Positions 1 through 64,000 of a stretch of 64,000 nt of DNA are shown here, one piece after another. The stretch covers positions 1,736,001 through 1,800,000 of the forward strand of contig NZ_LR215979.1 of the NCBI RefSeq assembly GCF_900683735.1, given 5' to 3'. The position numbers were made by a program, and so were the translations under genes. The notes below the pieces were generated by a model that ran no database searches, had not been told where the DNA came from, and was given only the letters and a program-made list of their open reading frames with translations. Numbering within the stretch: position 1 is the stretch's first letter; each line of letters starts with the position of its first letter. The DNA is from Fusobacterium ulcerans ATCC 49185. Its GTDB lineage: Bacteria > Fusobacteriota > Fusobacteriia > Fusobacteriales > Fusobacteriaceae.

Positions 1-135
1 CTTTCCTACTTCTGATTCTTCTTTAGCATAAGCTTCTTTAATTTTGTCTAAAACTTCTTTTCCGATAAAGTAATTTCCTTCTATACACATTCTTTCTACT
101 TCATCAGTCACTTTTCTTAAATCTAATTCTTTCAT
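1..135 (-). CDS. Fumarate hydratase class I, alpha subunit, N-terminal 45 codons (runs off the window)
   Basis: The minus-strand frame opens with ATG at 135 behind an AAGGAAGGGTG ribosome site and stays open to base 1. It reads MKELDLRKVTDEVERMCIEG, followed by NYFIGKEVLDKIKEAYAKEE. This is the characteristic N-terminus of the alpha half of two-subunit iron-sulfur fumarate hydratases and tartrate dehydratases, which interconvert fumarate and malate. The catalytic cysteines lie outside the window. The fumarase/tartratase choice cannot be settled here; fumarase is the likelier housekeeping role. The beta subunit would be expected further downstream. Confidence 0.72.
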   Translation of the reverse strand, partial: MKELDLRKVTDEVERMCIEGNYFIGKEVLDKIKEAYAKEESEVGK

Positions 136-303
136 TATCTATCACCCTTCCTTGAGTATTTTAAAAGGTACAAATTTATGTTTCTATAATAAGATAATAC
201 CACATATCATCCAATTATTGAATAGTCTTTGTAATAGAAATTTAAAATGTTAACTCTTCATTAAATATATTTTATCAATATAAAATATAAATTTTATTTA
301 ATA

Positions 304-1554
304 TTATTTTGAAACTTTATCTATCGCTTTCTTTATTCTTCCAGCTAGTCCTGTTATCTTTTTCTTTGTTACACTACAGACAGCAATTCTTATTCCTTCA
401 TCCAGTACCACTGTATATATATTTTCTCTCTCCAGTACTTCAGCAACTTTATCTGTCAATTCTCCTATAGGTATTGTTAAGAAAAAACCAGTTTTATATG
501 GTAAAAGTTTCAATCCACATTCTTCTGCTTCTTTTAAAAATATATCTGCTCTTTCTTTAATAAGCAATCTATACATTTCTCTCTCTTCTTTTAATACTTT
601 ATATTTTTCTTTATCAAGTATAATATCGCTGAACATTTTCATACCTCCTCTAGAGATATTTGACCATGTTGAACGACAAGAATATGAATTAGCTTTTTCA
701 AATTCATTAATTACTTCTTTATCACTTGAAAGAGCTAATTGTGCTCCTACTCTCAAGCCATAACTAGTTAATGCCTTAGAAATACTAAAAGCAAATATCA
801 CAAGAATTTTAGAAGAAAGATTTTTAAAAAGATTTCTGTACTCTTTCTTTTCCTCTTCATTTCTGTCATCAAAATCTATATAAGCTATATCATTTATTAA
901 AATTATATTAGCTTTTTCAGTTGCTTTTTCAAATATATTTAAAACATTTTTCCATTCATCTATAGTTAATTTATATCCAGTAGGATTTTGGCATGGATCA
1001 TTTATAATAACTACTACATTATCTTGTTTTTCTGCAAGTTTAAATATTCTTTCTGAAAAATCATTAAGATCAAACTTTCCATTTTCATCAAATATTGTAT
1101 AATATTCACAGTTTCCCTTTCTTTCAGAAGCCATAAGAATATATGGACTCCATAACCATTTTGGAAGAAGAAGAGTATCTCCCTCATTGAGATAATTTTT
1201 TACACTATTACTTACTGCTCCTGTTCCTCCTGGAGTTCCTATTACCTCCATATAATAATTTTTAAATTCTTCTTTATAGTCATCTCCCAAAATAGATCTT
1301 TTTACACTTTCCTTATATTCAGGACTTCCTGTAAAGGCTGAAGCATATCCTGCTATTTCTTCAGGTGGCAGTTCTTTGTAAGTTTCTGTTACTGATTTTA
1401 ATACTACTAATTTCCCCTCTTCATTATAAAGTGACCCTATTGTTGCATTTACTACTTTCTCATCTCCAAGTTTTTCAGCAGCTTCCTTAGCCTTTTTGGC
1501 TACACTAAAAACTTTATCCACTAGATTTCTACTTTCCATTCCTTTTGCTAACAT
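304..1554 (-). CDS. PLP-dependent aminotransferase, class I/II (aspartate aminotransferase-like)
   Basis: 416-residue fold-type I aminotransferase. Visible landmarks are the NDPCQNPTG motif at about residues 185-193 (the NPTG loop that holds PLP), an aspartate/tyrosine pair in NDIAY near 221-225, and the Schiff-base lysine in SISKALTSYGLR at about 260. Such enzymes move the amino group of an aspartate-like or aromatic amino acid to 2-oxoglutarate; the substrate cannot be read from sequence. The start at 1554 follows a good GGGGAGG site; an internal Met at residue 6 is the alternative. It stands alone, with a 38-bp gap from the upstream lipoprotein gene on the same strand, so co-transcription is possible. 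Confidence 0.88.
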   Translation of the reverse strand: MLAKGMESRNLVDKVFSVAKKAKEAAEKLGDEKVVNATIGSLYNEEGKLVVLKSVTETYKELPPEEIAGYASAFTGSPEYKESVKRSILGDDYKEEFKNYYMEVIGTPGGTGAVSNSVKNYLNEGDTLLLPKWLWSPYILMASERKGNCEYYTIFDENGKFDLNDFSERIFKLAEKQDNVVVIINDPCQNPTGYKLTIDEWKNVLNIFEKATEKANIILINDIAYIDFDDRNEEEKKEYRNLFKNLSSKILVIFAFSISKALTSYGLRVGAQLALSSDKEVINEFEKANSYSCRSTWSNISRGGMKMFSDIILDKEKYKVLKEEREMYRLLIKERADIFLKEAEECGLKLLPYKTGFFLTIPIGELTDKVAEVLERENIYTVVLDEGIRIAVCSVTKKKITGLAGRIKKAIDKVSK

Positions 1555-1592
1555 AAATTTTCCTCCCCTGTTATTTTATTTTCTCCAAAGTT

Positions 1593-2765
1593 TTACCATC
1601 CAATTATTCTATTAGAATCAAGTGTTTTCAACTCTGAGTTTATTTGATCTGTTCCTTTTAACATTGCTCTTCTTACAACAGTAGCCTCATCTAATACATA
1701 TTTTTCATTTTCACTTATAGGAAATCTATGATATCCTCCTTTTATATGTGTTATTGGATAAAATCTCATCCATACTACTTCATCTGTATATCTTATTCTA
1801 TTACTATCTTTTGCTATTACTCTATTATCCTTTTTCTCTTTCAATATATAAGCTAAATCATATTCTGCATATGTTGTTTTTATATATTTTTCATATTTAT
1901 AGAATATTTCAACTTCATATTCTTCATCTACTGGAACATATTTTACTCTTTCCACAGCTTTTCCATTTACCATTTCAGTAATGACCACTTTTTTCATTAC
2001 TCTTCTTATTCTAGTTTCAAAATAACTGTCTATTCCACTTATTACATTTACTGAAGGAGGGAAATAATAAAAATTACTTAATGATATATCTAAATCTACA
2101 TTCGCTTTGCTTTTATCATTTACTGTAAAAAGAGGGTAAGTTCCTATATTGCTGATTGTATACTTTTTAAAATCATCACTAAAATTTTTTCTTCCAGCTA
2201 ATACATTCACTACTAGATTAAATCTTACTCTTGCATCCTCCATACTTTCTGAATATTTTTTATTTATATCTTTTCTATTATCAATATCATATTTTTTAGC
2301 TTCTGAATAAAATCCAAATTTTCTAAGTTTATCTTCTATAGTTTCAGCTTGAAATCCATTTCCTAATTTGAAGAAGCTCTCTGCACTTTCTTGTCTTACT
2401 TTATTTCTCTCTTCTGATGGTGGAGTTATAATAGCTATTGAATTTCTACTTTCCTCAGGCAAAGAATAATATATTTCCTGTACTCTTAAGAGATTTAAAA
2501 GGGCTTTTGTATATCCTGTAAGATCTCTATTTCTTGTCATATCAAGTTTGTCATAATATTCTTTCTCCCCCATTGGATATATAAGTTCAAAAGCATCAAG
2601 AGTTCTTCTATCTTCACTATTATTTTTTAGTATAGCTGCAAGATTATACAGAGATTTTGTATATTCTCCTTTATCAGCCTCTTTAAAAGCCTCCCTTACT
2701 TTAAAATATGTACATCCTGTAAAAAGCAACATAATTATAAATAGGTATATAAGTTTTTTCTTCAT
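1593..2765 (-). CDS. Large putative lipoprotein, function unknown
   Basis: 390 residues. The N-terminus is a lipoprotein signal (basic KKK, hydrophobic stretch, lipobox LFTGC with Cys18), so the mature protein should be lipid-anchored in the envelope. Residues 20-160 are helical and look like tetratricopeptide-type packing (EAFKEADKGEYTKSLYNLAAIL). The second half is richer in beta-type segments, with the motif RRVMKKVVITEMVNGKAVERV near 255-275. I do not recognise the family. The ribosome site GAGGGGG supports the start. Confidence 0.75.
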   Translation of the reverse strand: MKKKLIYLFIIMLLFTGCTYFKVREAFKEADKGEYTKSLYNLAAILKNNSEDRRTLDAFELIYPMGEKEYYDKLDMTRNRDLTGYTKALLNLLRVQEIYYSLPEESRNSIAIITPPSEERNKVRQESAESFFKLGNGFQAETIEDKLRKFGFYSEAKKYDIDNRKDINKKYSESMEDARVRFNLVVNVLAGRKNFSDDFKKYTISNIGTYPLFTVNDKSKANVDLDISLSNFYYFPPSVNVISGIDSYFETRIRRVMKKVVITEMVNGKAVERVKYVPVDEEYEVEIFYKYEKYIKTTYAEYDLAYILKEKKDNRVIAKDSNRIRYTDEVVWMRFYPITHIKGGYHRFPISENEKYVLDEATVVRRAMLKGTDQINSELKTLDSNRIIGW

Positions 2766-2808
2766 TTGTATCCCCCTCGTGATAAAAATTATTATACCAT
2801 TTTTACAG

Positions 2809-2834
2809 AAAAACGAAACTATTTTTTCGTTTTT
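2809..2834 (-). terminator. Terminator-like hairpin over the SDR stop codon
   Basis: On the minus strand a short AACGAAA/TTTCGTT stem is followed by a T-run. It overlaps the last codons of the SDR gene and would end its transcript before the lipoprotein gene. The stem is short and AT-rich. Confidence 0.45.
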
Positions 2835-3559
2835 TTCTCTTGGATTTTTTTTATCGCCTTTAATTGAAACATAATAGGCATCATTTTATTAAAAAAATAC
2901 AATATTTTATTTATTTTTCCTGGAATTGAAATTCTCTTTCCTTTTAGATAATCAGAATAACATTTTTCTGCTACCTCTTCTGGAGTTGTAGTATAGAATT
3001 TTGCCAATCCTTTAAGTTCTTTATTTACTCCTTTAAAATTTGTAAGAGTAGGCCCTGGACATAATAACATCATCCTTGTTTTTCCCCCTTCTCCCATTAA
3101 TCCAAATGTAAAACTATTTATAAAAGATTTTGTAGCATAATATCCAGTCATTAATGGCCCTCCATATTGAAACCCAGCAGTAGAAGATATATTTATTATC
3201 CCCTCTGTTTTTCCATAGAAATATTTTGTAAATTTAATAAGAGCAATAATATTTATATCTATCATTCTCTTTTCGACTCCATAAGAAATATCTTCAAAAT
3301 AACCTAGCTCTCCTATTCCAGCTCCATTTATTAAAAGCTCTATATGCTGTCCTTCTAAACTTTTAAATAATTCATCAATATTTTTTTCAACTTCTATATC
3401 TAAAGAATATATATTTAATTTTTCTTTATATTTTTCTTTTAGTTCTGTTAACATATTTTGATTTCTTCCAACAGCTAATATTTCCCAACCGTTTCTATAA
3501 AACACTTTTATTAAAGCTCTTCCTATGCCTCCTGTTGCCCCAGTTATTAATACTTTCAT
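2819..3559 (-). CDS. Short-chain dehydrogenase/reductase (SDR) family protein
   Basis: 246 residues with the classical SDR layout: NAD(P)-binding TGATGGIG at residues 6-13, NGAG at about 78-81, catalytic serine in NISSTAG near 125, and the YxxxK pair in GYYATKS (Tyr140, Lys144). It should reduce or oxidise a carbonyl/alcohol with NAD(P)H. The basic residue after the first strand (GRNQN) suggests NADPH. The C-terminus is hydrophobic and basic (FFNKMMPIMFQLKAIKKIQEKKTKK), as in SDRs that touch membranes, perhaps acting on a lipid-like substrate. The substrate is unknown. Ribosome site AAGGGG. Confidence 0.85.
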   Translation of the reverse strand: MKVLITGATGGIGRALIKVFYRNGWEILAVGRNQNMLTELKEKYKEKLNIYSLDIEVEKNIDELFKSLEGQHIELLINGAGIGELGYFEDISYGVEKRMIDINIIALIKFTKYFYGKTEGIINISSTAGFQYGGPLMTGYYATKSFINSFTFGLMGEGGKTRMMLLCPGPTLTNFKGVNKELKGLAKFYTTTPEEVAEKCYSDYLKGKRISIPGKINKILYFFNKMMPIMFQLKAIKKIQEKKTKK

Positions 3560-3700
3560 ATTTTTCCCCTTTTTATGATTGTTTTTCTATAATAATTATA
3601 CCTCAATTTCTTCTCAATTTATATATCTAAAATTACATATTTGGTATATTAAAAATTAAAGTATATAATCTTAATATCTCCCAACCAATAAATGAAGAAA

Positions 3701-3745
3701 GGATAACAAAAATAGAAAGTTTTTACAACCTTATTTTTGTTATTC
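3701..3745 (-). terminator. Long hairpin at the 3' end of the MATE remnant
   Basis: GGATAACAAAAATA at 3701-3714 is complementary to TATTTTTGTTATTC at 3732-3745 with one wobble. On the minus strand the stem begins at the stop codon of the transporter remnant and is followed by a moderately T-rich run, so it is probably the old terminator of that gene. Confidence 0.5.
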
Positions 3746-4009
3746 TTTCTTATAAATTCTTATATTATTTAATATATTAGTTTTCTCTAAAATTTTCAAT
3801 GTTTTATATTCTCCTGAAATCATTATAGGAGCAAGAAGAAAAGCCAGTATACTTGCTATTGGTACTGCCCATAGCATCTCACTGGTACCAAAATTGTATG
3901 ATTAAACTATAAAAAATAAAATAAAAAATCCCATATCTCTAGAAAATGAAAGTATTGTAACTTTAATAGGTTCTCTTACAGAACCTTATTTTTCTTTTGC
4001 TTCATTCAT
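3740..4009 (-). pseudogene. Remnant of a MATE-family multidrug efflux transporter
   Basis: On the minus strand a good ribosome site (GGAGG at 4018-4022) precedes ATG at 4009, but the frame reads MNEAKEK and stops at 3986. After a break, coding resemblance resumes: REPIKVTILSFSRDMGFFIL, one in-frame TAA, then FGTSEMLWAVPIASILAFLL and a basic C-terminus ending KKE-stop at 3740. The TILSFSR...FF and W-A-V-P-I-A-S/E-I-L patterns are typical of the last two helices of MATE transporters, and MNEAKEK is a typical MATE start. The first seven codons are therefore joined to roughly the last 80, with the body of about 350 residues missing. Non-functional. Confidence 0.72.
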
Positions 4010-4024
4010 TTTTCTTTCCTCCAG

Positions 4025-4073
4025 CAAAAAATAGCGTGTAACCTAAGCAACTAATGCTTTTAGATTACACGCT
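4025..4073 (-). terminator. Rho-independent terminator after the OmpA-like lipoprotein gene
   Basis: AGCGTGTAA at 4033-4041 pairs with TTACACGCT at 4065-4073, with further pairing inside. On the minus strand the stem is followed by ATTTTTTG. It lies just downstream of the OmpA-like gene and upstream of the MATE remnant. Confidence 0.8.
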
Positions 4074-4178
4074 TTTAAAGCTAGATTTATATCTATACAG
4101 ATTATATGCAAGTATATCTTTAATACTCATATAATATATCACAATTTATCTTTTCATATAAAAAAACTGTTTTTTATA

Positions 4179-4739
4179 CTAAAATTTATCTCTTGAAATT
4201 ATAAATTCAACTCTTCTATTTTTTGCTCTTCCTTTTTCAGTTTGGTTAGAAGCAATAGGATTTTGTTTTCCATACCCCTCAATAGAAATATTAGAAAGTT
4301 TTACTCCTCTATTAGCAAGATAGTCTTTTATAGCATCAGCCCTTTTCACAGAAAGCTCAAGATTATATCCTTCACTTCCTATAAAATCAGTATACCCATC
4401 TATCTTAATTCTAATATCTGGGTTCTCTTCCAATGCTTTTGCCAATGCATTTAAGCTTCCTTTAACTTTATTTTTAACTTCATATTTATTGAAATCAAAA
4501 AGTACAAGTTCAGGCATAGAAAGTACTAAGTTATTTCCTTCTCTTCTTATTGTGACACCCTTTTCATTAAATACTATGATTTCTTCAAGAGTTTTTTTAG
4601 AAACATCTATATCTTCCATTACAAATTCATTTTCAGTTTCTTCAATAACCAATTCTTTTAAAGGTTGTTTATCTACAGAAGAACACCCCGTCAAAATAAT
4701 AAGAAATGAAACAGATATCATAAGTAATACTTTTTTCAT
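4179..4739 (-). CDS. OmpA/Pal-family peptidoglycan-binding lipoprotein
   Basis: 186 residues. Lipoprotein signal with lipobox ILTGC (Cys19), a short linker, then an OmpA C-terminal domain from about residue 75: LVLFDFNKYEVK, DIRIKIDGYTDFIGSEGYN, LSVKRADAIKDYL, SIEGYGKQNPIASN and RAKNRRVEF. The D-G-Y-T-D and N-x-x-L-S-x-x-R-A motifs bind meso-diaminopimelate or lanthionine of peptidoglycan. It should tether the outer membrane to the wall. The upstream L,D-transpeptidase gene ends 21 bp away on the same strand, so the two are probably co-transcribed as a cell-wall unit. Confidence 0.88.
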   Translation of the reverse strand: MKKVLLMISVSFLIILTGCSSVDKQPLKELVIEETENEFVMEDIDVSKKTLEEIIVFNEKGVTIRREGNNLVLSMPELVLFDFNKYEVKNKVKGSLNALAKALEENPDIRIKIDGYTDFIGSEGYNLELSVKRADAIKDYLANRGVKLSNISIEGYGKQNPIASNQTEKGRAKNRRVEFIISRDKF

Positions 4740-4759
4740 TTTTCCTCCTCAAAACTATT

Positions 4760-5923
4760 TTAGAAAATAACAAACATTACATTTTCATCAGGGACTTGCT
4801 CATTTCTGCTTTTATTTGGACTTTTAACCATCCATTCAAAAAGATATTTTGCATGAGGTTCTGTAGTTCTTACACATTTTCTAGTTCCTGTAAATGTTCC
4901 CAAAGTTTTTTCCTTTTGTTTCATAAAAAATTCTCTATTGGCATCCTCATCATAATTTAGAGGAGTTCCATGAAGATATCCTCCACCAGAAAATCTGATA
5001 GCATATCTTGCATATCCTTGCTTTTCTCCTACTTCACTATTATATGGCATTATATATTTTACCATTGGAGCTATAAAAAATCCTTTTGGTGTTTCAAATC
5101 CCACTTCACTTTCTATTCCTGTTTTGCTATATACATAAGATATAACTTCCCATTTATTATCTTCATTTTTTTCAAAGACCATAACATTTTGATTTTCTAT
5201 ATCTATAGCTATAACTTTCCTAAAATTTTTATCTATTTTAGGATTTCTAGATATTCTCTTATTTTCAATAACAAGAGGTTCTTTTATTGATGCTACATGT
5301 ACTTTTGAAGTTTTATCTCCAGGCTCTACTATAGAAAGTACTGACCTATCTGGCACAAATATTTTTTCTTTTCCATACCATCCAACTATATTCTGATCAA
5401 GAGAAGTTCCATATTTATCCTTTTCTCTTTTAAAATCCACATTATTTGGATTAGGAACATATGAATTTGTACTGACTACCTCTCTTCCTTCTTCCATTTC
5501 TTTTGCAATAAAGTTTTCAAGCTCTTTTATTTTATCTATAGCTTTTTCAAACCTAAAAACTCTTTTTCTTACTACCATAGAAGAAATATATCCTATTTCA
5601 CCTTTATCAGTTTCTACTTTATACCAGTAGTTACCATAATCATATATTTTTTCTAAAGCCTTTAATTTAGTATCATAATTAAATTTTTTTATGATTTTAC
5701 CCTTTGTACTTGGTAGCTCTCTTAAATTCGCTGTTCTTGTCCTTACAAAGACATAATCCAACACTTTTGGATGACCACCATTATATTTTTCATTTAAAAT
5801 AATGTTCTCTGGCATCTCATTGTCATATATTGCAACTGTAGTCCAACTAGCATCTCCCTCAAAAGAAAAAGCTGCAGTTCCAATCATAAATAATGAAATC
5901 AACGCTGTTTTTAAAAGTCTCAT
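4760..5923 (-). CDS. Secreted L,D-transpeptidase (YkuD family) with SH3 domain
   Basis: I take the start at 5923 (MRLLKTALISLFMIG), with ribosome site GAGGGAG and a Sec signal peptide ending near FSFEG. The longer open frame to 5989 runs into an inverted repeat. Residues 35-110 form a bacterial SH3-like domain (VFVRTRTANLRELPS ... YWYKVETDKGEIGYISS). The C-terminal half is YkuD-like: FRKVIAIDIENQNVMVFE, GFFIAPMV and YARYAIRFSGGGYLHGTPL. The catalytic region is TGTRKCVRTTEPHAKYLFEW, with the cysteine in R-K-C-V-R. Such enzymes cross-link or remodel peptidoglycan outside the membrane. The motif departs slightly from the usual S/T-H-G-C spacing. Confidence 0.83.
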   Translation of the reverse strand: MRLLKTALISLFMIGTAAFSFEGDASWTTVAIYDNEMPENIILNEKYNGGHPKVLDYVFVRTRTANLRELPSTKGKIIKKFNYDTKLKALEKIYDYGNYWYKVETDKGEIGYISSMVVRKRVFRFEKAIDKIKELENFIAKEMEEGREVVSTNSYVPNPNNVDFKREKDKYGTSLDQNIVGWYGKEKIFVPDRSVLSIVEPGDKTSKVHVASIKEPLVIENKRISRNPKIDKNFRKVIAIDIENQNVMVFEKNEDNKWEVISYVYSKTGIESEVGFETPKGFFIAPMVKYIMPYNSEVGEKQGYARYAIRFSGGGYLHGTPLNYDEDANREFFMKQKEKTLGTFTGTRKCVRTTEPHAKYLFEWMVKSPNKSRNEQVPDENVMFVIF

Positions 5924-5967
5924 TTTCTCCCTCACCCTTTTCATTATTCTCTCATAAATTAAAGAGA

Positions 5968-6027
5968 GCCCTGAATGATATTTTAGCATTAAATCACTAG
6001 TGATTCAAGCAAATTTTCATTCAGAGC
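5968..6027. repeat. Nested inverted repeat between kamE and the L,D-transpeptidase gene
   Basis: GCCCTGAATGA (5968-5978) and TCATTCAGAGC (6017-6027) pair over 11 positions with one G-T. Between them lies a perfect 14-bp palindrome, AATCACTAGTGATT (5992-6005). On the minus strand it follows kamE and may end the lysine operon, but the T-run is poor. It could also be an operator for the transpeptidase gene. Confidence 0.55.
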
Positions 6028-6052
6028 TTGTTAAAACTCAAAACTGTTTATT

Positions 6053-6847
6053 TTATTTCTTAACCATTCCTCTTTGAACCATTTCTTTTACAATATAAGT
6101 TGCAACATCATCAGCATATTTTCCTGGACCAAATCCTGCATCGTATCCTAATTCTTTTGCCAACTCATTAGTTATTCTAGCTCCTCCAGCTATTAAGATA
6201 ACTTTATCTCTCAATCCTTCAGCCTCTAGTAATTCAACTAAATTAGTTAAATTGTGAATATGAACATCTTTTTGAGTTACAGTTTGTGAAACTATCAAAG
6301 CATCAGCTTTTAATTCAATAGCTTTTTGGATAAACTCTTCATTAGTAACTTGACTTCCAAGATTGTATGCTTCTACTCCCTTATATCTTTCAAGTCCATA
6401 GTGTCCTGCATATCCTTTCATATTCATGATAGCATCTATTCCAACTGTATGAGCATCTGTTCCTGTACTTGCACCTATCATTACTACATTTCTTCCTATA
6501 TTTTCAGCAATATATTCTTCACATTCATGCATATCCATTGTATCTATTTCTAAAGCCTGTACTTTTATATTAGTATAGTCAACATTATATGATGTAGCTC
6601 CATATACTACATAAAATGAAAATTCTTTATCCAGTGCTTCTGAAAAAGCAACAGCTGGATCTATAAATCCCATTTTTTTAGCTAATTGTATAGCAGCTTC
6701 CACACCTTTTTCATTATTAGGTACTGGAAGAGTAAAGCTCATTTGAACTTTACCATCATTCATTGTATCTCCATATGGTCTTAACTGCGTAAGATCAAGT
6801 GTTTTATCAAATTCTTTTTTATCAGTAGAATATAAACCTCCAGACAT
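6053..6847 (-). CDS. kamE: Lysine 5,6-aminomutase, beta subunit (B12- and PLP-binding)
   Basis: 264 residues. With KamD it moves the terminal amino group of D-lysine or L-beta-lysine to the neighbouring carbon, using adenosylcobalamin and PLP; here the product is L-erythro-3,5-diaminohexanoate. The base-off cobalamin motif DxHxxG is DAHTVG at residues 131-136. Lys144 (IMNMK) falls exactly where the PLP lysine of the Clostridium sticklandii beta subunit is described. The later YNLGSQV and LIAGGARIT strands belong to the Rossmann cobalamin domain. The start codon overlaps the kamD stop (TAATG), which implies translational coupling. Last gene of the lysine operon. Confidence 0.96.
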   Translation of the reverse strand: MSGGLYSTDKKEFDKTLDLTQLRPYGDTMNDGKVQMSFTLPVPNNEKGVEAAIQLAKKMGFIDPAVAFSEALDKEFSFYVVYGATSYNVDYTNIKVQALEIDTMDMHECEEYIAENIGRNVVMIGASTGTDAHTVGIDAIMNMKGYAGHYGLERYKGVEAYNLGSQVTNEEFIQKAIELKADALIVSQTVTQKDVHIHNLTNLVELLEAEGLRDKVILIAGGARITNELAKELGYDAGFGPGKYADDVATYIVKEMVQRGMVKK

Positions 6848-8403
6848 TATCTATTACCTCCAAGCATTAATTCTATAAATGGATTAAAGTAACTAGAATC
6901 TTTTTCAAATACTCCAGCCAGTCCTTTTCCTCCATCTAATGGTCTTTTTATACCAGCAAAAATTCCACCTTCAAGAGTCTTGAATATTCCTATTCCTTCT
7001 ATAGTTTTTAATAGTTCAGCAGCTTTTTCAAGAACCTCTTTAGCCCTATTTACCATTATACCATCTTTTTTGAACTCAATATCATTACCAAAATCTTCCA
7101 TGTTATTAAAAATATATTTAGCATTTTCTATAGAAAGTGCTCTGTCTGACATAAATGGAGTATGGATAGCTTCTGTCAGCATTCCTAATAAATGTACCTT
7201 TTGATTAGTCATTATAGTTACCATATTAAATAAAGCATCTTGTACATGACCTTTAAAAATATTTCCTGTCATAAATTTTGTAGGTGGCATATATTTTAAT
7301 GGTGCTTTAGGGAATATCTCTCTAGCCATTTGAGCTTGAGCTAATTCAAGCAAGAATCCATTTTTAGTATCTGGATGCATTTCAAATGCATGACCTAACC
7401 CCATTTGTTCTTCTGGTAATCCAGCAACTAATGCAAATTGTTCATTGATGAATTGTGAAGCTAAAACTGTATGAGCTTCTTCAATAGCATCAGCTGTAGT
7501 TAAGTAGTTATCTTCTCCTGTATTAATTATAACTCCTGCAAATCCATTGATAACTCTTGAGAAGAATTGGTCAACTAAAGTTCTTTTCATATTTATATCT
7601 CTGAATAAGATTCCATATAATGCGTCATTCAGCATCATATCTAGTCTTTCAAGAGCTCCCATTGCAGCTATTTCAGGCATACAAAGTCCTGAACAGTAAT
7701 TACAAAGTCTTATATATCTTTTTAATTCTACTCCAACTTCATCAAGAGCTTTTCTCATAATTCTAAAGTTTTCCTGAGTAGCCATTGTTCCTCCGAACCC
7801 CTCAGTTGTAGCTCCATATGGAACATAATCCAATAAAGATTGTCCAGTAGTTCTGATAACGGCTATTACATCTGCACCTTGTCTAGCTGCAGCTACAGCT
7901 TGTGTAACGTCTTCATAGATATTTCCAGTAGCAACTATTACATAAATGTAAGGACCTTTCTTATCTCCATATACATTTAAATATTCTTCTCTTTTTGCTC
8001 TGTTAGATCTGATTCTCTCTACATTAGCCTCTGCAATCTCTTTAAGAGCTAATTTAATTTCAAAATCATCATGCCATTTCATTTTTGTAACATCTAATTC
8101 TTTTCTTGCAATTCTTTCTGCTATTTCTTGTGGTTTTAATCCAGTTTCAAGCATTGCATTTCCTAAATATTTCGCAACTCCAAGAGAAATATTTCCATTT
8201 TCTTTAATAAAATCTACCACCACATTTGGTAATGGTACTTCAAATTCATCAATACCATCTATTCCAAGTAATCTACATATTGTTCTTTCTACAGTAACAG
8301 TACTGTGTGCATCAACAAATACTTGTGCATCTGCAGCAATTTTTTTAGCTGACTTACGAGCTTCATCTACTAAATTCCAGTTAAGATTTAGTTTGCTATT
8401 CAT
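6847..8403 (-). CDS. kamD: Lysine 5,6-aminomutase, alpha subunit
   Basis: 518 residues, the usual length. This is the TIM-barrel catalytic subunit that pairs with KamE and holds the upper face of adenosylcobalamin. Recognisable segments are LNLNWNLVDEARKSAKKIA at the N-terminus, ATGNIYEDVTQAVAAARQGAD, RTTGQSLLDYVPYGATTEGFGGT (about residues 188-210) and HLLGMLTEAIHTPFMSDRAL. All are typical of the D-lysine/beta-lysine mutase family. Ribosome site AAGGAGG, 5 bp downstream of kamC. It acts in the cytoplasm directly after KamA makes beta-lysine. Confidence 0.96.
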   Translation of the reverse strand: MNSKLNLNWNLVDEARKSAKKIAADAQVFVDAHSTVTVERTICRLLGIDGIDEFEVPLPNVVVDFIKENGNISLGVAKYLGNAMLETGLKPQEIAERIARKELDVTKMKWHDDFEIKLALKEIAEANVERIRSNRAKREEYLNVYGDKKGPYIYVIVATGNIYEDVTQAVAAARQGADVIAVIRTTGQSLLDYVPYGATTEGFGGTMATQENFRIMRKALDEVGVELKRYIRLCNYCSGLCMPEIAAMGALERLDMMLNDALYGILFRDINMKRTLVDQFFSRVINGFAGVIINTGEDNYLTTADAIEEAHTVLASQFINEQFALVAGLPEEQMGLGHAFEMHPDTKNGFLLELAQAQMAREIFPKAPLKYMPPTKFMTGNIFKGHVQDALFNMVTIMTNQKVHLLGMLTEAIHTPFMSDRALSIENAKYIFNNMEDFGNDIEFKKDGIMVNRAKEVLEKAAELLKTIEGIGIFKTLEGGIFAGIKRPLDGGKGLAGVFEKDSSYFNPFIELMLGGNR

Positions 8404-8408
8404 CTCTT

Positions 8409-9872
8409 TTAATCCTCCTTAATATACTCTTCAAGTATTATTTCTGTAAATCTTTTATCTATTCCTATTAATTTTGCTATATTCAGAGCATCTTTTGGTA
8501 CTTCTGCCTTGTCCGCCTTTTCAAGTCTGAAGTCCATATATTCTTGAATAAGTTCCATAGAATTTTTGCTTAACTCTATTTTTCTCCTCAAGTTTTCAAA
8601 ATCTACATTTTTTAACCCTACTACTTGATAATGATTCATATCATCTCTTACTATTCCATCAAAATGTGTGGTCATAAGAGATATTGTAGGTCTATCATTT
8701 AAATATTTAGCTAAAGCTTCTACGAACTTTTGTCCCTCTTTTGGATTAGTTCCTCTAGCAAACTCATCAAAAACTACAAAGCCTGTTCCTAAATCTAAAA
8801 ATATATTTACTTCTTTAAGCTTCATTATTTCAGCTCCAAAAGTACTTAGACCCTTAGAGATATCCTGCATGTCATCTGATATAAAAAATACGAAATCTAC
8901 AAGTGGGAATTTTGCCTTTTCAGCTATAACGAAGAATCCCATATGGAAAAGTAAAAGGTTTTCAGTTATAGTTTTTAACGCAACACTTTTTCCTCCCATA
9001 TTTGCTCCTGTTATTATGGTAACTCCTGATCCTAATTTCACATCAATTGGAGTAAAAGTCTTGCTTTTAGCTTCTAACATTTCTCTCACTTCTATATTTA
9101 CCAGTCCAGTAACATCTACTTCATTATTCATAGATATCTCAGGTCTGATACCTCCATAAGTTCTTGCAAATCTGACCTTAGCCATTAAAAAATCTAGATT
9201 CCCTATTTTATCTATATTTTCTAAAAATCCCTCTGCTTTTTTTAACAAGATTGATGTAAGCTGTTTTCTCACTTTCAGCTCTTCTTTCTCTTCTTCTACA
9301 AGTATATCCAATCTCTCTTCTTTTAATTGAGATACTTCTTCAAAACTTTTTGCAGCGAATATTCTTTTTTCTACATCTTTTTTCTTATCTCTCACCATTT
9401 TAAGTTCAAGTGAGTAACTGTCATAAACATAAAAGGTAGGCAGTCTGTTTTTATCTGGATCTAGAGCGTCAATCATCTCTTCCATGCTTTCCAAATCAAA
9501 ATTTTTCAGTTCCCCTGGCAATTTTTTTAATAAAAGATTTAATTCTTCCATTAATAGTGCCTGTACCTTTATCTCAAAAAGATCTACATCATCCAATATA
9601 TTTTCTTTTAAGCAATTATTTACAACTGTTTTAATGTCCTTTAATCTGTGAATTATCCCTTCGATATCTCTTACCAGATTCTTATTTTCTTCTGAAAAAC
9701 TCATAAAAACTTCCATTTTTATAAATTCTTCTTTTAGAAGTTGCTCCTCTCCTCTTAAGTAGTTCTTTAACTTTTTCAGTTTAGCTTTACCATAAGGAGA
9801 AAGAGTTTCAACTCTTGTTAAAAGTTTTCTAAATCCTAATCTCTCAAGACTTTTATCATCTATAAATCTCAT
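8409..9872 (-). CDS. kamC: MutS-like ATPase KamC, putative lysine 5,6-aminomutase reactivase
   Basis: Looks like the ATPase half of MutS, with no mismatch-recognition domain: helical lever residues 1-240, Walker A GANMGGKS near 289-296, Walker B VVFDEF near 366-371, then ARGTNPKEGQ and the MutS-type LMTTHFDG. Homologues are always linked to lysine/ornithine aminomutase genes; from memory they are annotated as the ATPase of a reactivating factor that exchanges damaged cobalamin. I infer that role from the family name and position between kamB and kamD. I prefer ATG at 9872 over GTG at 9881, because the AGGTGAG site overlaps the GTG. It overlaps the kamB 3' end by 17 bp. Confidence 0.88.
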   Translation of the reverse strand: MRFIDDKSLERLGFRKLLTRVETLSPYGKAKLKKLKNYLRGEEQLLKEEFIKMEVFMSFSEENKNLVRDIEGIIHRLKDIKTVVNNCLKENILDDVDLFEIKVQALLMEELNLLLKKLPGELKNFDLESMEEMIDALDPDKNRLPTFYVYDSYSLELKMVRDKKKDVEKRIFAAKSFEEVSQLKEERLDILVEEEKEELKVRKQLTSILLKKAEGFLENIDKIGNLDFLMAKVRFARTYGGIRPEISMNNEVDVTGLVNIEVREMLEAKSKTFTPIDVKLGSGVTIITGANMGGKSVALKTITENLLLFHMGFFVIAEKAKFPLVDFVFFISDDMQDISKGLSTFGAEIMKLKEVNIFLDLGTGFVVFDEFARGTNPKEGQKFVEALAKYLNDRPTISLMTTHFDGIVRDDMNHYQVVGLKNVDFENLRRKIELSKNSMELIQEYMDFRLEKADKAEVPKDALNIAKLIGIDKRFTEIILEEYIKED

Positions 9873-10896
9873 TTCGCTCACCTACCACATCTATGACTTT
9901 ATATTTTATTTTTTCCTCTAAAAATTTCTTAAACTTATCCTTTGGAAATTCATATCCAAGAGGAGAACGTGGATTGCATGTTACAAAAAGAAGATTTATA
10001 GTATTCATGACCCTTAGCTCTACACCACTGACCTCTAATTTCTTTTGAGTTAAAAAATCTATGAAAACCTTTGTTCCATCTTTTGCTATCAATTTTATAT
10101 TTTTAAAATTACCTCTGTTTTTTATCAGAATCTCAATGAATTTCTTCGTAACAGCTCCCCTAACAGCTATCACTTGTATTCTGTCATTAAGGTAATTTTT
10201 TATCTCATCATTTGACTCAAGAGGTCCCATGCCTTCCAAAGTCTTTATCTCACCATCATTATATATTATTCCAACTCTAGCTTCTTGGAAAATTTCATTG
10301 ATTTTATCTTTTAGTTCATTATTCTCCAAACTAGGTAAAGTAAGAAGCGATACAGTATTAGCTGTTTCTTCAATAACTTTTCCCATATCGAGAGATAATG
10401 CTGCACCAGTTGCCAATATAGTAGCTTCTGTTACATCTCCTACTGCACTTCCTTTTCTGCTTAAAGCTCCATCTACTAAAGATAGTTCGCTCCCAAAATT
10501 TTCCATTATATCTAAAATTTTTTTTATTTGAGCATTATAAGAAGGACCTGCTATGTCTACATAACCTGCTGAAATTGCCCGCATTATTACAATATTCCCC
10601 ATAGGGGTTGAGAAATCTGTGGTATACAAAATTTCTCTTGTAATATCACAGTTTCTCAAACAATCTCTTGCAGTAGCTACTAATGTTCCTGGAAAAACAT
10701 ATATTCTAGGTTTATGAGTATTAGTCACAACATCTGTATCTTCTCCATCTCTTCCAATAGAAGTAAGACCAACTACTTTTTTTGTGCCTATATCCTCTAT
10801 TAATTGATTAAGAACAGTTGTTTTCCCTACATTTTTTTCCATTCCTATTATTGACACTCTTTTATAATCTCTTAGTAGATCATAAGTATCCATCAT
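9856..10896 (-). CDS. kamB: KamB, P-loop partner subunit of the aminomutase reactivase
   Basis: 346 residues. An N-terminal P-loop, GMEKNVGKTT (residues 18-27), is followed by VVGLTSIGRDGEDTD and, near 120-150, ISAGYVDIAGPSYNAQIK and LVDGALSRKGSA, which look like a SIMIBI-type nucleotide-binding fold. Homologues sit with kamC in lysine and ornithine aminomutase clusters and, from memory, are named as the second reactivase subunit. Its exact biochemistry is not something I can derive. Translational coupling with kamC by overlap argues for a stoichiometric complex. Ribosome site GAGGTAG. Confidence 0.85.
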   Translation of the reverse strand: MMDTYDLLRDYKRVSIIGMEKNVGKTTVLNQLIEDIGTKKVVGLTSIGRDGEDTDVVTNTHKPRIYVFPGTLVATARDCLRNCDITREILYTTDFSTPMGNIVIMRAISAGYVDIAGPSYNAQIKKILDIMENFGSELSLVDGALSRKGSAVGDVTEATILATGAALSLDMGKVIEETANTVSLLTLPSLENNELKDKINEIFQEARVGIIYNDGEIKTLEGMGPLESNDEIKNYLNDRIQVIAVRGAVTKKFIEILIKNRGNFKNIKLIAKDGTKVFIDFLTQKKLEVSGVELRVMNTINLLFVTCNPRSPLGYEFPKDKFKKFLEEKIKYKVIDVVGERNEIYR

Positions 10897-10915
10897 ATCG
10901 CTACCTCATAATCAA

Positions 10916-12163
10916 TTATTTTTCGTTTCTTTTATGTCTGTCAAGCTCTTTTGGTTCTATTGCCATAGCTCCACCACTAAGAAGTTTAGATACTCCAGTG
11001 TTTGTTCTGTGAGCTTTACAATCTTCACATTGACATTCTTCATGATATTCTTCTGGCTCAGTATAAGTAGTGATAACTCCTTCAAAGTTTCTCAATACAA
11101 CTTTATGTGGAGCTTGAGAGATTACATATTGAGGCATTACAGGAGTTTTTCCTCCACCACCAGGTGCATCAACTACGAATGTAGGTACTGCATATCCTGA
11201 TGTATGTCCTCTTAAACCTTCAATAATTTCAATTCCTTTAGAAACTGGAGTTCTGAAATGCTCTAATCCCATTGAAAGGTCACATTGATAAATATAGTAA
11301 GGTCTTACTCTCATTTTTACTAACTCATGAACTAATTTTTTCATTACATGTACACAGTCATTTATTCCTCTTAAAAGAACTGATTGATTTCCTAGAGGGA
11401 TTCCTGCGTTAGCTAGTAATTCACAAGCTTTTTTAGATTCTGGTGTTACTTCTTTTGGATGGTTGAAGTGTGTATTTAACCAGATTGGGTGGTATTTTTT
11501 CAACATTTCAACTAACTCTGGAGTTATTCTTTGAGGAAGAACAACTGGAGTTCTTGATCCAATTCTTACTATTTCAACGTGAGGGATAGCTCTTAATTTA
11601 CTGATGATATATTCTAAAGTTTCATCAGAAACTAATAAAGCGTCTCCTCCTGATAATAATACGTCTCTTACTTGTGGAGTTTTAGCTATATATTCAATAG
11701 CTTTGTCTATTCTGTCCATAGGCATTGCATCATCACTTGCTCCAGCAAATCTTCTACGAGTACAGTGTCTGCAATACATTGAGCACATATCAGTTATTAA
11801 TAGAAGTACTCTGTCTGGATATCTGTGAGTCAATCCAGGAACTGGAGAATCTTCATCTTCATGTAATGGGTCTAAAAGATCTGCTTCTGCTTGATGAATT
11901 TCTTTTATTGAAGGAATAGCTTGTTTTCTAACTGGACAGTTAGGGTCATTATTATCCATCAATGAGAAATAGTATGGAGTAACAGCCATTCTTAAAGTCT
12001 CAAGAGTCTTCTTAACTCCTTCCTCTTCCTCTGCACTCAAAGTGATATATTTTTTAAGGTCTTCTAAACTTTCTATTCTATTTTTTACTTGCCAATGCCA
12101 ATCGTTCCATTGCTCATCTGTTACATTTGGGAAAAACTTTGCTCTAGTGTTAACTGTGTTCAT
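10916..12163 (-). CDS. kamA: L-lysine 2,3-aminomutase (radical SAM, PLP)
   Basis: 415 residues. The first committed step of lysine fermentation: L-lysine to L-beta-lysine. The radical-SAM cysteines are in CSMYCRHC at residues 127-134. The PLP lysine lies in the glycine-rich DAPGGGGKTP near 339. A C-terminal cysteine motif, CQCEDC, matches the zinc site known in the clostridial enzyme. The N-terminus (WNDWHWQVKNRI) is family-typical. Ribosome site GAGGAG. It lies between kdd and kamB in the operon, separated from kamB by about 20 bp. Confidence 0.97.
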   Translation of the reverse strand: MNTVNTRAKFFPNVTDEQWNDWHWQVKNRIESLEDLKKYITLSAEEEEGVKKTLETLRMAVTPYYFSLMDNNDPNCPVRKQAIPSIKEIHQAEADLLDPLHEDEDSPVPGLTHRYPDRVLLLITDMCSMYCRHCTRRRFAGASDDAMPMDRIDKAIEYIAKTPQVRDVLLSGGDALLVSDETLEYIISKLRAIPHVEIVRIGSRTPVVLPQRITPELVEMLKKYHPIWLNTHFNHPKEVTPESKKACELLANAGIPLGNQSVLLRGINDCVHVMKKLVHELVKMRVRPYYIYQCDLSMGLEHFRTPVSKGIEIIEGLRGHTSGYAVPTFVVDAPGGGGKTPVMPQYVISQAPHKVVLRNFEGVITTYTEPEEYHEECQCEDCKAHRTNTGVSKLLSGGAMAIEPKELDRHKRNEK

Positions 12164-12226
12164 TTTATCATCTCCTCTAATTTTAATTTCATGTCTTAGT
12201 TTTTAAGTTATTTTTAAGGCAAAAGA

Positions 12227-13264
12227 TTAAACATATAATTCGTTGAATATTTCTCTTAATACAGCACTTTCTCTCAATTCTTCTAAAGTGATTGCAGCAT
12301 GGTCTTTAGTGTATCCATTTCCTACGATCATAGTAACATCTTTTCCTACACCTTCAGCACCTAGTGCAGCTTTAGTGAATGAAGTTGCCATAGAGAAGAA
12401 GTAAGCTATTCCTAAATCTTTAACTGGTAAAATTGTTGACATTTCTGTATTTTGTACATTTACACAGTTGATAGCAATATCTACTTCTTTACCATCGTTA
12501 GCAGCTAATACAGCATTTAATACTTCGATTGGTTTTGTAGCGTCAGCAATAACTACTTTTATTTTGTCGCTTACTCTAGCTAATAGAGCAGCTTCTTTTT
12601 CATTTCTTACTAATCCAATTACAGTTCCAGTAGGTCCTACTCTTTTTACTGCTTCATAAGCACAAAGCATTCCTGATTTTCCAGCTGATCCAAGGATAAC
12701 AACTGATTGACAAGGTCTAGCTAATTTAGCAACTTGTGCAGGTGCTCCAGCTACATCTAAAGCTGCAAGAGCTAAAGTTTCAGGCATATCTTTTGGTAAT
12801 ACAGCATAAATTCCGCTTTCGAAAAGTATTGCTTTACCTTTGATTTCTACTCTATCAATATCTGGTTTTACATCAACAATTTCATCTATTCTTAATGGAG
12901 TAAGAGATAGAGAAACTAAAGTAGCTATTTTATCTCCAACTTTAAGATCAGTTTTTCCAACTAAATCGTCTCCAATTTTTTCGATAGTTCCAATAAGCAT
13001 TCCACCTGATCCAGTTACAGGGTTTTGCATTTTTCCTCTTTCACCAACAATTTCTTTTATTTTAGCTTTGATTTTTTCTACATCGTGTCCTGCTTCTTCT
13101 TCAATTTGAGTGAATGAAGCTGAGTCAACATTTAATGCCATTACATCTATTAATATCTCATTTGAGTATATGTTCATATCGTTATTTATTTTTAAAGCTG
13201 GTTGTGGTAAAACTCCTTGTGGTTCTATAACTCTGTGTGTTCCATATTTACATCCTTTTATCAT
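12227..13264 (-). CDS. kdd: L-erythro-3,5-diaminohexanoate dehydrogenase
   Basis: 345 residues. Oxidatively deaminates 3,5-diaminohexanoate to (S)-5-amino-3-oxohexanoate with NAD(P)+. It begins MIKGCKYGTHRVIEPQGVLP, the family-specific N-terminus. A quinone-oxidoreductase-like Rossmann core follows (VVILGSAGKSGMLCAYEAVKR near 187-207, then IGLVRNEKEAALL). It lies 50 bp downstream of kce with ribosome site AAGGAGGAG. Position between kce and kamA is as in other fusobacterial lysine clusters. Confidence 0.96.
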   Translation of the reverse strand: MIKGCKYGTHRVIEPQGVLPQPALKINNDMNIYSNEILIDVMALNVDSASFTQIEEEAGHDVEKIKAKIKEIVGERGKMQNPVTGSGGMLIGTIEKIGDDLVGKTDLKVGDKIATLVSLSLTPLRIDEIVDVKPDIDRVEIKGKAILFESGIYAVLPKDMPETLALAALDVAGAPAQVAKLARPCQSVVILGSAGKSGMLCAYEAVKRVGPTGTVIGLVRNEKEAALLARVSDKIKVVIADATKPIEVLNAVLAANDGKEVDIAINCVNVQNTEMSTILPVKDLGIAYFFSMATSFTKAALGAEGVGKDVTMIVGNGYTKDHAAITLEELRESAVLREIFNELYV

Positions 13265-13314
13265 TTAAAATCTCCTCCTTAAATTATATTTTAGTTTCTA
13301 TCATTCAAGTTAAA

Positions 13315-14130
13315 TTATTTTTTTAATCCTAAAATTTCTCTGGCTTCATCAGGAGTAGCAATTTCTCTTCCTAATTCTTTAGCCAATCTTACAACTTTTT
13401 CTACAAGTTCTCCATTTGATTTAGCAAGTACACCTTTTTCAATATATACATTGTCTTCAAATCCAACTCTTACATGCCCTCCCATAGTGATAGCCATTGC
13501 TGCCATTGGAAATTCATGTCTTCCTATTCCAGCGACTGTCCATGTAGAACCCTCTGGAATACTTTCACTGATAAATACAAGGTCTCTTGCACTTGCTGCC
13601 ATTTGTACTCCTAAAACAAAGTCGAAATGCATAGGTTTTTTTATGAATCCTTGTTTTGCATATTTTATAGCATAATCTACCATTCCTTTGTCAAATACTT
13701 CAATTTCAGGTTTTACTCCTCTTTCAATCATTATTTTTCCAAAGTTTTTAATAGTGTTTTCTGTATTAGTGAAAACTTCATCTCCACCAAAATTACAAGT
13801 TCCACAATCTAGAGTTGCCATTTCTGGTCCTAATTCAGTAGGCTGTAATCTTTCAAGATCTGTCATTCCAACTGCTCCACCAGTAGATGGTTGGATTATT
13901 GCATCTGGACATTTTTCTCTTATTGCATCCATACATTGTTTGAATCTTTCTTTAGATTGAGTAGGAGTCCCATCATCTTCTCTTACATGTAAGTGAATTA
14001 TTGAAGCTCCTGCTTTGTATGCTCCATATGCTTCTCTTACTATTTCTTCTACAGTATAAGGAACTGCTGGATTTTGTTCTTTAGTTACTTCAGCTCCGCA
14101 TATAGCTGCTGTAATTATTAATTTTTCCAT
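13315..14130 (-). CDS. kce: 3-keto-5-aminohexanoate cleavage enzyme
   Basis: 271 residues. A metal-dependent TIM barrel of the BKACE family that condenses 5-amino-3-oxohexanoate with acetyl-CoA to give L-3-aminobutyryl-CoA and acetoacetate. Family signatures: KLIITAAICGAEVTKE at the start, GASIIHLHVREDDG (the H-x-H metal pair), QPSTGGA, and PEIEVFDKGM. I place the start at 14130 because GAAAGGAG is six bases from this ATG but directly abuts the upstream ATG at 14136. It is the second gene of the operon. Confidence 0.96.
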   Translation of the reverse strand: MEKLIITAAICGAEVTKEQNPAVPYTVEEIVREAYGAYKAGASIIHLHVREDDGTPTQSKERFKQCMDAIREKCPDAIIQPSTGGAVGMTDLERLQPTELGPEMATLDCGTCNFGGDEVFTNTENTIKNFGKIMIERGVKPEIEVFDKGMVDYAIKYAKQGFIKKPMHFDFVLGVQMAASARDLVFISESIPEGSTWTVAGIGRHEFPMAAMAITMGGHVRVGFEDNVYIEKGVLAKSNGELVEKVVRLAKELGREIATPDEAREILGLKK

Positions 14131-14162
14131 TTCCATCTCCTTTCAATTAAATCAAGTTATTT

Positions 14163-14546
14163 CTATTTTTTTCTTTGTTTGTCCTTAGGAGTTACACAAG
14201 TTCCGCTAGCTCTGCATACAACTATTGGCTCTGTTAAAACATCTGCTGCTGAATCATTGATATCTGGTCTAGGAACAATAACTTTTCTAGCTTCAAAAAC
14301 CATTTTTCTTGAACTGTTTCCAGAACTTACTATTTCACCAACAGCTTCTATAAAGTCTCCAGCAAATACAGGAGCCATAAATTCTACACTGTCATAAGCT
14401 TTAAATAATCCTTCATCTCCATCCATTTGGATTAAAAGTTCAGTAGCAACATCTCCAAATAATTGTAACATTCTAGCACCATCAACTAAGTTTCCTCCAT
14501 AGTGTGCATCATGAGAACTCATTCTTAATCTGATCATTGATTTCAT
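14163..14546 (-). CDS. kal: 3-aminobutyryl-CoA ammonia-lyase
   Basis: 127 residues, hot-dog fold. Removes ammonia from L-3-aminobutyryl-CoA to give crotonyl-CoA, which then feeds butyrate formation. Distinctive: [20 protein letters not shown] at the N-terminus and [20 protein letters not shown] in the middle. It is the first gene of the lysine operon and follows the lysine riboswitch by 114 bases, with ribosome site AGGAGG. The CoA-transferase and butyryl-CoA dehydrogenase steps are not encoded in this window. Confidence 0.95.
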
Positions 14547-14590
14547 AATTTTTTCCTCCTAATTCTTTAAATTCAAATTTTCAAAAAATT

Positions 14591-14603
14591 AAAAAAGATG
14601 CAT
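14591..14603 (-). promoter_or_regulatory. Possible expression-platform segment of the lysine riboswitch
   Basis: The transcript reads AUGCAUCUUUUUU here, followed by AAUUUUUU. Its first ten bases can pair with AGAGGUGCAU at the 5' side of the aptamer (14824-14815), including two G-U pairs. Formation of P1 with lysine would break that pairing. No classical local terminator hairpin is visible between the aptamer and kal. Confidence 0.4.
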
Positions 14604-14659
14604 GTGATAATAGACATAGTTAAACTGTAAGCAGATTTGATCTTGATTTTACTCAACCC

Positions 14660-14829
14660 AAAATAGCTCTCCACAATAAATGTGACAGTTGTTGCATATT
14701 CCTGCAACCCCCAAGAAAAAAAACCATAAGCAATCTTTTTCCTTTCGGCAACTACGTCCTTCGTATGAAGCATTGAGAGCTTTTTCTCTTAGCATCTCCA
14801 TACTACCTCCATAAATGCACCTCTATTTT
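14660..14829 (-). promoter_or_regulatory. Lysine riboswitch (L-box) aptamer upstream of the lysine-fermentation operon
   Basis: Read on the minus strand, AAAATAG at 14829-14823 and CTATTTT at 14666-14660 form a perfect P1. Inside, in the right order, are the conserved L-box blocks: GAGGTGC after P1, GGAGGTAGTA, a TAGTTGCCGAAAGG segment, GGGGGTTGCAGG with its partner ATATGCAAC (P4), AACTGTCA, and GTGGAGAGC just before the P1 3' strand. These align block for block with the Bacillus subtilis lysC and Thermotoga aptamers as I remember them. It controls kal through kamE, genes that consume lysine, so an activating response would make sense. A 66-codon frame here (14573-14773) is not a gene. Confidence 0.95.
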
Positions 14830-15149
14830 ATATATAAATATTCAATTGTCTTATACGCTTGCTATGTCATAGAATTCTTAGATAAGCAATATTTATGATA
14901 TATATGTATGCTTTTTCTAAAAATATAACACACTTCTTTCAATATAAGTATACTTTGACTTTTTTTAAAAGTCAATAGAAATTCTAAAATTTTTTTTTAT
15001 TTTTAAAATATTCTCTCTAACACTTATCAAAGTACCTGTATTTTCAATGTATCTCCATTTTTTAAAGGATTTTTAAACTTTATTTAGTATATTATAATAA
15101 TATTTTATTTTAGAATTAAGATTTTAATAAATTCAGGAGGGGAATTTTT

Positions 15150-15653
15150 ATGAATAATCAATTTATGAATGAATACTCTACTATATTTAAAGTAATTGAA
15201 AAAACTCCTCTATTCAGCGCTCTCAGCAAAGAAGAAATAAGAGAAATGCTTTCTTTAATGACTTTAAAAAATTATAAAAAAGGTGAAATTATTTTTGAAC
15301 AAGATAGTTCTCCTAATAATATTTATATAATTGAAAATGGAATAGTAAAACTTTTTCATAAAAAAGATGATATAGACTTTGACATTGGAACTTTTACTAC
15401 TGGAAATTGTTTTGGAGAAGTTGCTCTCATTGGTATTCTTCCCTATATAGGAACCGCTATTGCTATGTGTGAACTCTCAGTGCTGCAGTTCTCAAAGATA
15501 TCTTTACATAAGTTGTCTAAAACAAATATAATACTATTTAATAAATTTCTTTTTAATATATCTCGTGAAGTTTGCAGAAGGCTTTATACAATTGATAAAC
15601 AACTTGTTAATGCTCTTGAAGAAAATTCAAAACTTAATAATTCAATTTTATAA
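15150..15653 (+). CDS. Cyclic-nucleotide-binding-domain protein without a DNA-binding domain
   Basis: 167 residues. Residues 15-130 form a CRP/FNR-type cNMP-binding barrel: TPLFSALSKEEI, YKKGEIIFEQDSSPNNIYII and GTFTTGNCFGEVALIG. The long helix that dimerises CRP follows (ISREVCRRLYTIDKQLVNAL), and the protein then stops. The helix-turn-helix expected after it is absent. Ribosome site AGGAGGGG. It is divergent from the riboswitch-controlled lysine operon and 77 bp upstream of rubredoxin. It may be a sensor that works by protein contact, or a truncated FNR-type regulator; ligand unknown. Confidence 0.8.
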   Translation: MNNQFMNEYSTIFKVIEKTPLFSALSKEEIREMLSLMTLKNYKKGEIIFEQDSSPNNIYIIENGIVKLFHKKDDIDFDIGTFTTGNCFGEVALIGILPYIGTAIAMCELSVLQFSKISLHKLSKTNIILFNKFLFNISREVCRRLYTIDKQLVNALEENSKLNNSIL

Positions 15654-15680
15654 TTCCGTATTTACCCATTGTAAAAATCA

Positions 15681-15689
15681 TGATATAAT
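15681..15689 (+). promoter_or_regulatory. Extended -10 promoter for the rubredoxin gene
   Basis: TGATATAAT fits the TGnTATAAT extended -10 consensus and lies 42 bases before the rubredoxin ATG. No good -35 hexamer is present at 17 bases. Confidence 0.45.
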
Positions 15690-15730
15690 CCTTGTAGATG
15701 ATTTAGAAAAATTTATTGGAGGTTTTACTT

Positions 15731-16072
15731 ATGAAAAAATATATATGTGAAGTTTGTGGATATGTTTATGATCCTGCTATTGGAGATGTAGATCATGGTA
15801 TCAAAGCTGGAACTTCTTTTAGTGAGTTACCTGAAGACTGGACTTGCCCTCCTTGTGGTGCTGATAAACATGCTTTTGCTGAATTAAAAGGACATGACAC
15901 AAATGAAACTGAAAAATTTATATGTGAAGTTTGTGGATATGTTTATGATCCCGCTATTGGAGATGCTGATCATGGTATCAAAGCTGGAACTTCTTTCAAT
16001 GCTCTTCCTGAAGATTGGACTTGTCCTCCTTGCGGTGCTGATAAACATGCATTTAGAAAACTTGAATATTAA
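15731..16072 (+). CDS. Two-domain rubredoxin
   Basis: 113 residues made of two rubredoxin domains joined by a short acidic linker ([13 protein letters not shown]). Each has [14 protein letters not shown], then [27 protein letters not shown]. The four cysteines of each domain hold one iron, so the protein should carry two one-electron centres. In anaerobes such proteins feed electrons to oxygen- or peroxide-scavenging enzymes. The copies differ at only a handful of residues and are nearly identical in DNA. The ATG at 15731 follows GGAGG; the in-frame TTG at 15716 is less likely. Confidence 0.93.
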
Positions 16073-16085
16073 TTAAAATATTTTT

Positions 16086-16113
16086 GGCACAGAACATTTC
16101 TGTGCCTTTTTTT
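16086..16113 (+). terminator. Terminator after rubredoxin
   Basis: GGCACAGAA, a CAT loop and TTCTGTGCC form a strong stem followed by seven T's. Confidence 0.92.
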
Positions 16114-16191
16114 ATTTTACTTTTATTTTGAAAAGAAATGCTATATAATAGCAGAATAAATAATTGCTATTGAATGTTTTGGAGGATTTTC

Positions 16192-17571
16192 ATGTTGTTG
16201 GATTTTATAAATAATCTCAAAAAAAAATATCCTAGTTCTTTTTGGCTCATGTGTTTTACCATTACATGGGAAAGATTTTCATACCATGGGATATCTACAC
16301 TGCTTGTACTTTATTTTACTACTTCTGTCATTAAAGGAGGTATTGGCCTTTCTCCTAAAGAAGCTACATCTCTTTATGGACTTTATGTAGGAATATTGCA
16401 TCTTACTCCCCTCATTGGAGGATGGCTGTCTGACAGATATTTAGGACAACAAAAGTCTATAATTTTAGGTGGAACCTTTATATCTTTTGGAAATTTTCTT
16501 TTATTTACAAGTTCTAATATTTATCAACTATATTTTGGACTTCTTTCTGTCATCATAGGGAATGGATTCTTCAAAGCTAATGGAACTAATCTTGTAGGAA
16601 ATATCTATTCACATAAAAGTACTCTGGAAAGAGAAGTTGCTTATAGCCTTTTTTATATGTTTATAAACTTAGGTTCTTTCCTTGCTCCTTTTACAGCTGG
16701 ACTGATATCTGATAAATTTTTTGCTGTAAGAACTATCACAGGAGAAATTACCCATTTTGGGTATAAACCTATGTTTCTTATCTGTAGTATCATAGGAATT
16801 ACTTGGACAACTGCTTTTTTGTATCTCGCTCCTAAATATCTTAAAGATATTGGAAAATCACCATGTTATATATGTAAAACTGAAAAAAAATCAATTTTTT
16901 CCTTTGACTTTACTGAAAATGAAATAAAAAGAATAAAAGCTATGGGTATAATCTCAATATTTGTTATTCTTTTCTGGACATCTTTTTATCAATCTTTTAG
17001 CTCTATAACTTTGTATGCGAGAGATTATGTTGATAGAAATTTATTTGGTTTTATAGTTCCTGTTCCATGGTTTGCTGCTTTAAATGCTATACTTGGAATA
17101 CTTTTTTCTCCAATATTAGCAATGCTATGGAGTCAGCTTAGAAAAAGAAATATAACTATTCCTGTAAAAATTTCTATTGGGATATTTTCAATGGGGATAG
17201 CTTTTGCTTTTATGACTATCTCTGTTCTTACATCTGGTGGTATGAAAGCAAATATAATTTTCATTATTCTTGCATATGTATTCAACACTTTATCTGAACT
17301 TTGTGTTGCTCCTATTGGTATTGCTATGTTTAACTGTCTTTCTCCTAAGAGATATTCTACATTTTTTATGGGATTATGGTATATGACTATGTTCTTTGCA
17401 AGTATTATTTCTGGAAAAGTTGCTGGTTTTACACAAGATATGGGATTTCTTACTATCTTTCTTTCTCTTGCTGTAATACTTTTTACAATGGGAAGCATTT
17501 TATATTTTTCCAGAAAACATCTTGATAATCTTATGGTTGTAGAAGATGAATGTGATTGCAGAATAATATAA
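16192..17571 (+). CDS. POT/PTR-family proton-coupled peptide transporter
   Basis: 459 residues, about 12-14 hydrophobic segments. Signature features of proton-dependent oligopeptide transporters are visible: ITWERFSYHGISTLLVLYF (the ExxERFxYYG motif with His for the usual Tyr), LTPLIGGWLSDRYLGQQKSI, and FSLFYMFINLGSFLAPF-like helix 5. It should import di- and tripeptides with protons, fitting an amino-acid fermenter. I take ATG at 16192, which follows TTGGAGGA; the upstream ATG at 16174 overlaps that site. It is likely monocistronic. Confidence 0.87.
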   Translation: MLLDFINNLKKKYPSSFWLMCFTITWERFSYHGISTLLVLYFTTSVIKGGIGLSPKEATSLYGLYVGILHLTPLIGGWLSDRYLGQQKSIILGGTFISFGNFLLFTSSNIYQLYFGLLSVIIGNGFFKANGTNLVGNIYSHKSTLEREVAYSLFYMFINLGSFLAPFTAGLISDKFFAVRTITGEITHFGYKPMFLICSIIGITWTTAFLYLAPKYLKDIGKSPCYICKTEKKSIFSFDFTENEIKRIKAMGIISIFVILFWTSFYQSFSSITLYARDYVDRNLFGFIVPVPWFAALNAILGILFSPILAMLWSQLRKRNITIPVKISIGIFSMGIAFAFMTISVLTSGGMKANIIFIILAYVFNTLSELCVAPIGIAMFNCLSPKRYSTFFMGLWYMTMFFASIISGKVAGFTQDMGFLTIFLSLAVILFTMGSILYFSRKHLDNLMVVEDECDCRII

Positions 17572-17611
17572 ATTTCACATATAATATAAAAGTTAGATTA
17601 GGTGAAAAGTG

Positions 17612-17667
17612 CTACTACTATTTTTTCAGAAAAGTTCTTAAAAAATTTTTCTTTTTACTAGTAGTAG
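17612..17667 (+). repeat. Inverted repeat downstream of the peptide transporter
   Basis: CTACTACTA at 17612-17620 is perfectly complementary to TAGTAGTAG at 17659-17667, and AGAAAA/TTTTCT pairs further inside. It starts 40 bp after the transporter stop. It may act as a weak terminator, as the T-run after it (TCTTTATT) is poor. Confidence 0.5.
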
Positions 17668-17693
17668 TCTTTATTAATTAATAGTCTTATTAG

Positions 17694-17760
17694 ACTCGAG
17701 AATGTCGAGTGGTTCAACTCGATATTTTCGAGTGGTTTGGACTCGACATTTTCAGCTAGT
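17694..17760. repeat. Tandem CTCGA hairpin repeat, about three units of 23-24 bp
   Basis: Units begin ACTCGA at 17694, 17717 and 17741. Units 1 and 2 each hold ACTCGA, a five-base spacer, TCGAGT and a GGTT tail, so each can fold into a six-pair hairpin. Unit 3 keeps ACTCGACATTTTC but has lost the second arm. The CG-rich motif stands out in AT-rich intergenic DNA. Too few and too irregular for a CRISPR array. Confidence 0.65.
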
Positions 17761-17775
17761 TTAAAGTGAAAAAAT

Positions 17776-17820
17776 AAAAAGGCTGTAGAAATTTTTTTTA
17801 ATTTACAACAGCCATTTTTT
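17776..17820. terminator. Bidirectional terminator between the peptide transporter and PhzF-like genes
   Basis: GGCTGT and ACAGCC close an A/T-rich stem flanked by A's on one side and T's on the other. It serves convergent transcription from both sides. Confidence 0.8.
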
Positions 17821-17828
17821 AATTTAAA

Positions 17829-18722
17829 TTATATTTCTATTTTTCCTTCCACAAATTTTACTGCTGTCCCCCCAATGAGAACATCTAATTTTTCATCTTT
17901 AATTTGAACTTTACCCATAATTTCACTTTTTCTTCCTAATTTCTCTCCTTGAGTTACTACAATAATTTTTCCAGATTCAATTTTTTCTATTGTATAAAGA
18001 TAATATATTAATGCTCCATTTGAAGTTCCTGTTGCTGCCTCTTCATCTATGTCAACTATTGGAGCAAAATTTCTAGCATAAAGTTTTGTTTCAGTTCCAA
18101 TTTTTTCTATATAAAATGGATGAAGAGAGATTATATCTAACTTCTCACTAATTTTTCTTATTTTTTCCATATTCCCATTTATTTCATTCAATATCTCTTT
18201 TCTTTTTAGAGGTATCATCAAATCCCATACACCTGTATAAGCTTTCACTATTTCTATACCATCTTCAAAACTATCAGAAGATATATTTAATGCCTCTGCC
18301 AATTCATTTTTGTTTATAATGAAATTTTGATCTATTTTAGGTGAAGCCTGATACATCATTACATTCTCTACCTTGTTATTTTTCATTTTTATAACAATAG
18401 GAAGTATTCCTAAATTAGTTTCTATCCCTATTTGATTTTCTCCCTCTGCAACTTGGATTATTCCACACTCTACAAGAGCTGTCCCATAGGCTATAGTTGC
18501 ATGCCCACATAAATCTATTTCTTCCTTTGGAGTGAAAAATCTTACCTTTATTTTTTCAGGTTTACTTAAAAATAGGAATACAGTTTCAGGATATCCCAAT
18601 TCTTTAGCTATATTCTGCATTTCTTCATCTTTCAATCCATCTGCTCCTAATAAAACTCCAGCTGGATTTCCTTTAAAAACCTCTGTTGTAAATGAATCAT
18701 ATATCAATAATTTTCTTTCCAT
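17829..18722 (-). CDS. PhzF-family isomerase/epimerase-like protein
   Basis: 297 residues from the ATG at 18722 (MERKLLIYDSF), six bases after AAGGA; an upstream GTG at 18737 is less likely. PhzF landmarks: TEVFKGNPAGVLL, the catalytic-glutamate region LGYPETVFLF, RFFTPKEEIDLCGHATIAYG, and in the second half EEAATGTSNGALIYYL. The family has a diaminopimelate-epimerase fold and includes the phenazine isomerase, but most members have unknown substrates. No phenazine genes are nearby. It follows the M19 dipeptidase gene by about 20 bp, so the two may act on related peptides or amino acids. Confidence 0.87.
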   Translation of the reverse strand: MERKLLIYDSFTTEVFKGNPAGVLLGADGLKDEEMQNIAKELGYPETVFLFLSKPEKIKVRFFTPKEEIDLCGHATIAYGTALVECGIIQVAEGENQIGIETNLGILPIVIKMKNNKVENVMMYQASPKIDQNFIINKNELAEALNISSDSFEDGIEIVKAYTGVWDLMIPLKRKEILNEINGNMEKIRKISEKLDIISLHPFYIEKIGTETKLYARNFAPIVDIDEEAATGTSNGALIYYLYTIEKIESGKIIVVTQGEKLGRKSEIMGKVQIKDEKLDVLIGGTAVKFVEGKIEI

Positions 18723-18743
18723 TTTCCATCCTTTCACTCAAAA

Positions 18744-19706
18744 TTATTTTTCCAAAGTTACTTCTATTATCCTCATAAAATTTTCATATGCTATTTTTCT
18801 TATATCTTCCTCTGAATAATCTCTTTTTCTTAGTTCTTCTATAACATTCTGTGCATAAGAAGCATCTTCTAAACCACTTGGATTCATATCTTTTCCAGTT
18901 CTGTTAGCATGAAGATATTCACAGAAATCAAATCCTATTCCAACATGTTTCACTCCAACTAATGATACCATATGGTCTATATGATCAACATATCTTTCTA
19001 TTGTTTGTTTTTCTTTAGCCAAATCTACAAATCCTTTATATGCAACAGCTCCTACTAATCCACCAGTTTCTGCTACTGCTTTAATCTGCTCATCAGTTAA
19101 ATTTCTTACATGGTCACAAAGACTTCTTGCATTTGAATGGGAAGCAATTATTGGTTTAGTACTTGTTTCATAGATTCCCCAGAAAGTTTTTTCATTGGCA
19201 TGAGATACATCTACTACCATTCCCAATTCGTTCATTTTTTTTATAGTTGTTTTTCCTACTTCTGTTATACCTCTGTTTTCATCGCCCTTTGCTCCTGTTC
19301 CAAGATCATTTTCTTCATTCCAAGTAAGTGAGGCATGTCTAAAACCTAGCTGATAAAAAGTATCCAGCCAATCCAAGTTTTTCTTTATTGCTCTAAGTCC
19401 TTCTATTCCCATAAGAACATTCAATTTTCCGCTTATTATTCCCTTGTTAAAATCTCCTGAGTTTTTTATTATATTATATAAATCCTCATTTTGCTTAATT
19501 TCATGAATAGTGGAATTTATCATCCACATCATTTCTTTTTCTTCATCAACAGCATTTTCATCAAGATAAGCTATAAATATACCACCCATTATATTTCCAG
19601 CTTTAAATCTTTCAAGATGATGATCTCTTACAATATACTCTTCTCCATTTTTTCTTTTTGCAGAAACATCAAACCATATATCTGCATGCCCATCAAATAT
19701 TTTCAT
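18744..19706 (-). CDS. Membrane dipeptidase (peptidase family M19)
   Basis: 320 residues. Zinc ligands begin with HAD in MKIFDGHAD (His7, Asp9). Further signatures are MGIEG, RHASLTWNEENDLGTGA, VVDVSHANEKTFW and ASHSNARSLCDH, typical of renal-dipeptidase-like enzymes that hydrolyse dipeptides, including those with D-residues at the C-terminal side. No signal peptide, so cytoplasmic. Ribosome site GGGGG. It lies between a small protein gene upstream and phzF-like downstream on the same strand. Confidence 0.92.
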   Translation of the reverse strand: MKIFDGHADIWFDVSAKRKNGEEYIVRDHHLERFKAGNIMGGIFIAYLDENAVDEEKEMMWMINSTIHEIKQNEDLYNIIKNSGDFNKGIISGKLNVLMGIEGLRAIKKNLDWLDTFYQLGFRHASLTWNEENDLGTGAKGDENRGITEVGKTTIKKMNELGMVVDVSHANEKTFWGIYETSTKPIIASHSNARSLCDHVRNLTDEQIKAVAETGGLVGAVAYKGFVDLAKEKQTIERYVDHIDHMVSLVGVKHVGIGFDFCEYLHANRTGKDMNPSGLEDASYAQNVIEELRKRDYSEEDIRKIAYENFMRIIEVTLEK

Positions 19707-19736
19707 CTCTTGTTCCCCCTTATTCCTTAATTTATT

Positions 19737-20021
19737 TTAAAAGAATATTATTTCAGCCTCTGCTTCATACCAAGGTCCCTCTTCATCTTCTCCTTCAGTT
19801 ATAAAAAATTCTATTTGAACATCTTCTAAAGTCATTCCCACAGAATGTAGTTCTTTATCTTCATAAAACTCTATTTTTTTATATTTAGTATTTTCCAGTC
19901 TTTCAGCTATATCTTCTCTCATTTCCACTAATTCTAATAAATCTTCTTCTAAATTATATCCTAATTTTTCAAATTCTTTCGATATAGTTCCTATTCTTTT
20001 CACTAACTTTTCTGATATCAT
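19737..20021 (-). CDS. Small acidic protein, function unknown
   Basis: 94 residues, no signal peptide. An N-terminal helix (SEKLVKRIGTISKEFEKLGY) is followed by a charged segment and an acidic beta-rich tail (VQIEFFITEGEDEEGPWYEAEAEIIFF). I do not recognise the family. Ribosome site GGGGG. It ends 30 bp before the dipeptidase start and probably shares its transcript, together with the tiny frame upstream. Confidence 0.65.
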   Translation of the reverse strand: MISEKLVKRIGTISKEFEKLGYNLEEDLLELVEMREDIAERLENTKYKKIEFYEDKELHSVGMTLEDVQIEFFITEGEDEEGPWYEAEAEIIFF

Positions 20022-20029
20022 TGTTCCCC

Positions 20030-20176
20030 CTATTTAAATTTAAAAATCATTTTTAATTTCTTTATTCTTTTTATTACTCCAAGAGCAAACTTTATCTTTT
20101 TTATCTCAAATGGAATCCTGTCTAAAGCTTTTTCCATTTGCATTTCTATTTCTTGTTCAGTTAAGACTTTCTTCAA
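20030..20176 (-). CDS. Possible 48-residue basic peptide
   Basis: Opens with TTG at 20176 behind GGGAG and ends with TAG at 20030, inside the ribosome site of the next gene, the arrangement expected for translational coupling. The product is helical and basic (KKVLTEQEIEMQMEKALDRI, then a lysine-rich tail ending KMIFKFK). The non-ATG start and short length leave doubt. Confidence 0.45.
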   Translation of the reverse strand: MKKVLTEQEIEMQMEKALDRIPFEIKKIKFALGVIKRIKKLKMIFKFK

Positions 20177-20427
20177 TAGTTTCTCCCTTCATCATTAGCT
20201 GATTTTTTCTTTACTTTTAATATATTTATATTATACCCCATATTGTGCAACTTTGAAATATTTAATACAGAAAAATATTTTGTTTTATAAATAGAAATTC
20301 AATGGAATATATGATATAATCAATAAGGAAAAGTTGTATACCAGTAAAAACTTTTCAAAAATAAAAAAAGATTTTTTCTAAATATGCGAATTACTATGGT
20401 GTAAGTAATTAAAATAAAGGAGATGTA
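20177..20427. other. Intergenic region with a leader hairpin before the zinc-ribbon gene
   Basis: Holds a TATAAT-type -10 near 20317 and an eight-pair inverted repeat, GAAAAGTT with AACTTTTC, at about 20329-20357 in the presumed 5' leader of the plus-strand gene. No open frame of note. Confidence 0.4.
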
Positions 20428-20781
20428 ATGAGTTTTTTAAAAAATTTTGGAGTCAAAAGTGCTGACTACAAATTAGGTGAAGTCCATTTTAAATGTGTAG
20501 GATGTACTAGTAATAAAACCAGATTTCACAGACTTCAAAATATATTTGTTTTATTTTCTTTTCCTATCTATAAATTTAAAGTTGACCATGTTATACATTG
20601 TCAAAAATGCAACAGTCTATATGAAATTAAAAATGACTCTGCAATACAGGTTTATAGGAAGAAAGCTGCCAGTTATGATGATATTGAATCTATTTTAATA
20701 GAAAGAGGAATCTGTCCATATTGTGATACACCTTATAGACAAGCCCCATCTTGCTGCCCAAATTGCGGCAAAGAGCTTTAA
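20428..20781 (+). CDS. Zinc-ribbon protein
   Basis: 117 residues with three CxxC pairs plus a fourth near the end: CVGC, CQKC, CPYC and CPNC. These suggest two zinc ribbons: one split by a hydrophobic stretch (IFVLFSFPIYKFKVDHVIHC), and a compact C-terminal one (ICPYCDTPYRQAPSCCPNCG). Possibly a DNA- or RNA-linked or scaffold protein; function unknown. Ribosome site AAGGAG. It is followed 24 bp later by a LysE-type exporter gene. Confidence 0.75.
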   Translation: MSFLKNFGVKSADYKLGEVHFKCVGCTSNKTRFHRLQNIFVLFSFPIYKFKVDHVIHCQKCNSLYEIKNDSAIQVYRKKAASYDDIESILIERGICPYCDTPYRQAPSCCPNCGKEL

Positions 20782-20805
20782 TATTTATTTATTGGAGGTA
20801 CTGTT

Positions 20806-21429
20806 TTGGATTTAACATTTTTCAAAGGAATGATTACTGGACTTATCCTATCACTTCCTTTTGGCCCAGTAGGGATTTATTGTATGGAAAAAACTTTAGT
20901 AGAAGGACAGAAAGAAGGATATGTATCTTCTCTTGGAATGGTTACTGTAGATGTCATCTATGGATTGACAGCACTTCTATTTATCAATAAAATAGAAAAT
21001 GTCATTATAAAATATGAATATTTTCTCGAAATTGGTATAAGCATTTTTTTACTTGTTGTTGGTTTAAAAAAAATGAGCAGAAAAATAAAAGTAAAAAAAA
21101 TAGAACTTGATCCTGTTGGGATTATCCAAAATTATTTCACTACATTTGCTGTAGCTTTAGCAAATGTTTCAAGTATCTTCACTATAATGGTTATTTTCAC
21201 TACTTTGAGAATATTTGAATCTGAAGGACATGCTGTCCCTTTTCAAGTTTCTTGTGGTATATTTGCAGGAGGAGCTGCTGAGTGGTTCTTCACTACTTTT
21301 CTTCTTTCTCACTGGCGAAGGACAATTACTGAAGAAAATCTGATTAAGATATCAAGAATATCAGGTGGACTTATATTTATTTTTGGAATAATTACTTTAT
21401 TCCATTCTTTTAATAAAATTTTCTTTTAA
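20806..21429 (+). CDS. LysE/RhtB-family amino-acid exporter
   Basis: 207 residues, six predicted membrane helices. The N-terminal helix carries GLILSLPFGPVGIYCMEKTLVEGQKEGY, the conserved P-x-G-P-x segment of LysE/RhtB transporters that export amino acids such as lysine, threonine or homoserine. The start is TTG at 20806 after TTGGAGG. The substrate is not deducible. A lysine role would be tempting given the nearby lysine operon, but nothing in the sequence shows it. Confidence 0.8.
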   Translation: MDLTFFKGMITGLILSLPFGPVGIYCMEKTLVEGQKEGYVSSLGMVTVDVIYGLTALLFINKIENVIIKYEYFLEIGISIFLLVVGLKKMSRKIKVKKIELDPVGIIQNYFTTFAVALANVSSIFTIMVIFTTLRIFESEGHAVPFQVSCGIFAGGAAEWFFTTFLLSHWRRTITEENLIKISRISGGLIFIFGIITLFHSFNKIFF

Positions 21430-21460
21430 ACATTAATTTTACAAAATAAAGGTGGTTTTT

Positions 21461-22540
21461 ATGAATACAATAAACAATGAGTTTTCAAAATACCTTCAAT
21501 ATGATGAAAACAATAAAAATACAACAATAGCAGTAGCTATGAGTGGAGGCGTTGACAGTTCTACTGTTGCCTATTTGTTAAAAAAGCAAGGTTACAATGT
21601 TTTTGGTGTTACAATGAAGACTTGTAAACCTGAAGATTCTGATGCTAAAAAAGTATGTGACGATTTAGGAATTCCATATTATCTTTTAGATGTAACTAAA
21701 GAATTTAAAGAAAAAGTAATGGACTATTTTGTAGATGAATACCTAAAAGGAAAAACTCCAAATCCATGTATGGTTTGTAATAAATATATAAAATTAGGAT
21801 TGCTCATAGATTTTGCTCGTTCTAAAGGAGCAGATTTTATGGCAACTGGACATTATACTCAAATGAAGGATGGAGTTCTGTCTATGGGTGATGACGCTGG
21901 TAAAGATCAGGTATATTTCCTTTCTCAAATGAAAAAAGATAATTTAAAATATTTAAAATTTCCCATTGGAAATCTTGAAAAACCAAAAGTTAGAGAATTG
22001 GCTCAGCTTTTAGGAGTAAGAGTTTATGCTAAAAAAGATTCTCAGGAAATATGTTTTGTTGAAGATGGCAAACTTAAAGAATTTCTTATGGAAATGAGTA
22101 ATGGAAAAGCTGGAAAACCAGGAAATATAGTTGATGTAAATGGAAAAGTACTTGGAAAACATAAAGGACTTTCTTTTTATACAATTGGTCAGAGAAAAGG
22201 ACTGGGAATAGCTCTGGAAACTCCTCTTTATGTTATTGAATTAGACAGTAAAAAAAATTGTGTAGTAGTTGGTCCAAATGAAATGCTTTTCAAAAGCAGT
22301 CTTATTGCTGAAAGTGTCAATTTAATATCTCTTGATAATATAGAAGGGTTAAATGGAATAGAATGCTGGGCAAAGACACGTTCAAGAGATCAGCTTCACA
22401 AATGTAAACTTGAAGTACTTTCTAGTGGAAATATTAAAGTTAATTTTATAGACAATCAAGTAAGAGCTGTAACTCCTGGACAGGGAGTGGTTTTTTATGA
22501 TGAAGATCACAAAGTCCTTGGAAGCGGATTTATAATATAA
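21461..22540 (+). CDS. mnmA: tRNA-specific 2-thiouridylase
   Basis: 359 residues. Adds sulfur to U34 of glutamate, glutamine and lysine tRNAs with ATP. The PP-loop SGGVDSS is at residues 28-34. The two catalytic cysteines are in TPNPCMVCNKYIK and QEICFVEDG. The C-terminal beta domain (GLSFYTIGQRKGLGIA) is present. ATG at 21461 follows AAAGGTGG; an in-frame GTG at 21452 lies inside that site. Confidence 0.95.
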   Translation: MNTINNEFSKYLQYDENNKNTTIAVAMSGGVDSSTVAYLLKKQGYNVFGVTMKTCKPEDSDAKKVCDDLGIPYYLLDVTKEFKEKVMDYFVDEYLKGKTPNPCMVCNKYIKLGLLIDFARSKGADFMATGHYTQMKDGVLSMGDDAGKDQVYFLSQMKKDNLKYLKFPIGNLEKPKVRELAQLLGVRVYAKKDSQEICFVEDGKLKEFLMEMSNGKAGKPGNIVDVNGKVLGKHKGLSFYTIGQRKGLGIALETPLYVIELDSKKNCVVVGPNEMLFKSSLIAESVNLISLDNIEGLNGIECWAKTRSRDQLHKCKLEVLSSGNIKVNFIDNQVRAVTPGQGVVFYDEDHKVLGSGFII

Positions 22541-22564
22541 TACATAACTTAGGAGGAAATGCTT

Positions 22565-23341
22565 ATGGTTATCAAAAATGTTCATCTCTTTTATTTCAGC
22601 CCTACTTATACTACTAAAAAAATAGTAAAAGCTATTGCTGATGGTATAGGTGCTGGTTTCATAGAACATGATCTTACTTTTTCATTTGAGAGTGAAGAAG
22701 AATTCTATCTTCAAAAAGATGAGATCGCCATTGTAGGAGTCCCAGTATATGGTGGGAGAACTCCCATTATTACAAGAAATATGCTAAAAAAGATACATGG
22801 AGATAATAGTTTAGCTGTGGCTGTAGCTGTTTATGGCAACAGAGATTATGATGATGCTTTACTGGAATTAAAAGATATTCTTTCAGAAAATGGTTTTTCA
22901 GTAATTGCAGGTGGAGCATTTATTGGAGAACATTCTTATACTAGAAAAGTTGCTGCAAGAAGACCTGATGATGAAGATATTGCTAAAGCTGTATCTTTTG
23001 GTAAAAATATCAGAGTTAAAATAGATTCTGATACTTATACAAAAAATATAGATATTAAAGGTAACTTCCCATATAAAGCTGATATGCCAGTAAGAGTATT
23101 TTCTCCTATGGCAAATAAAAACTGCATCTACTGCAGAAAATGTTACTTGGTATGTCCTGTAGGAGCTATAGATAAAAAAGATCCAGAATTGGTTGATGTA
23201 GAAAAATGTATTCACTGTTATGCTTGTGTTAAAATATGTACTTTCAATGGAAGAGAAATTCCTGGTAATCCTCTTAAGGATATTGTTAATTTTCTTGAAA
23301 CAAAATGCAGTGAAAGAAAAGAGCCAGAAATATTCATTTAA
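22565..23341 (+). CDS. Flavodoxin-ferredoxin fusion (EFR1-type)
   Basis: 258 residues. Residues 1-160 form a flavodoxin-like domain (LFYFSPTYTTKKIVKAIADG as the phosphate-binding loop, then VGVPVYGGRTP). The C-terminal 80 hold two 4Fe-4S motifs: CIYCRKCYLVCP and CIHCYACVKIC. It should pass low-potential electrons in the cytoplasm; partner unknown. The second ATG (22565) is eight bases from AGGAGGA and is preferred over the one at 22559. It lies 24 bp after mnmA, so an operon is likely. Confidence 0.87.
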   Translation: MVIKNVHLFYFSPTYTTKKIVKAIADGIGAGFIEHDLTFSFESEEEFYLQKDEIAIVGVPVYGGRTPIITRNMLKKIHGDNSLAVAVAVYGNRDYDDALLELKDILSENGFSVIAGGAFIGEHSYTRKVAARRPDDEDIAKAVSFGKNIRVKIDSDTYTKNIDIKGNFPYKADMPVRVFSPMANKNCIYCRKCYLVCPVGAIDKKDPELVDVEKCIHCYACVKICTFNGREIPGNPLKDIVNFLETKCSERKEPEIFI

Positions 23342-23354
23342 ATTTAAATTATAA

Positions 23355-23385
23355 AACTGATCTGTTTATCAGGTCAGTTTTTTTA
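23355..23385 (+). terminator. Terminator after the flavodoxin-ferredoxin gene
   Basis: ACTGATCTG pairs with CAGGTCAGT and is followed by a T-run. Confidence 0.85.
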
Positions 23386-23462
23386 TTAAAAATTTCCTAT
23401 TAAAGAAAAAAAGAAATACATTTTCTTTCCGTAAAGTCATATAAGAGAAATTTATAAAAAAT

Positions 23463-23476
23463 GTAACATATGTTAC
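23463..23476. promoter_or_regulatory. Palindromic operator GTAACATATGTTAC upstream of hcp
   Basis: A perfect 14-bp palindrome 73 bp before the hcp start, in the expected promoter zone. The size and symmetry fit a CRP/FNR-family dimer. HcpR, a CRP/FNR-type regulator, is known to control hcp in many anaerobes, so HcpR is the natural candidate, but no such gene lies in the window. Confidence 0.65.
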
Positions 23477-23549
23477 TGTTTCTCTAAAAGAAATATTGTA
23501 TCATTTACCTATGACAAAAATGATCTACTTTAAAAAAGGAGGAATTAAT

Positions 23550-25229
23550 ATGTGTAATGAAATGTTTTGTTTTCAATGTCAAGAAACAATGAAAGGAACT
23601 GGATGTACAATAGCTGGGGTATGTGGTAAAAAACCTGCCACTGCATCTCTTCAAGATTTATTGATTTATACTTTAAAGGGGGTAGCTGCATATAGTTCTC
23701 AGTTGAGAAAAGTTTCTAACTCAGATCAATTATTAAAAGCTACAGATAAATATCTTATAAATTCTTTATTTATAACTATTACAAATGCAAATTTTGACAA
23801 TGAAGCTATCATCAATGAAATTAAACATGGATTAAAATTAAGGAGTGAAGTAAAAAATGCTCTTATAAAAAAAGGTGCTGCTTTAGATCCAAAATTTGAA
23901 AATACTCAGCTTACTACATGGTCTTATACATCAGATGAAGAATTAATGAAATTTTCTAAACATCACGACATTGGAGTGCTCAGAACAGACAATGAAGATG
24001 TGAGGTCTTTAAGAGAATTACTGACTTATGGATTAAAAGGTATGGCTGCTTATGCAGAACATGCAATGAATCTTAATAAAACTAATGAAGAAATATTTAT
24101 ATTCATGGAAAAAGCTCTTTTAGCAACCTTAGATGACTCTCTTTCTGGAGATGAATTAACAGCTTTAGTTCTTGACTGTGGAGCATTTGGAGTAAAAACA
24201 ATGGCCCTTCTTGATGAGGCTAACACTTCAGCATTTGGAAACCCTGAAATAACAAAAGTAAATATTGGAGTAGGTACTAGACCTGGTATACTGATCAGTG
24301 GACATGATCTTAATGATTTAGAACAATTACTTGAACAAAGTAAAGACAGCGGAGTAGATATTTATTCTCACTCTGAAATGCTTCCAGGACATTATTATCC
24401 AAAATTAAAAAAATATTCTCATTTCTTTGGTAATTATGGAAATGCATGGTGGAAACAAAAAGAGGAATTTGAAACTTTCAATGGACCAGTTGTATTTACA
24501 ACTAACTGTATAGTTCCTCCATTAGAAAAAGCAACATATAATGATAGAATATTTACTACAAATGCTGCTGGATTCCCAGGTTGGAAAAGAATTCCTGTTG
24601 GAGCAAATGGAAAAAAAGATTTCTCAGAAGTTATAGCACTTGCTAAAACTTGCAAAGCTCCTACTGAAATAGAAAAAGGTGAAATTGTTGGTGGATTTGC
24701 ACATAATCAAGTATTTGCTTTAGCTGATAAAGTAGTAGAAGCTATAAAATCTGGAGCTATCAAAAGATTTATAGTTATGGGTGGATGTGATGGAAGAATG
24801 CCTAACAGAAACTACTATACTGATTTTGCAAAAGCTCTTCCTAAAGATACTGTTATTCTTACTGCTGGATGTGCAAAATATAAATATAATAAACTTCCTT
24901 TAGGTGATATAAATGGTATTCCTAGAGTACTTGACGCTGGACAATGTAATGACTCTTATTCATTAGCTGTTATAGCTTTGAAATTAAAAGAAATATTTGG
25001 ACTTGATGATATCAACAAACTTCCAATAGTATATAATATTGCATGGTATGAACAAAAAGCTGTAATTGTGCTTCTTGCTCTATTATCTCTTGGAGTAAAA
25101 AATATTCATGTTGGTCCTACTCTTCCAGCATTCCTTTCTCCTAATGTACTGAATGTATTAGTAAATACTTTTGGACTTGCAGGAATATCTGATGTAGAAA
25201 ATGATTTAGTAAAATTTGGTCTTAAATAA
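23550..25229 (+). CDS. hcp: Hybrid cluster protein (hydroxylamine reductase)
   Basis: 559 residues from the ATG at 23550, behind AAAGGAGG. The N-terminal cubane cysteines are [13 protein letters not shown] and VCGK (Cys7, 10, 19, 25). Later signatures for the 4Fe-2S-2O hybrid cluster are [54 protein letters not shown] and [10 protein letters not shown]. It reduces hydroxylamine and, by current views, nitric oxide, protecting anaerobes from nitrosative stress. It appears monocistronic with its own operator and terminator. Confidence 0.96.
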
Positions 25230-25250
25230 AATTAAATTATAATTTTTTAT

Positions 25251-25288
25251 AAAGAGATTGTGCAGAAAATTTATACAATCTCTTTTTT
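25251..25288 (+). terminator. Terminator after hcp
   Basis: AAAGAGATTGT and ACAATCTCTTT form an 11-pair stem followed by T's. Confidence 0.92.
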
Positions 25289-25395
25289 ATTTCATATTTT
25301 TAGAAAACAATCTATTTCTTTTCTCCTAATAAAATATAATAAATTTGTTAATTTATACATCATATTGAACATAAAATAACAAATATATTAATTAT

Positions 25396-25544
25396 ATGAG
25401 TTATAAAATAAAGAAAAAACTGTTATAACTACTGCTGGAGTACATGGAGCAAATAGAATTGGTGGAAATACTGTAACTGATATCATAGTTTATGGTAAAA
25501 CTACTATAGAAAATATTACTGATTTTGCTAAAAATTCTAAATAA
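25396..25544 (+). pseudogene. Remnant of a fumarate-reductase-like flavoprotein gene
   Basis: The segment 25428-25544 translates to ITTAGVHGANRIGGNTVTDI, then IVYGKTTIENITDFAKNSK and stop. This matches the C-terminus of the intact flavoprotein 1.9 kb downstream (ITGGVHGGNRIGGNAVTDIT...DFVKNSK). Just before it, AAGAAAAAACTGTTAT copies the start of that same gene. A paralogue has thus lost its middle (over 500 codons), leaving its first and last ends in different frames. It is followed by its own terminator. Non-functional. Confidence 0.85.
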
Positions 25545-25570
25545 TCTTAAATAACTAATATTAAACTTGA

Positions 25571-25600
25571 AAGTGACTTTTTTAGTTACTCTTTTTTTTC
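25571..25600 (+). terminator. Terminator of the decayed flavoprotein paralogue
   Basis: AGTGACT and AGTTACT pair with one G-U, followed by eight T's. Confidence 0.7.
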
Positions 25601-25635
25601 TTAAAAGCAAAGAATATATTTTTTAAAATAAATGT

Positions 25636-25665
25636 TTGACATTCTTTTTATATATAATATATAAT
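25636..25665 (+). promoter_or_regulatory. Sigma-70 promoter of the fumarate reductase gene
   Basis: TTGACA at 25636-25641 and TATAAT at 25660-25665, 18-base spacer. The predicted transcript starts about 60 bases before the ATG. Confidence 0.75.
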
Positions 25666-25678
25666 ATAATGGTAATGG

Positions 25679-25698
25679 TATGCATCATTTTATGCATA
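25679..25698. promoter_or_regulatory. Inverted repeat just downstream of the fumarate reductase promoter
   Basis: TATGCAT, a six-base spacer and ATGCATA. It sits a few bases past the predicted transcription start, a usual place for a repressor site; it could also be an early RNA hairpin. Confidence 0.5.
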
Positions 25699-25733
25699 AA
25701 AAATACACTATATATTCTAATAAGGGGTGAAAT

Positions 25734-27443
25734 ATGAGAAAAAAACTGTTATGCTTATTGTCTGCCTTAACTATCATGATCTCTTCTGTAGCTAGTGCAA
25801 AGACTATTGAAGGGGTTGGAGCAGGTTATAAGGGAGAAATTAAAGTTAATGTTACTTATGAGGGAAATGAGATTAAAGGGGTAGAAATACTTAAACATGA
25901 GGAAACTGCTTTCACTAAAAAAGCTATGGAGCAGGTTACTAAAGAAATCGTGGAAAATCAAAGTGTAGAAGTTGATAATGTAGCTGGAGCTACTTACACT
26001 TCTGAAGGAATAAAAGAAGCTGTTGGTGCTGCTGTAACTCAAGCTGGTATTAAATTAGTAAGCAAAGCGCCTGCTAAAAAAGCTGATGCAATTCTTACTG
26101 ATATCTCTACTGACATTGTTGTAGTTGGAGGAGGGGGAGCTGGACTTACTGCTGCTATTGCTGCAAAAGAAAAGGGAGCTAATGTTATCCTTCTTGAAAA
26201 AATGGCTATGTTAGGTGGAAATACTAACTATGCAACTGGTGGTATAAATGCTGCTAATACTTCTCTTCAAAAGAAATTAGGTATTGAAGATTCAGAAGAG
26301 CTTTTCTATAATGATACTATGAAAGGTGGAAAAAATAAAAACAATCCTGAGCTTCTTAAAAAAATGACTGAAGAATCTAAACATATTATTGACTGGCTTA
26401 TTTCAAAAGGAACTGATCTTACAGAAGTTTCTTTCTCTGGGGGTCAAAGTGTAAAAAGAATTCATAGACCTACTGGTGGAAAAGCTGTTGGTCCTGTTGT
26501 TGTAGCTGCTCTTAGCGATACTGCTGATAAATTAGGAATTGAAATCAGAACTGAAAGTGAAGTTACTAAATTAATAAAAACTGGTGACAAAGTTACTGGT
26601 GTAGAAGTTAAACACAAAGGACAAACTTACATTATTTCTGCTAAAGCTATAGTTATGGCTACTGGTGGATTTGGTGCTAACCCTGCTATGATAGAGGAAT
26701 ATAATCCTGCTCTTAAAGGATTTGGTTCTACTAACAGCCCTGCTATTACTGGTGAAGGTATCAAAATGGCTAAAGCTGTTGGTGCTGACCTTGTAGATAT
26801 GCCTGAAATTCAAACTCACCCTACAGTAGTTCATAACAATACTGCTATGATTACTGAAAGTGTAAGAGGAGAAGGGGCTATCTTAATCAACAGAGATGGT
26901 AAAAGATTTATCAATGAACTTGAAACTAGAGATGTTGTTTCTAAAGCTGAACTTGCTCAAAAAGGTGCAAGTGCTTTCCTTGTATTTGATCAAGGTACAA
27001 GAGAAAATCTTTCTGCTATAAATGGATATGTTAAACAAGGATTTGCAGTTGAAGCTTCTACTTTAGAAGAATTAGCTGGAAAAGTAGGAATAGAACCTAA
27101 AACTTTTGTTGAAACTATTACAACTTATAATGGATATGTAAAAGCTGGTGAAGATAAAGATTTTGGTAAGAAAGGACTTCCTAGAGAATTAGTAAAAGCT
27201 CCATTCTATGCTATTGAAGTATCTCCTGCTATTCATCATACTATGGGAGGAGTTCGTATCAATACTGATACTCAAGTTCTTACTCCTGAAGGAAAAGTTA
27301 TTCCTGGACTGTATGCTGCTGGTGAAATCACTGGTGGAGTACATGGAGGTAACAGAATTGGTGGGAATGCTGTAACTGATATTACTGTTTTTGGTAAAAT
27401 AGCTGGAGAAAATGCAGCTGATTTTGTTAAAAATTCTAAATAA
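25734..27443 (+). CDS. Exported flavin fumarate reductase-type protein (FMN-binding domain plus FAD flavoprotein)
   Basis: 569 residues. Sec signal peptide to about residue 22 (SSVASA|K), so it acts outside the inner membrane. Residues 25-105 are an FMN-bind domain with DNVAGATYTS at 81-90, the ApbE flavinylation motif; Thr89 is the likely FMN-ester site. From 125 on is a flavocytochrome-c/fumarate-reductase flavoprotein: VVVGGGGAGLTA, LEKMAMLGGNTNYATGG, THPTVV, RDGKRFINE, and GGVHGGNRIGGNAVTD near the end. No heme domain. Family members reduce fumarate, urocanate or similar 2-enoates; the substrate here is not determined. Electrons must come from another carrier. Confidence 0.9.
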   Translation: MRKKLLCLLSALTIMISSVASAKTIEGVGAGYKGEIKVNVTYEGNEIKGVEILKHEETAFTKKAMEQVTKEIVENQSVEVDNVAGATYTSEGIKEAVGAAVTQAGIKLVSKAPAKKADAILTDISTDIVVVGGGGAGLTAAIAAKEKGANVILLEKMAMLGGNTNYATGGINAANTSLQKKLGIEDSEELFYNDTMKGGKNKNNPELLKKMTEESKHIIDWLISKGTDLTEVSFSGGQSVKRIHRPTGGKAVGPVVVAALSDTADKLGIEIRTESEVTKLIKTGDKVTGVEVKHKGQTYIISAKAIVMATGGFGANPAMIEEYNPALKGFGSTNSPAITGEGIKMAKAVGADLVDMPEIQTHPTVVHNNTAMITESVRGEGAILINRDGKRFINELETRDVVSKAELAQKGASAFLVFDQGTRENLSAINGYVKQGFAVEASTLEELAGKVGIEPKTFVETITTYNGYVKAGEDKDFGKKGLPRELVKAPFYAIEVSPAIHHTMGGVRINTDTQVLTPEGKVIPGLYAAGEITGGVHGGNRIGGNAVTDITVFGKIAGENAADFVKNSK

Positions 27444-27465
27444 TAAATTTTTATAAATATAAGAA

Positions 27466-27502
27466 AAGGGCATCTTCATAATTGAAGATACCCTTTATTT
27501 TT
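27466..27502. terminator. Bidirectional terminator between the fumarate reductase gene and clpB
   Basis: AAGGGCATCTTC pairs with GAAGATACCCTT with one mismatch; T-rich on the plus side and A-rich on the other. The genes are convergent. Confidence 0.87.
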
Positions 27503-27504
27503 TA

Positions 27505-30081
27505 TTATTTCTCTCTTACTTTAAATTCTATCTGTCCATTTACAAGTTCTACATCTACTCTATCTCTTTCTTTAATCCTATTAGAAAGTATCATCTTAGC
27601 AAGTGATGTTTCAAGTTGTTTTTGAATATACCTTCTAAGTGGTCTAGCACCATATTGAGGATCATATGCATTAGTTGCCAAATATTCAACAACTGGTTCT
27701 GTAAAATACAACTCAATATATCTATCTTTTACTTTTTCTTGTACAGATTCTAGTGATAATCTTACAATATCTTTTATAGAAGCTAAATCTAAAGCTTTAA
27801 ATATAATAATTTCATCTACCCTGTTTAAGAACTCAGGTCTGAAATTAGCTTTTAATTGATCAAGTACTCTTTCTTTTGTTTCTTCTTTTAAATTAATATC
27901 TTCAAGTATTAAATGACTTCCTATATTAGATGTCATAATTATCAATGTATTTTTAAAGTCTATCATTCTACCTTGTCCATCTGTGAGTCTACCATCATCA
28001 AGCACTTGAAGAAGGATATTAAATACATCTGGGTGAGCTTTTTCTATTTCATCAAACAGTATTACTGAATAAGGTTTTGTTCTTACAGCTTCTGTCAGCT
28101 GTCCTCCCTCTTCATAACCTACATATCCTGGAGGTGCTCCTATCAATCTAGTAGTAGAGAATTTATCCATATATTCACTCATATCTATTCTTATGACATT
28201 ATCTTCATTATCAAACAAATTATAAGCTAGAGATTTTGCAAGATAAGTTTTCCCTACTCCTGTTGGTCCTAGGAATATAAATGATCCCATAGGTCTGTTT
28301 TTATCTTTTAATCCAGCTCTTGATCTAATCATAGTATCTGCTACTGCTCTTACAGCTTCATCTTGACCTTTTACTCTATTTTTCAAAGTATTTTCAAGAT
28401 TAAGTATTTTTTCTTTTTCAGTTTCAGCTAATTTAGATACTGGAATTCCTGTCCATTTAGAAACAATATCTGCTATCTCATCAGCATTGACCTCTTGTTT
28501 TAATAGTCCACTGTTTCCATAAGTTTCATCCAATTTTTCCTGTTGTTCCTGTATTTCTTTTTCAATCCCAGCTAATTTTCCATATTTTAATTCTGATAAT
28601 CTGCTTAAATCATAATTTCTTTCTGCTTGTTCCATTTCAAGTTTAACTTTTTCAGCTTCTTCTTTAAGTTGTTTTACTTTTGTTATATCTCTTTTTTCCA
28701 ATTCCCATTGTGATTTCAACAAAGATTTTTTAGCATTCATTTCTGCAAGTTCTTTTTCAAGTATTTCCAATCTGTCTTTTGAACCTTGATCTGTTTCTTT
28801 TTTCAAAGCTTCTCTTTCTATTTCCAGTTGCATACTTTTTCTAGTTAACTCATCAAGCTCTGCTGGCATTGAATCTATCTCTGTTCTTATCATAGCTGCT
28901 GCCTCGTCTATAAGGTCAATAGCTTTATCTGGAAGCTGTCTGTCTGCTATATATCTATTACTCAAAGTTGCTGCTGAAACTATTGCTGAGTCAGATATTC
29001 TTACTCCATGGTACATTTCAAATTTTTCTTTAAGTCCTCTTAGGATAGATATAGTATCTTCAACAGTAGGTTCATCAACCATTACTATCTGAAATCTTCT
29101 TTCAAGAGCAGCATCTTTTTCAATATATTTTCTGTATTCATCTATAGTAGTAGCTCCAATTACCCTTACTTCACCTCTAGCAAGCATAGGTTTTAAAATA
29201 TTTCCTGCATCCATTGCTCCATCAGTTTTACCTGCACCAACTATAGTATGTATCTCATCTATAAATAATATTATATTTCCATTTGAACCTTCTACTTCTT
29301 TTAGCACACCTTTAAGTCTTTCTTCAAATTCTCCTCTAAATTTTGCTCCAGCTATCAATGCTCCCATATCTAATGAATAAAGTTTTTTACCTTTCAATGA
29401 TTCTGGAACATCACCATTAAGTATTCTTTGAGCAAGTCCTTCAGCTATAGCAGTTTTCCCTACTCCAGGTTCTCCTATTAATATAGGATTATTTTTAGTT
29501 CTTCTTGATATTATCTGTATAGTTCTTCTTATTTCACTATCTCTTCCTATAATAGGATCTATTTTCCCTTGTCTTGCTAACTCAACAAGATCTCTTGCAT
29601 ATTTTTCAAGAACTTCATATGTTGCTTCTGGATTTTGAGAATCTACTTTCTGATTTCCTCTTACCTCTTTCACTGCTGCTTCATATTTTTTTTCATCTAT
29701 TCCTAATTTTTTCAATAGAGGCATCTCTTTTATTAGTGCCCAAAAGATATGTTCTACACTGACATAAGAATCTCCCATCTTTTCCATAATATTTTCTGCT
29801 TCTATTAAAATCCTATGAGTAGATTGATCTAAAGTGACATCTCCTAAACTGCTTCCTTCTATTCTAGGAAATTTATTCACTTCATTTTCTATCTGCCCTA
29901 TAATGTAGTTGAGATTTAATTCAAGCTTTTCCATAATTCTTGGAATAAGTCCTTCTGTATTTTTTAAAAGTGCCAATGCCAAAAATTCAGGTTTTATAGT
30001 TTGTTGTTTAGCTCTCATAGTTAATGCTTGAGCCTCGTTTAAAGCAAGTAATGAATTCTCAGTAAATTTGTTTGGATTCAT
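27505..30081 (-). CDS. clpB: ClpB disaggregase (Hsp104 family)
   Basis: 858 residues from the ATG at 30081 ([17 protein letters not shown]), eight bases after AAGGAGG; a TTG seven codons upstream is inside that site. Domains in order: Clp N-domain repeats (1-145), AAA1 with GEPGVGKT near 200, a long coiled-coil M-domain near 400-525 that distinguishes ClpB from ClpA/C, AAA2 with GPTGVGKT near 600, and the D2-small domain. With DnaK it rescues aggregated proteins in the cytoplasm. I found no CIRCE element upstream. Confidence 0.96.
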
Positions 30082-30463
30082 ATAACCAACCTCCTTTATC
30101 AATATCTATATTAAAATTAATTTATTACAATATCTATTCCTCGTATTTTGATTATAGAACACTTTTTTAATTTTGTCAACCATTTTAAGACAAAAAATTT
30201 TCTTATTCTTTTTTTATTACATTTATTTCATATTTTATTACTCAGTTTAAAAATAAATTTTCTTTCATATTTATATTATACTCTTTTCAAATATTTTTCC
30301 TCTTTATTTATCTTTTTATTATATCACATTGTAGTTTAGAAACATTACTGTTTATGGTTCAAAATTTCTCAAATAATAATTTGATTTATTTGGAAAAGTG
30401 TGAAATAATATCTTATATACATTGTTTATAATTTCTAAATCTTAAAAAAATAGGGAGGAAAAT
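30082..30463. other. Intergenic region between divergent clpB and the PTS IIA gene
   Basis: About 380 bp of very AT-rich DNA holding both promoters. A 63-codon plus-strand frame at 30148-30339 lacks a ribosome site and is low-complexity Phe/Leu/Ile, so it is not called. No operator or riboswitch could be recognised. Confidence 0.5.
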
Positions 30464-30961
30464 ATGGGATTATTTGACATGTTTAAGAAAAAGAAAGAAG
30501 AGGAATGGTTTGATATATATTCTCCACTTAATGGAAAAGTTATAGATTTATCAGAAGTTCCTGATGAAGCTTTTGCTCAAAAAATGGTAGGAGACGGATG
30601 TGCTATTGATCCTGCTGAAGGGGTAGTGTGTGCTCCAGTAGATGGTGAAATAGATATCTTTGAAACCAACCATGCTGTAAGTTTTGAAACTCCTAATGGA
30701 CTTGAAATGATAGTTCACTTTGGAATAGACACTGTTACTCTAAAAGGTGAAGGATTCAAAAGAGTAGCTGCTGGAAGTCAAGTGAAAGTTGGAGATAAAT
30801 TAGTTGAATATGATCTTGAATTTATAAAAAGCAAAGTACCTTCAGTAAAAACTCCTGTTATTATCAATAACATGGATATGATAGAAAAAATTGATGTTGT
30901 AGCAAAAGGTAAAGATGTGAAAGTTGGAGATCTTTTGATGAGAGTACAATTAAAAAAATAA
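30464..30961 (+). CDS. PTS glucose-type EIIA protein
   Basis: 165 residues, a free-standing EIIA of the glucose family. The two active-site histidines are seen: the phosphorylated one in IVHFGIDT (His85) and the helper in ETNHAVSFET (His70). The N-terminal lysine-rich start (MGLFDMFKKKKEEE) precedes the barrel. It passes phosphate from HPr to a sugar permease and may also regulate other transporters. No EIIBC is adjacent. Ribosome site GGGAGG. Confidence 0.92.
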   Translation: MGLFDMFKKKKEEEWFDIYSPLNGKVIDLSEVPDEAFAQKMVGDGCAIDPAEGVVCAPVDGEIDIFETNHAVSFETPNGLEMIVHFGIDTVTLKGEGFKRVAAGSQVKVGDKLVEYDLEFIKSKVPSVKTPVIINNMDMIEKIDVVAKGKDVKVGDLLMRVQLKK

Positions 30962-30974
30962 TTAATTAACTATT

Positions 30975-31003
30975 GACCACCATTATAAAATGGTGGTTTT
31001 TTA
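30975..31003 (+). terminator. Terminator after the PTS EIIA gene
   Basis: CCACCAT and ATGGTGG stem followed by TTTTTT. Confidence 0.92.
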
Positions 31004-31053
31004 TTATATAAAAAACTCTCTCCTTTTTTCAAAGAAGAGAGTCATCAATATTT

Positions 31054-32283
31054 TTAAAATATTTCAAATTTTTTCAAAACTTCACTAGGCATATTTTTTT
31101 GATAATATTCTAATATTTTTATGGCTGGCTTATAATCTTTTTTCAATTCTAATAAATTTATATATTCATTTTCTATACTTTGTACAGAATAGAAATCACT
31201 TTTTTCAAACATTTTGAATAATTCAGTTATTATTTCCATTCTTTCTTCTATTTCACAGCCAGAATTTTTTCCTACCATTAATGCTTCCATGTAGAAAGAT
31301 CTGCTATCTTTTGTTTTACCTAATTCTTTTGCTCCTTTTGCTAATAAAACAAGTACATCAAAATTAATACATTCTTCTTTTATTCCATTTATTTCATAAT
31401 TATCCTTACATTTTTCATAGAATTTTTTTAAAAATGCTTTATCTTTTATAATTATTCCTATTTCAATAAGTTTACTGTATGCTTCTGCTTTTTCTTCAGA
31501 ACTTCTTCCTTTAGCTAAAGATACATATTCTCTAGATGATTCTTCATATTCACCCATGTTTCTATAAGCTCTTGCTATCATTTTTCTTACTTCAAATAAG
31601 AAATCTTCATTCTTACATTTTTTAAACAAAAATTTTAGTATATTTAAAGCTTCTGTATATCCTTCAGTTTCAACTAAAGCTTCAGCATATTTATATTGAA
31701 GCATTTCATATTCTTTGCTCCATTTTTCCTTTGAAAGTCTGTCTTCAAATTTTCTATAAGTAAATACACTATTTTTATAATCTCCTAATATTTTATTAAG
31801 CTTCATGATTTCTAATAATTTCTCTTTAAGATCAACTATTTTTCTAATACCATGAAGAGATTTAAGAATATAGTCTCTTGCATCTAGATAATTTTCTTCA
31901 TTTTCAAATCTTGCAAAAAGTTTCATGCAATATTCACTTCTATCATTATCATTTAATTCAAATAAAGCTTCTTCTATTTCCCAGATATTTTCTTTAAGAT
32001 CTGAAGTTGTATCTTTAGTTATATTTTCTAAGTATTCCAAAGCTTGCTCTTCTTTTGTTTTCATAAGGTCACTTAGTTTGATAGAATCTTTTATTCCTCT
32101 CTCACCTAATATTTTAGTAAAGTTTTTACAAAGTAATTTAGCTGTTTTTTCTGTCAGTGATCTTTTACCTATTTCAATCATACCTAAAAAAACTCTGGTA
32201 ATATCATCCCCCACTAATTCTCCCTGAGTTATTTTATGCTTTTTTCTAAAGGCTAACAATTTTTCTTCTGGTGACAAAAACAT
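31054..32283 (-). CDS. HTH (XRE-type) protein with TPR repeats, putative regulator
   Basis: 409 residues. Residues 8-70 look like a helix-turn-helix of the XRE type (LLAFRKKHKITQGELVGDDI, then FLGMIEIGKRSLTEKTAKLL). The rest is about seven helical hairpin repeats with TPR character (YTEALNILKFLFKKCKNEDF, ARAYRNMGEYEESSREYVSL, AKELGKTKDSRSFYMEALMV). This architecture resembles RRNPP-type peptide-sensing regulators and many fusobacterial HTH-TPR proteins. No target or partner is evident. Ribosome site GGGGGAAAAGGA. Confidence 0.75.
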   Translation of the reverse strand: MFLSPEEKLLAFRKKHKITQGELVGDDITRVFLGMIEIGKRSLTEKTAKLLCKNFTKILGERGIKDSIKLSDLMKTKEEQALEYLENITKDTTSDLKENIWEIEEALFELNDNDRSEYCMKLFARFENEENYLDARDYILKSLHGIRKIVDLKEKLLEIMKLNKILGDYKNSVFTYRKFEDRLSKEKWSKEYEMLQYKYAEALVETEGYTEALNILKFLFKKCKNEDFLFEVRKMIARAYRNMGEYEESSREYVSLAKGRSSEEKAEAYSKLIEIGIIIKDKAFLKKFYEKCKDNYEINGIKEECINFDVLVLLAKGAKELGKTKDSRSFYMEALMVGKNSGCEIEERMEIITELFKMFEKSDFYSVQSIENEYINLLELKKDYKPAIKILEYYQKNMPSEVLKKFEIF

Positions 32284-32645
32284 TTCCTTTTCCCCCTTTT
32301 GTCTGTTATTGGTTATAAAAATTTCTCTATCAAAAAACCAACTTTATTCCTGGCTTTTTAATCTCATACGACTTTATCGTATTATACTACAAATTTTCTT
32401 ATTTGTGTATTGAAAATTTCAATTTTTTAAAATTTTTTTTAAGTATCCCCAATAATAACTTCAACAAAAGATATTTAAGTAATTAAAAAGAGTATTTAAT
32501 TAATTCATAATGATATATTTTAAATTATTTTATCTAATTTTTCCTTATTTATATGCCTTTCACTTTATTTTTAAGATTCAATCTTTTTTTTATTAATCTT
32601 CAAGATGAAAATCGCACTCTCTTTCGTAAACATCATTCAGTAATT
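32284..32645. other. Gene-free region
   Basis: About 360 bp of AT-rich DNA between two minus-strand genes. It should hold the promoter of the HTH-TPR gene. No hairpin, RNA or credible frame was recognised; a 28-codon plus-strand frame at 32510 has no ribosome site. Confidence 0.5.
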
Positions 32646-33251
32646 TTACAGTTCTATTCCTTTATTTTTTAAGAGACTCTCTAACATTTCTGGTAAATCA
32701 AGGTGAATTCCATCTATTCCTATTTTTTCTGCTCCTTCTACATTAACTTTAGTATCATCTATAAATAATGTTTCTTCAGGAGTAAGTCCATATTTAGCTA
32801 GAAGCAATTCATATATTCTTGGGTTTGGTTTTAGAAGATGACAGTAACAAGATATAACTCCCCCATCAAACTCATTAAAAAACTTCCAATCATTTTGTAC
32901 CTGTTCAAATGCTGGTCTATGAAAATTTGAAAGAACAAACAAATTATATCCTTTTTCTTTTAATTTTTTTAACACCTGAATATTTTCTTCTATTGGCATT
33001 AGACATTCCATTATATTATTTTTAAAAAGCTTCTCTAGATTCTCCCTTTCTTCTGGAATTATTTCAGCAAATTTTTCTATTGCATTCTCATATGATAAAG
33101 TTCCTTTGTCTAACTCCAGCCATTCCTTGCTTTTGAAAACAATTTCTATAAACTTTTCCTGTCTCTCTTTTTTTACATTGTTTTCTAAAAAATTCTCAGG
33201 AGTGTATTTGATAAGCACATTTCCTAAATCAAATATAATATTTTTTATCAT
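32646..33251 (-). CDS. HAD-superfamily hydrolase (subfamily IA)
   Basis: 201 residues. HAD motif I is IIFDLGNVLIKY (Asp8), motif II VLSNFHRP near 105, motif III in LLKPNPRIYELLL, and motif IV FIDDTKVNV near 170. The N-terminal cap helices and D-L-G-N-V variant resemble the YihX-like alpha-D-glucose-1-phosphate phosphatase group. The substrate is a small phosphate ester, otherwise unknown. Divergent from the Cof-type HAD gene. Confidence 0.85.
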   Translation of the reverse strand: MIKNIIFDLGNVLIKYTPENFLENNVKKERQEKFIEIVFKSKEWLELDKGTLSYENAIEKFAEIIPEERENLEKLFKNNIMECLMPIEENIQVLKKLKEKGYNLFVLSNFHRPAFEQVQNDWKFFNEFDGGVISCYCHLLKPNPRIYELLLAKYGLTPEETLFIDDTKVNVEGAEKIGIDGIHLDLPEMLESLLKNKGIEL

Positions 33252-33350
33252 TTCATACCTCTTTTTTATAAAATTTGATATTTTCCTTAATCTGTATTAT
33301 AATCTATGCATACTAGTTTAGCAATATTTTTATTCAATTGAGGTGATAAA

Positions 33351-34145
33351 ATGAAGATAAAAGCAGTTGCTCTGGACTTAGACGGAACACTCTTAACAAC
33401 TGACAAAAAAATTTCAGATATTAATAGGGATGTTCTTAAAGAATTGGAACAGCAAGGTGTAAAAATATTTATAGTTACAGGAAGAACTTACAATGCTGCT
33501 AAGCCTTATGCAGAATATCTGGGTCTTGGTGGTGTTGTGATATCATATAATGGAGCTAAGGTCGTTGAATATAAAAGTGATAGAGTTGTATTTGAACTGC
33601 CTTTGCAGGAAGAATATGTAAAAGAGGTTATAAGAATCGCTAGAAGAATGGGAGTTCCTCTTAACCTTTATCAGGACAATAAATGGTATGTAGAGGATTC
33701 AAGCAGAAAAGAAGTTCTTGAATATGCTAAAGAAAGAGATCTTATCCCTATTGAAAAAGATTTCTACAGCTTTGATAACTATGAAATGACTAAAACTGTG
33801 TTCATGGGTGCACCTGATATTCTTGATGAAGTAAATAGAGAAGTAGAAAAAATATTAGGTAATAAAGTGTACAAAGCTAAATCTATGGATACCCTATATG
33901 AAGTATTAAACAGAGAGGTAAATAAAGGTCTTGTACTGGAAAGAACTCTCAGAACTTATGGTATTACTCCTGAAGAATGTGCAGCTTTTGGTGATGCTGT
34001 AAACGACATAGAAATGCTTACTTCTGTAAAATATGGAGTAGCTATGGGAAATGCTCCTCATGAAGTAAAATCAAGGGTTAATTATATCACTGATACTAAT
34101 GATAATAATGGTGTAGCCAAATTTTTAAAGAAATTTTTCTTTTGA
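33351..34145 (+). CDS. Cof-type HAD-IIB phosphatase
   Basis: 264 residues. Motif I ALDLDGTLLT (Asp9 and Asp11), motif II IFIVTGRTYN, a C2 cap domain in the middle, the lysine motif NKGLVLERTL, and motif IV AFGDAVNDIEML near 215. These enzymes dephosphorylate sugar phosphates and cofactors. Ribosome site GAGGTG. The guaA promoter overlaps its stop codon. Confidence 0.9.
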   Translation: MKIKAVALDLDGTLLTTDKKISDINRDVLKELEQQGVKIFIVTGRTYNAAKPYAEYLGLGGVVISYNGAKVVEYKSDRVVFELPLQEEYVKEVIRIARRMGVPLNLYQDNKWYVEDSSRKEVLEYAKERDLIPIEKDFYSFDNYEMTKTVFMGAPDILDEVNREVEKILGNKVYKAKSMDTLYEVLNREVNKGLVLERTLRTYGITPEECAAFGDAVNDIEMLTSVKYGVAMGNAPHEVKSRVNYITDTNDNNGVAKFLKKFFF

Positions 34146-34170
34146 CACCATTTAGATTTTATGATAGAAT
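34142..34170 (+). promoter_or_regulatory. Promoter of guaA
   Basis: TTGACA (34142-34147), 17-base spacer, TAGAAT (34165-34170). It overlaps the stop codon of the HAD gene and would give a leader of about 90 bases. Confidence 0.7.
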
Positions 34171-34183
34171 TCTATAATCAAAT

Positions 34184-34254
34184 AAATATCATATAAAGGT
34201 TGATATTTGTTTTCAAGTTGTTTAACAAGGAGCATTTCGCTCCTTTTATTTTAA
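34184..34254 (+). promoter_or_regulatory. Structured guaA leader with terminator-like hairpin (possible attenuator)
   Basis: An eight-pair stem AAATATCA/TGATATTT (34184-34208) is followed by AAGGAGC, ATTTC loop, GCTCCTT (34227-34245) and TTTTATTTT. The second hairpin has the form of an intrinsic terminator, yet lies after the guaA promoter and just before its ribosome site. It may attenuate guaA or merely end the upstream gene's transcripts. The purine riboswitch core is not present. Confidence 0.6.
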
Positions 34255-34268
34255 ATTTGGAGGTTTTT

Positions 34269-35807
34269 ATGAAAGAAAATAGTATTGTAATACTGGACTT
34301 TGGTTCTCAATACAATCAACTGATTGCCAGAAGAGTCAGAGAAATGGGTGTTTATGCTGAAGTTGTTCCATATTTTGAACCTTTAGAAAAAATACTTGCT
34401 AGAAAGCCTAAAGGAATAATCCTTTCAGGAGGACCTTCCTCTGTGTATGCAGAAGGAGCTCCTACTATAGACAAAGAATTATTCTACAAAGGTATCCCTG
34501 TATTAGGTATCTGTTATGGTATGCAGCTTACTACTCACTTAATGGGTGGAGAAGTTGCTAGAGCTGATAAACAGGAATTTGGTAAAGCTGAACTTTTAAT
34601 TGATTCTGCTGACAGTCCACTTTTCCAAGGTATTCCTAACAATTCTAAAGTATGGATGAGCCACAATGACCATGTTACTAAAATGGCCCCTGGATTTGTT
34701 CAAATTGGTCATACTGATTCATGTGTAGCTGCTGTGCATCTGCCTGAAGTTAATAGTTACTGTATTCAATTCCATGCTGAAGTTACTCACTCAGAATATG
34801 GAACTCAAATCCTTAAAAACTTTGTTTTCAATGTTGCTAAATGTGAGCAAAATTGGTCAATGGGTAACTACATTGAAGAAACTGTAAAAAGCATCAAAGA
34901 AACTGTTGGAGATAAAAAAGTTCTTCTTGGACTTTCAGGAGGAGTTGACTCATCAGTTGCTGCTACTCTTATCCACAAAGCTATTGGAGATCAACTTACT
35001 TGTATCTTCGTTGATACTGGATTATTAAGAAAAGATGAAGCTAAAAAAGTAATGGAAATATATGGAGAAAACTTCCATATGAATATTAAATGTGTTGATG
35101 CAGAAGATAGATTCCTTTCTAAATTAGCTGGTGTATCTGATCCAGAAACTAAGAGAAAAATAATTGGAAAAGAATTCATTGAAGTATTTGACGAAGAAGC
35201 TAAAAAACTTGAAGATGTAGAATTCCTTGCTCAAGGAACTATATATCCAGATGTTATTGAGTCTATGTCAGTAAAAGGACCTTCAATGACTATTAAATCT
35301 CACCACAATGTTGGAGGCCTTCCAGAAGATATGAAATTTAAACTTCTTGAGCCTTTAAGAGAACTTTTCAAAGATGAAGTAAGAAAAGTAGGAAGAGAGC
35401 TTGGAATTCCTGATCACATGGTTGACAGACATCCATTCCCAGGTCCAGGACTTGGAATCAGAATCCTTGGTGAAGTAGATAAAGAGAAAGCTGATATTTT
35501 AAGAGAAGCTGATGATATATTTATCGAAGAATTAAGAGCTGCTGACCTTTATACTAAAGTAAGTCAAGCATTTGTTGTTCTTCTTCCAGTTAAATCTGTT
35601 GGAGTTATGGGAGATGAAAGAACTTATGAATATACTGCTGTATTGAGATCTGCTAATACTATTGACTTCATGACTGCTACTTGGTCACACCTTCCATTTG
35701 AGTTCTTAGAAAGAGTTTCTAATAGGATCTTAAATGAAGTTAAAGGAATCAATAGATTGACTTATGATATTTCATCAAAACCACCTGCAACTATCGAGTG
35801 GGAGTAG
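34269..35807 (+). CDS. guaA: GMP synthase (glutamine-hydrolysing)
   Basis: 512 residues. Converts XMP to GMP with ATP and glutamine. The glutamine amidotransferase domain comes first (GICYGMQL, nucleophile Cys82; the catalytic His in [11 protein letters not shown]). The ATP-pyrophosphatase domain carries [17 protein letters not shown], and the dimerisation domain ends in the invariant KPPATIEWE. The ATG at 34269 follows TTGGAGG. Confidence 0.97.
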
Positions 35808-35822
35808 TAGATGGATTTCTCT

Positions 35823-35847
35823 CAAACTATTATTTAAAAATAGTTTG
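35823..35847 (+). repeat. Inverted repeat just after guaA
   Basis: CAAACTATT and AATAGTTTG form a nine-pair stem but no T-run follows, so it may be an RNA 3'-end stabiliser rather than a terminator. Confidence 0.5.
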
Positions 35848-35899
35848 AAAGAACTAAAAAACCTTCGTGATAATAAAATGACAATAATTTAAAACTATA

Positions 35900-35935
35900 A
35901 AAGCCCCTTAGATTTATTCTAAGAGGCTTTTTTTA
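35900..35935. terminator. Terminator downstream of guaA
   Basis: AAGCCCCTTAGA pairs with TCTAAGAGGCTT (one mismatch), followed by seven T's. Confidence 0.9.
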
Positions 35936-36053
35936 CATTTTTTATTCTTTTCTCATCTATAAAAACATGATCTTTGTAACACAAAATTAAAGAAAATATC
36001 TTGTTATTTTCTTCAATTAATTGATATTTTTCTGTCCCTCTTTCACAACAACT

Positions 36054-36611
36054 CTAAAACTCAGGAGGTGTTACAGAAAAAAGCACAACACTTTCTCCAT
36101 CATATAAGTTAGTCCACTTATGAGGTTTTAATGCTGGAATATAAACTGAATCCCCTGGTTCCATTTCACAAGACTGATTTCCAATAGTAATTTTTACTTT
36201 ACCACTTAGAAGGAGTGCTATCTCTTCTCCTTTATGTGCCATTGGCTCTATTGAAGTTTCAGCATTCTTTTCAGTAAAAATCATTTTCATACATTCAATA
36301 TTAGTAGGCCCTTCAGGAGACAAAAGCTCATATCTTACCTTTTTAGTATTTATTATTTTTCTGTCCTCTTTTTTTAAAATATTAATGCTTATATCCTCTT
36401 TTTCAGGTTCTATAAAAAATTTAAATAAGGGAATTTCCAAAGCTTGTGCAATTGATTTTATTGTATTTAAAGAAGGATTAGCATTTCCTTTTTCGATCTG
36501 GCTAAGCATAGAGGAAGAAATTTCACATTTCTCAGCAACATCTTTTAACAGCAATCCTTTTTCTATTCTAATTCTTTTAATTATGGCTCCTACATTTATT
36601 TCTTTATCCAT
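36054..36611 (-). CDS. XRE-family regulator with C-terminal cupin domain
   Basis: 185 residues. Residues 8-62 are a XRE helix-turn-helix (IRIEKGLLLKDVAEKCEISS, SMLSQIEKGNANPSLNTI). Residues 110-182 form a small cupin barrel (HKGEEIALLLSGKVKITIG, GDSVYIPALKPHKWTN) that usually binds a small effector. Such PuuR-like proteins commonly repress or activate a neighbouring catabolic operon. It is divergent from the D-serine module and faces the 34-bp palindrome, so that is its probable target. Ribosome site AAAGGA. Confidence 0.87.
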   Translation of the reverse strand: MDKEINVGAIIKRIRIEKGLLLKDVAEKCEISSSMLSQIEKGNANPSLNTIKSIAQALEIPLFKFFIEPEKEDISINILKKEDRKIINTKKVRYELLSPEGPTNIECMKMIFTEKNAETSIEPMAHKGEEIALLLSGKVKITIGNQSCEMEPGDSVYIPALKPHKWTNLYDGESVVLFSVTPPEF

Positions 36612-36694
36612 TTTTAATCCTTTCTTATTTTAATATATTACAATTATATACTATTTAAAAAATTTTCTCTACTATGTTTTATTCAGCGTCATTT

Positions 36695-36728
36695 AATTAA
36701 ATATAATTAAATTTAATTATATTTAATT
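36695..36728. promoter_or_regulatory. 34-bp perfect palindrome, probable operator of the D-serine operon
   Basis: A fully self-complementary 34-bp A/T-only sequence centred between 36711 and 36712, with repeated AATTAAA and ATATAATT half-sites. It ends five bases before the -35 box of the plus-strand operon and lies about 85 bp from the divergent regulator start. Confidence 0.6.
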
Positions 36729-36733
36729 TTTTA

Positions 36734-36762
36734 TTGACATATTATTTTTTATAAAGTATAAT
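36734..36762 (+). promoter_or_regulatory. Consensus promoter of the permease/D-serine operon
   Basis: TTGACA (36734-36739), 17 bases, TATAAT (36757-36762), a perfect sigma-70 match. The leader to the first gene would be about 265 bases, long for this region, so a nearer promoter may also exist. Confidence 0.75.
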
Positions 36763-37034
36763 TCAATCAAATATAAAAACATATAGACTGTTTAATATAC
36801 ATTATATTCGGAAATAAAATTTTTATTATATATAAAATTAATTAATACTTAATAAATTCAAAAATTTATTTATTGCATCTAAAAAAATATTTCATAAAAA
36901 TTTAATTTCATTAACTTAAAAAACAAAAAATATATTATTACTAATTATTTTTTATATATCAAGGTAATAAATTTCTTTATTTAAAAGAACTTATATAAAG
37001 CAACATATAATAAAAAAAGTAGGAGGTATTTTTT

Positions 37035-38393
37035 ATGGGTTCAACATTTGTTATTGTAACAATAGCATTATCAATAATATTATTGATAATACTAACAGTT
37101 AAGGTGAAATTACATCCATTTTTCGCTTTAAGCATCAGTGCTTTCTTTTTTGGAATTATTTCAGGACATTCAATTCCAGCTATCATTGGAGCTTATTCTG
37201 GAGGATTAGGGGAAACTATTGCTGGAATTGGAGTAGTTATTGCAATAGGAACTGTTATGGGAGCTCTGCTAGAACATAGTGGAGCAGCAGAAACAATGGC
37301 TGAAACAATTTTAAAAATCACTGGAAAGAAAAATGCAGATATTGGATTAGCTGTTACTGGTTATTTTGTATCTATTCCTGTATTCTGTGATTCAGCATTT
37401 GTTCTATTATCACCACTTGCTAAAAGAATGAGTAAAGACACAGGAACAAGTATGACAACAATGGCAGTAGCTCTGGCAATGGGATTACATGCTACACATA
37501 TGCTGGTTCCTCCTACACCTGGCCCATTAGCAGTTGCAGGAATCTTAGGATCTAATTTAGGATTAGTTATTTTACTTGGAATGTTAGTTTCTATTCCTGT
37601 TACACTTGTTGCTATCTTAGCAGGTAGATTCTTTGGAAAAAAATATCATTTCTTACCTGAAATAGAAGAAGCAAGTAAAATAATAGAAGAGAATGGGGGA
37701 AGAAAACTTCCTACTCCTCTTATGAGTTTCTTACCTATTTTATTACCAATATTTTTAATGTTGTTGAGAACTGTTGCAACTTTAGAATCTTCTCCTTTAG
37801 GCAAAGGAATGGTGTATAATATTATTGATTCTTTAGGTCAGACAATAGTTGCTCTTTTTATAGGATTGATAATTGCGTTCTTCACATACAAGTCTGTTCA
37901 TCCTGAAGATAAAGAAGTTTGGACATTTGAGGGAATATTTGGAGAAGCATTAAAAACTGCTGGACAAATTGTTTTAATCGTCGGAGCAGGTGGGGCTTTT
38001 GCTACTATTCTAAAACTGTCTAATCTTCAAGAGATAGTAGTAAGTCTATTCTCTGGAATATCAATAGGAATAATAGTTCCATATATAATTGGTGCTATCT
38101 TTAGAACTGCAATTGGTTCAGGTACTGTAGGAATGATTACAGCAGCTTCAATGTTATTACCATTGGTAGATGTTCTTGGATTTAATTCTCCAATAGGTCT
38201 GGTTATAGCAATGTTGGCATGTGCAGCTGGAGGATTCATGGTATTCCACGGAAATGACGATTTCTTCTGGGTAGTTACTTCTACATCAGGAATGAAACCT
38301 GAAATTGCTTATAAAGTATTTCCAATAATAAGTGTTTTTCAATCTGTTACAGCACTAATTTGTGTTATAATATTAAAAATGATTTTCTTGTAA
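37035..38393 (+). CDS. GntP-family permease, probable D-serine or hydroxy-acid uptake
   Basis: 452 residues, about 12-14 hydrophobic segments. The pattern IPVFCDSAFVLLSPLAKRMS, GLHATHMLVPPTPGPLAVAG and ACAAGGFMVFHGNDDFFWVV is typical of gluconate:H+ symporters and DsdX. Because it leads an operon for D-serine and D-threonine breakdown, D-serine uptake like DsdX is the best guess. Ribosome site TAGGAGG. Confidence 0.88.
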   Translation: MGSTFVIVTIALSIILLIILTVKVKLHPFFALSISAFFFGIISGHSIPAIIGAYSGGLGETIAGIGVVIAIGTVMGALLEHSGAAETMAETILKITGKKNADIGLAVTGYFVSIPVFCDSAFVLLSPLAKRMSKDTGTSMTTMAVALAMGLHATHMLVPPTPGPLAVAGILGSNLGLVILLGMLVSIPVTLVAILAGRFFGKKYHFLPEIEEASKIIEENGGRKLPTPLMSFLPILLPIFLMLLRTVATLESSPLGKGMVYNIIDSLGQTIVALFIGLIIAFFTYKSVHPEDKEVWTFEGIFGEALKTAGQIVLIVGAGGAFATILKLSNLQEIVVSLFSGISIGIIVPYIIGAIFRTAIGSGTVGMITAASMLLPLVDVLGFNSPIGLVIAMLACAAGGFMVFHGNDDFFWVVTSTSGMKPEIAYKVFPIISVFQSVTALICVIILKMIFL

Positions 38394-38440
38394 AATACAT
38401 AATAAAATTAAAATATATTTAATGATCAAAGGAGAATAAA

Positions 38441-39766
38441 ATGAACACAGAAGAATTAATAAAAAATGATATTGTTATTAAAAAATTAGCAGATAGAGAA
38501 GAGATAGGATGGATTAATAAAAAAGAAATTCCATACAATGAATATGAAAAAAATCTTCCTCTTTCTGATGATGATTTAAGAGATGCTGAAGAGCGTTTAG
38601 AGAGATTTGCTCCATTTATAAAAAAATCTTTTCCTGAAACAGAAGATACAAATGGAATAATAGAATCTCCACTAGAACCAATATTCTCAATGCAGAAAGA
38701 TTTAGAAAAAAAATATAATACTTCAATTCCTGGAAAACTATATTTAAAAATGGACAGTCATCTTCCTGTAGCTGGTTCAATAAAAGCTAGAGGTGGAGTT
38801 TATGAAGTTTTAAAGTATGCTGAGGAATTAGCCATTGAAGCTGGAATGCTTTCTATTAATGATGATTATTCAATTTTAGCAGATGAAAAGTTTAAAAAAT
38901 TCTTCTCAGGATATAAAATTCAAGTAGGATCAACTGGTAATCTAGGTTTAAGCATTGGAATAACAAGTGCAGCTTTAGGATTTGAAGTTATTGTTCATAT
39001 GTCAGCTGATGCAAAACAATGGAAAAAAGATATGCTGAGATCAAAAGGTGTAAAAGTTGTTGAATATACAGATGACTATGGAAAAGCTGTTGAAGAAGGA
39101 AGAAAAAATTCAGATGCAGATCCTAAAAGCTATTTTGTAGATGATGAAAAATCATTAAATCTATTCTTAGGATATACTGTTGCAGCTTCAAGATTAAAAA
39201 AACAATTAGATGAAAAAAATATAATGATTGATAGTGAGCATCCTCTATTAGTGCATATTCCATGTGGTGTAGGAGGAGCTCCTGGAGGAGTTGCTTATGG
39301 TTTAAAAAGAATCTTTAAAGAAAATGCATATATTTTCTTTGTTGAGCCAACTTTAGCTCCTTGCATGGTTTTAGGAATGGAAAGTGGACTTCATGAGCAA
39401 ATCAGTGTTCGTGACATTGGGATAAATGGAATAACACATGCTGATGGACTTGCAGTTGCAAGACCTTCTGGACTTGTAGGAAGAATGATGGATTCTATTC
39501 TAAGTGGAGAATTTACTGTAGAAGACTACAAGCTTTATGACTATTTAAGATGCCTGAATGAATCAGAAAATATAAGAATAGAACCATCATCATGTGCTGC
39601 TTTTGAAGGCCCAGTGTCTTTATTAAAGTATGAAGAAACAAAAAACTATATTGAACAGAAAATTGGAAAAAATATAGAAAATGCTTATCATATCTGCTGG
39701 GCAACTGGTGGAAGAATGGTCCCAAAAGAAGATATGGAAAAATTTTTAGAAACTCATTTAAAATAA
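38441..39766 (+). CDS. dsdA: D-serine ammonia-lyase (D-serine dehydratase)
   Basis: 441 residues, the DsdA length. Fold-type II PLP enzyme that converts D-serine to pyruvate and ammonia. The PLP lysine is in PVAGSIKARGG (Lys115). The phosphate-binding GSTGNLGLS near 169 and the HIPCGVGGAPGGVAYGL stretch are diagnostic. Ribosome site AAAGGAG. It follows the permease by 47 bp and precedes the D-threonine aldolase-like gene by 13 bp, so all three are one operon. Confidence 0.95.
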   Translation: MNTEELIKNDIVIKKLADREEIGWINKKEIPYNEYEKNLPLSDDDLRDAEERLERFAPFIKKSFPETEDTNGIIESPLEPIFSMQKDLEKKYNTSIPGKLYLKMDSHLPVAGSIKARGGVYEVLKYAEELAIEAGMLSINDDYSILADEKFKKFFSGYKIQVGSTGNLGLSIGITSAALGFEVIVHMSADAKQWKKDMLRSKGVKVVEYTDDYGKAVEEGRKNSDADPKSYFVDDEKSLNLFLGYTVAASRLKKQLDEKNIMIDSEHPLLVHIPCGVGGAPGGVAYGLKRIFKENAYIFFVEPTLAPCMVLGMESGLHEQISVRDIGINGITHADGLAVARPSGLVGRMMDSILSGEFTVEDYKLYDYLRCLNESENIRIEPSSCAAFEGPVSLLKYEETKNYIEQKIGKNIENAYHICWATGGRMVPKEDMEKFLETHLK

Positions 39767-39779
39767 GGGGGATTAAATT

Positions 39780-40889
39780 ATGAAAAAAGAAAATCTTAAA
39801 ACTCCAGTGATTCTACTAAATTTAGATGCATTAGAAAACAATATTAAAACATATCAAAAGATGTGCAATGACAATGGAAAAGAATTATGGCCTATGATAA
39901 AGACTCACAAAAGTATGGAGCTTTTAAAACTTCAGATAGAGGCTGGGGCAACTGGGGCTTTGTGTGGAACATTAGATGAAGCTGAAGCTTGCTGTAGAAT
40001 AGGTTTGAAAAAGATAATGTATGCATATCCAGCAGCCAGCAAAGAAAGTATTAAAAGGATAATAGAACTTACTAAAAAAAGTGATTTCATAGTGAGACTG
40101 GACAATTTAGAAGCTGCTAAAATGATAAATGATATGGCTATTGCAGCTGGTGTAGTTGTAGGTTATACAATTATAGTTGATAGTGGTCTGCATCGTTTTG
40201 GATTACCTGTAGATAAGATTGTTGAATTTGCAGATAAATTAAAAGATATGAAAGGTTTAAAACTTAGAGGCTTATCTACTCATCCTGGTCATGTATATTC
40301 TGCAACTTGTGAAAATGAAGTTCCTAAATATATTGCTGATGAATGTCAGACTATAGCTGCTGCTAAAAAATATATGAATGATGCAGGCTATGAGCTTGAA
40401 TATATAACAAGTGGTTCAACTCCGACATTCAGTGAAGCTGTAAAAGATAAAAATATAAATGTATTTCATCCAGGAAATTATGTATTTTTAGATACTATTC
40501 AGTTATCTATAAAAAAAGCTGAAATAAAAGATTGTGCTTTAACTGTATATACTACAATAATTTCTCATCCTAAAGAAGATTTATTTATATGTGATGCTGG
40601 TGCTAAATGTTTAGGTCTAGATCAAGGAGCTCATGGAAATAGTTCTATAGTAGGTTTTGGAACTGTAATTGGGCATCCTGAGGCAATAGTTGCCTCTCTG
40701 TCAGAAGAAGTTGGAAAACTTCATATCCATGGAGAAACTAATTTAAAAGTGGGAGACAAAATAGAAATTATTCCAAACCACTCTTGCTCTACAGCTAATT
40801 TATGCAGCTATTATACAGTTATGAAAGATGGTAATGCAGTAAAAAGCATCCCTGTAGATGTTAGAGGAAATAGTTTTAAACAAATTTAA
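39780..40889 (+). CDS. D-threonine aldolase / eukaryotic-type D-serine dehydratase family enzyme
   Basis: 369 residues, fold-type III PLP enzyme. An alanine-racemase-like barrel with the PLP lysine in WPMIKTHKS (Lys41), GYTIIVDSGLHRFGLP, GLSTHPGHVY, and a C-terminal domain with NHSCSTAN, whose His and Cys hold the metal in this family. Members cleave D-threonine to glycine and acetaldehyde or dehydrate D-serine; the two cannot be told apart by eye. Paired with dsdA, D-threonine or D-allothreonine cleavage is the more complementary role. Confidence 0.87.
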   Translation: MKKENLKTPVILLNLDALENNIKTYQKMCNDNGKELWPMIKTHKSMELLKLQIEAGATGALCGTLDEAEACCRIGLKKIMYAYPAASKESIKRIIELTKKSDFIVRLDNLEAAKMINDMAIAAGVVVGYTIIVDSGLHRFGLPVDKIVEFADKLKDMKGLKLRGLSTHPGHVYSATCENEVPKYIADECQTIAAAKKYMNDAGYELEYITSGSTPTFSEAVKDKNINVFHPGNYVFLDTIQLSIKKAEIKDCALTVYTTIISHPKEDLFICDAGAKCLGLDQGAHGNSSIVGFGTVIGHPEAIVASLSEEVGKLHIHGETNLKVGDKIEIIPNHSCSTANLCSYYTVMKDGNAVKSIPVDVRGNSFKQI

Positions 40890-40911
40890 ACTTAATAATT
40901 TTTTTAAATAG

Positions 40912-40946
40912 AAAGCCAGAAATTTTAATAAATTTTTGGCTTTTTC
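40912..40946 (+). terminator. Terminator of the D-serine operon
   Basis: AAAGCCAGAAATT pairs with AATTTTTGGCTTT (one mismatch), followed by a T-rich run. Confidence 0.85.
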
Positions 40947-41064
40947 TTTTAATTCTCATTATATTTCTAAATATCTTTATTCTAAAAATGGTTTTAGTGT
41001 ACTCTTTCAATAAAAAATATTATAAAAATATATAAAAAATATTACAAAGATATAATTTTTAAAA

Positions 41065-41093
41065 TTGACTAACACTAAAAAAAATTATATAGT
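41065..41093 (+). promoter_or_regulatory. Promoter of the lacI-TRAP operon
   Basis: TTGACT (41065-41070), 17 bases, TATAGT (41088-41093). Confidence 0.65.
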
Positions 41094-41110
41094 TTGAATA
41101 TAAAGTTCCG

Positions 41111-41120
41111 AACGCGCGTT
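41111..41120. promoter_or_regulatory. LacI-type operator AACGCGCGTT
   Basis: A perfect 10-bp palindrome with central CG steps, standing out in AT-rich DNA. It is about ten bases past the predicted transcript start and 34 bp before the lacI-family gene. LacI-family sites characteristically have a central CpG, so autorepression of the operon is likely. Confidence 0.65.
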
Positions 41121-41153
41121 AGTAAATTTTATTATAAGTCAATAATTTAAGAG

Positions 41154-42197
41154 GTGAAAAAAATTAATAGTAAAATTATAGCCCAACTTGCAGGAGTTTC
41201 TAGAAGTACAGTATCAAGAGTTATAAATAATTATCCAGATATTTCACCTGAAACAAAAGAAAAAGTTCTAAAGGTTATAGAGGAAAATGGATATTATCCA
41301 AATTTATCTGCACAAAAATTAGCTGGTAAAAAATCTGGAATTATTGGATTGCTTGTTTATACTGGAAAATCTAGTACAAATGAAAAAAATTACAAAAAAA
41401 TATCTGAATCTCTATACTATTCTGAACTAATATCAAAGATTATTGATGCAGCAGAAAATCTAGGTTATCTAGTATTAGTTTCGTATATCAATAAAAAAGG
41501 AACTACTTGGGAAAAAATATTTGCCAATGGAATTATAGATGGAGCTCTTGTTATCTCTGGGGGAAAGAAATTCAAGGAAATAGAAAATCTAATAAATTCC
41601 AAAAATAAAATAGTCCTTTTAGACTATGAAAAGAATATAGCTAATTCTACAGTTTCTGTAATTAATCCAAACCATTTTGAAGGAGGATATAAAGCTACTC
41701 AATATCTTATTGAAAATGGTCATGAAAATATTTTACATCTCACAGGAGAAATAAGAAGGAAAACCTCAATTAAAAGAGCTAGAGGTTATTTAAAGTGCTT
41801 AAAAGACAATAATATAGAAAAACAAAAGATTATATCTGGAAAATTTACCCAAGAAAGCTCATATAAAATAATTGATGAATACATTAAGAAAAATAAAGCT
41901 TTTGATTATACTGCTATCTTTGCAGGAAATGATTATATCGCTTTAGGAGCTATGAGAGCTTTAGCAAAACATGGAATAGATGTTCCTAAAAAAGTTTCAA
42001 TAATCGGTTATGACAACATGGAACTTTGTGAATATACTACTCCAAAAATAACCAGTATAAATCATTTAGATGATTTTATTGCAGAAAAAGCATTAGTAAA
42101 ATTAATGAATATTTTAAAAGGGGAGCAAGGAGTTATTGAAAATACCGAAATTAGAGTTATAGAACGAGGGAGTGTTTTAAATATAAAGGCTAAATAG
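41154..42197 (+). CDS. LacI-family transcriptional repressor
   Basis: 347 residues. The N-terminal HTH and hinge read KIIAQLAGVSRSTVSRVINN and PNLSAQKLAGKKSG, then a periplasmic-binding-like effector domain (IIGLLVYTG, AIFAGNDYIALGAMRALAKHG, VSIIGYDNMELCEY). It probably senses a sugar or sugar acid taken up by the TRAP transporter downstream. No ATG start is possible: an in-frame TAA lies at 41148. Initiation must use GTG at 41154, almost touching the ribosome site, or ATT at 41163, six bases after GAGGTG. Confidence 0.92.
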   Translation: MKKINSKIIAQLAGVSRSTVSRVINNYPDISPETKEKVLKVIEENGYYPNLSAQKLAGKKSGIIGLLVYTGKSSTNEKNYKKISESLYYSELISKIIDAAENLGYLVLVSYINKKGTTWEKIFANGIIDGALVISGGKKFKEIENLINSKNKIVLLDYEKNIANSTVSVINPNHFEGGYKATQYLIENGHENILHLTGEIRRKTSIKRARGYLKCLKDNNIEKQKIISGKFTQESSYKIIDEYIKKNKAFDYTAIFAGNDYIALGAMRALAKHGIDVPKKVSIIGYDNMELCEYTTPKITSINHLDDFIAEKALVKLMNILKGEQGVIENTEIRVIERGSVLNIKAK

Positions 42198-42257
42198 GTA
42201 TTTTAAGGTTTGTCAAATAAACCTATGAAATAAATAAAAATACTTTAGGAGGGTTAG

Positions 42258-43259
42258 ATGAAAGGAAAGAAGAATTATTTTAGACTAGCATTTTTTTTAA
42301 TGTTGGGGATTTTATTTTTAATTGCAGGTTGTGGTAAGAAAGAAGAAAAGAAAGTTAGGGTTATCAAAGTAAGTCATGTTTTTCAAACTAATGAACCTAC
42401 ACATATTTATATTTCACAGGCCGCAGATAAAATTAATGAAAGACTAAAAGGACAAATAGAATTACAAGTTTATCCAAATGGAGAATTACCTTCATACAAA
42501 GATGCCATTGAGCAGGTTTTAAGAGGAAGTGACTTTATTTCTGTAGTTGATCCTAGCTATATTGGTGATTATGTTCCTGATTTTACAGCATTAGTAGGAC
42601 CAATGTTATATACAACATATGAAGATTATACAAATGTTACAGGCAGTGATTTTGTAAAACAATTGGAGAAACAAGCTGAAGAAAAAGGAATAAAAGTACT
42701 ATCTTTAGATTTTATTTTTGGATTCAGACACATAGTTACTGATAAAGTTATAACTAATCCCGAAGATTTAAAAGGGCTTAAACTTAGAGTTCCAGCAAGT
42801 AAATTGTGGATAGATACATTTAATGCTCTAGGAGCTAATCCAGTGGCAATGCCATGGAGTGAAACTGTAAGTGCATTACAGCAAAAAGTTATTGATGGAA
42901 CTGAAACTACTTTTTCTTTTATGTCAAATAGTAAACTTTATGATTTGAGAAAAAATGTTGCTTTAAGTGGACACTTTTTAGGAACTGGAGGAGTATATAT
43001 TTCAACTAAAGTTTGGGATTCATTTACTGATGAACAAAGAAAAGTTATTCAAGAAGAAATTACACAAGCTGCTATAGATAACAATAAAAAAATGTATGAA
43101 CTAGATGAAGACTTCAAAAAAGATATAGTTAAAAATGGTATGATTTTAAATGAAGTTAATTTAGAAGAATTCCAAAAAAGAGCAAAAAAAGTATTTGATG
43201 AGTTCCCAGGATTCTCACCAGATATATATGAAAAAATTCAAAATGAGATAAAAAAATAG
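42258..43259 (+). CDS. TRAP transporter solute-binding lipoprotein (DctP family)
   Basis: 333 residues. Lipoprotein signal with lipobox LIAGC (Cys25), so the binding protein is membrane-tethered rather than free. DctP landmarks are RVIKVSHVFQTNEPTHIYIS, IELQVYPNGELPSYKDAIEQ, LRVPASKLWIDTFNALGANP (including the ligand-binding Arg of L-R-V-P) and MPWSETVSALQQKVIDGTE. It likely binds a carboxylate such as a sugar acid. First transporter gene, 60 bp after the LacI gene. Ribosome site AGGAGGG. Confidence 0.92.
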   Translation: MKGKKNYFRLAFFLMLGILFLIAGCGKKEEKKVRVIKVSHVFQTNEPTHIYISQAADKINERLKGQIELQVYPNGELPSYKDAIEQVLRGSDFISVVDPSYIGDYVPDFTALVGPMLYTTYEDYTNVTGSDFVKQLEKQAEEKGIKVLSLDFIFGFRHIVTDKVITNPEDLKGLKLRVPASKLWIDTFNALGANPVAMPWSETVSALQQKVIDGTETTFSFMSNSKLYDLRKNVALSGHFLGTGGVYISTKVWDSFTDEQRKVIQEEITQAAIDNNKKMYELDEDFKKDIVKNGMILNEVNLEEFQKRAKKVFDEFPGFSPDIYEKIQNEIKK

Positions 43260-43273
43260 TATAGGAGAAAGAC

Positions 43274-43750
43274 ATGAAGAAAATTTATATAGATGATCTG
43301 ATATCTTGTACATTTTTAAGTTTTACTATAATTATAGTAATTTTAAATGTTGGAATGAGATACTTTTTCAATTCTCCTATAAAGAGTGCTGAAGAAATAG
43401 CAACAATATGCTTTATATGGTCAGTATTTGTAGGAGGAGCTAGCTGCTATAGAAAAAAAATGCATATGGGAATTGATATCTTAACTCAATCATTACCTGA
43501 AAAGTTTAAAATTTATGTTGAATTACTAATCAATATAATAGTAATGTTAATGAATGGAACTTTTTTCTGTTTAAGTTTAAAATTTACAATAATTTCTAGG
43601 GTAAAGCCTACTGCTGTATTAGGAATTTCATCTATGTATGTTAATTCTTCATTAATCATAGGCTTTGGATTAATCTTTGTATATTCCATTCTGGAAATTT
43701 TTAAAAATATAAAAACCATATTAGGAAAAAAAGGAGATGAAAATGTATAG
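43274..43750 (+). CDS. TRAP transporter small membrane subunit (DctQ family)
   Basis: 158 residues, four hydrophobic helices. The stretches NVGMRYFFNSPIKSAEEIAT, FIWSVFVGGASCYRKKMHMG and DILTQSLPEK are typical of DctQ, which pairs with DctM. Ribosome site AGGAG; its 3' end overlaps the dctM start by 8 bp, implying coupled translation. Confidence 0.92.
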   Translation: MKKIYIDDLISCTFLSFTIIIVILNVGMRYFFNSPIKSAEEIATICFIWSVFVGGASCYRKKMHMGIDILTQSLPEKFKIYVELLINIIVMLMNGTFFCLSLKFTIISRVKPTAVLGISSMYVNSSLIIGFGLIFVYSILEIFKNIKTILGKKGDENV

Positions 43751-45029
43751 TTTCTTACCTATTTTAATATTATTTATTTTCTTCTTTTTAAATATTCCAA
43801 TATGTTTCGCTTTAATGGGAGCTACATTATTCTTCTTTGGATTTTTAGATACAAGTATGGATCTGGATTTAATAATGCAGCATTTTATAAGAAGTGCTGA
43901 ATCATTTCCACTGTTAGCAATACCATTTTTTATAATGGCAGGGTCAATTATGAACTATTCTGGTATAAGTAAAAGACTAATGGGAATGGCAGAAGTTTTG
44001 ACTGGACATTTAACTGGAGGACTTGCTCAAGTTAACATATTATTAAGTGTTCTAATGGGTGGAATTTCAGGTTCTGCTAATGCTGATGCTGCTATGCAGT
44101 GTAAAGTTTTAGTTCCTGAAATGGTAAACAGAGGATATTCAAAAGGGTTTTCAGCTGCAATAACAGCAGCCTCTTCTATAGTAAGTCCAATTATTCCTCC
44201 AGGAATTGTATTAATAATATACGCTTTGCTTTCTAATGTTTCTGTTACAAAAATGTTTATAGCAGGATATGTTCCAGGGGCATTAATAGCAATTTCTCTT
44301 ATGATAACTGTTGCTATTATATCTAAAAAGAGAAAATATGTTCCTGTAAGAGAAAAAAGAGCATCTCTGCAAGAAGTTTTCAAACAATTTAAAGAATCTA
44401 TATGGGCATTAATTCTGCCTTTTGTAATAATATTAGGTATGAGAATTGGAATCTTCACTCCTACTGAAGCTGGAGCAATAGCTGTGGTAATTACAACATT
44501 AATTGGTATCTTCATATACAAAGAATTAAAATTGACAAAGTTTCCTGAAATTCTAAAAGAAACTGTTTATGGAACAAGTACAGTAATGTTTATTATTATT
44601 GCAGCAAATGTATTTGGAGCTTATTTAAGCTGGGAGAGAATACCCTTTAAATTAACTAATATCCTATTGGAATTCAGTACAAGTCCATGGTCTTTATTAT
44701 TATTAATTAATTTAATACTTCTTTTTGTAGGTATGTTTATAGATGGTGGAGCAGCAATGATAATCTTAGCTCCTTTGTTGATTCCTGCTGCTTTAAAATT
44801 AGGAATTGATCCACTGCATCTTGGAATAGTAATGGTAGTTAATATCATGATTGGTGGAGTAACTCCTCCATTTGGCTCAATGATGTTTCTAACATGTTCA
44901 TTATTAAATATAAAATTAGAAGAATTTATGAAAGAAATAACACCTTTTATTATAGCTCTGTTACTGGTATTATTTATATTGACTTATATTCCTGATATAG
45001 TACTGTTTTTACCAAATTTATTGAGTTAA
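43743..45029 (+). CDS. TRAP transporter large permease (DctM family)
   Basis: 428 residues, about 12 helices. Features: FPLLAIPFFIMAGSIMNYSG, GGISGSANADAAM, PSGI-type segment ASSIVSPIIPPGIVLIIYA, and GVTPPFGSMMFLTC near the end. It couples uptake to the sodium gradient in characterised systems. I place the start at the second ATG (43743), six bases after AAAGGAG; the first ATG (43737) abuts that site. Confidence 0.93.
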   Translation: MYSFLPILILFIFFFLNIPICFALMGATLFFFGFLDTSMDLDLIMQHFIRSAESFPLLAIPFFIMAGSIMNYSGISKRLMGMAEVLTGHLTGGLAQVNILLSVLMGGISGSANADAAMQCKVLVPEMVNRGYSKGFSAAITAASSIVSPIIPPGIVLIIYALLSNVSVTKMFIAGYVPGALIAISLMITVAIISKKRKYVPVREKRASLQEVFKQFKESIWALILPFVIILGMRIGIFTPTEAGAIAVVITTLIGIFIYKELKLTKFPEILKETVYGTSTVMFIIIAANVFGAYLSWERIPFKLTNILLEFSTSPWSLLLLINLILLFVGMFIDGGAAMIILAPLLIPAALKLGIDPLHLGIVMVVNIMIGGVTPPFGSMMFLTCSLLNIKLEEFMKEITPFIIALLLVLFILTYIPDIVLFLPNLLS

Positions 45030-45054
45030 ATAGAAAGTTAAGGAGGATAAAATA

Positions 45055-45837
45055 TTGAACAAAAATTTAGTGCATATCAGTGATTTGATATTTTATAAAA
45101 AAAGTTCTAAGGATATATTAGAGTTTTTAAGAAAAAATAAAATAGAAAACTTAGAATTTTTTATTGAACCATTAGATGAAGATTACACAAAGAAAATGCT
45201 GGAAATTCTTGAAAACTATGAATTTAAATCAATTTCTTTTCATGGTCCTTTCAGAAAATGTAATTTAGCAGACATGACAAAGGATTCATTGGAAAAAACT
45301 TTATATAGTTATGAAGAAAGTTTCAAGCTTTCGAAAAAGTATAATCCTTCTTTTATGGTTTTACACAGTAACGAAGGAATTCCTTCTCAGAAAATAGATG
45401 AGGAATTAAAAAATAAAATTTCAGAAAAAATTGACTCATTAGTAAAATTAGGAATAAAATATGACATTGATGTAGTCATTGAAAATGTAGGAATAGGTAA
45501 AAATATGGTATTCTCACAAGAAGAATATGAAGATATGATATTAAAAAATAATTATAAATGTTTGATTGATATTGGGCATGCTTATTTAAACAGATGGAAT
45601 ATTAATGAATTAATAAAAAAATTAAAAAATAACATATTAGGATATCACTTTCATAATAATAATGGATTACATGATGAACATAAACCAATTTCTCATGGAA
45701 AAATTAATTATTTTGATATGGTTGAATTAATAAAAGTATATACTCCTTCTGCTAATATTGTATTAGAGTATGACTTTAATGAAAATTCTGAAATTTTACT
45801 AGAAGATTACAATAAACTAAAGGAATTATTTAACTAA
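45055..45837 (+). CDS. Sugar phosphate isomerase/epimerase-like TIM-barrel protein
   Basis: 260 residues, TTG start at 45055 behind AAGGAGG. Xylose-isomerase-like barrel: FKSISFHGPFRK, NPSFMVLHSNEG, VVIENVGIGKN, CLIDIGHAYL, ILGYHFHNNNG and IVLEYDF. The recurring H, E and D residues are the usual metal ligands (Glu, Asp, His). It should isomerise or epimerise a sugar or sugar acid in the cytoplasm. Last gene of the LacI-TRAP operon, so it probably acts on the transported substrate. No other catabolic enzyme is present in the operon. Confidence 0.82.
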   Translation: MNKNLVHISDLIFYKKSSKDILEFLRKNKIENLEFFIEPLDEDYTKKMLEILENYEFKSISFHGPFRKCNLADMTKDSLEKTLYSYEESFKLSKKYNPSFMVLHSNEGIPSQKIDEELKNKISEKIDSLVKLGIKYDIDVVIENVGIGKNMVFSQEEYEDMILKNNYKCLIDIGHAYLNRWNINELIKKLKNNILGYHFHNNNGLHDEHKPISHGKINYFDMVELIKVYTPSANIVLEYDFNENSEILLEDYNKLKELFN

Positions 45838-45838
45838 T

Positions 45839-45871
45839 AAAAAATGGCTGCCTGCTGGTAGCCATTTTTTA
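45839..45871 (+). terminator. Terminator of the TRAP operon
   Basis: AAAAATGGCT and AGCCATTTTT stem, followed by T's. Confidence 0.9.
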
Positions 45872-46228
45872 TATTGTAGAATATACTGTTTCCATTTCTT
45901 AAAACCTCATGTTAATTTTTTTGTTATTTTGCACCAATTATTTAATTTTATCAGTAAAATCAAGATCTATTTATGAGGACAGCTTCATAATTAATAACAT
46001 TTTAATTTACTTTACTATAAAAATAATAAAAAAATAAAGGTATTTCATAAGATGCATTGTATTTAAAGAATAAGATTATTAATTTGAAAAAATAAAAATA
46101 ATTTTTGCTATGTGATAAAAAATTTAATTAGGATGGTATATTTAAAATTATATTATAAAGGATACTCTAACTTTTTTTAATCTCAGCAATTAAATTTTAT
46201 TTTGAATAAAAAAATGGAAGGTGACCTC
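45872..46228. other. Gene-free region upstream of the efflux operon
   Basis: About 355 bp of AT-rich DNA that must hold the efflux-operon promoter. Only a six-pair inverted repeat, TTATGA/TCATAA (near 45972-45991), was noticed. No regulator gene adjoins the operon. Confidence 0.4.
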
Positions 46229-47689
46229 ATGGGAAAACAAATCAAAAAAATACTCTACTATGTACCAATAATTCTGCTGACTGTTTCTTGTAGTAATTCT
46301 CAATCAACTACATCAGAAAAATTTTCTCAGTCAAAACAACATAAATGGACAGAATTATCATCAAAATATGAAAATTCATATTCTGATAATGAAATTCAAA
46401 AAAACCTTTCCTTAAATGTCTTATCTAATTGGTGGTTAGTTTTAGAAGATGATACCCTCACTCAGCTTATAAATTTATCCTTAAATAATAATAAAAGTTT
46501 ACAGGAAGCGAGAGCAAGAGTTAATGAAGCAAGAGCAGCATTAGGAATAAGCCAAGCAAAGTTGCTTCCATGGCTTGATAGTAATAATGGCTGGGAAAGA
46601 AAAAAAACATCTGATAATTCTCCAAACCCAAGTGGAATAGCTAATGTTTATAAATTAGGAATAGATGCTTCATGGGAAATTGACATTTTTGGTGGAAATC
46701 AGTATAAAATAGAAGCTGCAACAGCTGATTTACAGACACAACATGCCCAGCTTCATTCAGCATGGGTGACTTTAACTTCAGAGGTGGCAATTAATTATCT
46801 ATCTCTAAGAACTTTACAGGAACGATTATCAATAGCTGAAGCAAATCTAGCTTTACAAGAAGATACCGTTCAATTATTGCAGTCTAAATATAATAATGGA
46901 TTAATAGATGGATTGGCATTAAATCAGGCTAAGTATACAGCAAGCCAAACTAAATCTACTATTCCTACTATTAAAATAAGTATAGAAGAAACATTAAATA
47001 ATTTAGCAGTTCTTACAGGACAACTACCAGGAAGTCTTGAAAAAAAACTAATAGAGAAAAAATCTCTCCCAAATATAAATGAAACGATATATGTAGGAAT
47101 TCCTGCTGAAACTTTAAGACAAAGACCTGATATACAAGCAGCTGAATACCAGTTAGAAGCTCAAATTGCTCGTACAAAGTCAGCAAAAACTGATTTAAAA
47201 CCAAAATTGATATTATTTGGCTCAATAGGCTTAGAAAGTATCAGTAGTGGTTCACTGTTGTCTGCTGGAAGTAAAGGATTTTCAATTGGTCCTCAAATTA
47301 GTTTACCAATTTTTCATGCAGGTGCCATAAGAAAAAATATTAAAGTACAAACTGCTAGAGAGGAACAATATCTTGCAGCTTATGAAAATACAATATTAAA
47401 TGCTGTAGCTGAAGTAAGAAATTCATTAACAGCAATAAACCAGGAAACAGAAAAAAATATTTCTCTAAAAGAAGGAGTTCAAACAGCATCACTTGCTTTA
47501 GAGATATCACAGGAAAAATATAACAATGGATTGATTGATTTTCAAAATGTTCTTGATGCACAAAGAGCATTGCTCTCATTAGAAGATCAATATGCAATAA
47601 GTAAAGGACAGAAAATTTCAAATTTAGTTAGTTTATTTAAAGCATTAGGTGGTGGCTGGGAACCATTAACTTCAGAACAAGTGAAATAA
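46229..47689 (+). CDS. Outer-membrane efflux lipoprotein (OprM/NodT, TolC family)
   Basis: 486 residues from the ATG at 46229, behind GGAAGGTG. Signal with lipobox LTVSC (Cys21). Two TolC/OEP repeats follow: the first with SLQEARARVNEARAALGISQ and LLPWLDSN, the second with PAETLRQRPDIQAAEYQLEA and GSIGLESISSG. Closing helices contain VLDAQRALLSLEDQ. It should form the trimeric exit channel through the outer membrane for the ABC pump encoded just downstream. First gene of a five-gene operon. Confidence 0.92.
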   Translation: MGKQIKKILYYVPIILLTVSCSNSQSTTSEKFSQSKQHKWTELSSKYENSYSDNEIQKNLSLNVLSNWWLVLEDDTLTQLINLSLNNNKSLQEARARVNEARAALGISQAKLLPWLDSNNGWERKKTSDNSPNPSGIANVYKLGIDASWEIDIFGGNQYKIEAATADLQTQHAQLHSAWVTLTSEVAINYLSLRTLQERLSIAEANLALQEDTVQLLQSKYNNGLIDGLALNQAKYTASQTKSTIPTIKISIEETLNNLAVLTGQLPGSLEKKLIEKKSLPNINETIYVGIPAETLRQRPDIQAAEYQLEAQIARTKSAKTDLKPKLILFGSIGLESISSGSLLSAGSKGFSIGPQISLPIFHAGAIRKNIKVQTAREEQYLAAYENTILNAVAEVRNSLTAINQETEKNISLKEGVQTASLALEISQEKYNNGLIDFQNVLDAQRALLSLEDQYAISKGQKISNLVSLFKALGGGWEPLTSEQVK

Positions 47690-47726
47690 CCTAGAATAGA
47701 GCATTTTTTATTAGGAGGTCAAGGTA

Positions 47727-48764
47727 ATGAATAAAGAAAAAATTCTTTCAACTTTAAAAAGTAATTATAAAATAGTTTTATTAATAATCCTCATTTTAGT
47801 AATTTTTAGTGGAGGATGTATATATAATAAAATAAAGAAAGATGAAAATGTAGTATTATATGGAAATGTTGATATCAGACAAATTGCTTTAGCTTTTAAT
47901 GCCAGTGAAAGAATAGAAAAAATGTATGTAGAAGAAGGGGATCCTGTAAAAAAAGGTGATGTTTTGGCAACTTTAGATACTAGAAGTTTAAAGCTTCAAA
48001 TAGAAAAAAACAAGGCACAAATAGAAGTACAGGAAAATGCAGTATTACGTTTAAAAAATGGTTCAAGACCTGAAGAAATATCACAAAAATTAGCCAAATT
48101 AAATGGAGCAGAGGCAGAAGCAAAAAATGCAAAAATACAGTTGCAAAGAATTCAAAATGCTTATAATAATTCTGCTGGTCGTTCAATAAGCAGGCAGGAG
48201 AAAGATGATGCAGAATCAAGAGTTAAAATAACTACAGCTCAAGTGAAGGAAGCATATGAAGGCTATCAATTAGCAAGTATTGGCCCTCGTGTTGAAGATA
48301 TTGCTGAAGCTGAAGCTCAACTGAAAACATTAAAGGCAGAACTAGCAATACAAGAATATCTACTAAGTCAAACTCAGTTGATAGCACCAAGTGATGCAGT
48401 TGTACGTTCACGTTTACAAGAGCCAGGAGATATGGCTTCTCCACAACGTGCTACATATCTTTTAGCATTAAATGATAAAAAATGGGTACGAGCATATATT
48501 CAGGAAACACAACTTGGTTTTATTAAACCAGGAATGAATGTTGCAGTTTCTATTGATAGCTATCCAAATAAATCAATAAATGGACAGATTGGTTTTGTTT
48601 CTTCAGTTGCTGAATTTACTCCTAAAACAGTTCAGGCTCAAGAATTAAGAACCTCTTTACTATATGAAATTAGAATATATGTAGATGATAAAGAAGATAT
48701 ATTGCGTATGGGTATGCCTGCCACAGTAAAAATTGATACTATAAATATGAATACCAAGGAGTAA
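47727..48764 (+). CDS. HlyD-type membrane fusion (adaptor) protein
   Basis: 345 residues. One N-terminal membrane anchor (IVLLIILILVIFSGGCIYN), then a lipoyl half-motif (ERIEKMYVEEGDPVKKGDVLATLDTR), a long alpha-hairpin (residues 95-200, with AKLNGAEAEAKNAKIQLQRI), and the beta-barrel part (TQLIAPSDAVVRSRLQEPGD). It resembles YbhG. It links the inner-membrane ABC transporter with the outer-membrane channel. The VFSGGC segment also resembles a lipobox, so lipidation is possible. Confidence 0.9.
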   Translation: MNKEKILSTLKSNYKIVLLIILILVIFSGGCIYNKIKKDENVVLYGNVDIRQIALAFNASERIEKMYVEEGDPVKKGDVLATLDTRSLKLQIEKNKAQIEVQENAVLRLKNGSRPEEISQKLAKLNGAEAEAKNAKIQLQRIQNAYNNSAGRSISRQEKDDAESRVKITTAQVKEAYEGYQLASIGPRVEDIAEAEAQLKTLKAELAIQEYLLSQTQLIAPSDAVVRSRLQEPGDMASPQRATYLLALNDKKWVRAYIQETQLGFIKPGMNVAVSIDSYPNKSINGQIGFVSSVAEFTPKTVQAQELRTSLLYEIRIYVDDKEDILRMGMPATVKIDTINMNTKE

Positions 48765-48769
48765 CTTTT

Positions 48770-50530
48770 ATGAATAATGAAAATGTAGTTATTTCAGAAA
48801 ATTTGTATAAACATTTTATCGTTAAGCCAGGAAAGAAAAAAGTAGATGCACTTACAGATATTAATATAGAAGTTCCAGCAGGAAAACTTACTGCATTAAT
48901 TGGGCCAGATGGAGCAGGGAAAACAACTTTTATGCGTCTGGTATGTGGACTCATGATGCCAAGTGAAGGGAATATAACAGTACTTGGAATAAATACAAAA
49001 GAAAATCCCCAGGGAATTCAGGATAGAATAAGTTACATGCCTCAGCGTTTTGGACTTTATGAAGATTTGAGTATTCAAGAAAATCTTAATCTTTATGCTG
49101 ATTTATATGGAGTTCCTAAAGATGTACGTGATAAACGTTTTGAACGCCTTTTAAAGATGACAGGATTAGAAGAATTTACTAAAAGACAGGCAGGAAAATT
49201 ATCAGGAGGAATGAAACAAAAACTGGGATTAGCATGTACGCTGGTTCGTTCTCCAGAACTTTTATTATTAGATGAACCAACAGTAGGAGTTGACCCTCTT
49301 TCTAGAAGAGAATTATGGGAAATTTTAAAAAATCTTGTTAAAGATGAAAATCTTACAGTTTTAGTAAATACAGCTTATATGGATGAAGCTGAACTTTGTC
49401 ATAAGGTAATAGTGATACATAAAAGCAGTATATTAGCTACAGGAACGCCTAAAGAACTAGCCTTGATAGGAGAAAACAGATGTTATAAAATTCAGCCTCC
49501 AGCTGGAATGCCTTCTCGTATCTTGCAAACAAAATTACTTGATGATAAAAAAAATATTGTTGATGCTGTTCCAGAAGGGGGAGAGGTAAGATTCATTACT
49601 CAATCAGATGAAGCTTTCAATAATATAAAAGAAATTGAAGCTAATATAGAAATTCAAAAAGTTAATTCCACTTTAGAAGATGGCTTTATGATTTTATTAC
49701 ACGATTATGAAAGTAAACATACACAAACAGAAAAAAAAATCTTCCCTATAAAATTTTCAGATAAATTTGAAATATCAAGTCAGGTAGATATAGAAGTCAA
49801 AAATCTTGTGCGAAAATTTGGAGATTTTACAGCTGTAGCTAATACTTCCTTTCAGGTATATAAAGGAGAAATATTTGGATTATTAGGTCCAAATGGAGCA
49901 GGCAAAACAACTACATTTAGAATGCTGTGTGGTTTATTGCCTTCAACAAGTGGATTTTTATCTGTAGCAGGTGTTAATCTACGAAAATCAAGAACTCAAG
50001 CCAGAACAAATATTGGATATGTTGCACAAAAATTTTCTTTGTATTCAAACTTAACTGTAGATGAAAATTTAATGTTTTTTGGTGGTGTTTATGGTTTAAA
50101 AGGAGAAGAATTAGAAAATAGAATGGAAGAAGTAAAAAAACAGTTTGGTCTGATAGGTCAAGAAACTAAACCTAGTGGTGATCTTCCTGGAGGATTCAAA
50201 CAGCGTTTATCCATGGCTGTAGCACTTTTACATGAGCCTAAAATTCTTTTTCTTGATGAGCCTACAAGTGGTATTGATCCTCTAGCAAGGCGTACTTTTT
50301 GGCGCCAGATAACATCTCTGGCTGCAGGTGGAACTACAATAATTATCACTACACACTTTATGGAAGAAGCTGAATACTGTGATCGTATTATGATACAGGA
50401 TCAGGGGAAAATGCTGGTAATTGGTGCTCCAGAAGATATACGGAAAAATGCTGGTGAAAATATAAAAACAATGAATCAGGCTTTTATTGAGATAGTTGAA
50501 CAAAATCGTTCAAAGGCACAAATAGATTAA
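48770..50530 (+). CDS. ABC transporter with two fused ATPase domains (YbhF-like)
   Basis: 586 residues. Two complete nucleotide-binding domains. The first has Walker A GPDGAGKT near 43-50, signature LSGGMKQK and LLLDEPTVGVDP; the second has GPNGAGKT near 378, signature LPGGFKQR (degenerate LSGGQ) and LFLDEPTSGIDP. It powers the two permeases encoded next. Ribosome site AAGGAG; it starts five bases after the adaptor gene. Confidence 0.94.
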   Translation: MNNENVVISENLYKHFIVKPGKKKVDALTDINIEVPAGKLTALIGPDGAGKTTFMRLVCGLMMPSEGNITVLGINTKENPQGIQDRISYMPQRFGLYEDLSIQENLNLYADLYGVPKDVRDKRFERLLKMTGLEEFTKRQAGKLSGGMKQKLGLACTLVRSPELLLLDEPTVGVDPLSRRELWEILKNLVKDENLTVLVNTAYMDEAELCHKVIVIHKSSILATGTPKELALIGENRCYKIQPPAGMPSRILQTKLLDDKKNIVDAVPEGGEVRFITQSDEAFNNIKEIEANIEIQKVNSTLEDGFMILLHDYESKHTQTEKKIFPIKFSDKFEISSQVDIEVKNLVRKFGDFTAVANTSFQVYKGEIFGLLGPNGAGKTTTFRMLCGLLPSTSGFLSVAGVNLRKSRTQARTNIGYVAQKFSLYSNLTVDENLMFFGGVYGLKGEELENRMEEVKKQFGLIGQETKPSGDLPGGFKQRLSMAVALLHEPKILFLDEPTSGIDPLARRTFWRQITSLAAGGTTIIITTHFMEEAEYCDRIMIQDQGKMLVIGAPEDIRKNAGENIKTMNQAFIEIVEQNRSKAQID

Positions 50531-50544
50531 TTAAGGAGAATGTT

Positions 50545-51672
50545 ATGAGTAAAAATGGTTTTATAAAACGTCTTACTGCATTGGTAACCAAAGAATTCCG
50601 TCAATTGATTCGTGATAACAGCAGTATTTTAATTGGAATATTTTTACCTATTCTTTTAATATTTATCATAGGTTATGGAGTATCACTTGATGTAAAAAAT
50701 GTTCCTATAGCAGTAGTTCTTGAAGATACCTCCCCCACAACTTATAATGTTTTAAGCTTTTTAAATGGTTCGGAATATTTTTCACCAACTTATGTAACAT
50801 CTATGCATGAAGCAGAAAAAATGATAGATGAGCGACATGTTGATGCAATCTTAAGGATTCCTTCTGATTTTTCAGAAAGTTTATATAGACAGGAAAGTTC
50901 AATACAATTAATTTTGTATGGGGTAGATTCCAGCACTGCTACACTTGTAAAAGGATATATTGAAGGTTCTATAAAGCAATGGGAAGCATTAAATATATCT
51001 AAATTTATAAATGATTCCTCTATTGGAAATATAACTGTTGAAAATAGAATGTGGTTCAATGATGCAAATTCAAGTATTTGGTATTTTATTCCTGGGCTTA
51101 TAGTTCTTATAATAACTATTGTTGGAGTTTTTTTAACTTCCTTAGTTATGGCACGAGAGTGGGAACGAGGAACATTGGAATCTTTGTTTATTTCCCCTGT
51201 AAAACCATTGGAAATATTATTATCAAAAATGGTTCCATATTTTTGCGTAGCTATGGTTGGATTTATTTTTTGTCTTATAGCAGCACGTTTTCTATTTGAA
51301 GTTCCTATCTATGGTTCTCTGGCTATTATAATATTGTGCTCCATGCTCTATTTACTTGTAACTTTGGGAATGGGACTTACAATATCTTCTATTACAAAAA
51401 ATCAATTTCTAGCCAGTCAGTTAGCTTTACTTGTAAGTTTTTTACCTGCTATGATGTTAACAGGATTTTTATATGATTTACGTAGTGTTCCCGCTTTTAT
51501 TCGTAATGTTGGACAAATATTACCTGCAACATATTATTTAGAACTACTTAAATCACTTTTCCTTGCTGGAAATAATTGGCATTTGATTTATAAAAACTGC
51601 ATAATATTATTTTTTTATGCAGTATTCTTTATTTCTTTAGCATTGAAAGTAACTAAAAAAAGCCTTGAATAG
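50545..51672 (+). CDS. ABC-2 type permease (YbhS/YhhJ-like)
   Basis: 375 residues: an N-terminal helix (SILIGIFLPILLIFIIGYGV), a large extracytoplasmic domain, then five or six helices. Conserved REWERGTLESLFISPVKPLEILL and MMLTGFLYDLRSVPAFIRNV are typical of drug-export permeases. It overlaps the next open frame at its end. Ribosome site AAGGAG. Confidence 0.92.
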   Translation: MSKNGFIKRLTALVTKEFRQLIRDNSSILIGIFLPILLIFIIGYGVSLDVKNVPIAVVLEDTSPTTYNVLSFLNGSEYFSPTYVTSMHEAEKMIDERHVDAILRIPSDFSESLYRQESSIQLILYGVDSSTATLVKGYIEGSIKQWEALNISKFINDSSIGNITVENRMWFNDANSSIWYFIPGLIVLIITIVGVFLTSLVMAREWERGTLESLFISPVKPLEILLSKMVPYFCVAMVGFIFCLIAARFLFEVPIYGSLAIIILCSMLYLLVTLGMGLTISSITKNQFLASQLALLVSFLPAMMLTGFLYDLRSVPAFIRNVGQILPATYYLELLKSLFLAGNNWHLIYKNCIILFFYAVFFISLALKVTKKSLE

Positions 51673-51685
51673 GAGTAGATGGTAT

Positions 51686-52801
51686 ATGAATAACTTTATG
51701 ACATTTTTATTAAAATTAAAAAGTATATGTAAAAAAGAACTTTTGACCACTTTGAAGGATCCTGCTACAAGAACAGTACTTTTTATTCCAGTTATTATAC
51801 AAAGTTTTTTATTTGGATATGCAGCAACATATAACCTTGATAAAGTTCCCTATGCTTATCTTGATAATAGTAAAAGTAAAACTTCTATTGAATTTATTTC
51901 AAAGCTTGATGGAACAAATGTTTTCAAGCGAGTACAGACTTTAATGAATTCTAACGAAATAGCTCAGAGTATTGATTCTGATAAAGCAATGTTGGTAATA
52001 AATATTGATTCTGATTTTGAAAAAAAATTGTCAAAGGGAGAGTCAGCTCCAATTCAAGTAATTACAGATGGTCGTAACACTATGACAGCAGCTGTAGCAT
52101 CAGGATACATTAATGATATTGTTGCAGAATTTAATAATGAAAGAAATGGAGGAAAACAACTGATCAATATAAAAACAAGATCATGGTATAATCCCAATCT
52201 TATAACAAGATGGAGTTTTCTTCCAGGAATGATAGCAACTTTAAGCTTGATACAGACATTGATGCTTGCTGGTTTATCAGTTGCCAGAGAAAGAGAGCAG
52301 GGAACTTTTGACCAATTGTTAGTTACTCCACTTTCTTCAATTGAGATTTTGATAGGTAAGGCTGTTCCACCAATGATTATAGGAATGCTTCAAGTAACAT
52401 TTATTATAGTTATCTGTGTATTTTGGTTTAAAATACCTATGAGTGGCTCGATATTCACCCTATACTTTACTGTTTTTATATTTATGACCAGCTGTATTGG
52501 AATAGGTTTGTCTATTTCAGCTGTTTCAAATAGTATGCAGCAAGTTATGGTATACACTTTTGTTCTTATAATGCCAATGGTTTTATTATCTGGATTAGCA
52601 ACTCCTATACATAATATGCCTAGAATTCTTCAAATTGCTACTTATGCTAATCCCTTACGTTTTGGAGTAGAAGCCATAAGAAGAATTTATCTGGAAGGCA
52701 GTAGCTTAGCCCAAATTGCTCATAATTTTATACCTATGGCTGTAGTTGCAGCAGTGACTTTACCTCTTGCTGTTTGGTTATTCAGAAATAAATTAGTTTA
52801 A
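51686..52801 (+). CDS. ABC-2 type permease (YbhR-like)
   Basis: 371 residues, paralogous to the preceding permease (REREQGTFDQLLVTPLSSIEILIGK and LSGLATPIHNMPRILQIATYANPL). I take ATG at 51686, nine bases after AGGAG; an in-frame TTG at 51665 overlaps the previous stop and a later ATG (MTFLLK) is another option. The two permeases probably form a heterodimer with the fused ATPase. The exported compounds are unknown; relatives export drugs and cations. Confidence 0.92.
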   Translation: MNNFMTFLLKLKSICKKELLTTLKDPATRTVLFIPVIIQSFLFGYAATYNLDKVPYAYLDNSKSKTSIEFISKLDGTNVFKRVQTLMNSNEIAQSIDSDKAMLVINIDSDFEKKLSKGESAPIQVITDGRNTMTAAVASGYINDIVAEFNNERNGGKQLINIKTRSWYNPNLITRWSFLPGMIATLSLIQTLMLAGLSVAREREQGTFDQLLVTPLSSIEILIGKAVPPMIIGMLQVTFIIVICVFWFKIPMSGSIFTLYFTVFIFMTSCIGIGLSISAVSNSMQQVMVYTFVLIMPMVLLSGLATPIHNMPRILQIATYANPLRFGVEAIRRIYLEGSSLAQIAHNFIPMAVVAAVTLPLAVWLFRNKLV

Positions 52802-52811
52802 TTTTAAACCT

Positions 52812-52845
52812 AAAAGGTGTAAATAATAAATTATTTACACCTTTT
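52812..52845. terminator. Strong terminator after the efflux operon
   Basis: A perfect 16-pair stem: AAAAGGTGTAAATAAT, two-base loop, ATTATTTACACCTTTT. The symmetric A and T runs allow use from both strands. Confidence 0.93.
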
Positions 52846-52937
52846 CATCTATAAACTCTCATTTTTTCATTATGTATTTTAAATAATTCTAAAAGAATCA
52901 TACTCTTAGATATATTATGTGTGTTTATTTTATTTTT

Positions 52938-53810
52938 CTATTCTAAACTAATTATTCTTTCAGCCATCTCTTTTATAAAAATATTAAACAGCTCTTTATT
53001 TTTAGTTAAATTTGGGATTTGAGATAAAATATAATCATTAGCACCTAATTTTCCATTCTCCAAAAGCATTCCAATTATTTTTATATTTCTTGTGAACATA
53101 CTTATTTCTTTTACATTTTTATTTTCTATTTTTTTATCAAATAAATAATCCTGTTTTATAAATCCAATAAATTTAGGCTGTTTATCTGGGAAAGAATAAT
53201 ATGAATCACTATATTTACTAAGCATATTATTTCTTAATTCATTCAAATCATGAAACTCTTTAATTAAAAGTATAAAAGTATCATTCATAAATAAATCAAT
53301 TATTGTAGGTATAGCTATATAATCTGATACCATCAATAAATTTTTACTTATTTCTTTCATAGTAGATGGAAAATCTATTATAATATAATCTAAATTATAC
53401 TCTTCTTCCATTTTATTAAAAAATTCATTAAATGCTCCAGCTATATTTCCAAATATCTTCATATTATTATCTTTTTTATGGGCAAAAGAAAGTGTGACTT
53501 CCAATTTTAGTATTTCATTACTACCAGGAATTAAAAACAAGGTATTAGAAATCATTTGAGGAGGTACAGCAGTTATTGGTATAGGCTGACCTTCAAAGGC
53601 TTTTAAAACTGCTTTATGTAAATCAACAACTGTTTCTTTCAAACTATCATTATTTAAATCTAAAGATAATTTCGTCAAACTGCATTGTGGGTCTGCATCT
53701 ATCATCAAGACTCTCTTTCCTTCCTCCGAAAGAGCTTTTGCCATATAATATGCTGAAGTGGTTTTTCCTATTTTCTCTTTATAGTTATAAATTGATATCC
53801 TTTTTGCCAT
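52938..53810 (-). CDS. Orphan ParA/MinD-like ATPase
   Basis: 290 residues. The P-loop YKEKIGKTTSA (residues 10-20) is a ParA-type deviant Walker A in which the signature Lys11 is kept but the usual G-G is E-K. Next are RVLMIDADPQCSLTKLSLDL (Walker A' region) and YIIIDFPSTM (Walker B). No parB, parS-like repeats or chemotaxis genes adjoin, so the cargo is unknown. The second half (FMNDTFILLIKEFHDLNELR) has no assigned function. It may position a protein complex or belong to an integrated element. Ribosome site AGGAGGG. Confidence 0.82.
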   Translation of the reverse strand: MAKRISIYNYKEKIGKTTSAYYMAKALSEEGKRVLMIDADPQCSLTKLSLDLNNDSLKETVVDLHKAVLKAFEGQPIPITAVPPQMISNTLFLIPGSNEILKLEVTLSFAHKKDNNMKIFGNIAGAFNEFFNKMEEEYNLDYIIIDFPSTMKEISKNLLMVSDYIAIPTIIDLFMNDTFILLIKEFHDLNELRNNMLSKYSDSYYSFPDKQPKFIGFIKQDYLFDKKIENKNVKEISMFTRNIKIIGMLLENGKLGANDYILSQIPNLTKNKELFNIFIKEMAERIISLE

Positions 53811-54098
53811 ATCTTTTCCCTCCTGTTATCTTTTAATATCTCAATATCTTAAAAATAAGATTATTATTTTTGTTAATATATTATTCCTTATAAATATATT
53901 TTATCTTACCTCTTATATATTAACACATTATTTTAATTTTATGTAATAAAAAAATGGATAACTCATAAAAAGAATACAAAGATTACAATATTTCCATTAA
54001 TAATTAATTACTAACTAAGTAATTAATTGGAATTTAATCTAACTTTTTAGTCATCCATATATCTTATAAAATTTATTATTCTAATAAAAGTTTCCCTT
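53811..54098. repeat. Intergenic region with an 11-pair inverted repeat
   Basis: AATTAATTACT (54002-54012), five-base loop, AGTAATTAATT (54018-54028). It lies 70 bp after the zupT stop on that strand. No T-run follows, so a terminator role is unconvincing. The rest is featureless AT-rich DNA with the ParA gene's promoter. Confidence 0.5.
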
Positions 54099-54869
54099 CT
54101 AAATTACCATTAAACTAACTGCCATAACTATCATTCCAGAAATCATACTGTAAGTAGCTATGTGATGATTCTCATCATTCTGTGCTGATGGAAGAAGTTC
54201 ATCTAATGCTATATAAACCATAATTCCTGCCACTGCTGCTAATAATATTCCAAATACTTTCTCATTTAAATAGCTTTTAAAAAGAACATATCCTGCTAAA
54301 GCTCCCAATGGTTCTACTAATCCTGAAATAAGAGAAAAAATAAAAGCTTTTTTTCTGCTTCCAGTTGCATAGTATATAGGTGCTGAAACAGCTATACCTA
54401 CTGAGATATTATGTATTGCAATAGCTGTTGCTACAGAAAAACCTAAAGCTGGAGTCTTTAATACAGAGGTAAAAATTGCCATTCCCTCTGGAAAATTATG
54501 AATTCCTATTGCGATAGCTGTCATTACTCCCATTCTATATACAGATTTTTCTTCATTCTCTTCCTGATTTTCTTTCAGACAAAATTTTTCTGTAAGAACC
54601 ATAAAAATCATCCCAAGAAAAAATGAAATAACTGCCACCCATAACCCTTTGCTCCCTCCATAAACCTCAACTAAAGATTCTCTTGACTCCATAAAAATTT
54701 CTACAAATGCAACATATATCATTACTCCACTTGCAAATCCCAATGAGGCTGAAAGAAATTTTTTATTTGTATTCTTCCCTATAAAAGAAATAATGCTTCC
54801 TCCCCCCATAGCTAGCCCAGCTAATAAAGTGAGAGTAAAAGCCATTGTTACATTTCCAGTTTCTATCAT
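54099..54869 (-). CDS. zupT: ZIP-family metal permease (ZupT-like)
   Basis: 256 residues, eight helices. The metal-binding helix motifs GIHNFPEGMAIF (His124) and ATAIAIHNISVGIAVSAPIYY are diagnostic for the GufA/ZupT group, which imports zinc and other divalent metals. A charged loop with KENQEENEEK lies between helices. Ribosome site GGAG. The downstream minus-strand region leads into the ParA intergenic; a GYD-repeat lipoprotein gene lies upstream on the same strand. Confidence 0.92.
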   Translation of the reverse strand: MIETGNVTMAFTLTLLAGLAMGGGSIISFIGKNTNKKFLSASLGFASGVMIYVAFVEIFMESRESLVEVYGGSKGLWVAVISFFLGMIFMVLTEKFCLKENQEENEEKSVYRMGVMTAIAIGIHNFPEGMAIFTSVLKTPALGFSVATAIAIHNISVGIAVSAPIYYATGSRKKAFIFSLISGLVEPLGALAGYVLFKSYLNEKVFGILLAAVAGIMVYIALDELLPSAQNDENHHIATYSMISGMIVMAVSLMVI

Positions 54870-55028
54870 AATAATCCTTCTCCTTTCTTCATTTGAATTA
54901 CTTCTATTTATTTTTAAATATATTAATTTTCTAATTATATTATACTGTTTAACTCTCTCTTATCTTTTTTCAAAATTAATTTATAAAAAGTTAAAGAGGA
55001 GATTTTTTCTCCTCTCATCAGTTTTTTA

Positions 55029-55274
55029 TTACTTCTTTTTAGATTTTAATATTTTTTTATAGTCTTCCTTTGTATAACCATCATGATCATATCCATCTGG
55101 GTCATACCCATCTTTATCATGATTGTCTATATCATATCCATTTGGATCATAGTATGTTTTTGTCACTTTATGCTTTCTTACATTTTCCCCATCAGTATAA
55201 AAACCTCTTTCATCAATATTAGCACACGAACTCAGCAGTGATAAAAATAGAGATAAAAACAGCACTTTCTTCAT
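55029..55274 (-). CDS. Small lipoprotein with aspartate-rich GYD repeats
   Basis: 81 residues. Lipobox LLSSC (Cys17), so an anchored envelope protein. After RGFYTDGENVRKHKV comes a short-repeat tract YDPNGYDIDNHDKDGYDPDG, then YDHDGYTKEDYKK. The unit is roughly D-x-D/N-G-Y-D, resembling calcium-loop spacing (DxDxG). It could bind a divalent metal; the zinc permease gene next to it makes that attractive but unproven. Ribosome site GAGGAGGG. Confidence 0.78.
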   Translation of the reverse strand: MKKVLFLSLFLSLLSSCANIDERGFYTDGENVRKHKVTKTYYDPNGYDIDNHDKDGYDPDGYDHDGYTKEDYKKILKSKKK

Positions 55275-55458
55275 ACTTCCCTCCTCATTTTATCTATTTT
55301 GCAATATTAAATTTTATAAAGATACACGCTTTATAGAAATAAAAACTATATTTTATGATATAATTTTTTTATTTCTTTGTCAAATTATTGAGATGATTAG
55401 CATAAAAAACTAATATAAAATTTTACTATATATTTATATTTCCTAAATTATAAATATA

Positions 55459-55842
55459 TTAATTATACTTATATGATTTTAATTTAAAATACTGATATAA
55501 AAAGGCATTAACTAATGTAAGAACAAAACCAATTAAAAATATAACAAGAGTTAGAAACATTACATTTTTTACATTAGGACTTATAATGACTTTTATAAAT
55601 ACTCCTGAGGAAATTAAAGCAGTAAAATTTAAAATAAAATATAAAAAATAGTATTTAAATTTATATCTGTCATCACCTATCCAATGATTGAAAATTATTA
55701 CACTTTTACTTAAAGAAGTATATTGAATTATCTGTAATAAGTATTTATTTCCATCAAGTATTACTCCAGTAAAAAAAACTGTTCCAACTATATGAAATAA
55801 TATTCCTACTATCAATACATATCTATTTAAAGTATTCCACAT
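55459..55842 (-). CDS. Small membrane protein, copy 1 of a paralogous pair
   Basis: 127 residues, four hydrophobic helices. A central motif IIFNHWIGDDRYKFKYY and the tail NAFLYQYFKLKSYKYN recur in the protein at 56772-57149. The remainder has diverged strongly. No known family recognised. Ribosome site AGGAGG. The two genes flank the MORN-like lipoprotein gene in the opposite orientation. Confidence 0.72.
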   Translation of the reverse strand: MWNTLNRYVLIVGILFHIVGTVFFTGVILDGNKYLLQIIQYTSLSKSVIIFNHWIGDDRYKFKYYFLYFILNFTALISSGVFIKVIISPNVKNVMFLTLVIFLIGFVLTLVNAFLYQYFKLKSYKYN

Positions 55843-56110
55843 TTGGTACCTCCTAAAATAATTTTTTTATAATTCACTAAAAAAGTTATTTTTATATTCT
55901 TTTTGTTTATATTATAAGCTTTTTTCTATAAATGTCAAAATTAAAAGTTTAACAAGAAAATTAGTATTCTTAATTTTATTTTTTTATTTATATGCACAAA
56001 AAACATATATCATTTCTCGTCTAAAAAGCTAATTTTTATATATATTTTTATAATTTTTCTCATATTTATGTTATAATAAAATGCAATACTTATAAAAGGG
56101 GGAAGAATCT

Positions 56111-56710
56111 ATGAAAAAAATATTATTATTAATTTCAGCAATATTTTTCTTATGGAGCTGTAATAATGAAAAATACGATACACCAGTACCCCAAAACTCT
56201 ACATCATTTTATAAAAAAGAAAGTGTTTTGGGAATAAGTAATCACTTTTCTGGTATACTTACAGAAAAATATAGCAATGGACAGTTAAAAAAAGTTACAT
56301 CTTATAAAGATGGAACAAAAAATGGATTAGAAAAAATCTATTATGAAAATGGAAAGATTCAATTAGAAGGAAATTATAAAAACAATATAGAAGATGGCCA
56401 TTTCAAAACTTATTATCAAAATGGAAATTTAAATATTAATACTGAATTTAAAAATGGACTTCCAAATAATTTATTCACAAAATATCATCCTAATGGAAAT
56501 TTAGCTTTAAAAGGAATATACAAAGATGGTAAACCACATGGAGAATGGAAAACATATTATTATAATGGAAAATTAGAATCTGAAAAAGAATATGACAATG
56601 GTTTGGGAACTGGAGAATGGAAGACATATTATGAAAATGGAAGTTTGAAATGGAAAGGGATTTATAAAAACGGTGAACTCATAGCAGAACAATTTATGAT
56701 TTTATTATAG
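56111..56710 (+). CDS. Lipoprotein with MORN-like repeats (YwqK type)
   Basis: 199 residues. Lipobox LWSC (Cys17), then about seven repeats of roughly 23 residues of the form YxNGKLxxxxxYKxGxxxG: KYSNGQLKKVTSYKDGTKNG, YYENGKIQLEGNYKNNIEDG, YYQNGNLNINTEF, YHPNGNLALKGIYKDGKPHG, YYNGKLESEKEYDNGLGTG, YYENGSLKWKGIYKNGE. These MORN-variant repeats are frequent in fusobacteria and in proteins named YwqK antitoxins, a name that does not establish a toxin-antitoxin role here. Ribosome site GGGGGA. Confidence 0.85.
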   Translation: MKKILLLISAIFFLWSCNNEKYDTPVPQNSTSFYKKESVLGISNHFSGILTEKYSNGQLKKVTSYKDGTKNGLEKIYYENGKIQLEGNYKNNIEDGHFKTYYQNGNLNINTEFKNGLPNNLFTKYHPNGNLALKGIYKDGKPHGEWKTYYYNGKLESEKEYDNGLGTGEWKTYYENGSLKWKGIYKNGELIAEQFMILL

Positions 56711-56771
56711 TAAAATAGGCCTCCTCAAATGATTAATTTCAGGAGGTTTTTATATTGAAATTAAATTATAA

Positions 56772-57149
56772 TTAATTATATTTATATGATTTTAATTTAA
56801 AAAACTGGTAAAAATATGCTCCTGCAAAAGACATTCCTATTCCCATTATTATAACTATCCACATAGCTTCTTTCATCTCTTTATTAATCAAAAAAGTTTC
56901 CATGAATATCCTAATCAGCATTTCTAAAGAAAAATCTGCTATGACACAAGGAATATAATACTTTAATACAAATCTGTCATCCTCTATCCATCTAGTAAAT
57001 ATCAAGATATTTCTTAAACATGATACATATGTCACTATCAGCATGGAATCTCTTGATTTTTCATTAAGAACTACCAAAACAAATATCACTCCAAGTATAT
57101 TCACGCATATTCCTAACTTTAGTACAAACATATCAAAAAATCTTTCCAT
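56772..57149 (-). CDS. Small membrane protein, copy 2 of a paralogous pair
   Basis: 125 residues, four hydrophobic helices. Shares ILIFTRWIEDDRFVLKYY and AYFYQFFKLKSYKYN with the protein at 55459-55842; the two 3' ends share TTATATGATTTTAATTTAAA at DNA level. Divergence elsewhere suggests an old duplication with two constrained parts: the DDR loop and the C-terminus. Ribosome site CGGAGGA. Confidence 0.72.
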   Translation of the reverse strand: MERFFDMFVLKLGICVNILGVIFVLVVLNEKSRDSMLIVTYVSCLRNILIFTRWIEDDRFVLKYYIPCVIADFSLEMLIRIFMETFLINKEMKEAMWIVIIMGIGMSFAGAYFYQFFKLKSYKYN

Positions 57150-57362
57150 GAAATTCCTCCGATGCTCTTACTTATTATATATAATATAGAATTAATTTTT
57201 ATTAGTCAATAACAAATTAAGTTCTCATCTAAAAGAATTCTTCAAACTTAAAAAGTTTTTATTTCAAAATAGTTAAATGAAATATAATTTTATTTAACTA
57301 AATTTAACTAAATTTTATTTTTGAAAAGTATTTAGTCGAATTTACTGATTATGAAAAATCTA

Positions 57363-57391
57363 TTGACATATTCAAAAAAAAATATGATAAT
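57363..57391 (+). promoter_or_regulatory. Promoter of the small helical protein gene
   Basis: TTGACA (57363-57368), 17 bases, GATAAT (57386-57391). It lies inside the longer open frame that begins at 57351, which argues that the true start is the GTG at 57426. Confidence 0.65.
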
Positions 57392-57425
57392 ATCATGTAA
57401 ATTTTTTTTAAAGGAGAAGTTAAAA

Positions 57426-57674
57426 GTGCAAAATTGCTTACTAAAAAAAGAAATTCAGAATCTATTTGAAAATTTGAAAAAAAGACAAGAGCTTGACAAA
57501 GAACTTAAAGAAAATCTGAATGCTTTCTTTAATCTAGTTGACGAAAAAGCTAAAACTGAAGAGATTAAGCTTAGTCCTTCTGAATGGAATACCCTTGGAA
57601 GTCTAGCTTTTGCTTCTATAGAAAGTACTGAAAATCTTAATGAGTTTACAAATTTTTTACAAGAAAAATTTTAA
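57426..57674 (+). CDS. Small helical protein, function unknown
   Basis: 82 residues starting with GTG at 57426, eight bases after AAAGGAG; the upstream 25 codons overlap a promoter. The product is charged and helical (KEIQNLFENLKKRQELDKEL, then LSPSEWNTLGSLAFASIEST). The first 45 residues may form a coiled coil. No family recognised. It has its own promoter and terminator, so it is expressed alone. Confidence 0.68.
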   Translation: MQNCLLKKEIQNLFENLKKRQELDKELKENLNAFFNLVDEKAKTEEIKLSPSEWNTLGSLAFASIESTENLNEFTNFLQEKF

Positions 57675-57702
57675 TGTTATCTATATTATAACATTAAAAA
57701 AT

Positions 57703-57748
57703 AAAGCTGATCAAAGGATAAAAAGAAATTCATTCTTTGATCAGCTTT
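57703..57748. terminator. Bidirectional terminator between the small protein gene and hydG
   Basis: AAAGCTGATCAAAG and CTTTGATCAGCTTT form a perfect 14-pair stem with A and T runs on both sides; the genes converge. Confidence 0.9.
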
Positions 57749-57756
57749 TATTTTAT

Positions 57757-59166
57757 TTATACATTTATATCTCTAACTCCATTTTCTATAGCTTTTAAAT
57801 TTTCTTTTATTTTATTTTTAAAATTTTCATCAGGCATTTTACTTAGAGTTTCCATTATAACTCTATCTCCTATTTCTCTCAATCTGTCATTTGCATAGTC
57901 TATTAAAAATTCCTTCAGAGTCATTAGAGCGTTTGCTTCACACATTACATTTATTTGTCCGCTTTTTGCTATTTCCATAAATCTGTCTCCTGTACGTCCA
58001 TTTCTATAGCATGCTGTACAATAACTTGGTACATATCCTCCTTTCATTAGGCTTTCTATCATTTCTAAAGGTGACCTGTCATCCCCAAGTTCAAATTGTG
58101 GTTTTTCTTTAGTATCTTTTTCTCTTTCAGAATATCCTCCTACTCCAGTACATGATCCACTGCTTACTTGAGATATTCCCAATTTAATTGTTTCATCCCT
58201 TAGTTCAGCTTCCTCTCTAGTAGAAAGAATAAGTCCTGTATATGGTACAGCAAGTCTTAGTACTGCTACCAGCTTTTTAAAGTCCTCATCTGATACAAGA
58301 TATGGATAATCTTTCAAGGATACATTTTCTGCTGCTCTAAGTCTTGGGACAGATATCGTATGGGGTCCTACTCCTGTTATTCTTTCCAGAGCATTAGCAT
58401 ATCTTATCATAGATATAGTTTCATATTTAAAGTCATATAAGCCATATAAAACTCCTATACCGACATCATCTATTCCAGCTTCCCTTGCTCTGAACATGGC
58501 TGTTGTATGATATTCATAATCTCTTTTAGGTCCATTTAAGTGTACCCTCTCATATGTAGGTTTATGGTATGTTTCTTGGAATAATATATATGTTCCTATT
58601 TCTGCTTCTTTCAGTCTTTTATAATTTTCAACTGTTGTAGCAGCAATATTTACATTTATCCTTCTAATGCTTCCATTTTTAAATTTTATCGAGTATATGT
58701 CTTTTATACATTCCAATACATAATCTAAAGAACAATTAAGAGGGTCTTCTCCAGCTTCCAAAGCTATTCTTTTATGTCCTAATTTTTCTAATGATTTTAC
58801 TTCCTCTATTAAGTCTTCTCTATTTAATTTTTTTCTGCTCAATTCACCATTATCATGTTTATATCCACAATACTCACAATTATTTACACAATAGTTACTT
58901 ATATAAAGAGGTGCAAACATTACTATTCTTTTTCCATATATTTTCTCTTTTATTTTTCTTGCAGTTTCAAAAATCTCTTCAAGAAGTTTAGGATTATTTA
59001 TACTTAACAGAACAGCTGCTTCTTCATCAGTAATACCTTTAGCCTCAATAGCTTTTTCCAATATTTCTCTTACCAATTTTTTATCTTCAGCTTTTTTTTC
59101 AGACTCTTTTATTAAAAGTTTTATATCATTCTCATTTAAAAAATCTAATTCATATTTTTGTCCCAT
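57757..59166 (-). CDS. hydG: [FeFe]-hydrogenase maturase HydG (radical SAM tyrosine lyase)
   Basis: 469 residues from the ATG at 59166, which follows AAGGAGGATTTT; the upstream ATG at 59181 overlaps that site. The SAM cluster motif is CVNNCEYC (Cys93, 97, 100). The C-terminal second cluster motif CTAC with a third cysteine 22 residues later (INVMC) is the HydG-specific CX2CX22C, absent from ThiH. It splits tyrosine to give CO and cyanide for the hydrogenase H-cluster. hydE, hydF and the hydrogenase are not in this window. Confidence 0.93.
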   Translation of the reverse strand: MGQKYELDFLNENDIKLLIKESEKKAEDKKLVREILEKAIEAKGITDEEAAVLLSINNPKLLEEIFETARKIKEKIYGKRIVMFAPLYISNYCVNNCEYCGYKHDNGELSRKKLNREDLIEEVKSLEKLGHKRIALEAGEDPLNCSLDYVLECIKDIYSIKFKNGSIRRINVNIAATTVENYKRLKEAEIGTYILFQETYHKPTYERVHLNGPKRDYEYHTTAMFRAREAGIDDVGIGVLYGLYDFKYETISMIRYANALERITGVGPHTISVPRLRAAENVSLKDYPYLVSDEDFKKLVAVLRLAVPYTGLILSTREEAELRDETIKLGISQVSSGSCTGVGGYSEREKDTKEKPQFELGDDRSPLEMIESLMKGGYVPSYCTACYRNGRTGDRFMEIAKSGQINVMCEANALMTLKEFLIDYANDRLREIGDRVIMETLSKMPDENFKNKIKENLKAIENGVRDINV

Positions 59167-59275
59167 AAAATCCTCCTTCATAATTATTTATATTATATCA
59201 TATTTAAAGGTATATTTTACTCTTAAATTTTCTTGTTTATATATTTATTTTGTATAAAAATAAAAAATTATATAT

Positions 59276-59306
59276 ATAAAAACTGAGACCTATTTCTAAG
59301 TCTCAG
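59276..59306 (-). terminator. Terminator after the DUF2156 gene
   Basis: CTGAGAC and GTCTCAG stem; on the minus strand it is followed by TTTTTAT. It separates this gene from hydG. Confidence 0.85.
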
Positions 59307-59314
59307 CCAATATT

Positions 59315-60184
59315 TTATTTTATTCCAGTTATTTCATATTTTTTTAGAAGTTCCAATGGATGGTAAGATTCTTTTGCTTCTCTCAGCCCCTCATCTCCAA
59401 AATCATCTTCTCTGTTTACATATTTATAATCTGTAAACTCTTTTTCTAAGAAAGTCATATTTATCATCTGGTAGCTTCCAGTATAGTTATTTAAACCTTT
59501 TTCAATATGTATCACTACATATTCATCATTTATAGCTTCACCTAGTGTATAAGCTACTATATTTCCATCTACTTTCAGCATTCCGCCTTTTATTCCAAGT
59601 ATATTAAAATTATGAAGCAGATTCAGTATTCCCATATTTTCATTTTTTAATACTGGAATATCTTCACATTCTTTGTCATGGCACCAGTTACTTTGGAAAT
59701 ATATAACTTCATCTATATTTTCAGAATTTATTGACTCATATTTATAATCATAACTTTTTGTAAAATTATGTACTCTATTTTTCTTTTTAGCATATTTTCT
59801 TCCTTTTAAATAAGCCAGGCTCTCTATAGAATAAACATAATCATAACTATCTCTTCTCTCTTCAAGTATAAAGGTATCTTCAAGTTTTTCTTTCCATTCC
59901 TCAGGAACAAGTACTATTTTTTTATTGTTTTGAAGTAAATCTCTTACTATATCTTTCATTGCTCCTATTGCACTATCATCTTTAGGAACAGGCATGAAAC
60001 AGTATTCATCATTTACAAATGTTCCATGTATAACTAATACATTGTTTTCTATTTTGTAATGAAGATTCTCCCCCTGACTCCATAAAAAAAGATTTGTAAA
60101 GTTATAATCACAAGTTGAAAATTTTCCCTTAGTAAATTCATCTATTGTTTCTTTATCTTCAATAGTTAACTTTTTCCAGTCCAT
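59315..60184 (-). CDS. DUF2156 / GNAT-like protein
   Basis: 289 residues. DUF2156 is related to the C-terminal domain of lysyl-phosphatidylglycerol synthase and has two GNAT-like halves. Landmarks: CDYNFTNLFLWSQGENLHYK near 24-44, YAKKKNRVHNFTKSYDYKYE near 130, and YVVIHIEKGLNNYTGSYQMI, YVNREDDFGDEGLREAKESY near the end. No signal or membrane segments. Possibly an aminoacyl- or acyltransferase; substrate unknown. Ribosome site AAGGAG. Confidence 0.85.
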   Translation of the reverse strand: MDWKKLTIEDKETIDEFTKGKFSTCDYNFTNLFLWSQGENLHYKIENNVLVIHGTFVNDEYCFMPVPKDDSAIGAMKDIVRDLLQNNKKIVLVPEEWKEKLEDTFILEERRDSYDYVYSIESLAYLKGRKYAKKKNRVHNFTKSYDYKYESINSENIDEVIYFQSNWCHDKECEDIPVLKNENMGILNLLHNFNILGIKGGMLKVDGNIVAYTLGEAINDEYVVIHIEKGLNNYTGSYQMINMTFLEKEFTDYKYVNREDDFGDEGLREAKESYHPLELLKKYEITGIK

Positions 60185-60274
60185 AATTTGTATATCTCCT
60201 TAGTCTATATTATATTTCATTACCATAATATCATACTAGAAAATATACTTTTTTACCAGTCTTTTTCCTTTTTT

Positions 60275-61657
60275 TTATTTTGCAAGTCTATAAATAGCTT
60301 CCACATATATTTTTAACCATGTATCTATTTTATCAATTTCAAGATATTCATTTTTTTGGTGCATATTATTTTCTTGTGATGATAGAAGAGCTCCAAAAGC
60401 AACCCCATTAGTTACCTCTCTTGCATAAGTTCCTCCACCAATAGCTACTGGCTGAGCATCTACATCACCAGTTATTTCTTTGTAAATATCCATAAGAGTA
60501 GATACAAGGAAGCTGTCCTTAGCTACATATAGAGGAGCTGAATTTCCAGTTACTTCAAGTTCCATTTTCCCAGCAGTTTTTTCTTTTAATGTATCAATAA
60601 CATTTGTATTAGGTACAAGAACTGGGCATCTCATGTCTATACATAATTCTAATTTTCCATTTTCAAGGGACATTTTTCCTAGATTAAGAGTAAGGCTTCC
60701 ACTCTCTTCATCTTTAAAATCTATTCCAAAAGAAGCCCCATTATTTTCCATTTTTATGTATTCTTTAAAGAATTCTACCAATTCTTTTAACTCTTCATTT
60801 TTAATATCTACTGTTCCTAAAAATGTAAATAATGCACTGATAGAATTATATCCTTCTGCTGGTCTAGCTGCATGTGAAGATTTTCCCAAAGAAGTTACAT
60901 GATATCTTCCATCTTTTACTTCAACTTCTACTTTATATTCTTTTCCTTCATTGAAAGGAACAACTTTTTCTGCAAGCCCATCAATAAACTCTACAGGAAG
61001 AACTGCCTCTGCTCTATCAGGAACTGAATTATATGCATTTCCACCCTTTATAGCTACATCATTTAAAGTTTTATAAGAATTTGAAAGTTTTACACGAACT
61101 ATTCCTTTTTCAGCAAATGTTACTGGAAAACTTGAATCAGGTGTAAATGCCAATGTAGGCTGAGGCATTTTCAATGTATTAAAATAATGCTCCATGCAAA
61201 GACTTCCAGTTTCCTCATTAGCTCCTATTATCATTCTTATTTTTCTATTTAATTTAACTCCAGAATCTTTTATTGCTTTCATAGCATAAAGGCAAACCAT
61301 AGAAGGTCCTTTATCATCTAATGTTCCTCTTCCAAAAATTTTCCCATCAGCTATAGTTGCACTGTATGGAGGATAAGTCCATCCTTCACCTTCAGGTACC
61401 ACATCCACATGTCCTAGTATCCCTACTGTTTCTTCACCTTCACCAAATTCTATAGTACCAGCATAGTTGTCAAAATTTTCAACTTTAAATCCTAACTCTT
61501 TTCCCAGGTCTAAGAAATATTGTAAAGCTTCTGCTGGACCATCACCAAAAGGTTTCCCTTCTTTTGCAGGTTCCTGAACACTTTTTATCTGTACAGCACC
61601 TTGTATCCCTTTTATAACTTCTTCCTTATAGTCCAACACTTTTTTTTGTAAATCCAT
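60275..61657 (-). CDS. pepV: M20-family dipeptidase PepV (Sapep type)
   Basis: 460 residues. Metal ligands in ILGHVDVVPEG (His), GRGTLDDKGP (Asp) and IGANEETGS (Glu, the catalytic base next to it); the closing His is in SSQENNMHQKNE. The lid domain lies between. It hydrolyses dipeptides, in this family with manganese or zinc, in the cytoplasm, fitting a peptide-fermenting bacterium. Ribosome site TGGAGG. It follows the MlaA gene by 25 bp downstream on the same strand order, so it may be read upstream of it. Confidence 0.92.
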   Translation of the reverse strand: MDLQKKVLDYKEEVIKGIQGAVQIKSVQEPAKEGKPFGDGPAEALQYFLDLGKELGFKVENFDNYAGTIEFGEGEETVGILGHVDVVPEGEGWTYPPYSATIADGKIFGRGTLDDKGPSMVCLYAMKAIKDSGVKLNRKIRMIIGANEETGSLCMEHYFNTLKMPQPTLAFTPDSSFPVTFAEKGIVRVKLSNSYKTLNDVAIKGGNAYNSVPDRAEAVLPVEFIDGLAEKVVPFNEGKEYKVEVEVKDGRYHVTSLGKSSHAARPAEGYNSISALFTFLGTVDIKNEELKELVEFFKEYIKMENNGASFGIDFKDEESGSLTLNLGKMSLENGKLELCIDMRCPVLVPNTNVIDTLKEKTAGKMELEVTGNSAPLYVAKDSFLVSTLMDIYKEITGDVDAQPVAIGGGTYAREVTNGVAFGALLSSQENNMHQKNEYLEIDKIDTWLKIYVEAIYRLAK

Positions 61658-61681
61658 TTAATATCCTCCATTTTTCTTTTT

Positions 61682-62428
61682 TTAAAAAACTTGTACTCCT
61701 GTTTCTGATTGCAACTTTCTATATTTTTTGTAGAAGAATCTTAGATATTCATATTCAAATGGTGACCCACTTGCATAATATCTAAATTTTGTATTTTTTC
61801 TTTTGTCCACTGAATTAAGTGCAAATACTTCTGGACTGTCTATATCAAATAGATCAGCTGCTTCATAAGGATCTAAAGCTCCTAAAGCTACTGCATTTAC
61901 TCCTGTTCCTACTGCATCTCTCAAATTGCTTGGCCCTAAGAAAGGAAGAATCAAATATGGTCCCTCTCCTACACCATAATGAGCTAGAGTAAGTCCAAAG
62001 TCTTCATATGGTTTAGGCATTCCCAAAGAAGAAGCTGTATCAAATAATCCTCCTGCTCCTAATGCAGTATTTATTGAAAATCTTCCTATTGCCCTCATAG
62101 CTTTTTTTATCTTAAATTGCAGTAGGGAATTTCCAGTTATTGTTATATTTTGTGTATTCCTAAAAAAATTCTTTATTCCTTTTTGTGCAAAAGTAGGTGT
62201 TACAAGATTGTAAGCATCTACTACTGGTAAAAATACATACTTATCAAAAGTATAATTAAAATAATATATTCTTCTGTTTAAAGGCTCCCATGGGTCATAT
62301 ACACCAAAATATTCTGCTATTTCACCATTATCATTTTTAGTTTTTGGTTTTTCATTTATATCAGCAAAAGAAAATGTAAAAACTGAAATCATCATAAGGA
62401 GTATAATAAATTTTTTCTTAGTTCTCAT
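61682..62428 (-). CDS. mlaA: MlaA (VacJ)-family outer-membrane lipid-asymmetry protein
   Basis: 248 residues from the ATG at 62428. MlaA landmarks: YDPWEPLNRRIYYFNYTFDK, PVVDAYNLVTP, GIKNFFRNTQNI, RFSINTALGAGGLFDTASSL, PYEDFGLTLAHYGVGEGPYLILPFLGPSN. It removes phospholipid from the outer leaflet of the outer membrane in proteobacteria. The signal peptide ends in FSFA|D without a lipobox, so unlike E. coli MlaA it is not a lipoprotein. Its start overlaps the upstream hydrolase gene by 11 bp, which suggests coupled function. No other mla genes are present here. Confidence 0.92.
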   Translation of the reverse strand: MRTKKKFIILLMMISVFTFSFADINEKPKTKNDNGEIAEYFGVYDPWEPLNRRIYYFNYTFDKYVFLPVVDAYNLVTPTFAQKGIKNFFRNTQNITITGNSLLQFKIKKAMRAIGRFSINTALGAGGLFDTASSLGMPKPYEDFGLTLAHYGVGEGPYLILPFLGPSNLRDAVGTGVNAVALGALDPYEAADLFDIDSPEVFALNSVDKRKNTKFRYYASGSPFEYEYLRFFYKKYRKLQSETGVQVF

Positions 62429-63692
62429 AGTCAAGTACTCCCTCCTTTAGAAACTTAAGCATTACATCTACATTAGTTTTGTAATACATATTTCCACAAT
62501 GACCTCCATAAGGATATATTATTAATCTTTTATTGAAAGTATCCTCTAGGAATTCAAAATCCCTTTCTCCTAATATAATCTCATCTCTATTTGTCACTAC
62601 TGCTATTTTATCAGTATTTTTTAAATAATCTTTTATTTGATGGAGTTTTGTGTGTTGTAAAAGCTCCTCAAGGCTTACCCCACCACCCATTTTTTCATTA
62701 AAATAAGGATAGGCAAGTCTATACATATAGTCTTCAAATCCTGCAAAATCTATTTTTTCAAAATATGGAAACATATTTGTGAACTTTCCAACTGGTTTGT
62801 CTACATAAACTTTTCTGTTATTTATTAAATCAGTTACATAATTAATATCAATAGCTGTTAGTCTAAACACAAGCCCTATCAGTTCTCCCATTTCTTCATC
62901 AGACATCTGATCTTTTGCAAACATGCTATAGATAAGCTCTTCTGTTATCTCTGTATAACCATTTTTTAAAGAATCTGAAAGTTTATTAAATACCTTATTA
63001 ATAAGTTTCTCTAAATTCTCAACTTTTCCTTCTGTAGGTACATCCAAAGTTTTATCAAGTTTTACTGCTGATTCATAGATATCCACTGCAGGATTGATCA
63101 TAAATACTCTCTTAAAGTTAAATGCTTTTTCTGTTTCATCAATATAAGAAACTACTGCTGCTTCAGTAGCACCTAAACTATAACCTACAACATAGAAATC
63201 AGAAACATTTATTTTATCCTTTACAATTTTATATGTTTCTTTCATAACATTATAAATATCTTTTCCATCATCCATTATCATTCCAGGCATTCTGTTACTA
63301 GATGCATTGATAATAAAATTGGAATGCATTGGGGAGGTAATTGATATTACACTATACCCAGCATCATAAAATATTCTTTGAAAAAATACCATTCTTGCTG
63401 CATGATAATCTGATCCTGTTCCTGCTAAAAGAAATATCAATGGTGCTTTTCCTTTCTGTGGAACTAAAGAAAATTCAAACTTATCATTATACCATAAATT
63501 CTCTGGCACTTCTATACTACCAGGAAGTTTAGTTTTATATACTTTAGTTGGAACAGATTCACTCACTCCATTTATCATTAAAGTAGAACTTCCTAGTATA
63601 GTTGCCATATATGGATTTTGAAAAGGATACTCATATTTTCCATAAGAGATAGAAAATACAAGAATCATTAATACTCCTATTATCTTTTTCAT
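62418..63692 (-). CDS. Exported alpha/beta hydrolase co-encoded with MlaA
   Basis: 424 residues. Sec signal peptide MKKIIGVLMILVFSISYGK. The core is an alpha/beta-hydrolase: APLIFLLAGTGSDYHAAR, the nucleophile elbow GYSLGATEA (Ser172), the acid in VVTNRDEIILG (Asp370), and the histidine in YGGHCGN (His398). An insert of about 130 residues (205-340) probably forms a lid. Substrate unknown; translational coupling to MlaA makes an envelope lipid plausible. Ribosome site TGGAGGAG. Confidence 0.85.
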   Translation of the reverse strand: MKKIIGVLMILVFSISYGKYEYPFQNPYMATILGSSTLMINGVSESVPTKVYKTKLPGSIEVPENLWYNDKFEFSLVPQKGKAPLIFLLAGTGSDYHAARMVFFQRIFYDAGYSVISITSPMHSNFIINASSNRMPGMIMDDGKDIYNVMKETYKIVKDKINVSDFYVVGYSLGATEAAVVSYIDETEKAFNFKRVFMINPAVDIYESAVKLDKTLDVPTEGKVENLEKLINKVFNKLSDSLKNGYTEITEELIYSMFAKDQMSDEEMGELIGLVFRLTAIDINYVTDLINNRKVYVDKPVGKFTNMFPYFEKIDFAGFEDYMYRLAYPYFNEKMGGGVSLEELLQHTKLHQIKDYLKNTDKIAVVTNRDEIILGERDFEFLEDTFNKRLIIYPYGGHCGNMYYKTNVDVMLKFLKEGVLDYEN

Positions 63693-63770
63693 CTTTCTCC
63701 TCCAAACAACTTCATAATAGATATTCTACTTCAATTATCATTTTTTTTCAATACTAACTATTTTTGAATA

Positions 63771-64000
63771 CTAATAAATTTCATATCCAGCCTCTATTAT
63801 TTTAGCTCTTACTGCATCTCTATGTGTCATATCACTGCATTCTATTACCAATGTTACTTCCTGCATTGTTATTCCTAATTCAACATTATACATACTTTGT
63901 GTTATAAATAGAATATTGGCTCTGTTTTCTGTAATCAAACTTAATAATTTTTCTGTTTCTCCAAATCTGTCATGTACTTTTACTTTGAATTCATATCTTC
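63771..64000 (-). CDS. ACT-domain C-terminus, probably threonine ammonia-lyase (runs off the window)
   Basis: The minus-strand frame is open from 64000 to the TAG at 63771 and reads RYEFKVKVHDRFGETEKLLS, LITENRANILFITQSMYNVE, LGITMQEVTLVIECSDMTHR and DAVRAKIIEAGYEIY. This is an ACT domain with the V-x-D-R-x-G...L-L-x-x-I...A-N-I pattern that ends the short, clostridial-type threonine dehydratases. The catalytic domain is outside the window, so another ACT-tailed enzyme cannot be excluded. Confidence 0.6.
   Translation of the reverse strand, partial: RYEFKVKVHDRFGETEKLLSLITENRANILFITQSMYNVELGITMQEVTLVIECSDMTHRDAVRAKIIEAGYEIY

What the first reader, a model, noticed from the sequence alone, without database searches (positions are those of the whole stretch)
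14660..14829. Lysine riboswitch in front of a lysine-degrading operon
The aptamer blocks are unmistakable, yet the eight genes behind it consume lysine instead of making or importing it. Lysine riboswitches best known from Bacillus and E. coli shut genes off when lysine is plentiful; that logic would be wrong here. Either the element activates in response to lysine or the circuit works in a way not obvious from known examples. I recall riboswitches of this class being noted near catabolic genes in some fusobacteria but cannot verify it.
Basis: partly seen in the sequence, partly recalled or inferred. Interest (0 to 1): 0.82.

Follow-up and report, generated by a model that had tools for sequence, protein, structure and literature searches.

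The report
Lysine-ON riboswitch with anti-aptamer strand
A lysine-sensing RNA sits in front of a complete lysine-fermentation operon in a fusobacterium, and the RNA just after the sensor appears built to pull the whole sensor apart and stop transcription unless lysine holds it together, so lysine most likely switches its own degradation on.

Summary
Rfam RF00168 matches 14833-14656(-) over its full length (84.8 bits, E 9e-21). The eight genes behind it are the complete kal-kce-kdd-kamA-kamB-kamC-kamD-kamE lysine fermentation pathway. The association is not new: a 2017 survey reports lysine riboswitches before kal in F. nucleatum, C. sticklandii and Thermoanaerobacter and calls them positively regulating. 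I found no mechanism or experiment for the fusobacterial ones in the papers I could read.

What is new here is the expression platform. The four other lysine riboswitches of this genome have local terminators and look like ordinary OFF switches. The kal leader has a U-tract but no local terminator hairpin. Instead, the ~60 bases after the aptamer contain, in antiparallel order, complements of the aptamer's core strands (J5/1, J4/5, P2-3'/J2/3, J1/2), the last running into the U-tract. The architecture recurs in 19 kal leaders from six genera and in none of 104 other fusobacterial lysine leaders. Swapping strands between genera shows each strand fits its own aptamer best (best of 720 assignments).

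Best reading: without lysine the strand unzips the five-way junction and terminates transcription; bound lysine blocks this (ON). Lysine binding and termination remain untested.

The parts
14947..14975 (-). sigma-70-type promoter TTGACT-17-TATACT; predicted start about 14935-14940
   Evidence: 10 of 12 matches; the same sequence lies at the same distance in the other g1 leaders
14656..14833 (-). lysine riboswitch aptamer (RF00168), five-way junction
   Evidence: 84.8 bits, full length
14816..14824 (-). aptamer J1/2 strand AGAGGUGCA, predicted to pair with 14602-14594 in the ligand-free fold
   Evidence: P about 0.95-1.0
14749..14759 (-). aptamer P2 3' strand / J2-3, GGACGUAGUUG, alternative partner of 14622-14612
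   Evidence: 11 bp, mean P 0.96
14685..14690 (-). aptamer J4/5 core strand AACUGU, alternative partner of 14628-14623
   Evidence: 6 bp, mean P 0.84
14658..14669 (-). aptamer J5/1 and P1 3' strand (GAGC 14669-14666; UUUGG 14662-14658), alternative partner of 14640-14629
   Evidence: mean P 0.95-0.97
14591..14640 (-). anti-aptamer strand: UCAAA..GCUU (anti-P1/J5-1), ACAGUU (anti-J4/5), UAACUAUGUCU (anti-J2/3+P2), UGCAUCUUU (anti-J1/2)
14591..14596 (-). U-tract at the end of the anti-J1/2 segment (putative termination point)
   Evidence: sequence; no local hairpin before it (-1.6 kcal/mol; no terminator-like site)
14555..14560 (-). ribosome-binding site AGGAGG of kal
   Evidence: 30 bases beyond the U-tract, outside the anti-aptamer fold
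14163..14546 (-). kal, 3-aminobutyryl-CoA ammonia lyase
   Evidence: NF052388, 195.8 bits (cut-off 160)
13315..14136 (-). kce, 3-keto-5-aminohexanoate cleavage enzyme
   Evidence: NF052387
12227..13264 (-). kdd, L-erythro-3,5-diaminohexanoate dehydrogenase
   Evidence: NF052381
10916..12163 (-). kamA, lysine 2,3-aminomutase
   Evidence: TIGR03820
9856..10896 (-). kamB, lysine 5,6-aminomutase reactivase subunit
   Evidence: NF052386
8409..9881 (-). kamC, lysine 5,6-aminomutase reactivase ATPase
   Evidence: NF052383
6847..8403 (-). kamD, lysine 5,6-aminomutase alpha
   Evidence: NF052384
6053..6847 (-). kamE, lysine 5,6-aminomutase beta
   Evidence: NF052385

Best explanation
It is a genuine lysine riboswitch wired as a transcriptional ON switch for lysine fermentation. 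Right after the aptamer comes an anti-aptamer strand of about 50 bases that can pair, segment by segment as it is transcribed, with the core strands of the five-way junction: P1 3'/J5-1, then J4/5, then J2/3 with the P2 3' strand, and last J1/2 with the start of the P2 5' strand. The last helix runs into a U-tract. Without lysine the strand unzips the aptamer and the final long-range helix acts as the terminator stem, so transcription stops about 45 bases before kal. With lysine bound, the junction and P1 are locked, invasion fails and the operon is transcribed. The two mutually exclusive folds, their conservation and their coevolution are shown by computation. Lysine binding, termination and the direction of the response are inferred.
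For: Aptamer and operon. The window leader cut at the U-tract puts J1/2 in the downstream helix with probability about 1 and P1 near 0, also when folded from the predicted start site or at 30 C. Joining downstream to aptamer gains -19.2 kcal/mol in the window, z -4.6 against dinucleotide shuffles; over 19 kal leaders the median is -19.0, z -4.6. Local hairpin before the U-tract: median -4.1 in kal leaders (window -1.6), against -14.2 in 24 other fusobacterial lysine leaders, whose gain is -2.7. In 80 further non-kal leaders 76 have a local terminator of -9 or stronger and none has the anti-aptamer layout. Swap test over six genera: own-with-own is the best of 720 assignments, p 0.0014. RNAalifold on an unrefined alignment chooses J1/2 x pre-U-tract by itself, with U-A in six and A-U in six sequences at one column. 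J2/3 pairs change together: G-C in g1 and g4, A-U in g11, g13 and g14. The segments emerge in the order that unzips the junction from its 3' side. All 19 kal aptamers carry an internal mismatch in P2a that most of the other aptamers lack. Several clostridial kal leaders use a terminator whose 5' arm is the P1 3' strand, also ON.
Against: No experiment. Nearest-neighbour energies ignore the ligand and tertiary contacts; the ligand-free fold is so much more stable (about -19 kcal/mol) that lysine must act kinetically during transcription. A terminator whose 5' arm lies about 220 bases upstream is unusual. In the window alone the J1/2 helix is not significant (shuffle fraction 0.10); significance comes from the whole strand and from comparison. 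The U-tract of each kal leader was located with the help of the duplex search, a mild circularity. In genus g14 much of the J1/2 helix is A-U and G-U pairing with the U-tract itself, and weak local hairpins exist there (-4 to -9 kcal/mol). J4/5 pairing is reduced to 3 bp in g4/g6 and absent in g14; g6 lacks the J2/3 helix.
Confidence: 0.7

Rival explanations
1. A lysine ON switch, but through translation or mRNA decay rather than termination: the anti-aptamer fold changes ribosome access or RNase sensitivity.
For: Translational and RNase E-linked lysine riboswitches exist in E. coli (PMC5584792). The start region is partly paired in the window and L048 folds.
Against: The SD lies about 30 bases beyond the U-tract, outside the anti-aptamer fold, and is mostly open in L039, L042, L046, L044 and L050. 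A U-tract at the end of the last helix recurs in all 19 leaders with no other evident role.
Confidence: 0.12
2. An ordinary OFF lysine riboswitch: lysine represses the fermentation operon.
For: The other four lysine riboswitches of this genome look like OFF switches with local terminators, the commonest logic of the family.
Against: No local terminator exists for lysine to promote. The structure that forms without lysine is the one that ends in the U-tract. Repression would be metabolically perverse and contradicts the published positive-regulation reading (PMC5584792).
Confidence: 0.08
3. A degenerate or non-binding aptamer kept as leader structure; control lies with a DNA-binding regulator acting at the inverted repeat in the promoter.
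For: Lower score (84.8 bits against 97-126 in the paralogs); conserved inverted repeat TTGACTTTT-AAA-AAAAGTCAA over the -35 region.
Against: All core junction blocks are intact across six genera. The lower score may partly reflect the weak, mismatched P2a shared by all 19 kal aptamers. Junction and anti-strand have coevolved.
Confidence: 0.08

Closest known systems
Lysine riboswitch (L box, RF00168), OFF type, e.g. B. subtilis lysC and the four paralogs in this genome
   Same: Same aptamer and core blocks, transcriptional control by a U-tract
   Different: OFF type uses a local terminator and an antiterminator made with the P1 3' strand; here there is no local terminator and the partner strand engages all core strands, including the 5' one
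Lysine riboswitches upstream of kal in F. nucleatum, C. sticklandii and Thermoanaerobacter (PMC5584792)
   Same: Same gene context and proposed positive regulation; the fusobacterial one is probably the same element
   Different: No expression platform is described in the passages that I read; the clostridial ones seen here use P1-3'-strand or separate local terminators
Strand-exchange ON riboswitches: ZTP pfl, adenine pbuE, glycine gcvT (PMC10907184, PMC2258182)
   Same: Ligand binding blocks invasion of the aptamer by the nascent downstream strand
   Different: There invasion takes one helix and gives a local hairpin; here several junction strands are re-paired in order and the terminator stem uses the aptamer's 5'-most strand

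Membership tests
Lysine riboswitch aptamer (RF00168) | Covariance-model score above the gathering threshold over the full length | tested here: met
   84.8 bits against 30, positions 1-182
Lysine riboswitch aptamer (RF00168) | Conserved junction blocks AGAGGNGC, GCCGAA, ACUGUCA, GGAGNGCU | tested here: met
   present in the window and near-invariant in 18 kal leaders
Lysine riboswitch aptamer (RF00168) | Specific binding of L-lysine | not testable with these tools
   needs in-line probing or a binding assay
Classical OFF lysine riboswitch | Local intrinsic terminator after the aptamer | tested here: not met
   best local hairpin -1.6 kcal/mol, no terminator-like site; the paralogs have -10 to -17
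Strand-exchange ON riboswitch | Downstream strand that can displace aptamer helices, ending at a U-tract, mutually exclusive with the bound fold | tested here: met
   (computed folds and coevolution)
Strand-exchange ON riboswitch | Ligand raises read-through or expression | not testable with these tools
   no expression or transcription data available
Lysine fermentation (kam/kdd/kce/kal) operon | Full gene set for the 3,5-diaminohexanoate pathway | tested here: met
   eight equivalog matches above cut-off

The most novel reading that the evidence does not exclude
A new kind of riboswitch expression platform: a dedicated anti-aptamer strand that re-pairs with all the core strands of the five-way junction in the order of transcription and builds its terminator from the aptamer's own 5' strand instead of a local hairpin. 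It is specific to the lysine-fermentation operon of Fusobacteriaceae.
Probability: 0.5. Interest if true: 0.72.

Novelty: new variant of a known kind. Interest (0 to 1): 0.62.

Why it matters
Terminator finders that look for local hairpins miss this platform, so other ON switches may be hidden in annotated riboswitch sets. A recent covariation survey of whole riboswitches filtered its lysine set by predicted terminators and kept 25-50 bases after the aptamer (PMC13273304), which would leave this leader out. It also gives a clean natural model of stepwise strand displacement during transcription. The pathway is medically relevant: fermentation of lysine to butyrate by fusobacteria is among the functions raised in periodontitis samples (PMC7160235).

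Tried and rejected
A local terminator before the U-tract: rejected. P1-3'-strand terminator as in Clostridia: not found in the window. SD sequestration: no conserved anti-SD and inconsistent pairing between species. Cross-species J1/2 duplex matrix alone: only modest coevolution signal because AGAGGUGC is nearly invariant; the whole-strand swap test was needed. Counting pairs on the MAFFT alignment was given up because genera g4 and g6 are out of register there. A first regex scan of the 80 control leaders missed 52 of them and was redone by coordinates. Rodionov 2003 and Garst 2012 are not in the paper library, so an earlier description of this platform in F. nucleatum cannot be excluded.

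Full report
Observation. One Rfam family matches the window: RF00168 at 14833-14656(-), 84.8 bits, E 9.1e-21, full length. The eight genes behind it are kal, kce, kdd, kamA, kamB, kamC, kamD and kamE, each above its NCBIfam cut-off. The window's genome (3.84 Mb, one contig; by its gene content and relatives a fusobacterium) holds five lysine riboswitches. The other four precede lysC, an M20-type amidohydrolase, a YfcC-like antiporter and a small membrane-protein operon.

Known background. PMC5584792 states that lysine riboswitches lie upstream of kal in Fusobacterium nucleatum, of kal-kce in Clostridium sticklandii and of a pspF3-kal-kce operon in Thermoanaerobacter, and that these genes are positively regulated. 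PMC2258182 notes that certain lysine riboswitches have ON logic and bury pieces of terminator stems. So the association and the expected logic are known. The original 2003 analysis could not be read here.

Distribution. Kal was found in 32 of 98 fusobacterial genomes. Of 30 fetched loci, 20 have the riboswitch directly upstream (19 plus the window); ten, from genera g2 and g3 and one g11 genome, have none. Among 80 kal loci from another genome collection a pattern scan found 28 aptamers next to kal, 26 of them outside the fusobacteria and mostly in Clostridia. Eight clostridial leaders (L073, L079, L087, L090, L100, L113, L118, L133) show by eye a terminator whose 5' arm is the P1 3' strand, the simple ON layout; most others have an anti-P1 hairpin plus a separate terminator.

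The expression platform. In the window the U-tract (14596-14591) is not preceded by a hairpin: best local structure -1.6 kcal/mol, and no terminator-like site was found in 14400-15300. Folding the leader up to the U-tract instead gives one nested structure in which the strand after the aptamer pairs with the aptamer core: UUUGG and GAGC of the P1/J5-1 strand with UCAAA and GCUU; AACUGU of J4/5 with ACAGUU; GGACGUAGUUG of P2-3'/J2-3 with UAACUAUGUCU; AGAGGUGCA of J1/2 with UGCAUCUUU, which enters the U-tract. The peripheral hairpins P2b, P3, P4 and P5 are largely kept as side branches. The result does not depend on where the transcript starts or on 30 against 37 C.

Statistics and controls. Shuffling only the downstream part (dinucleotides kept, U-tract fixed) gives z -4.6 for the window's energy gain and a median of -4.6 over 19 kal leaders from six genera (similar on total energy). 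In 24 other fusobacterial lysine leaders the gain is small (median -2.7, z +0.9) and local terminators are strong (-14.2). In 80 further non-kal leaders (lysC, lysA, dapF, transporters, amidohydrolases) 76 have a local terminator of -9 kcal/mol or stronger and none shows the anti-aptamer layout in place of a local terminator at any U-tract. Thus the layout is found in 19 of 19 kal leaders that keep a platform and in 0 of 104 others; a twentieth kal leader (L054) has lost the platform.

Coevolution. Aptamers and downstream strands of six genera were swapped in all combinations. The own-with-own assignment is the best of all 720 (p 0.0014), with double-centred gains of -4 to -9 kcal/mol on the diagonal. 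RNAalifold, given a plain sequence alignment, chose the J1/2 x pre-U-tract helix unprompted, with U-A and A-U each in six sequences at one column. At one J2/3 position the pair is G-C in g1 and g4 and A-U in g11, g13 and g14. These are few independent events; the swap test is the stronger evidence.

Order of events. Folding growing transcripts without ligand, P1 is lost by +30, J4/5 and J2/3 are taken by +42 and J1/2 by +60, where the U-tract begins. The invading segments therefore appear in the order that unzips the junction from its 3' side. The full-length ligand-free fold is about 19 kcal/mol better than aptamer plus free tail, more than ligand binding alone is likely to pay, so control is probably kinetic: lysine must bind while the polymerase crosses about 60 bases. 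All 19 kal aptamers have an internal mismatch in P2a that most other fusobacterial aptamers lack, consistent with a helix meant to be invaded.

Conclusion. Shown: aptamer, operon, two mutually exclusive folds, conservation, coevolution and exclusive association with kal in the set examined. Inferred: lysine binding, termination at the U-tract and ON logic. The logic is as expected from the literature; the anti-aptamer platform is, to my knowledge, not described, with the caveat that the 2003 paper was not available.

Noticed in passing
window 14955-14975: Perfect inverted repeat TTGACTTTT-AAA-AAAAGTCAA overlapping the -35 hexamer and spacer of the operon promoter; present in all six g1 leaders compared (one base differs in L041). 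It may be an operator, so a DNA-binding regulator could add to the riboswitch.
   Followed up: partly
window 15150-15653: Divergent gene for a 167-aa CRP-like protein that matches only the cyclic-nucleotide-binding part (CRP 12-137) and seems too short for a DNA-binding domain.
   Followed up: no
window 15716-16072: A 118-aa protein made of two rubredoxin domains in tandem.
   Followed up: no
L053 1-469: Near-perfect tandem duplication of the whole kal switch (aptamer, anti-aptamer strand and U-tract) in genome G057; the first copy is cut by the contig end, so an assembly artefact is possible.
   Followed up: partly
L054 (genome G056): Kal leader in which the anti-aptamer strand is missing: the aptamer is followed by the RBS within about 25 bases, a natural deletion.
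   Followed up: no
L071, L075, L078, L083, L088, L102 (Clostridium kal leaders): A second ON-type layout by eye: the P1 3' strand pairs with a UUUUCAUUGCAUUAAUAG segment that could otherwise pair with the 5' arm (GCACUGAAAA) of a separate terminator, i.e. an anti-antiterminator design.
   Followed up: partly
L055-L064 (genera g2, g3 and one g11 genome): Kal genes without any lysine riboswitch nearby, so the control of the pathway differs within the family.
   Followed up: no
L015, L022, L149: Lysine riboswitches before lysA-like genes with no strong local terminator and no anti-aptamer strand; possibly translational.
   Followed up: no
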